Below the pieces are notes generated by a model. The model was given only the letters and a program-made list of their open reading frames with translations, made no database searches and had not been told where the DNA came from. From Acrasis kona (lineage: Eukaryota > Heterolobosea > Eutetramitea > Acrasida > Acrasidae), in contig JAOPGA020001798.1 in assembly GCA_026419775.2 (NCBI GenBank), positions 1-34,246 of the forward strand: a DNA stretch of 34,246 nt. Direction: 5' to 3'. Position numbers and translations under genes: made by a program. Positions 1-34,246 of the stretch are shown here, in pieces; position 1 is the stretch's first letter; each line of letters opens with the position of its first letter.

Positions 1-2517
1 TCTCACAGCCACTGATCCAGACTTTGATGATAATTTTGACGATAGCGATATAGCATCAAGAGCACCTCTCGGAAGAAGTTTTTTGTCTGACACCTTCTTC
101 AGCATCAGAAGCTGTATATTTTTTCTAGTAGTTGTGGGTTGCACTACATTAGCCCTTACATCTACTGTTTGGGGCCTAGTATATGGTTTATCTGCATCTA
201 GCTTAGCGGTAGAAACCCAACAGCAGTTTGCAGGAAGAGTATACGAAGATATACGGACACAATTGACTGCAATACAAAAAGCTACAAATGCTACTCTTAT
301 GGCAAGTAAAAGTGGTTTAAACATGAATGGTAAGTTAGCGCTCCACGTCCATGCATTCAAATATAAAAAAGATTTTAAACTTTTTCAAACATTTACTTTT
401 AATAGCTTCGCACAAGGATCCTATTACATTAAATCATCCTTTGCGAATGCTCTGTGTGATGTTAGAAACATTTCAAACATTAAATTCGTTGGTTATTCCA
501 CCATACAAAACTCAAGTAACCTGATGCAAAGTACGAACAACATTATAACATTTAATTAATTTTTATAGTTGTGAATTGGCCGGGAATATCGACGCGTCCG
601 AACACTGTGAACAGTCTAATCGCTTCCAACAGCACCAGCTTGGGAGTTATCCAAGTATCGCAAGACAATTTGTCCCCAACATTATCCTCTTATGATTATA
701 GACAATTGTGGGGAAACGTAAAAACATCGGATTCATCTCTTGTTATGATTAATCAAGAACGAGAATCAATCATTAGCATGGTGGTGCCTCTTTACAATAC
801 TTCCACCGAGTCGGTTGACTTTGTATCGTACACTGAAGCATCTTTATCGACGATTGAATCAAAGTTGAATGAGTTTGGAAGAATGTATGACAAATGCGAA
901 ATTAGTTTGATAGAAACACAAACGAGACAAGTATTCGCATCAAATACAAAACAATCAACACCGACGTTTACAAAACATGCATGTGGTTACGAATTATCAA
1001 TCATTGGTTCACAAAACAATCAATCAAAGTTTGGATTGACGAATAATGGACGCGACGTTTGCATTTATTATTACATTTATGATGATTATGGATTAAGTTG
1101 GGTGTTGGTCACATCAACTCCAGTGTCAAGCACCACAGGGAGTACACTCTTTTCCATTTCACTTTTGGCAGGTTTCAGCGCATTATCCATCGTAATTGTG
1201 CTTGTAGGTTTGTGGATAGCCGTGTGGTTTGTCATCAGGCCGCTCTATGACTTTGTAAAAGATTTGAATGAAGTAGAGAGGATGAGGTTGCAAGTAGCCG
1301 ACAAGTACAAATCAGAGCTGTCCTTCTTTGGTGAAGTACGATCTATCCAATATAGTTTCACTTCCATGGTTGATAAGCTAAAGGAGTACAAAACATTCTT
1401 ACCCGACCACGTAAACCACTCATCACTACCTGTCATGTTAATTATTTTTTTTGTAAAATAGATTATTAATCGAGACTTTAATCAACCAGATGATGATTTT
1501 GACCAACCACACTCTGCGCACAACAAGCCTGATTATGATAGTGAAAAGTATGAAATGAAAAGAAAGTCTAGTTTGGCCCCTAGTTATACACTGAGCAGTG
1601 CCGACAGACCCGTCACTAGCAGTAAAGCATTCGCTCTTGGATTAGAATACAAGGAATTCAGCGTGGTGGTAATTGAAGTCACAAATATAAAAGAAGTGCT
1701 CAAGAACAACTCTCCGTTAGATTTTGTGAACCAACACGGAAGGTTGCTTACGGAAATCATTAGATCAGCATCAAAGAGCAAAGGAGATTTGTGTTACTTT
1801 GATCAGAACAAATTTGTGTTGAGCTGGAATGCTTCTGGTAAAATCCGCAACCATGCAGTAGAGGCCTGTAATTTGGCAGTTCAAATCAAACATGGAGCGT
1901 CCAGTGCACTAGGAACCCCATTCAAGGACATTGCCAGCTTTGCTTCCCCAAGACCAACCACAACCATCAGCCTTAACATTGGAGTGGCCACTGGTTACGG
2001 ATACGTCGGCAACATTGGAAACACAAACAAGAGACAATTTTGTATTTTTGGAGATGTGTGCAACAAGGCCGAACTTGTAGCCAAACTAAGCGGAGAGTGG
2101 GATAATGCGGTCATGATGAACAAGGCCACCAAGAACAGCATAGGCAGTAACTTTTTGTGGCGTCCATTAGATTGTGTATGTTACGAACAAGATGACGACA
2201 GAGAGTTTGTGTTTGAGCTGTTGGAACAAAAAACAAAACATTGTGATGATGAATGGATGTACGAGATGGAGACGAAAGATCAGGGGAAAAAGTATGAGCA
2301 GTGCATCAAGGCCTTTGAATATGCAGTCACGGGTAATTTCACGGCCGCCATTGAAAACATGGAGTTATTTTTGGAAAATAATCCCGGAGACGTGGTTGCT
2401 CAGAGATTTTTAATCTTGTGTGAAGAGCTACATGACAAGAGAACGAAAATGAAGAATGTGAGTTCGCCCATGGTATTTTGTAAATACAAGGATCAGAGGT
2501 GGAAGCGTCCGTTCTAG
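1..2517 (+). CDS. Transmembrane sensor with class III nucleotide cyclase domain (5' partial)
   Basis: The frame is open from base 2, so the start lies outside the window. Exons: 2-329, 569-1410 and 1462-2517. The introns are 239 nt (GTAAGT...TTATAG) and 51 nt, and both rejoin the frame exactly. Order: short cytosolic tail, first membrane segment (SCIFFLVVVGCTTLAL), about 300-residue extracellular region of double-Cache type, second membrane segment near 1140-1250, linker, then the cyclase domain (about 1640-2170). The cyclase is recognised by GVATGYGYVGNIG followed by CIFGDVCNKAE. A helical TPR-like tail (AAIENMELFLENNPGD) ends the protein. The cysteine in CIFGD sits at the position that is Cys in guanylate cyclases. 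The first metal-binding Asp appears to be Glu (VVVIEVT), and the transition-state Arg four residues after the conserved Asn appears to be Leu. It could therefore be weakly active, inactive, or one half of a heterodimer. Predicted role: ligand-gated cAMP/cGMP synthesis at the plasma membrane. Confidence 0.85.
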
Positions 2518-2606
2518 TTTACTTTTGCATGCAAGGGAAATCACTCACATCATGTTTGTGCGGGTCACATTCAAGGAACAAGCGACAATAATAATAAACA
2601 CAATAT

Positions 2607-4003
2607 TCACAATTTATTGACAGTGTGCGTTAATGGATCATATTTTGGATCGGTAACCTCGTAGTCACGACTTGCTTTGTGTGTTTCTTTTTCATGTGAA
2701 GTGTCAAATTGTAGTCGGTGCGTGATCCATCCTTCTTCGTCTTGTTTTTCATCTAATTTAATCTTTTTTGGTTCTGGTTGCTGTAACCGACTTGTAAAGC
2801 TCAACACCTTCTTGAGTGCTTCGTCTTGTCTGTTTGTGGATGCTGATCTTTTTTTGAATTTTTCTCGTTGTTCCTTTAAATAATCGGTTGCAACCTTGTC
2901 TACTTTATCGTTACTATTCTTTGGGTCAGTCTTGAATGATAACTTTTTTGTGGGCTGAGTGTTTGGTTTTGGTTGAGTTTGTTCTTTTGGTTTTTGTAAT
3001 TCTGTTTCTTCTTGTGCGTCTTTGGATGGTGGTTCCTTGTTCCGTGCTGATAATTTTTCTTTTATCCTACTTTGCATTAATTTGGATTCTGTTTGTGCTT
3101 CATCACTTGATACGATAGGTTTGTCGGTAGAAATCACAACCTTAACAGCAACTTCCTTACTCAGTTTGGGGTCATTTAACAAGTCATGACTTGATGGATA
3201 AGTTTAATGTGTTATGAAATGAACTAACCTGCTTTTCGCTTTCTTCTTTTTTGGTGCGGCAGATTCCTCTTCAACTTCATCTCCAAAAGAAAGCAGGGAG
3301 TTGTTTTTAACTGCATTCTTTTTAATCTTTTTTTCTGTGGTGACTTTTGCTGCTTTTCGAGGGATAATGTCGTTGAATGGATTATAAAGTACTTCGGTGC
3401 TGAGGATTTTTGGCGGATCCATTGGTACATCATTTGCTGTGGTTTCTAGATCACTCATTTTTAACACATTGAAAATTGTATTTCCAACAACCCTCCCAAA
3501 GATCGTGTGTTTTCCATTCAAAAAATCAGCCTTGTCCATGGTGATGAAAAATTGCGAGTCGTTGTTGTCATCTTCGCCTGCCTAAAATATTATTAACATT
3601 TTTCAAGAACAACCCTTACTGTGGCAACCAATCCTCTTTTGTTGAATTTGAGACGTGAATGATGCTCAGATTCAAACGGTGCCCCATATATGCTCTCGCC
3701 ACCAGTTCCAGTCCCTGCAAATTATTAACAATAAAAAGAATTATTAAAAATATACCTGTGGCATCCCCTGTTTGTGCGATAAAATTTGGTACTACCCTAT
3801 GAAAAATGTTGTTATTGTAGTAGCTCTCCAAACATAGTTGAACAAAATTTCTACATGCTTTGGGGGTCTCTATTGGCAGTTATAGCTTATTCAATGGCTT
3901 TTAACATACCCTTTGACCATAACTCTATCTCAATCTCACCAAAAGTTGTCTTTAAGATTACCTTCCCCTGTGTTGGTGGCTCATTTATGTAAATGTTCGA
4001 CAT
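2607..4003 (-). CDS. CWC27: Spliceosome-associated cyclophilin CWC27 (peptidyl-prolyl isomerase)
   Basis: Five exons on the minus strand: 4003-3910, 3869-3756, 3714-3620, 3581-3229 and 3189-2607. The introns are 40, 41, 38 and 39 nt, all GT-AG, and give a 412-residue protein. It opens with MSNIYINEPPTQGKV and continues with FGEIEIELWSK, IFHRVVPNFI, a GTGTGGESIYG loop, SQFFIT and HTIFGRV, the cyclophilin core in CWC27 order. Then come NPFNDIIPRK, LLSFGDE, a charged low-complexity region, and a C-terminal block (DEEGWITHRLQF) typical of CWC27. The family associates with the activated spliceosome (B-act) and carries a cyclophilin domain often lacking canonical isomerase residues. The last codons contain the minus-strand AATAAA that may serve as its poly(A) signal. 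It is divergent from the RGS gene across 226 nt. Confidence 0.95.
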
Positions 4004-4229
4004 GGGACAGTTTACTTGGTTTTTTTCTCCTTTTTCCCTTCAATAGCTGAACTTACTTCATTTGAAGTGAAACATAATCTCTGTACAATTAAACATGCTA
4101 AGTGACATCCGATTTACCACCAATCACTAGTCTATATCATTTTTATGTTAAATCACGTGAAAACCATAAAATTGCGACATCATGTCATCAATCTGTTGAT
4201 TGACATTAAATCTATAGTATGAGTAGAAA
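4004..4229. promoter_or_regulatory. Divergent intergenic region, CWC27 / RGS
   Basis: These 226 bases separate two divergent start codons and must hold the promoters and 5' UTRs of both genes. I see no conserved box that I can name. Confidence 0.4.
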
Positions 4230-5608
4230 ATGATGAGAATATCTGCTTCTGTTATGCTCAGCAATGGTAGGTCTATTTTACTTTCATTTGTATGAACAAA
4301 AATTCAGGTCAGAAGAGAACAGAGGTAATTTCTCTGCCTATTGATGCGACAGTCATAATGTTTATTGTACGCTTAGAGACCACCTTTAACATTCAGTTTC
4401 CAAGGGAAGCATCGGAAGATAGTAGTTTAAAAATAATACTTTATGCATCAATTTTCGATTACGTTAATCTACTTGACAGACCGCTGAATGAGACAGCAAT
4501 TCAGGACAAATCTATCGTTTTAATTGTTGGAGAATACAAGCCTAATCCCCCGCAACCAGAAATCACAGAAGTAAAACCGAAGCCAAGAACTTTTTCTGAA
4601 GTTCCAATTGGAGTATTGCAAAAAATGATAATCACACAATCTCAAAGACCAGTATCTGATCTTGCGGAGAGTTTGAGAGTTTTGCTTGTATTTCTACCTC
4701 AAAATAGTATTGAAGTTGTAGAGCAAATTATACAATGCTACCCAACTCTTCTTCAATTAAATGCCGTACCAGTATTAATACATCGATCAACAACAGAGGA
4801 TTTTCTAAAACAAATTCAATCACTATCAAACCACGAAATGTACGATAAAGTTCCTAGGGTGTCAGACCCACAAGGTGTCTTTTTTGGCACGTTCAACATC
4901 CCAGATGTCAGCCACCTCAACTTGTTCTTGGTAGAGGACCAAAGAGTTGTAGCTCAACGATTGGATTTATCGGACTCTCCTGACTACGTTAGATTAGTAA
5001 TTGATCCAGAAGGTAAGGGGAACCACATTGCTGATTCTAGAAAATGTAACGAAAAGCTAATGAGAAGTAAATCAATTTTCATCATAAAGCTCCCGACCAA
5101 GCCGGAGTTTGAGGAGAACGAAGAGCAGAATACTTCATCAGGATGCTTTTGTTTTGTAAAGAACAACAATAACGACAAAATAAAAGTAAACCAGACTGTT
5201 GATGATGACTCGGAAGACATTATTAAAACATTTACCAACATTTTGAAGGATCCCACTGCACGGAAGTATTTTACATTATTTAGTGCTCGAGAGTCGAGCA
5301 TTGAGAACATTTCATTTTGGAGCGAAGTGACCCAACGTTACAAGTTTATTACCGACGAACAAGAGAGGAACCGATTAGCAGTCAAGATTGTTGATAACTA
5401 CTTTGATCAGGATAATATACTCGGATTGAACATAACAAACAAACAAAAGAGTCTTGTAACCAAGAGGCTTGATGCCGGAGATGCAGGCGTGGATTTGTTC
5501 GACAAGATTATCAAAGAGATGGAGAATAGTGTTCTTACGGACACATTTATGAGATTTAAGAGAAGCGATCTTTATCATGAATACAAGAGGAGACCAACTG
5601 CAAATTGA
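4230..5608 (+). CDS. RGS-domain protein with ubiquitin-like N-terminus
   Basis: Exons 4230-4266 and 4308-5608 flank a 41-nt intron (GTAGGT...TTCAG) and give 445 residues. The start is the first of two adjacent ATGs after an in-frame TAG at 4224. Without splicing, the frame could begin only at a Met inside the intron, so I prefer the spliced form. Residues about 15-90 look like a ubiquitin/RA-type fold (RPLNETAIQDKSIVLIV near its end). The C-terminal 120 residues are an RGS box: DPTARKYFTLFSARESS, then ENISFW with the conserved Asn, LFDKIIKEMENSV and FMRFKRSDLYHEY. RGS boxes bind G-alpha-GTP and speed GTP hydrolysis. The middle region is unassigned and has a Cys cluster (SGCFCF) that might be lipidated. 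A plus-strand AATAAA lies about 45 nt after the stop. Confidence 0.85.
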
Positions 5609-5698
5609 ACAAATGTTCTTTTTTACCATATCACTTCAAGTCAACTTTCGCCAATAAAAGTGTCTTTCAATACTTCAAAAAGTTTCTCATGTGATTCA

Positions 5699-6777
5699 TC
5701 AGAATGTTGTTAAATCTCTCCTGGAAAAGAAGTGATATTGACCTCCCGGTAAAAGACACTCTATTTATGTGATTACAAAAGAGGAATAAGAGAGACTTAC
5801 AATGTTTGCAGAAAGTCCTTCGATTTATAAAACTCTTGGCTTTGATACAAGTACTTCTTCATGCATTCTTGGAATGTATTGGCGACGTGATCAGAGCTAA
5901 CCTCTACATTTAGTATTACGCTCAAGGCAATTCTGACTCGATCTACAATCTTGACTCGGTCCTCATAGAGTGAACACAAAATATAATGCAGCTTCATATA
6001 AAAGCTCAAGTTATCATCGCTGTCGTTGTCGCCATCAACGGGACATGCATGAACAATTAAATAGTTATCTTGCACAAGCTCCATATTGAAAATTGGCATG
6101 TGAGGTATCCTCTCATACATTGAACATTTATTGAGTGCTAATACAAATTTATGTTGGAACATATTTTCTAAATTTTCTGGAATGACCCCAGCAACTACAG
6201 ACACCAACACAGTATTCTCATGTATTCTTCCGTTCAAATCCTGTTGGACATTTGGAAGCTGTGAAGGCTGTATGCACAATATAATCACGTCGCATCGGCT
6301 GTTAATGACTTGTTTGTTGTCATCAACGACCTTATCAAGTTTCAGTGATGCTATTCTTGGTGGGTCCTTTTTGTCCAGAGTGCTCGGACCAAAATTACAT
6401 AAAGTCGCACCAAGTGTAGTTGTAGGTCGTCTAGTGCATATTACAATATTGTTGGGCTTAAATGGTGTATCCTTGTAGAAAAGTAAAGCTTCAAGAACAC
6501 TTTTACCAACTGACCCACATCCTATAATCCCAATTTTGATCATAACCTCCCTGTTCAGATGTTTACTCTTTATAAAATAAGATTCTCTACTCATCTCTTT
6601 TGTTCGCTCCTGCATCAGGGATTCTTGTATTACTCTTTTTGTTCTAGATACAACCAATACCACAAACAAGCACTGCAAGGATATGATGTCTCTATGCCTT
6701 ACGAATGACTTTTGTGCATTTTCAAGCTCTGGTCCGATAGTATTGGACAAGCAATCATCTAAAAGTCCAAAATCCAT
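5699..6777 (-). CDS. NOXRED1 / pyrroline-5-carboxylate reductase-like Rossmann protein
   Basis: Main exon 6777-5801. It either ends at the TAA at 5797-5799 (326 aa) or, more likely, splices at GTAAGT (5800) to CTTTTCCAG (5721) and ends at 5699 after a few more residues (RDLTTF). The retained-intron stop is part of the donor itself, which favours splicing. After an 80-residue N-terminal extension comes a dinucleotide-binding motif, IGIIGCGSVGKSVLEALL (GxGxxG), then ICTRRP, which suits NADP phosphate binding, and DVIILCIQPSQL and VSVVAGV, as in P5C reductases and NOXRED1-type proteins. The C-terminal half is divergent from the dimerising helical domain of P5CR. A role in proline synthesis is therefore not assured; an NAD(P)-dependent reductase of unknown substrate is the safe call. 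Confidence 0.75.
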
Positions 6778-6810
6778 ATCAACATACCGCCAAAATTGAA
6801 AGTTTTTTAT

Positions 6811-9076
6811 TTAATTACAATGAACATATATGGTGTCCGTTCTTCTCATCACATAAAAAACTGCACTTTCGAAGGGATCGTTCTGTTTCTTAGCATTCTT
6901 CTTATTATTTTTCGAACCTACAATTACAAAGCCCATTCTTAAAAAGAAGGTCAAATTCGTCACATCAGTAACAGTCGTGTAACAAGGATATTGATCCTCG
7001 TTGGCACTTTTGATTACTGGTTGTAACACTTGGTTAGCATATCCTTGGCACCTTTCCGAAGGACTCGTTGCCAGAGCATATAACTTCCAACAGTGGTTTT
7101 CTCCATTCGCATTGCTTTGGCTCATGATTTTATTATAACAGGCTTCTTGCCAGTCCAGAACTCTAAACAACCGCAGGACAGCAGCGGGACCCAACCCAAT
7201 CAAAGTACCTACTGACTTCAACACACGGTTCCGTATTTTTTGTCCCAACACATTATTGTATACATTCTGCCAAAGACAAGTCGCAACCACATGCGATTGA
7301 TTATATCGATCATGAAGAGTAACTACCCACACTCTACCATACTTGATAACAGTAGATAATATCTCCTTCATGATGGCCTCTAATGATTCTAGTTGACCCT
7401 TAGTGAGAGATTTCATCGCACGATTGGCTTGTATGGTTTCAGAAGTGATGGAAACAGTAGCATCCGTAACAACAGGTACAGCAACAGAAGACTGATTGCT
7501 TTCGTTTTTATTTTCATTTTGTTGGTTCAACACAGTCTCATGGTAACGATCTATATCTTGATCAATCCATATTCCCGTAAGTATATAATAGTACATTGGA
7601 TGCTTTTCGTAACTCTGAGCCAACAAGCGAGCCGTTTCGTCCAGTTGATTAGGTCTTATCTCATGCAACAAACGCATACCCATGGTTGACTTTATTCTTT
7701 TTTTGATGCAACTTTCCATATGAAGAACATACCATTCAAGTTGTTTTTTGTAGGACACATTTTGATGAGATTGAGAAGGAGGATTGGACAAGACGACACT
7801 ATTTTTCTTCGAGAGAAGATTCTTAATGGTGAAGCTATTGTTAAATTTTGTTTCTTGTTTTACATTTAATTTATCTCCTAGCCTTCCCTGACACAACGGC
7901 TTCCATATTACTTGGTCATTTTGAGACAACTTGTAGAACCTTTTATCAACGGTCATGATGGTGTGATACAAATCAACACAATCAAGGAACCTTAAAATGT
8001 GCAGCCATATCGAATCAAAATTCTCTTGAAACAACTTGATGGTGTTACAGTTTGTGAATGTAATGTCTCCGCTTTGTTCGGCGTTGCTTTGTAATTTCTT
8101 CAATCTCTTCAAGCACTCACTAGCTGTCGGCCTCTTACTAGGCACTCTCGACACCAACTCCGTCATCATACCAAATAACTCCACATTGTATTCGTGCGAA
8201 AGAATTTCTTCTCTTAATGTGTCGGTTAGTAGGTTCGGATCGGCGTTGAGTTGATTGATTAGATTATAACTCTTGCCGGTCAACATTTGAAGCAGTATGA
8301 TACCTAAACTGAACAGGTCGGTCCTAAAGTCATACGTTTCGTTATTCAACATTTCAGGAGACATGAAGTTGGGTGTGCCGCACATGGTTAACACAAGGGA
8401 ATCTTGTTGCCCTCCATTTTCGTGTGCTCTTATCGTTCCAAAATCACCAATTTTGACAGTGTTGAGTTGTGACAGGAATAAATTGTTGGGTTTAAGGTCA
8501 CGATGTATGAGACCTACATGCGTTAATGTTTAAGCATAAACAGTCGTGCTTACCATGATCGTGTAAAAAGCTTAATCCCTCACAAACATCAATCATGTGC
8601 TTGATAATGATTGATTCTGGCATACATTGAACTCTTGTTCCCTCTTGTGTTTGTGCTGTCAAAGAAGTAGATATAACCGGAGAACTACTTCTCGTCTGCG
8701 AGGACGACCGCTCCCTTCTCGGCGCCCAATATTTTTGTATAGCTGTTTGTAAATCTCCATTGGGACAATACTAGTAGATTATAGTTGGTAAATAAAGTCT
8801 ACTACCTACCTCCATAACAAGACAAACATTCATTGTATGAGCAGAAGGATACTTATGTATAAAAACTCTTTTATATGGAACAATATTTGGGTGAGGGTCC
8901 TTTGATAGTGAAATAAGCCGGTATGCTTCATTTAAAGTTGTATTGGCCTTCTCGGGTGTGTCAATCTCAATACGCTTTATTGCAACGATTTCCTGCGTCT
9001 TCTTATATTGACACTTGAGAACATGGCCCTCACTACCTTTCCCTAGCAGTTGGATGACATAATACTGGTCCATCAT
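6811..9076 (-). CDS. Protein kinase + F-box + GNAT acetyltransferase fusion
   Basis: Exons 9076-8810, 8770-8554 and 8513-6811. The introns are 39 and 40 nt, and the product is 728 aa. Residues 1 to about 300 are a complete Ser/Thr kinase: GKGSEGHV loop, VAIKRI lysine, LNEAYRL helix-C Glu, HRDLKPNN (Asp about 167), GDFG (about 185), FMSPEML in the APE position, and KRPTASECLKRL closing the domain. A Ser/Arg-rich insert sits between the hinge and the C-lobe. Residues about 327-371 are F-box-like (SIWLHILRFLDCVDLY...VIWKPL). Residues about 447-716 are a GNAT domain whose acetyl-CoA motif is LATSPSERCQGYANQVLQPV (about 641-660), with a C-terminal FFLRMGFVIVG strand. Each intron junction falls inside a conserved kinase motif, so all three domains belong to one gene. 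It may link phosphorylation, SCF ubiquitin ligase recruitment and acetylation. Confidence 0.88.
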
Positions 9077-9239
9077 TTGTAGTATCTGGGCATGTCAAAG
9101 CAAGACAACTAATAAAACAATAAAATTGCCCGCATGGTTGACATTAATGTTTTATTTATAAATTGTATTGAGAGAATCTAATCATACCTTATATTGACAT
9201 GACAGACTGTGAGGGGCCGTATTGTACATTATTCGAGGA

Positions 9240-10277
9240 TTAATCAAGGATATCTAGACTATAATCGTCTTCTATCGTCGTGCTCTCATGATGGATGCCA
9301 ACTTCATGATGACCATCGGCGTCAGTCAATAAGGAAGTACAAGTTTTTATTAAATCATTATCAATGACTGCATCAACAGCTTCGGAAGGTATTCTATGAT
9401 GTAACATTTCACACAAGTATTTGATGGCAGAACAATACAACCTTACATCAGAAGAGAACAAACTTGCATGTGAACCCGTTTCAAAAATAAATATACTCTT
9501 ATTTTTTGATTGTGATGATTCATAAAGACGCTCGGCATGAGAGATTGAAACTATTTTGTCAACCTTTGAGTGCAGTATGAGAAGAATACCACTGTATTTG
9601 GATATCTTATCACCATTATTGCACCATTGTGCACAAGCTTCCCTCAAGACGAGCCCTCCTAATCTCAAACTATCCCTGTATGGTCTGTGAAGGTGCGAGG
9701 AGACGTTCGCATCTCGGTTAAGGAGAGATTCAATTTCAAAGGCAGGAGAGTCCAGTACACAAGCGGACACATTCTTTGCCAGTGACACGAATTCACACGC
9801 TGCAATGCACCCCAAGATTCCTTGCCCATAAATGATTAAATCACTAGGTTTATGAGCCTTTGTAATTGTTTTTAGAATGTTTGGTATGGTACTTATTAAT
9901 TTGTAAATGTCAAAATTTGTGCTGTGACAATGTATTGTGTACACGTCGAATCCTATACTGAGCAGAAAAGAGCACAGGGTCGGCTTTCTATCAAATTCCC
10001 GCCCATTGTCTAATCCAACATGGAACAGGACGATTGTCTTGCTCGGTTTCTTCTTTTGTGCCCCTAAAGTAAAAATGTGTGACTGGCCAGATGCCATGAA
10101 CGCAAATTCTTCGCCGGGCCTGAGCTTCGACAGTTCTTTCGAGGAGAAGAAATTAGTAATGAAAGGCTCCGAAAGGATTGATTTTGTTTGATTATCGTGT
10201 TCATGGTTTGTAAATAATTCTATGTCTTCTTCGCACTGACTCTTGGACGATCTGCTGTTCTTAAATAACCTGGCCAT
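9240..10277 (-). CDS. Alpha/beta-hydrolase-fold protein lacking the nucleophile
   Basis: A single-exon frame of 345 residues starting at ATG 10277. The core has VLFHVGLDNGREF after a beta strand, a nucleophile elbow IIYGQGILG, an acid-strand motif LLILHSKVD (Asp about 240) and FETGSHASLF (His about 270). This is the order of S33-type/BAAT-type hydrolases. At the elbow, the residue expected to be Ser, Cys or Asp is Gln (about 152), so classical hydrolysis is unlikely while Asp and His survive. The C-terminus is acidic and disordered (DNDLIKT..., TTIEDDYSLDILD). No signal peptide or TM segment is visible. Likely a pseudoenzyme or binding protein; the substrate is unknown. Confidence 0.75.
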   Translation of the reverse strand: MARLFKNSRSSKSQCEEDIELFTNHEHDNQTKSILSEPFITNFFSSKELSKLRPGEEFAFMASGQSHIFTLGAQKKKPSKTIVLFHVGLDNGREFDRKPTLCSFLLSIGFDVYTIHCHSTNFDIYKLISTIPNILKTITKAHKPSDLIIYGQGILGCIAACEFVSLAKNVSACVLDSPAFEIESLLNRDANVSSHLHRPYRDSLRLGGLVLREACAQWCNNGDKISKYSGILLILHSKVDKIVSISHAERLYESSQSKNKSIFIFETGSHASLFSSDVRLYCSAIKYLCEMLHHRIPSEAVDAVIDNDLIKTCTSLLTDADGHHEVGIHHESTTIEDDYSLDILD

Positions 10278-10491
10278 TCCTGATTACAAAATTGAAGTTG
10301 GTTCTAATTCAAATTATATTTTGAAAGCCTGTTTTGGTCAACATAGTTTTGCTGGGGTTGTTAAAGATAAAAGATAAAGACACATTCTTTGCCTGTATGA
10401 TCATAAAGTTTGATCATTGGCTCGGTGTTGATTTTTGTTAAACGGTGAAACTTTCGGTCAATCACTTCTTAAAAAGTATTTACAACCTAAA

Positions 10492-11055
10492 ATGCATGAC
10501 GTCCTGGACGAGATCAACAAGATTTATGCCAAGAACTTCGGAATGAATGCTGCACACAGAAATCGAAATTGGACAATCTTAGCGATTTTATTTCTGATAT
10601 TGACAGCGGTATTGGGAGTGGCTTGGAGTTCGGTCGCACTAGGTGTACAGCACTTCTTTGATAACCACACTAATTGGGTATTTTACTATGCGTATGGTGT
10701 CGATGCAGTCCTAGTATTAACTGCTGCATTTGGTGCTTCATCAATAACATTCAGTAAAAATGTAAATGCGAAAATGTTCTGCACTGTGTCTTTTTCTGCG
10801 CTTATAGCGACATGCTATATATTAGAGGTGGTACGGATAATGCTTAATGTTTATAGTGCTACGGCAGCAACATATGAGAAGGGTTATAAAATACCGCAGC
10901 TGTACTGTTGTTTGATCTTTCTTCTGGTCTGCTTTGTGGTATTCTCAACTCTTTGTAGGTTTGTTACTTTCTCCTTCACAATATAAAAACATAACAGTAG
11001 GGCATATGAGCAAGCCAAAGAGAATATCAAGGTATGGAAGGAGTCTCGTGGTTGA
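10492..11055 (+). CDS. Four-transmembrane protein, unknown function
   Basis: Exons 10492-10958 and 10998-11055 flank a 39-nt intron (GTTTGT...TAACAG) and give 174 aa. The ATG is chosen over an in-frame TTG 57 nt upstream. Four hydrophobic spans are visible: NWTILAILFLILTAVLGVAW, YAYGVDAVLVLTAAFGASSI, MFCTVSFSALIATCYILEVV and CCLIFLLVCFVVFSTLC. After splicing, the tail is short and charged (RAYEQAKENIKVWKESRG). Without splicing the frame ends at 10984 inside the intron. The topology resembles small tetraspan proteins, but I see no CCG motif of true tetraspanins. An AATAAA follows the stop. Confidence 0.7.
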
Positions 11056-11120
11056 TGTAAATAAATAAAGTGGTTACAATCATCTGGTTCGAGTTGTTAC
11101 CGTTACATTTTCTAAAACCA

Positions 11121-11888
11121 ATGGAGATATTCGAACATGTGTACCTCGGGAACAGACACGACGCATCTAACGCCAGTTTACTAAAGCTTCTACGAATTGG
11201 TCATGTCCTGAACGTCACAGACGACCTAAAGAACTACTTCCACAAAATGAACGAGGTTGAACAAAAAGTGGTGAGGAGGATTGCAGGAGACAACGAGACA
11301 GGAAGTGAAACAATCACCCTCAACTCTCAAGAGGATGATGCCTCTATTGTACTTGAGGGCTTAGGTTTGGGGGTTCCATCACGCCACCCTCAGGAGGAGA
11401 TTGGAATAGAATTTGACCAAGAGGATGGACCTTCTGACGTCTTACCAACAAATTTAACATCCCCAGAAAAGAAAATGTCAGACAATTCTTTATCTCAAAT
11501 TAACACCGAGTTGGTTAAATTCGACCGAATTATTGAGTATAAACGCATCAGTATTGTTGACTCGATGGAGCATGATATTAAAAGATTTTTCCCCGAAGGC
11601 ATAGAGTTTATAAGCTCAGCTGTCGCACAAAACAGCAACGTCATTATCCATTGTAGGGAGGGCAGGAGTAGATCCGTATCCTTGCTCATAGCCTATGCAA
11701 TGAATAAACTTGGGTGGTCTCTCAAACAAACATTCGACCACGTGCAAACATTGACCAACAATCACACAAGAATCAATGATGGATTTAAGCGACAACTCAT
11801 GGAGTATGAGATTGAACTAATGATGTCAAGAAGGGCAGTAGCAAATGTAGAGGGTGTGGCCAATATAGACGAGACTGAAGTCTTGTGA
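11121..11888 (+). CDS. Dual-specificity protein phosphatase
   Basis: 255 residues from ATG 11121, where the DSP fold begins (MEIFEHVYLGNRHDAS). Active-site loop: IIHCREGRSRSVSLLIAYAM, matching HCx5R with Cys about 178 and Arg about 184. The general-acid Asp lies in VDSMEHDIKRFF (about 147). Between the LNVTDD strand and this loop is an acidic insertion of roughly 90 residues (NSQEDDAS..., GIEFDQEDGPSD) absent from minimal DSPs; it may hold a docking or regulatory segment. Family role: dephosphorylation of Tyr and Ser/Thr, often on MAP kinases; the substrate here is unknown. The next gene's ATG is only 32 nt past the stop. Confidence 0.88.
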   Translation: MEIFEHVYLGNRHDASNASLLKLLRIGHVLNVTDDLKNYFHKMNEVEQKVVRRIAGDNETGSETITLNSQEDDASIVLEGLGLGVPSRHPQEEIGIEFDQEDGPSDVLPTNLTSPEKKMSDNSLSQINTELVKFDRIIEYKRISIVDSMEHDIKRFFPEGIEFISSAVAQNSNVIIHCREGRSRSVSLLIAYAMNKLGWSLKQTFDHVQTLTNNHTRINDGFKRQLMEYEIELMMSRRAVANVEGVANIDETEVL

Positions 11889-11920
11889 ATACCTTAGAAT
11901 TTTTCCCTCGTAGAAAACGC

Positions 11921-12565
11921 ATGACGAGCTACGTTGAAATCCAAGGGCAAAGTAGTGGAACTGAAGATGGAGATTATGAAATGTATGATGATGATGAAGA
12001 TGACGACGAAGACGACATTGATGATGGGTCATATGGAACTGGCCAAAGGAAGCCAAAGAAGAAGAAAACTTATCTACCTGCATCCGAAATTGCCAATTTA
12101 TTCCCTCAGGTAGACTCTTGCGGAAGGAAGCAAATGACATTATTTGACATGATGAAGAAGAATGTGAAACCAGTTGTTTGTCAACCAGATAAAAACATAA
12201 ACGAAAACGCACCCCCGATTACCGAAGCCGATGGTTCAATAAAAGTTCCTGTGCCGATAGTAGAACATGCATTGTTCCAAGTACAACACGAGTTACAGAA
12301 GGTCGAAGACCCAGAAGCAAAAGAACAAGAACTTTTAAAACAAGTAGAAGACAAAGTGAAGGCATTATGCAAGATCGTGAGTCAAGATAAGGAGAATAAA
12401 AAGACTGTACAGAAGAAGAAGAATGAGGTTAGCAGCAAAATCACCAAAAGTAAATTAATGAGTGACGTTACGAATAAGATACCAAAGATTGCAGTGCCAG
12501 CATCCACAGCGCCCAAAAAGCAGACGTCACTGGCATCATTCTTCTCCGTAAAAAAAAACAAGTAA
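11921..12565 (+). CDS. Acidic/lysine-rich protein with C-terminal PIP box
   Basis: 214 residues from ATG 11921. The N-terminus is strongly acidic (YDDDEDDDEDDIDD), followed by a basic patch (RKPKKKKTY) that could act as a nuclear signal. A coiled-coil-like stretch covers about 130-175. Near the C-terminus, KKQTSLASFFSVKK is a good PCNA-interacting (PIP) box (Q-x-x-L-x-x-F-F with flanking Lys). A second, weaker candidate is RKQMTLFDMMKK near residue 70. PIP boxes bind the DNA sliding clamp and occur in replication and repair proteins. I do not recognise a catalytic domain or a named orthologue. The stop codon overlaps an AATAAA, and the opposite-strand gene's stop is 5 nt beyond. Confidence 0.75.
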   Translation: MTSYVEIQGQSSGTEDGDYEMYDDDEDDDEDDIDDGSYGTGQRKPKKKKTYLPASEIANLFPQVDSCGRKQMTLFDMMKKNVKPVVCQPDKNINENAPPITEADGSIKVPVPIVEHALFQVQHELQKVEDPEAKEQELLKQVEDKVKALCKIVSQDKENKKTVQKKKNEVSSKITKSKLMSDVTNKIPKIAVPASTAPKKQTSLASFFSVKKNK

Positions 12566-12570
12566 ATAAA

Positions 12571-13491
12571 TTAATTCTTTTTTATATAAAACCAAGCTTC
12601 GTCATTAGGGACTCTTGCGATAAAATTGTGATAAACTAAATAGTGCCACATCTGCCTCCCGTAATTCAAAAAGTCCTTTTGCATCATCTTGAACTGGTCT
12701 TTAACCGATGCGTTATTGGTGTTGTTTAGGAGCAATCTGTAACCCAAACTCGTTCCAAATATTGCATCTTCTTCCATGTGTAATCTCATTAATGGATCCC
12801 TGACATTTTTGCTTTCTGTGTTAATGGCACCCAAAATGTAAAATGGCTTTGTGGTCTCTGTCAGTTGGTTTAGGATGCTCAACCAATTTGGTACTAAAGG
12901 AACTAATTCCAAACTCATTCTGAACAGGTAATCAAACTTTGTATGAACATCCACATTATGTATCAAAAGAGCCAAATTCATTGTGGGGTGGTGATGAAAG
13001 ATGACTTCACTAAAACAACTAAACATGTTAGATTTTTTAACGGAGTGCTGAAACTGTGAGTTGTCTTCCTCGGTGTATATGATGAGAGGAATGTCCTGTT
13101 TTGTGCCCTCAGTACAGGGTGGTGTTTTGTTCTGTTCCCAGTTGTGCGCGACAGCTAATAAATCTGTAATCCGCTTCGTGTCACACGCTATCACAACGGC
13201 TACTTTGTTCGCTCTGTTTGGTTTAGCACCAGCCATTACGTCTTTGTTTATTTTTATTTTTTTGTCTATGAATTTCCAATGATCGTGCGCTTTACTAATA
13301 GTACTGGCTGCATCGTATGCGATTTGTTTGTTTAGTTTAACTTGTATGATGCAGGCGGTAATGAGTAGCAACGTGGTGCAAACAAATATAGTCGAGACCA
13401 AGTTTGTAGTGACCAAACTTTTAAGAAGTCGAAGAGTTTTTTGGGTTATACGTAATATTTTTGTTAGCCTTGCCTTTGCATTTGTGGACAT
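12571..13491 (-). CDS. Type II membrane protein, possible Golgi glycosyltransferase-like
   Basis: 306 residues from ATG 13491; a GTG 30 nt upstream is in frame but unlikely. There is a short basic cytosolic tail, then one membrane anchor (VSTIFVCTTLLLITACII), a stem, and a lumenal domain with VAVVIACDTKR, PLIIYTEED, FDYLFRMSLELVPLVPNWL and FYILGAINTES. The topology and the alternating hydrophobic strands suit a Golgi type II glycosyltransferase, but I do not see a clear DxD metal motif, so the activity is a guess. Several N-glycosylation sequons (NNTNNAS) fit a lumenal location. It is convergent with the PIP-box gene. Confidence 0.55.
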   Translation of the reverse strand: MSTNAKARLTKILRITQKTLRLLKSLVTTNLVSTIFVCTTLLLITACIIQVKLNKQIAYDAASTISKAHDHWKFIDKKIKINKDVMAGAKPNRANKVAVVIACDTKRITDLLAVAHNWEQNKTPPCTEGTKQDIPLIIYTEEDNSQFQHSVKKSNMFSCFSEVIFHHHPTMNLALLIHNVDVHTKFDYLFRMSLELVPLVPNWLSILNQLTETTKPFYILGAINTESKNVRDPLMRLHMEEDAIFGTSLGYRLLLNNTNNASVKDQFKMMQKDFLNYGRQMWHYLVYHNFIARVPNDEAWFYIKKN

Positions 13492-13619
13492 TAGACTGCA
13501 GATTGATTGTAATCTTAGCACAGGAGATTATCAGTCATTAAAATTGAACTCATTCCGAAACCCTGTTGGTAGACAGTAATAACCGTTGATATCACTCCCT
13601 TTACTTTATTGTCAAAAGA

Positions 13620-14483
13620 ATGAACGTGGGGCCAAGCGCCAAAAAACGAAGGATATGTTCATACTTTTCAGACGATGTGTTGCGATACATTATACCCTTT
13701 ATAGATGAACCTATTACCGTCTGTAATATAGAGGCTACATGTAGAGATTGGAGATCTTGCATGCAAAGTAATGAATGCTGGATGAAAATAGAAAGAGAGA
13801 CATTCAAGACATCAGATCTATCAAACGACCACAAATACAGGTATCTTGAGAGATTACAGTTATTATTCAATGAACGAAAACACATCAAATTATATAATGG
13901 AGAATATTTGTTGGTGTTAAAGTATAGTGACAAAGTACTATCTAAATTTTACAACAACTTCTTCAATGCCTTTCGTCTAACAATTAGATTCTATTTAGGG
14001 CTGGATGAGCTTCAAACACATCACCCAGACTTCAATCTTGGCGAAATGAAGAGATCGCTTCTAACGTCCAAACAAAACTACTTTTTCACAGAATGGGCTT
14101 TTAACGAAGGAAGCAAAGAAAGTGCAGAGGACTTTGTTATTATAGGATACACGCCAGATGGAGCTAAAAAGTCCTTAACTATCAACTACACTCACAGTTT
14201 TAGCGACAACAAAAAAACATTAATTGTTAGTGCGAGTGATTGTAGAGAGGAACTGAAAGACATTATGGACAACACAGTTGACTTTAGTAGGGAGAGAGAT
14301 GAGGTTTGCTTGACCAAACTACGTGACTGCTTGATTGGGTTCAGCAATATTTTTAAATACTGCGGTACGGGCGACATTCATCAGAGAATATTTGCTGCCT
14401 TTATGTTTGTGGTTGATAGTTGTGGGTTGACCATTGAAGACGAAAATAAAAGTAACATTGAACGCTTGTTGAGGCCAGTCTAA
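13620..14483 (+). CDS. F-box protein
   Basis: 287 residues from ATG 13620. The N-terminal segment CSYFSDDVLRYIIPFIDEP, followed by VCNIEATCRDWRSCM and ECWMKIERETF, is an F-box (about residues 13-58). The remainder has no repeats I can recognise (no WD40, LRR or Kelch) and is probably a family-specific substrate-binding region. F-box proteins dock to SKP1 and recruit targets to SCF ubiquitin ligases. It is divergent from the preceding minus-strand gene across 128 nt. Confidence 0.75.
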   Translation: MNVGPSAKKRRICSYFSDDVLRYIIPFIDEPITVCNIEATCRDWRSCMQSNECWMKIERETFKTSDLSNDHKYRYLERLQLLFNERKHIKLYNGEYLLVLKYSDKVLSKFYNNFFNAFRLTIRFYLGLDELQTHHPDFNLGEMKRSLLTSKQNYFFTEWAFNEGSKESAEDFVIIGYTPDGAKKSLTINYTHSFSDNKKTLIVSASDCREELKDIMDNTVDFSRERDEVCLTKLRDCLIGFSNIFKYCGTGDIHQRIFAAFMFVVDSCGLTIEDENKSNIERLLRPV

Positions 14484-14585
14484 TAAAAATTGAACTTTTA
14501 AAATTGAATGTTATAAAGAGGATAAGAGAAAGATCTCATATTGACTGTTATTACATATTTGCTCTGTTGCAATTTTCTCAGGATC

Positions 14586-14614
14586 CTGTCGATTTCTACT
14601 TCAAATATCGACAG
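14586..14614. repeat. Perfect 8-bp inverted repeat (hairpin)
   Basis: CTGTCGAT at 14586-14593 is mirrored by ATCGACAG at 14607-14614 with a 13-nt loop, about 120 nt upstream of the next start codon. It may be a protein-binding site or chance. Confidence 0.4.
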
Positions 14615-14736
14615 TTGACTAAACTTTGTTCAATAGACTCGAAGTTGGTCATTTGAAATCTAACGGTTATGCATGAGATTTGTAAAAATATTGCTCAACC
14701 ATACATTTTCGTTCATTGAACAAGTGTAACGGAATC

Positions 14737-16131
14737 ATGTCAAACTACCAGAATGAGAAATTTAACTTCTATGAACATGGAGACCCTTTTCAAACGCCTA
14801 GCAATACTAAGCCTGCACAAGTGGTAGGATGGGGAGATGAAAAAAATTCCGGTTCAAGAAGAGAGCAGCTCGACGACAATTTGGAAGAGGAACTTAGAAG
14901 AGAACAACTCGAAGATAGTTTTGTGGACGAAGAACTCGATCTTGTGGACTCCTCCAAGCCAGTCAAATACATCCCAAACGACTCCGACGCTGGTCCACCT
15001 GTCTGCTATTCGCCTGGTCGTAGGTTCTCGTCAAAGAACCAATACACAGCAGACGCTCAACAAACAACGGTCCTCGAACTAAGCAAGCTAGTCAACACAT
15101 TACACAAGAAGAAGTCAAGAGCACACTTTCTTACCAGCAAGTGGGCATTGATACCTGCACTACTTATTTTGCTAACTTCTTTGTTCTTGTCCGGAGTTAG
15201 ACCTTATTGCACACCCCAGTCCAGATATTTCCCATGCAAAAAATGCCCACCTCATGCGGAATGTAGTTTGTTCCGTGTAGAGAGATGTGTTGGTGACGCC
15301 TCAGGTCAAGATTATATCGTGAAGGACGGAATAGTTTGCGTCAGAAATGACAAAACCAGTAACTTCACCTATGCACTCAGCCAGCACGCGAAGGACATTT
15401 TAGAAGAGGCAGCATGGCCAGTAGATTGTCTAGGAGAGAACAAGCAAAAAATGATTCCATTCTCTGATCTACGTTCAATGCTTATTAACAAGAAGGAATT
15501 AGACTCGCCCGAGGTTGTCGCTGCAAGAAATTCAAATGTTTCCGTTAACGCCGCCCTGAACAACTTAAGGAGCTTCCTTGAAGAAAACCATGAGGTATTC
15601 CACATTGCTTCCCACAAGGACGACTGGTATTCATATCACTATGCAGAGTCACCAATCAATTGTCTTGCCAGCAAGAATGTTATTCACTACGCCAGGAATG
15701 CTACAGAGAAAGTAGGTGCCTACCTTAAGGATGTCGTCAGACGTTTCGGACAGGAATTCGAGAACTTGAGGAACACCAAATATCCACGCACCACATCTAC
15801 AACCCAACAACAACAACAACAACAACAAACTTCCCACAAGTACGAACAAGACGATGAAGAATCCGAGGAACAAGAAGATCAATATGTTGACATCTCCACT
15901 CCAAGGACTTATGATGAGAGGTTAGTTGAGGAGAATGTTAGACATTACGATCCTAACCAAAAGGAGAGAGTTCAGATTCTAAGTGAAGAAGTCGTTCGTG
16001 AAGAAGTTCAGTTCGATGTCCCGACAGCTGAAGTTTATGAAGATCACATTGAACATGTTCCAAAGAAGAGAGTTGTGTATGAAGACTATGATGACTCAAA
16101 CACAAGAAGGTACGATGATGAAGATTTGTAA
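14737..16131 (+). CDS. Src1/MAN1-like inner nuclear membrane protein (probable)
   Basis: 464 residues from the ATG at 14737. The N-terminal 130 residues are hydrophilic and acidic, followed by one clear membrane segment (WALIPALLILLTSLFLSG, about 138-155). Immediately after is a cysteine-rich block: YCTPQSRYFPCKKCPPHAEC, then VERCVG, VKDGIVCV and DCLGE. This spacing resembles the lumenal Cys region of the Man1/Src1 C-terminal domain. A poly-Gln run (8 Q near residue 360) and a long acidic tail with Val/Glu-rich stretches (SEEVVREEVQFDVP) close the protein. No second TM segment is seen, unlike LEM2/MAN1, and no LEM/HeH domain is obvious. Family role: tethering chromatin and ESCRT-III at the nuclear envelope; here this is inference. 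Confidence 0.5.
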   Translation: MSNYQNEKFNFYEHGDPFQTPSNTKPAQVVGWGDEKNSGSRREQLDDNLEEELRREQLEDSFVDEELDLVDSSKPVKYIPNDSDAGPPVCYSPGRRFSSKNQYTADAQQTTVLELSKLVNTLHKKKSRAHFLTSKWALIPALLILLTSLFLSGVRPYCTPQSRYFPCKKCPPHAECSLFRVERCVGDASGQDYIVKDGIVCVRNDKTSNFTYALSQHAKDILEEAAWPVDCLGENKQKMIPFSDLRSMLINKKELDSPEVVAARNSNVSVNAALNNLRSFLEENHEVFHIASHKDDWYSYHYAESPINCLASKNVIHYARNATEKVGAYLKDVVRRFGQEFENLRNTKYPRTTSTTQQQQQQQQTSHKYEQDDEESEEQEDQYVDISTPRTYDERLVEENVRHYDPNQKERVQILSEEVVREEVQFDVPTAEVYEDHIEHVPKKRVVYEDYDDSNTRRYDDEDL

Positions 16132-16321
16132 ACGTTATTTTTGCCACTACACCTGTTAATAAATAATACATTGAATCATGCGAATGCGTCAAATTGTTTT
16201 GTTTTCATAATCGAGAGCTTTGCATTGATGTTCTAATAATATGCTGTTCTTTATACGGGGAGTGGACCACTTGTATAATTTATATTTAAACATCCGCTTC
16301 TAAAAATATAAGAAAGAAACA

Positions 16322-17323
16322 ATGACAACAGAGACGAAAGATAAAATAGTCGGCGAGACCGTACAACTATCAGATGGAAAGACACGTTATATTCTAGAAG
16401 GTGATGTTGATAACGAAAAAGCGCCAGTGTTGGTCTGTTTGCACGGTCTATCTGGAGGAGTTTTTGTTTGGGAACTCTTTGCAAGGGAGATGGTCAAGCG
16501 TGGAGGATATAAAATACTGAGATATGACGAGTACGGGAACGGATTCTCAGATGCAGTAACCAGCAAACATGAGCCAGAGCTCTTTGTGAGGCAATTAGCG
16601 GAATTGATAGATCACCTAAAGCTGCCAAAGGTAAATTTATTAGGGCATTCTCTAGGTGGTGCAGTATCAATCCTGTACGCAAACAAGCATCCTGATAAAG
16701 TTGAAAATCTAATCTTACTGTCACCAGCCGGCATGAAGTGGGTATTGTACGGAACTGGCTTCATTAAAGTATTCCCGGGAATGAGTGCGTTCTTCTTCGA
16801 GCAATTTTTAAGAGCTTACTCGATGGAGAGAGCAGTTCCATCCACATTCTTTGATCCCAAGTACAGCAAAGAAGGAGTAGAAATCTATGTCGACAGTATA
16901 AAGGAAGCAGGTCTTCGCCACTTTGCTGATGGAACCACCAAGACTTTGAAAGATTTCCCATTCGCAGAAGGAATCGTGGACCAGGTCAAGGAATTCGGCC
17001 AGAAGGACATTAAGATTATGATCTTATGGGGGGAGTTCGACACCACCGTGCAACCAGACGTACTATTACCCAAATGGTTGGAGGTTCTACCAAATGCCAA
17101 ATATTATTCCATCAAATATTGTCGTCATGATTTTATGACGGAAGAGCCAGCAATGTGCGGTAAGCTCATAACATCATTTATTCAAGGCGAAGAAATATCC
17201 GCGCCTGAAGTTTGCAAGTTGAGAGAGAACAAGGATGCTGAGTTCGTAGAGTTAACTTCAGGTGACAAAAAGATCAAAGCCTTTTGGGAATCAAAACAAG
17301 AGTACCAAGACATGTTATTGTAA
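16322..17323 (+). CDS. Alpha/beta hydrolase (lipase/esterase-like)
   Basis: 333 residues from ATG 16322, single exon. The catalytic set is complete: oxyanion loop LVCLHGLSGG, nucleophile elbow LLGHSLGG (Ser about 110), acid WGEFDTTV (Asp about 240) and His in CRHDFM (about 269). ILRYDEYGNGFSD matches the conserved strand before the elbow in MGL/MEST-like enzymes. A helical cap lies at about 140-215. No signal peptide or TM is visible, so it is probably cytosolic. The substrate cannot be told; acylglycerol, ester or epoxide hydrolases share this pattern. The stop codon TAA overlaps an AATAAA and lies 10 nt from the stop of the convergent ABC transporter. Confidence 0.85.
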   Translation: MTTETKDKIVGETVQLSDGKTRYILEGDVDNEKAPVLVCLHGLSGGVFVWELFAREMVKRGGYKILRYDEYGNGFSDAVTSKHEPELFVRQLAELIDHLKLPKVNLLGHSLGGAVSILYANKHPDKVENLILLSPAGMKWVLYGTGFIKVFPGMSAFFFEQFLRAYSMERAVPSTFFDPKYSKEGVEIYVDSIKEAGLRHFADGTTKTLKDFPFAEGIVDQVKEFGQKDIKIMILWGEFDTTVQPDVLLPKWLEVLPNAKYYSIKYCRHDFMTEEPAMCGKLITSFIQGEEISAPEVCKLRENKDAEFVELTSGDKKIKAFWESKQEYQDMLL

Positions 17324-17333
17324 TAAAAAGTAT

Positions 17334-19781
17334 TTAATCTGTAATTTGCGATCTTGCAAAATTCAAAAACACTTGCTCGAGCGTTGTTTGTGATATGCTG
17401 TAGTCCTCTATTCCGTATTCACTTTTGTTGGCTTCCATGATCTCAAACATATTGGCGAGTGGAGTTTTTTGATCGTTTCTAATTTCATAATGGTGTGTGA
17501 GGTTGATGGTGCCAACTTCTTTTGATGCTGGGAACTGACTTTTAATCCAGTCGTTAACCACTTTGTTCTTTTCCTTATCATCAACAGTCAGACTTAATCT
17601 GTAACCAGTGCCATATCGCTCTTTAAATCTTTGACTGCTACCAATCGCACTCAATTTACCATTCACAACAATTCCAATTCTATTGCACAGAGCGTCAATT
17701 TCCTCCATGGAATGAGAAGTGAGCACAATTGCTCTCCCTGCGACAAGACTTGTTATATGATCCCACAATTGTCTTCTTGTGCTTGGATCCATTCCAGAGG
17801 ATGGTTCATCTAGGAGAATCAATTGAGGGTTACCAACAAAGGCCAAAGAGACGGATAACTTTCTCTTCATTCCACCAGAGCATTCTTTTACAATTTTGTC
17901 AGCGTATTCATCCATGTGGAACTGCCCAATAATGCGATCTACCTGGTCTGTAGACTGCCCTCGCAACTTGCAATAAATTTTTATATGATCGCGGATGGTC
18001 AAATTGTCCCATAGACGATCGCTTTGTGGACAAACACCCATATTAGAACGAGAACGTAGAGCACCACCAAGCACGTTTGTACCATTAACTTCCACTCTAC
18101 CAGACGACGCACCAATTACTCCGCTCAAGATATTAAGAAGGGTGGTCTTACCGGCGCCATTTGGACCCAACAAACCAAAGCAAGTATCAACACCAACACC
18201 TAAACTAACTTGACGAAGAGCACGTTTTGCAGACGCTCCCTTGCCATAAGTTTTATTGACATTTACAGTTCTTAATACATCTTGATTCTCTTCACTCAAC
18301 ACTCTTTCTCTCTCTAATGTAACGTCTTGATCCTCCTCTTCTAATTCTTGGTCCCGATCATGCACATCATTTTTATTGAACAAACCGCCAGGTCTCCTCA
18401 GTCTAATTTGTAGGTGCTCCAAGAAGGTGATGATGGAAATGAAAAAAATGCTTTGAAGAAACATTAAAAGTAGGACTCCGGACATTGTGGCTCCTTCATT
18501 CCTCCAGAGAAGTAGATCCGTAAAAGTAATGTACTCGCTCCTGACGGCTGCCGTCCCCAATATCTTTAATCCATAAAAAAAGTTGTAGATGGGTGCAACG
18601 GCGCAAATGATAAAGTGGACAGTTGGTGAGATGTTGACACTACTTGATATCTTTGAAAGTCCAAACACAACAAGAATGGAGATGGACACGATCACACCGA
18701 CCCATCCTATAAACGTTAATTAAATCGTTTTGAACCGACTTCTTACTTTCTGCGTCGACTGCTTTTTTGAAGATAAAGCTTAGTGCGTATGCAAAGCCAA
18801 TTAGATCAAATATAAAAAGAATGTATAGCATCAAGACGGCAGCTGGAGTGTTCTTGACGTAAGCAGCTGTTTCAGCCACTGTTGCAAGTATGATGAATTG
18901 CAGAGTACATATGAATAAAAGTACGAATCCGTCCGTGAAGAATTTGCTTGACCAGTACTGAACTGCACTTGCTCCTGACTAGGTGGAATGTTAATAAAAC
19001 ATTACGCGAAGACTTACAATCATTAGTTGATCTTTAACCTCCTTTTCCTTTTCTTGAACTATTGTTTGCACAAGCATGGGCAGCATTGTAATAAGGCTCA
19101 TCAATAACAAGAAAACGCCTGAGTCAACGAAAAGTTGATCTTGTGGTGCAACAACGTTGAACTGATTAATGAAGATGGATGGCAAGATTGTTTTATCAGT
19201 GACAAATGAATCCAAAGCGCGCAATAGTACTTGATTTAGACGCGGTAAAGTAAGTTTGTTCAGACTGTTATACATGAGAGTGATGTTGTACTTGTTCGTG
19301 GTGTAATCTGCCTAAATTTTGTGTTATCACGATCAAATAGAATTTGTATTACCTCGTGTATAGCAAGTGCCGCGAGTACACAGCAGGTATCTGGTTTGTT
19401 CATGTATTCGTCTATTGCTTCAATGGATGACATATTTGAAAAGTGAATGGAGGTGGTGAAATGTTCCGTCATTCTGGAGCACAATTTTGAAACAAAGTTT
19501 TTGTCTACCCCTGAACTTTTGGTTATAATAATATTGTTTAGAACGCTTCCTGAAAAACTTAATGGATCGGCACTGTCTGGATACTCTTGATCTAAATTTG
19601 ATAATGATACAATCTGTTCTTGTGCAATTGGAAGTTGTTTTAATAGCAACGTGTTGAAGGTCAATAATGTCGAAATCATCAATGGTACAAATAGTGCCAT
19701 AAGGGTATACCGCTTTTCTCTTCTAAATACTGTTACGTTCTTGAAAACCAGCGCAGAAAACCCTTGTATCCATGATACCAT
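17334..19781 (-). CDS. Half-size ABCA-family ABC transporter
   Basis: Exons 19781-19353, 19311-19018, 18978-18747 and 18706-17334. The introns are 41, 39 and 40 nt, and the product is 775 aa. The ATG at 19781 is the first Met; the frame upstream begins only with TTG. One membrane domain has an N-terminal TM (LMALFVPLMISTLLTF), a large extracytosolic loop ending in ALAIHEADYTT, and a cluster of TMs (about 190-420). Then one nucleotide-binding domain: Walker A GPNGAGKT (about 499), CPQSD Q-loop, signature CSGGMKRKLS (about 594), Walker B ILLDEPSSGMDP (about 615) and H-loop LTSHSMEE (about 650). The order TM-NBD, the MQ-type signature and the C-terminal extension (TLEQVFLNFA) are typical of ABCA. 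ABCA proteins usually move lipids; a half transporter must dimerise. Confidence 0.93.
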
Positions 19782-20650
19782 GATGTTTTGCTGGTAAACC
19801 AATACTTCAAATCGAACCTGAAATTTAGGGTTCTTGTGGGGTGGAACATCACATGTTACGTTAAAGGAGCTCAAGTAGAACGCTCCATAGCATCAAGCCA
19901 AAAATATAATCAAACAAATAATAACAAAAAGAATTCAATTTGGATGTTCAACATCAACATGATTAAAATTCGTACTGTTTTCAAGAGGGATTAAGGTATT
20001 GGATTGCTACAGATAACACTCTGCTTCTTGTCTCTCAACCATGATGTTTCAATCATATGATCATCACTACTTCGTGCATTCCGAGTAGCACTGGCTGATC
20101 CAGAATGTCAGTTGGGCGCGATTTTGTAAATGTATGCTTAGACAGATAAAACACAACCATCCTCAACATAAGCAGTAATAAAGCAGTAGTTGATTATCAG
20201 CAACTTTTAGAAGAGATGTCGCAAATCACTCATTGCCAAAGCTAATAACTTCACAACCTACCATCGTTATGCGCACCCATCAACTACAATTGCATTAAAA
20301 TTGGAGACAACAACCAATATCTGGCTTGCATCGCCCTGATACCAAAGCGTTACCAACAAATCTTACGATGGCAACTAATGGTTCCGCACCCCTCAACATT
20401 TACGTGATATTATAAACGAGTAGAAAATGTATTCAATGAAAAAAAGCCCTAGATTCTAATCAAGTAAGTCAACATACATTTATATTTAATTCTATGGGCC
20501 AAATATAGTATTCGGACGACTAGCGACTTACACCGAACACTCGGTAGCCATTATGATGGTTTCAAATCGGAAGGAACAGCACTCACCTAATGATACATCC
20601 GATTCCATCGCCCACTCCAGGTCCACAAAAATATCACATCAACATTTAAA
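19782..20650. other. Long intergenic region with no supportable gene
   Basis: About 870 bases between the start of the ABCA gene and the 3' end of the receptor kinase, both on the minus strand. I found only short frames (up to about 35 codons) on either strand, including a 26-codon ATG frame on the minus strand near 20610-20530 with good donor-like sites around it. No tRNA boxes were seen. It presumably holds the ABCA promoter; otherwise I see nothing. Confidence 0.4.
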
Positions 20651-23600
20651 TTAAACCGTCAATAAATCTTTAATGATGGCCAGTCTTTTCGTGACTTGGT
20701 CAAAAGATGGTCTTTCATACTTATCATCCTGCCAACAATCCTTCATAAGCGAAACATACTCAACTAGTGACTCGCTGACAATTAAACTCTCATCAAACGC
20801 TGGCCTTTCTCCATTCTTTACTTTCTCTGCAATTACAAAAATTGATAAAAACTCATCAGAGTACGCCATCTTCTCTGTAAGCAATTCATACATGACGATA
20901 CCAAAACTATACACATCACAGCTTTGATTGTATGGATGGTTCCTGATGATTTCTGGGGCTATATAACCTGCGGTTCCAACATTTCCAGTCATGTCATAAC
21001 CATTTTTATGGAATTTGCTAATTCCAAAGTCACAGACCTTTGCTCTTGTGATATTTTTATCTACCAAAATGTTACCAAGTTTTAAATCTCTGTGTATTAG
21101 AGGCGGATCAATAGAATGCAAATAAGTCATGCCTGCGGCAACATCTATAAGAAGAGACAGTTTTCTTTGCATGTTTAGATGTACATAACTATTTCTATTT
21201 TTTAATATGATATTTTCAAGAGATTTTCCCTCCATCAACTCGGTTACAATTATATTTTTTTGTTGATTAACACAAATGCCCATAAATTGAACAATATTGA
21301 GGTGGTGCAACGATTTCATAATTCTAACTTCGCTTTCAAATGCGTCAATATCATTGTCATCCTGATTAAATCTTGCTTCCATAACTTTGATTGCCACAGG
21401 AGAATTCAAGTAGCTACCACAAAACACAACACCAAACGCACCTTTAGCAATAACCTGATCAAATGACAAACTATCAAAATCTATTAAATAAGAACGGTTA
21501 ATAGCTTCAAGCTCTACATTTTTGGTTAACAGTTCTTCCTCAAGGAGAGATCATCTTTTTATTTAATTTGTGTTGATTATAAAGCCTTCTTATTAGTTTA
21601 AATATAGGCCTCGAAAGTATTATCGCTATTAAAAGAAACAAAGCAATTAATAAAGGATAAACTATATAACCAAAATAAATATTGCAATTATCACCTATGT
21701 ATCCCTTATAACATAAACATTGGTAATTGACACAAGAGCCATGACCATTACATACATTTGGATCTTTAGATAATATGTTGTTACATATTGTTTCATCACA
21801 TTGAGCACCATATAAATTTTCATTACATTGACAAATATCATTATCAATACATCTGCCATTTGATGAACACACTTTATAGTCAGTTTCTTTAAAGCCAAAG
21901 CATGATGCTATACATGTACCTTGAATACTTGTGTAATTTTGATTATTACAAATACAGTTATTAAATGAAACACAAATGCCTCTTCCATTACATGTAGATA
22001 TATTAGCATAATCAATTTGAGCACAAGAATATCTTTCACACTCTTCTCCATAATAACCAACACTACAATTCATTGAAAGGAATGTGGTATAAGTACCTGC
22101 ATATAATGATATTATTGATTTGTTTATAGGCGCAGTTATACTAGGTATTAAAACTTTAGACTCTATTGCAATATTGTTTCCAAATGTATTATAGTTATTA
22201 CTGCCATAAAAATACAAATTATTTTGATCATTTAATGCTGCTATGTGAGTATAACCTATTGATAAAGTTTTAAATTTAATATTATTTATACTTATTTGTA
22301 TTGGTTTAGTTAATGCTTTTATAAAGAATCGATTAAAGAAAGCTCCCCAAAAATACACAATGCCATCTGTGGAAATTACTGCTGAAACAAACTCATTACA
22401 AAAAATAGATTTGATTTTTTTTTGAAATGGAACAAAGACAATTTCATTAATGACAGATATATTTCCAATACCAAGTGAACCATAGCTATTATCACCATAC
22501 GTATAAACAGTATTATTAGCAGTTAATAATAAAATATGATTACGACCTACAGCAACATCAATAATCTTTTCATTTTTTATATTCATAATTTTGTTTTTAA
22601 ACATTATAGATCCATTATTAAACAAAAAACAATGATGAAGGGGAATATGACAATACATTTGTGAAATTTCAAAATTTAAAAAGCTGACGGTTTTGTTTAA
22701 ATATATATCTAAAACTACTCTATTTTGAAATAAAATTAATGGATAACAACATTTTTTAATTATATTAGATGTTTGATATACAATATCTTGGTTTCTAATT
22801 ATTTGGTTATTTGTTATAAATTGTATACTATTTGTATTTATATTTATAATTTGCATAATATTTTCTAAGTTATTTAAAAATTTAAAATTTCTTAATTGAT
22901 TAACATAAAAATAACCGTCATTCTTTTTTATAATAATTACTCGATCAGTATTATCATTAAATCTGTGAGAATATAAACTTCCAATTGTTTTAGTAACATT
23001 TGTTTCAATTTGAAAATATTCATATTTAAATTCAAAATTAACCAAATTAGTAAATTTATATCCAATTAAAATTCCATTATTTAATGTCATATGTACTGTA
23101 TTTGCTATAATTGTAACATCAATTACATTTTTTTGTAAAATATTCGTCTTAATAGTATTATTTTGTATATTTTCAATAAAATATAAATCTCTTTCTATTG
23201 ACTTTACAAATATAACCTCGTTTCCATAATCCATTAAATAAATATCATTTATTAAAAATGTAGTTAATAATATTTCAACTCTTGTTTCTTTTAAAATATA
23301 TAAAGATCCATTATTTACAAGAATAAATAATATTGGCTCAATAAACAAATTATTTGATTCATACCACATTATAGTAACAATCTCCATATTTTTAAATTCA
23401 TATAATAAACACAGGTTTGAAGAATTACATGTTCTATTTTGATATAATCTAAAAATATAAATTTATAATAAATTAAAATGTTACTTACATAATGTCAGGC
23501 CCCCAACCATATAACATTGTTTTGTTAGAAACAGCAAATATTACTTTTTGATTACTTGTTGCGACAGATGTAACATTTGACAATTTAAATTCAACTGCAT

Positions 23601-24067
23601 ATTCTGAAGGCTTCTCAAACAATCCAACCGCTCCTTTACCCCACAAATACAACTCTCCGTTGTTTGTTATAGCGGCAACGGTCTCTCGAATGTTGTACTG
23701 GGCTAAATGTATAAACATGGGTGGCGGAAGCCAAAATTGAGCATGAACAACCCTGAATAAGTCTTCTGCACCAGCAGTAACAACTCCAAATATTCCGTTA
23801 CCCTAAAAATTTGTGAGTTTTATTTTTTTGTCCGCTTACCAACTGACCGACGTCGTTATCAATCCCTTGACTGTATATCGCTCCATCTTCCGTTAATATA
23901 AATCTATTGAAAGAATTTTCGGCAATAGATTTGATTTCCTGAGCACTTTCGAATTCATATCTTTCGAACTTTCTTTCGAAAGGGAATAGGCCTGCTCCGT
24001 AATTGAATGTCTTGCAGTTGATGTAGTGCAAGATGAGCACCAAGAAGCAGATTGTGATGTTTGACAT
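20651..24067 (-). CDS. RCC1-repeat/EGF receptor with TKL kinase, split by a +1 frameshift
   Basis: Exons 24067-23840, 23802-23489 and 23448-21540. The introns are 37 and 40 nt. A signal peptide (MSNITICFLVLILHYINC) is followed by RCC1-like propeller repeats (GELYLWGKGAVG, TVYTYGDNSYGSLGIG, NLYFYGSNNYN). About four EGF-like units (CNGHGSC...CLCYKGYIGDNC) and one TM segment (VYPLLIALFLLIAIIL) follow. The receptor frame stops at TGA 21542-21540, 816 aa. The kinase frame begins at once at 21541 in +1 and runs to 20651 (296 aa): KGAFGVVF, VAIKVM, HRDLKLGN, CDFGISK, APEII. It has no Met before the kinase core, so it is not a stand-alone gene. No GT lies between the TM segment and the junction, so an intron does not explain it. 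Either a sequence/assembly error, a recent disabling mutation, or recoding at CCT-TGA. Confidence 0.8.
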
Positions 24068-24070
24068 TTC

Positions 24071-24392
24071 TCAACCTATTTCACCAAATAACCGTGTTGT
24101 ATTGTAAGGTTCCACTTCCCCTTTGTAAGTTTCCATTGAACAAAACTCACCGAAAGGACGTAAAACCCTGAATGCTGCACACTCGCTGAAATGTTTGGGC
24201 ACCATCCTTTCAGTGTAATTTATAATATTTGATGAAGCGGTTGGACTCTGGTAGAAGCAACACCAATTTGCAACAATACAAACGCTCTATGAGGTTTACT
24301 TTAGTGATAAGATCAGAACGCACCGAAGCAGACGATCCAGATTGGGGAATTTTCCATTTTTTGTGTTCCCTACCCGTATGAGTCGAAGGCAT
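24071..24392 (-). CDS. Possible small two-exon gene (uncertain)
   Basis: A 31-codon ATG exon (24392-24300, beginning MPSTHTGREHKKWKIP) ends at a GTAAAC donor. A pyrimidine-rich acceptor (TTCTACCAG, 24248) then rejoins an open frame to TGA at 24071, for 89 aa. An alternative GTGCGT...CTCATAG intron of 37 nt reaches the same second frame. The product is unrecognised. The stop lies only 3 nt before the ATG of the receptor-kinase gene on the same strand, which argues for a 5' leader or chance open frame rather than a separate gene. Confidence 0.25.
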
Positions 24393-24438
24393 CGTTTAAG
24401 AATTTAAATCTACAAACAAATGTTTATTTAAAAGTAAT

Positions 24439-25515
24439 TTACAATTTCGATCTGCCAACGTGAAGTAACGTGTTCAAGATTTGCGCCGCTCTCAATGAAG
24501 ATCCATAAGACATTGTGATTCCGCTACCAGAATGACCATAATTATGAATCACTGGAATCACGCGTCCATCAAAAGTAATCAAATCCTTCTCGACTCTTAT
24601 ACCTGATTTTCTGTGAGGTCTCAACCCCACCCAATGTCCAATCACTTTTCCATTCTGTTTGATTTTCATCTGTGGAATCATTTGTTCGCATCTATCAAGA
24701 ATGTTTTGTGCAATCTCCGTTGATGGTTCCATATTAAACTTACCAATTTCAAATGTGCCTCCCATCGTGAAAATACCTTCACCCTTCGGGTAAATGTACG
24801 TGGAACCATGTTCACCTTTATCTCTTAAAAAGTAATTATTCTGATGGAAACCACTCTGCTTTGGATTAAATTGAACGCGAACGAGTTGCCCACGAACAGG
24901 AATTACATCCTTGTCCTTGAACAATTCGAAAGATCCCAATCCAGTACAATTGACTACAACATCACAGTTGTTGTTGTTGAATTCGTTAATGCTTCCAACT
25001 CTTTTTTGGACAATTGGATTTCCACCGAGTTTGTAGTACTGCGATTCAAGGTAAATTAGATACTTCTCCATGTTTACACAGGGCACAATGTATTTCCAGG
25101 CATACTTGTAGGTAGGGTTTTCTAGTACCCCATCCTTGTCGTTGCTCCTGGTAATTAACTGCAAGTCTCCAAAGCCGCAAGAATGGAAGTCTTGAGGATG
25201 CGCAGGCTCTCCGGTTGTTGGTAGATCATCTCTGCCAAATCTATATCCTGTCCTTAAATAAACACCACTTTCAACATTAGTTGATAATTGAGTTAAACGT
25301 TTTAAGGTTTGATATGAATACTCCTTGACATCATTAGCTGGTCCAACCCCTATCTCTGGAGTCCAACTAGCACCGGCACCACTGCTCGTCGTATCTAAAC
25401 CTTTTTTGTCGGACCAAACCGTGACGCTTACATCGCGGCACTCCTTCAAAATACATATTGCAGTTTGGAGCCCAATAACCCCAGCTCCAACAATAATCAC
25501 ATTACTACTTTTCAT
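24439..25515 (-). CDS. D-amino-acid oxidase (or D-aspartate oxidase), peroxisomal
   Basis: 358 residues, single exon, ATG at 25515. The N-terminal VIIVGAGVIGLQTAI is the FAD-binding GxGxxG. SSGAGASWTPE matches the conserved DAAO loop. STYIYPKGEGIFTMGG and GLRPHRKSGIRVE carry the Tyr and Arg that hold the substrate carboxylate, and VIHNYGHSGSGITMSYGSS is the DAAO signature. The chain ends in SKL, a type 1 peroxisomal targeting signal. The enzyme oxidises D-amino acids to 2-oxo acids, ammonia and hydrogen peroxide, which fits use of bacterial D-amino acids by a phagotroph. DAAO and D-aspartate oxidase cannot be told apart with certainty here. Length is normal for the family. Confidence 0.93.
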   Translation of the reverse strand: MKSSNVIIVGAGVIGLQTAICILKECRDVSVTVWSDKKGLDTTSSGAGASWTPEIGVGPANDVKEYSYQTLKRLTQLSTNVESGVYLRTGYRFGRDDLPTTGEPAHPQDFHSCGFGDLQLITRSNDKDGVLENPTYKYAWKYIVPCVNMEKYLIYLESQYYKLGGNPIVQKRVGSINEFNNNNCDVVVNCTGLGSFELFKDKDVIPVRGQLVRVQFNPKQSGFHQNNYFLRDKGEHGSTYIYPKGEGIFTMGGTFEIGKFNMEPSTEIAQNILDRCEQMIPQMKIKQNGKVIGHWVGLRPHRKSGIRVEKDLITFDGRVIPVIHNYGHSGSGITMSYGSSLRAAQILNTLLHVGRSKL

Positions 25516-25767
25516 CTTTGTTTATTTGGAAAACTGTTGACGTTTTGTTTTATTTGGTCTAGATAATCTTATATAATATTCCATTGAAGTTCTCTTGATC
25601 AAACGTAAAGGTTATGTTATGATAACGTATTTGTACCAGATGACAGAAGGTTGATTAAAATTATCTTGTTAAAAAGGTTGCATGATAACAAAGAACACAC
25701 CCTCCTTGAGAGGATCCAGTTAAACCTGTTGTCAAAACAAGAATTAAACAGTGCTTTAAAGTGAAAA

Positions 25768-25850
25768 TGGACGAGTCCGGAATTGAACCGGAGACTTCTT
25801 GCATGCTAAGCAAGCACTCTTTGTCGAAAAACCAACTGAGTTACACGCCC
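25768..25850 (-). tRNA. trnA-AGC: tRNA-Ala (AGC) with an enlarged D-loop
   Basis: 83 nt. Anticodon arm CTTGC-TTAGCAT-GCAAG gives anticodon AGC. The T arm is CCGG-TTCAATT-CCGG (B box GGTTCAATTCC). Acceptor 5' GGGCGTG pairs with 3' CTCGTCC and discriminator A, keeping the G3:U70 wobble that specifies alanine; pair 6:67 is a T-T mismatch. The D arm is ACTC/GAGT, but its loop is about 18 nt instead of about 8 because of an extra 10 nt (near TTTTCGACAA) after the conserved GG. A TTTT pol III terminator follows directly. It is either a tRNA with a non-canonical D-loop intron or a decaying copy. Confidence 0.85.
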
Positions 25851-26060
25851 TATATACTTATATAATGCGTAAATTACAAATCTATATTATAACCTAAAGT
25901 TATGATCTATGATGATGTAAATTATGATCCGGAAGGAATTATTGACTTTAAATTCACTTTCTATAATCTTTATTTCCAATCCAAAATGAAATCTTCATCA
26001 TTGTGCAGTGGTTGAGCGTTCAAGTCAACGGGAAATGGAAGTAGGTCAACCTCAAAATAC
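25851..26060. other. AT-rich spacer between tRNA and ORF
   Basis: No gene seen; this is the 5' flank of the tRNA. A short ATG frame at about 25987 stops quickly. Confidence 0.3.
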
Positions 26061-26618
26061 ATGAAACTCTTGTCCACAACCAGTGCAAGGGACCCCTCTT
26101 CAGGCCAAGGTTCTCAGCAAGAACGCCCCTCGGCGTCAAGGCGTTTACAAATCATCGAGGATCTTGTCTCCATACATGAGACAAAGATTGTGCAATTAGA
26201 GGCAACTTCGATCATTAATGATTGCATGGAAAGAATAATAATGCTGGAGAAGAGACTGGATCTCTTTGAGGAGAAGAATCAAGTATATTTTAAGGATCCG
26301 GACGCCTCTATCGATACATTGATCAACATGGCCATAGTTGAGGGTGACAGTACTGAAAGATTTGGTAACTGGAAGATTGTGTTCTCGCAACTGGTCAGAG
26401 ATTATGGCGATAATCTCATCAATCACTTCACAAGCACCTACGCTCTACACAAGTTGCATTTTTGCAAATGGGGTTATCTGGAGGATCCCAACGTGCAGCA
26501 GATGGTTAAGGATCACAATTTGGTGTACGGGCACCTTTTCCCTCGATCAAGTCTTTCCACTCTGGCCACTAACATCGCGTCGCCATCAAGACCCAATCAT
26601 AACAAGCGTAAGAGATGA
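26061..26618 (+). CDS. Hypothetical coiled-coil protein, possibly retroelement ORF1
   Basis: 185 residues from ATG 26061. The N-terminus is Ser/Gln-rich, then comes a heptad-like helix (TSIINDCMERIIMLEKRLDL), a middle region FGNWKIVFSQLVRDYGDNLI...HFCKWGYLEDP, and a basic end (RPNHNKRKR). I do not recognise the family. Its position just upstream of reverse-transcriptase remnants on the same strand suggests a Gag-like ORF1, but it has its own downstream AATAAA at about 26647 and could be a host gene. Confidence 0.45.
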   Translation: MKLLSTTSARDPSSGQGSQQERPSASRRLQIIEDLVSIHETKIVQLEATSIINDCMERIIMLEKRLDLFEEKNQVYFKDPDASIDTLINMAIVEGDSTERFGNWKIVFSQLVRDYGDNLINHFTSTYALHKLHFCKWGYLEDPNVQQMVKDHNLVYGHLFPRSSLSTLATNIASPSRPNHNKRKR

Positions 26619-26755
26619 ATGCTGTCATCATTATTAATTAAGTACAATAAAGTTTACGAATTTAATCACATGTTTGATTATGTAACTGCGGAATTTGGTA
26701 ACCAAATAGCTCGTAGATCATTCCCTCAGTCAAAAATTGATGTGTTACAAATGGA

Positions 26756-27224
26756 ATGAAATTTTTTTATTTATCCACGCCCCCGACTAATGTAGAGGCT
26801 CCTCGTAATAGTATTCCTTCAAGGCATATGCTATCTGTAAGACAGCAAATACAATTTATGAAAGAGCGGAGATTGATTGAGGCTAGAGCCCGCAGTTTGA
26901 TATGCAACTACATGTCCATTCAGACTAGAGAAGCGCTGTCGTATCATAATGAATGGTAAACGCTATACCGCTTATTTGGAGAGATTTCTTTTGCGCAACA
27001 TGCCTACTTTCAGTGATTTAAATGAATTTGTTTTGAAGCACAATTTCGCATGTAAATTGGATTTATCTGAAGTTTATTGGAGTATCCGAGTTCAGGAAGC
27101 CGACACGTCGTATTCAGGGATCCGATTTGATGGTGTGGATTATGTTTGGTTGGTAGCTCCTATGAGACTAGGAACTAGTGCGTTCGCTTGTCAAGAGGTG
27201 ACTGCCACTGTAGCAGAAGAATGA
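26756..27224 (+). pseudogene. Reverse transcriptase fragment, DIRS/Ngaro-like (degenerate)
   Basis: Two overlapping frames: 26756-26959 (ends ALSYHNEW then stop) and 26949-27224, which carries RT palm motifs. Motif A is FACKLDLSEVYWSIRV with the catalytic Asp codon at 27060. Then come SGIRFDGVDYVWLV and motif B-like PMRLGTSAFACQEV. The frame ends before a YxDD box, and the shift near 26950 breaks it, so it is a truncated copy. The combination KLDL..Y...I and the substrate-side strand FDGVDYVW resemble tyrosine-recombinase (DIRS/Ngaro) retrotransposons, but the class is not certain without a search. An additional short frame with the same orientation precedes it (about 26668-26757). Confidence 0.7.
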
Positions 27225-27378
27225 TAGAGCGACGGCGTAGCCGTGCGACGAGCCCACTTTTGATGTTACTCGTACTTGAATGAATGTTCTACTTTTCTAA
27301 TAATTTCTAAGAAGGTAGAGCCTACTTTTCACATTAGAAATAACAATGTACAAAACAGTAAAGATGGGTACTTTTAGC

Positions 27379-27530
27379 TACGAAGTATAACGTCGTGCTT
27401 TCTGTGGTCCTAAGCATAAAGGCGTATTTTTGTTCTAAAGTATGAGGCGTACTTTTTGTTACGAAGTATAACGTCGTGCTTTTTGTAGTCCTAAGCATAA
27501 AGGTGTGCTTTACGAAGCATAACGTTCTTA
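27379..27530. repeat. Short tandem-like direct repeats downstream of the RT fragment
   Basis: TACGAAGTATAACGTCGTGC occurs at 27379 and again at 27460, each followed by a near copy of GTCCTAAGCATAAAGG. A third degenerate copy (TACGAAGCATAACGTT) starts at 27511. The spacing is 81 then 51 nt. Such short repeats could belong to the 3' end of the retroelement. Confidence 0.6.
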
Positions 27531-27960
27531 CCCTCTGTACTTACTTTACCATGGCCGTCCTGTTGGAAGTTCTATCTACTCCAGGCACTTGAATTTCAAA
27601 TGTAAAGATTGTGGAGGAGATGCGATGATTGCTGATGTATCGTTCGAACCACCGAAGAGAAGTGAAAAGGGGTGGAAATCAAAGTTTGAGGAGTGGTCAA
27701 TAAAATAACCTCAGCAAAACAAAATTCTCGACTAAATTCCTTGTCCAAATACAACATTTTTAAAAGCATTATTCGTCTAGTTGTTGTCTATGAAGGCAAC
27801 CCAAGGAAAATTAGGGGTATGGGAACACATATTGATTTTCCTGATACAATGGATGCGCATGGTTGAAAAAGTGATGCTTACTATCATTATAACAAGGACC
27901 TAATCGTCCACAAGAACCCAAACAACTACGAGGAGTTTTTAAGTAAGATAAATCAATAAA
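27523..27960 (+). pseudogene. Relict coding segments, unknown family
   Basis: Frame 27523-27708 has a Cys pair (NFKCKDCGGDAMI) and a Lys/Trp-rich end (KRSEKGWKSKFEEW). A second frame, 27711-27959, reads RLVVVYEGNPRKIRGMG, has one in-frame TGA near 27863, then KDLIVHKNPNNYEEFLSKIN. Neither has a convincing start, and they are out of phase with one another, so they look like pieces of a decayed gene or of the neighbouring mobile element. I do not recognise the family. Confidence 0.35.
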
Positions 27961-28107
27961 AGATGCAAATTCAAAATTCTTACCAAGGATAAATATGGAT
28001 GTGCTTTACATAGCTTGTCTAAGTCAATCAATCATGTCAATGTCATCATGGTAAGTTAAATTCGTTGAATGACCATCTTTGGTCACCATACTCCATCACA
28101 AACAAAC
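27961..28107. other. 5' flank of the DH-PH gene
   Basis: No gene seen. An ATG immediately followed by GTAAGT at about 28048-28055 could be an alternative first exon or a 5' UTR intron donor. Confidence 0.25.
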
Positions 28108-29294
28108 ATGAGCAATTCCACCCTTCTGTTCATTGTTTTGGTCTTGATCTCCTATGTCATTTGCAACTGTCCAAGTGCAAGGAGTGACAAAGCTGAGCAA
28201 AGGGCTAACATTGTTAAAGAGATCTACAGCACAGAGGAGGCTTATGGTAAGAATTATCCGTAAATCCACTTTAACATTCAGTTGGTGCACTAAAGACTTT
28301 GAACGATAAAGTTATTGAGCCAACAAAAAAGCAGAGACTCTTGACTGTTGCACTCTTCAAACAATACTTCTCAAGCATTAGTGCCTTAAGACCAATCAAT
28401 GGTATGTTTAAAGTTAATGAATTTTATTTAACATGCGCAGAAAAGTTCTTGGCTGAGATAAAAGCACATTTACAGATCGAAGACATGGATGAGCGTGCTG
28501 TTGCGTTGGTTAAAACCTTTGCAGAGTACACCCCAGCATTCAAACTGTACATTGTAAGTGATGAATATCTTTTATTAATGTAACACGTACAGGATTACCT
28601 CAAGGTGAATCTAGCAAACACTCTTGCTATCAAGGCCGAGATTACTAAGAAGTCCAAGTTTGGAAAGTTCTTGACTGGATTGGCCAGGACCACAGATGTT
28701 AAGGACGTTACCGCACTCTATGTCACCCCAGCACAACGCTTACCTCGCTACTCATTGTTACTTTGCGAGCTTGCGAAGACCTATACCGCCGGTGATGATT
28801 ACGATAGAGTCACCAACGCACTAAATGAAATCAAGAAGGTCCTCACTACCAACAACGATAAGATGAAACAATCTGATGACCAAAATAGATTAGTTGCAAT
28901 CAACAAACAATTCAAGGTTCCTCAAGTCACACCTCATCGCAAATTTGTTACAGAGTTCGTCAATAGTGGAATCAAGTGTGGAGATGGAAACATTAAAGCG
29001 AAAACCTTCAAATTGGTGAATTGCAGCGTATATGTGTTCAACGACCTACTTGTTGTGAACAAGAAAACAGCAGTCCTCAACGGTGCGTTCCAGATTGGAC
29101 TCAAGTCTGGTGTGGCCGATCCTCAATTCAAAGATTCCATTACCAAAGTTGGTCTAAACGAAGATCCAAACCAATCCTGCACCTTTGTCATGCAAGTAGA
29201 TCATAAATCCAAACCTGCAACCTTTACCAAGTTCCAAGTTCCTGCAAATGTGTGCGATGGTTTCCGTGATAAGATTAATGAACTTGTTCAATAA
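28108..29294 (+). CDS. RhoGEF (DH-PH) protein with N-terminal signal sequence
   Basis: Exons 28108-28246, 28282-28401, 28441-28553 and 28593-29294. The introns are 35, 39 and 39 nt, and the product is 357 aa; an in-frame ATG at 28069 would add 13 residues. The protein begins MSNSTLLFIVLVLISYVICN, a textbook signal peptide or signal anchor. Then comes a Dbl-homology domain: ANIVKEIYSTEEAYVGALKT (CR1), LFKQYFSSI, and TPAQRLPRYSLLLCELAKTY (CR3). The last 120 residues form a PH-like domain (CSVYVFNDLLVVNKKTAV strands and a C-terminal helix FRDKINELV). All intron junctions rejoin DH motifs. DH domains exchange GDP for GTP on Rho GTPases in the cytosol, so a secretory signal is unexpected. TAA overlaps an AATAAA. 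Confidence 0.88.
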
Positions 29295-29716
29295 AACTTG
29301 CAGTATTAATTGGTTCAAAATTTGAACAATTCAGATCTCTTCGAAGATAGTTACTATAAAATCCTTGATAATTTGACAAGCGCTACTGGTAATACTGCTA
29401 TGCATCCTCAGTTTCCAACTCTGAATCTGCCAAGCTTTTCGGAGTAACAGCACTAAAATTTGACTTTTATTGTAAACATGGGTAAATCAAAACCGTCACG
29501 GACAAAAGCCAATCAAAAATATTTTTAAAGTTTGCCCCACAAGGTGATTTGATTTGTTTTCGTAAAGCGTGAAGGAGGCTTTGCTTGCCTAAAAAGCGTA
29601 AATGGGCCCTCAATTCCAAAACAGTACACTTTATTGCGTTCCTTTCAGCATTCGCCGCGCTGTAATTATTAAATCTGATAGAAGCTTAAATTGTACAAAA
29701 TCGAGTTCAACGGCTA
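29295..29716. other. Intergenic region with a short palindrome
   Basis: About 420 nt without a gene. GTTCAAA-A-TTTGAAC at 29313-29327 is a perfect 7-bp inverted repeat about 20 nt past the DH-PH stop. No tRNA or other RNA gene was recognised. Confidence 0.4.
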
Positions 29717-32700
29717 ATGTATACCATAGCGGCGTTACTGCTTGTGTTCTTGATAACAGGCGGGGTTAACAGCCAATGTTTTCCTGCACTCCCGACTCCG
29801 TTAGTCAGCTACTTACTAAACGAGACCAGCGGTAATACCATCACCGACTACAGAAATGGACAGAACGCAACGATCGTTGGAAATCCTGCTGTATGGAGCC
29901 CATTAGCTCCACCAGGCTACGTCGCATCCATCCTGCTAAATGGTGATGGGTCATTGTTTCGTTTACCTCTCAATGGCTTCAACCCACAACAATCCTACTC
30001 AATTGTATCATGGATTCGCATCACCAACACGAACGCACAAAGTACCATACTATACATTCACGACGCGGTCTTTTTCTTCCAGTATCATACTACAGAAAAA
30101 AACTTTCAGTTGTGTACAACAAAATCTAATTACTATAGAGCAAGATCTCAATTCGGCCCTCCTGTAGTCAACACTTGGTACCAAATCACCGGAGTGTTCG
30201 ACAGGTCCACAAGCTCAATTGCATTCTACGTGAACGGAGCATTACAACAAAACGTAACAGCAACAGCCTCAGATGTGCCCGCCTACAATTATTTCATTTT
30301 CGGAGCCATCGAAGCCGCACCTGGTACGCCAAATGACAGGACCCAAGGCAACTTAGGTCCCGTACTAGTATACCAAACTGCGTTCACAAGTACTCAAGCA
30401 AGAGATGCGTATTCGTTATCGTTGCTACCTTGCTCCAATAATGGAGTGTGTATGGGCAATGGAACATGTAATTGTTATCCAGGATATTTCGGACCTACTT
30501 GTTCATATTATAATTGTTCTGGAACATTGATGATAGATCCTAATGTATGCAGTGCAAGAGGATTGTGTAACGCAAGTAACAGCTGTAATTGTAATCCAGG
30601 TTATTCAGGAGCCAACTGCGAAAATTATTATTGTAATAACATTCATTACTCCAATCAATATACATGTTCAGGAGCAGGCACCTGCACCGCACCCAACACT
30701 TGCGTTTGCAATGCCGGCATTGACGGCAAATACTGCGAAAGACCAAAATGTCTAACCTCACCCCTACCAACCCCAGTCGTCAGATATCTACTAAGCGAAG
30801 GAAGCGGAAACACGATTTACGACAGAACAAACGGTTTTAATTCCACCATCATCGGTAATAATGCTGTGTGGAGTAATTCTTCTCCACCAGGATACTATGG
30901 ATCTTTGGTGTTCAACGGAGATGGTTCTTTTTTTAGAATTTCACAAAACGGATTCGACATTCGACAGTCGTTCACGATTGTAACTTGGTTAAAGATTACC
31001 GATTTGAACGCTCAAAGCACTGTATTGTATTTGGAAGACTATGCCTTGTTTTTCCAGTACCACGCTGGAGCTAAGAATTTACAATTTGTTTTGAATAAGG
31101 CTACTAACAGGGCTGTGTCTCAATACGTCACTCCTGCTGCTCAACAGTGGTATCAAATGACTGCAGTATTTGATAAAGGCAATTCTACTGCCTATCTATA
31201 TGTAAACGGAGTTTTGCAACATAACTTGACTGCCGTATCTAACGATACATCGAAGTTCTCCTACTTTACTTTTGGAGCAGCACAAAACGCTGCAGGAACT
31301 ATTTTTGATAAATATGTTGGTTTGTTGGGCCCATTGACAGTTTACCAGAGCGCATTCACTGCTGCGCAAGCAAGTAGTGCTTATTCTCTTTCGATGAATT
31401 CTTGTTCTAATAATGGCGTCTGTAATGGCGACGGCACTTGTACATGTAATACTGGTTATTCAGGAACTACCTGCTCTTACTTCACTTGTAATAATATAAC
31501 AATGTCGAATTCATCCGTATGTAGTGGTGCGGGTTACTGTATCTCCTCCAACAATTGTAATTGTAATTCAGGCTACAGCGGTAGCAATTGTGAAATTTTT
31601 TATTGTTTTGGTGTGCTTAGTTCAAACAGTTCAGTGTGTTCGGGATCAGGTACTTGTGTTTCTTCAAATGTTTGTTCATGTTACGGCATGAGCACTGGTA
31701 CAAATTGTGAGTCTTATAAATGTAATGCGGCAACACCAAGCCCTCTGGCTAGATATTCTTTAGATGAAGGCGCTGGAAACGTTATCATGGACAGTTTGAA
31801 TAAAAATAACTCAACCATGCTAAACGGAAATATTGTATGGAGTTTATTAGCACCACCTGGTTACACTAGGTCCATAGCTCTTAATGGAAGTGGTTCCTAC
31901 TTTAGATTACCTTTTAATGGGTTCAATCCACAAAAATCTTACACCATTATTACATGGGTGCGCATAACTAACTTGAACGCACAAAGCACCATATTGTATA
32001 TAAATGATGCTATCTTCTATCTCCAGTATCATGCAGGCGAAAAGAATTTCCAGTTGTGTACTACGAAGACCTATTATTATAGGGCTAGATCACAATTTGG
32101 ACCTCCTCTTGCTAATATTTGGTACCAAATCACTGGAACATTTGATGGTGTCGCTAATACTACCTCCTTGTACGTCAACGGAGTGTTGCAACAAACCATT
32201 AACGCGACTGCTGCTGAAGTTCCACTTTCTAATTATTTCACGTTTGGAGCCATGGAGGCCACCGCTGGTGATGTCTTTGATAGGACAGTTGGTAATTTGG
32301 GATCAATTCAAGTCCATCAAACCGCCTTCACCCCCTATCAAGCAAAGATGGCCTATTCCTTCTCTCTCAATACTTGTTCTGGAAATGGTGTGTGTGGTGG
32401 CGACGGAAAATGTAATTGCAGCGCAGGATACTCAGGTTCCACTTGTTCGTTCTACTCTTGTTATGGTGTATTGATGACAAACACTTCTGTATGTAACGGC
32501 AGGGGTATATGTAACGCATCCAATTCTTGTTTATGTAGTGGAGATTCTTTCGGAAGCAATTGTGAATTTTTCTATTGTAATAAAGTCCTCAGCACGAACC
32601 AATCGGTTTGCTCTGGACAAGGCATATGTTCTGCTCCTAATACTTGTGTGTGTAATTCGGCATGGACAGGTTCCAATTGTGAAATTGCAAGGTGCTTACC

Positions 32701-34246
32701 AAACTTGCCAATTCCCGTTACAAGATATTTGTTAAATGAAGGATCAGGAAATACTATTTATGATGTCATCAACGGTCAAAATTCAACTTTGATCGGAAAT
32801 CCAGTCACTTGGAGCGCATTGTCTCCACCTGGCTACAGCGGGTCGGTCCTACTTTCTGGCAATTCAGCTTACTTTAGATTACCAATAGGCGCATTCAATC
32901 CTCAGCAATCTTTTACAATCGTCACATGGTTCCGAATGAATGACGTTACCAATTACAATACTGTATTATATCTACATGATGAAATTTTTTACTTCCAATA
33001 TAATTCCTTTCAGGGAAATTTACAATTGTGCTTTACAAAAAATTATTACAGAGCAAAATCAAATATTGGGTCGCCAGTCGCCTATAATTGGTATCAAATG
33101 ACCGGCGTGTATGATGGAAGCGTAGGTGCGCTTATGTTTTATGTCAACGGTGTGTTACAACAAAACGTTTCGGCGCCTGTCCCACCTTCATCAGGTCCGG
33201 CTGTTAACTACCTTACATATGGAGCAGTCGAAAAGGGCACTAGCATCGATGATAAAGTGGTTGGTAATTTGGGACCAATATCAGTGTATCAAACTGCCTT
33301 CACTAGCAGTCAAGTGCAAGATGCCTTCTCCTTATCCATTCTACCATGCTCTGGTAATGGACAGTGTCAGAGCAATGGTCAATGTAGTTGTAATAATGGA
33401 TACACCGGTACAAGTTGTTCTTATTACAATTGTTTTGGTGTAGCCATGACCAGCAACAGTGTATGCAGTGGAAGAGGTATATGCAACAGCAGCGACTCTT
33501 GTAGTTGTTCGCCTAAATATTTTGGACCCAATTGTGAGAAATTTAATTGTTATGGCACTTTGTATAATTCAAGCAGCGTATGCAGCGGAAACGGTGCTTG
33601 TTCAAATGTAGATAATTGTGTTTGTAGAGCTGGATATTATGGGCAGCAGTGCGAAGCATGGAATTGTTATGGAGTAGTGTTCAATAGTACTAGTGTATGT
33701 AGTGGTAATGGATCTTGTCAGGGACCTGATCAATGTGTTTGCAGAGCATCCTACTATGGTAATCAGTGTCAGAATGCTTCAACACCTACCCCCACACCCA
33801 CTCCTACTCCTACTCCCACACCAACACCAACACCTACCCCCACACGAACACCAACGCCCACACCTACTCCTACACCTACTCCTACTCCCACACCTACTCC
33901 TACCCCCACACCTACTCCAACACCAACACCTACTCCCACACCCACTCCAACACCTACTCCTACACCTACTCCTACACCCACTCCAACACCTACTCCAACA
34001 CCTACTCCCACACCTACTCCCACACGAACACCAACGTCCACACCTACTCCAACACCTACTCCCACACCTACACCTACTCCTACTCCAACACCCACCCCAA
34101 CACCTACTCCAACGCCCACCCCAACACCTACTCCCACACCTACGCCCACTCCAACGCCCACTCCAACGCCCACACCTACTCCTACACCTACTCCAACACC
34201 CACTCCAACACCCACTCCAACACCTACTCCCACACCTACACCCACT
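29717..34246 (+). CDS. Giant secreted/surface protein: four LamG + EGF modules and a Pro-Thr stalk (3' partial)
   Basis: The frame is open from ATG 29717 to the window end (1510 codons, no stop, no intron). A signal peptide ([20 protein letters not shown]) is followed by four tandem modules of about 970 nt. Each has a LamG/concanavalin-like jelly roll of about 205 residues ([10 protein letters not shown] start, then [44 protein letters not shown]) and three EGF-like units (CSNNGVC...[12 protein letters not shown]). The module-start Tyr codons are at 29809, 30785, 31754 and 32726. The fourth module has four EGF units and then a run of Pro-Thr repeats from 33783 that leaves the window. Many N-glycosylation sequons are present, and the stalk is likely O-glycosylated. 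Predicted role: adhesion or recognition at the surface; a TM anchor or kinase may lie beyond the window. Confidence 0.9.
33783..34246 (+). repeat. Pro-Thr coding minisatellite
   Basis: A dense array of CCNACN hexamers encodes (PT)n within the preceding gene. A longer-order repeat is visible: an Arg interruption (CACACGAACACCAACG) occurs at 33840 and 34020, 180 nt apart, so the array probably grew by duplication of a 180-nt block. The minus strand is G-rich (GGTGTGGG type). Confidence 0.85.

Follow-up and report, generated by a model that had tools for sequence, protein, structure and literature searches.

As a rule the substrate receptors of SCF ubiquitin ligases depend on a separate kinase to mark their substrates, and in the familiar FBXW and FBXL types the F-box protein carries a C-terminal recognition module. 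F-boxes commonly, though not universally, begin with a Leu-Pro pair (LP). GNAT acetyltransferases, in turn, have a general P-loop motif, Q/R-x-x-G-x-G/A. A review of the superfamily gives examples of this loop, and cites 62% as the share of characterised GNATs in which a Tyr is the general acid (PMC4964394). Puromycin N-acetyltransferase (PAC) offers the most pertinent described enzyme: its Y171 is very likely the general acid, E161 is both a puromycin-binding residue and a candidate base, and removal of Y171 greatly reduces activity, the figure of 3.6% printed beside Y171F being, by context, relative activity (PMC7933286). We describe here a gene of the heterolobosean soil amoeba Acrasis kona whose sequence predicts one protein with, in this order, a protein kinase, an F-box and a GNAT that is PAC-like but divergent.

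Gene structure

The gene occupies the minus strand of the window (the whole 34,246-nucleotide stretch of DNA analysed), from a start at 9076 or 9073 to the end of the stop codon at 6811, with no unread bases in between. Three exons (9073-8810, 8770-8554 and 8513-6811) splice into 727 residues. The two introns, of 39 bases (8771..8809) and 40 bases (8514..8553), are both GT-AG and lie within the reported span of A. kona introns, 9-95 bp (PMC11589745); one is placed after LVME in the kinase hinge, the other immediately before LIHRD. Exon 1 (8810..9076, counted from the first ATG) encodes the kinase N-lobe, with the glycine loop GKGSEG, Lys33 of VAIK and Glu49 of helix C in NEAYRL; exon 2 (8554..8770) encodes the hinge, a Ser/Thr-rich insert and helix E. 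The kinase C-lobe (HRDLKPNN, DFG, SPE), the F-box, the GNAT and the stop codon all lie on exon 3 (6811..8513), inside a single open frame of 572 codons that runs from the C-lobe through the GNAT.

The spliced product is identical to the deposited protein P0001 (728 aa), including across both intron junctions, except for one additional N-terminal Met in P0001, which begins at the ATG at 9076 where we used the second ATG, at 9073. Gene prediction in A. kona was based on protein and transcriptome data (PMC11589745). The deposited name records a 'Nek' kinase only, and the precomputed Pfam domains comprise the kinase alone. An earlier note on this DNA had proposed a single chain with the order kinase, F-box, GNAT; this is borne out by the spliced frame and by the identity with P0001, and the coordinates that it gave, its placing of the introns and its account of an unbroken last exon were all correct.

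Domain assignments

The kinase is the clearest of the three parts. The Pfam Pkinase profile matches residues 5-296 at 167.8 bits (cut-off 31.7; E 4e-49), and the motifs expected of a eukaryotic protein kinase are present: the Gly loop, Lys33, Glu49, HRD at 164-166, DFG at 184-186 and an APE-like SPE at 212-214. Profile and motifs alike confirm the complete kinase (K, E, HRD, DFG) proposed earlier, and because the motif set is complete this Ser/Thr kinase is apparently active. The kinase has the canonical Ser/Thr core in common with the NEK kinases, but in a sequence search of the PDB SPAK/OSR1 ranks first (E 1.4e-28), ahead of NEK1 (E 3.5e-25), with PKN1, PERK and GCN2 following; exon 3 alone ranks PKR first, and the assignment to the NEK family is tentative.

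The F-box (residues 319-369; 7888..8040) is divergent. Pfam F-box-like gave 17.3 bits at residues 328-369 in the whole protein (E 0.004) and 22.3 bits in a six-frame genome scan, still under its cut-off of 24.3, with E values of 0.004-0.005 across both scans. An Acrasis profile, made from 29 distinct F-boxes (30 of the 150 genome-scan places, minus one duplicate), scored 27.4 bits at residues 319-369. This match is above chance: 5000 shuffles of residues 305-727 reached 11.5 bits at most, and the reversed protein 1.3. The LP start is absent here; of the 29 F-boxes behind the profile, 13 have it. NCBIfam searches with the whole protein returned kinase-containing families alone, all far under their cut-offs, and no F-box or GNAT family. 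Genes of the SKP1 family lie at 2 places in the genome, and cullins are matched at 16 places, of which 13 are over cut-off and some are pieces of one gene; binding of SKP1 by this divergent F-box is a prediction. Another divergent F-box protein is encoded in the window at 13590-14483 on the plus strand (Acrasis profile 25.8 bits; Pfam 16.9 bits, under cut-off).

The C-terminal region, residues 437-727 (6814..7686), was compared with GNAT profiles and structures. Pfam Acetyltransf_1 scores 19.1 bits in the whole protein (E 0.0016), under its cut-off of 20.7, and the GNAT in the six-frame genome scan reaches 22.6 bits, over cut-off; the profile score of the region itself is 21.4 bits, against 10.1 for the best of 5000 shuffles and -0.4 for the reversed sequence. 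The earlier note had staked its reading on F-box and GNAT surviving profile searches, and on this point the shuffle controls and the GNAT genome scan uphold it, whereas the Pfam scores of both domains in the whole protein fall short of cut-off. By modelled fold the nearest GNATs are PAC and its relatives (7k09, 7k0a, 2qec), from which the region differs by an extra Asn/Gln-rich insert near residues 485-525; the GNAT fold of this model is partly imposed, since it was built on an alignment of GNATs. A single-sequence AlphaFold prediction of a GNAT fragment (6814-7560) had a pLDDT of 36 and was discarded. Four matches altogether came from a PDB sequence search with the region, and the only GNATs among them are of the PAC type (7k09, 7k0a and 2qec; E 0.028 and 0.62), PAC itself matching at E 0.028 over query residues 198-257. 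TARBP2 (E 0.003, query 136-218) outscores PAC and overlaps it by 21 residues; we take that match as chance because the Pfam matches include no double-stranded RNA-binding family. A tblastn search of plasmids gave, among the matches listed, one under 0.01 and others at E 0.2 to 4, and NCBIfam gave one unrelated match to the region, at E 0.45. Profiles and modelled fold together support assignment to the GNATs.

Catalytic positions of the GNAT

The acetyl-CoA pyrophosphate motif is kept in the alignments as R648-C-Q-G-Y-A653 (7036..7053), which fits the P-loop pattern and vindicates the earlier description of a good GNAT motif A. The conserved Asn680 and GF motif are also retained. In contrast, the two residues that would mark a PAC enzyme, the general acid Tyr171 and Glu161, align with F684 (6943..6945) and T674 (6973..6975), respectively. 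In the numbering of the PAC chain, the aligned stretch has a single Tyr, 173, and the Glu in LETS has the number 163; each is the published number plus two. All of the 50 aligned homologs have Tyr at the position of F684, and all 50 have Glu at that of T674. The apparent substitution of the PAC general acid and Glu in the GNAT of this fusion is new here.

With the P-loop kept and the Tyr and Glu replaced, binding of acetyl-CoA is plausible and efficient transfer doubtful. Loss of the Tyr is no proof of inactivity, because GNATs lacking a Tyr acid exist (PMC4964394). From these alignments a binding or sensing role seems more likely for this domain than efficient acetyl transfer.

Relatives and genome-wide distribution

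A protein search with residues 312-727, which reaches only proteins having exact short words in common with the query, left 1 of 2802 candidates at E <= 0.1, namely the fusion protein itself, and no ortholog. A single-sequence search with the 291-residue GNAT region had no match at E 10 or below among 513 candidates. As to GNAT paralogs, a protein search within the A. kona genome recovered only the fusion protein itself (2 candidates scored); at 30 of the genome's 53 GNAT places, a phmmer comparison with the ORFs gave a best E of 0.28. Five pattern stretches for related loci were seen in viral contigs, none of which was confirmed. Word searches of the open-access literature (titles and abstract beginnings, with most subscription papers outside) returned no kinase-F-box or F-box-GNAT fusion, and the main text of the A. 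kona genome paper mentions neither F-box nor acetyltransferase (PMC11589745). The literature searches, and a protein search that found the fusion protein alone, accord with the earlier view of this order as foreign to the standard families; so far, then, the kinase-F-box-GNAT fusion has been seen in A. kona only.

Within the A. kona genome we paired the places of the three domains on the same strand at distances of up to 2.5 kb. A kinase and an F-box are paired at only two contigs, C530 and C940 (the latter being that of the fusion gene), and a GNAT is paired with a kinase or an F-box at C940 only, both results applying to an incomplete kinase list (123 of 531 candidates scored in the kinase scan). 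The comparison covered 184 F-box places (all 150 from the genome scan and 34 further, chosen by eye), the 53 GNAT places that make up the whole of the genome scan, and 165 kinase places (123 of the 130 scan entries and 42 others chosen by eye among the matches to exon 3 of the fusion gene and to C530). The seven omitted kinase entries are second pieces on contigs already included; at least two kinase entries from the exon 3 matches, on contigs C368 and C727, were omitted, and neither contig is among the F-box or GNAT places.

The second kinase-F-box gene, on C530 (L070:835-2958, minus strand), encodes in order a kinase (E 3e-36), an F-box (27.5 bits, over cut-off) and a WD40-type propeller, which matches a CDC20-type model at E 2e-17 with no propeller model reaching its own cut-off; coding sequence for the kinase N-lobe, read by eye, lies directly upstream. 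This gene joins a kinase to a receptor type that reads phosphodegrons. It has in common with the fusion protein a complete-looking kinase followed by an F-box in one chain, and differs in bearing a C-terminal propeller where the latter has the GNAT. The two are 23% identical over 260 aligned columns of kinase and F-box. With C530 as query the fusion gene ranks 54th of 135 matches, and with exon 3 of the fusion gene as query C530 ranks 13th of 75; since each has better-scoring kinases, the two kinases are not clearly sisters, and the genes may be anciently related or may have been fused independently. By analogy, the kinase-F-box-WD40 layout suggests that the GNAT stands in the position of a substrate receptor.

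Other features of the window

A gene for an NADP/F420-type oxidoreductase (5797-6777, minus strand) has its likely ATG about 33 bases after the stop of the fusion gene, and a shared transcript is possible. An ORF at 11879-12565 (plus strand) contains the stretches QMTLFDMM and QTSLASFF, presumably candidate PCNA-binding PIP boxes by their resemblance. At 20651-23462 (minus strand) a kinase ORF follows an RCC1/EGF-like ORF and overlaps it in a different frame, the two being perhaps one receptor kinase gene; positions 22001-24000 have a GC content of 0.257, versus 0.345 and 0.381 in the adjoining 2 kb. A tRNA at 25768-25850 (minus strand) scores 51.8 bits with Rfam, while ARAGORN with the bacterial code found none; its 83 bases, against a model of 71 positions, may reflect an intron or a long arm. 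A long ORF at 29690-34246 (plus strand) has sections that recur and numerous EGF-like Cys motifs, named by eye; its last part, at the end of the contig, consists of Thr-Pro repeats.

Proposed role and alternatives

Our preference, held tentatively and with a little less than even expectation, is that the protein acts like a substrate receptor of an SCF ligase and brings its own kinase, the GNAT serving to bind or sense a ligand. Docking on SKP1-cullin 1 would be the task of the F-box; the GNAT, at the C-terminal site where F-box proteins bear their substrate-binding module, would mainly bind or sense a protein, an amine or acetyl-CoA, and would not be an efficient acetyltransferase; and the kinase would mark the held partner, or the fusion protein itself, for ubiquitination. 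SKP1 binding, the ligase role, the GNAT as binder and the substrate are all inferred. As in FBXW and FBXL proteins, the F-box is followed by a C-terminal module, in a genome with SKP1-like and cullin genes; unlike them, the protein has an N-terminal kinase, a GNAT instead of WD40 or LRR repeats, and an F-box without LP. This last feature, with the Pfam score under cut-off, counts against a receptor, as does the chance that C530 and the fusion gene arose independently, the argument from position being one of analogy. For the GNAT in particular, the PAC match is weak beside the TARBP2 stretch, and replacement of the catalytic Tyr is compatible with residual activity.

The same replaced residues and retained P-loop could instead describe a kinase that is switched when the GNAT binds acetyl-CoA or an amine, with the F-box simply binding proteins and taking no part in ubiquitin ligation. 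A divergent F-box lacking LP would suit this reading, yet it scores clearly against the Acrasis profile and the genome has SKP1-like and cullin genes, and we consider the reading unlikely. If the fusion is young, has little selected function or none, and carries a decaying GNAT part, that would explain why both catalytic positions are replaced, why the protein search made found the fusion in A. kona only, and why the 30 GNAT places compared hold no close relative; the open 572-codon frame and the retention of the P-loop, Asn680 and the GF motif speak against decay, and make this account rather improbable. The earlier note had envisaged that all three parts act on one substrate in turn, by phosphorylation, acetylation and ubiquitination. 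A complete kinase, an above-chance F-box and an intact P-loop in one chain are what such an enzyme would need, but the idea is weakened because F684 and T674 replace a Tyr and a Glu kept in every aligned homolog, and the great drop in activity on removal of Y171 in PAC, with 3.6% beside Y171F (PMC7933286), leaves sequential action unsupported and, in our view, quite improbable. Nothing was found in favour of its other proposal, acetylation as a control of SCF targeting. That a kinase gene and a neighbouring F-box-GNAT gene were wrongly joined in the model is very improbable, for although the next same-strand gene begins only some 33 bases past the stop, a single frame runs uninterrupted through the kinase C-lobe, the F-box and the GNAT, about 20 codons separate the end of the kinase from the F-box, and the deposited gene model is identical.

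Going beyond the receptor with a built-in kinase, a speculative and on balance unlikely extension would have this single-chain ubiquitin-ligase receptor gated by a metabolite, the GNAT fold having turned into a reader of acetyl-CoA or an amine that times both the kinase and the SCF. In the one species concerned, a GNAT with replaced catalytic residues in an F-box protein would link metabolite sensing to protein turnover. If true, this protein and that of C530 would form a class of F-box receptors able to create the very phosphodegron that they help to destroy, and the presence in one amoeba of two kinase-F-box genes with different C-terminal modules would make the coupling of kinase to receptor directly testable.
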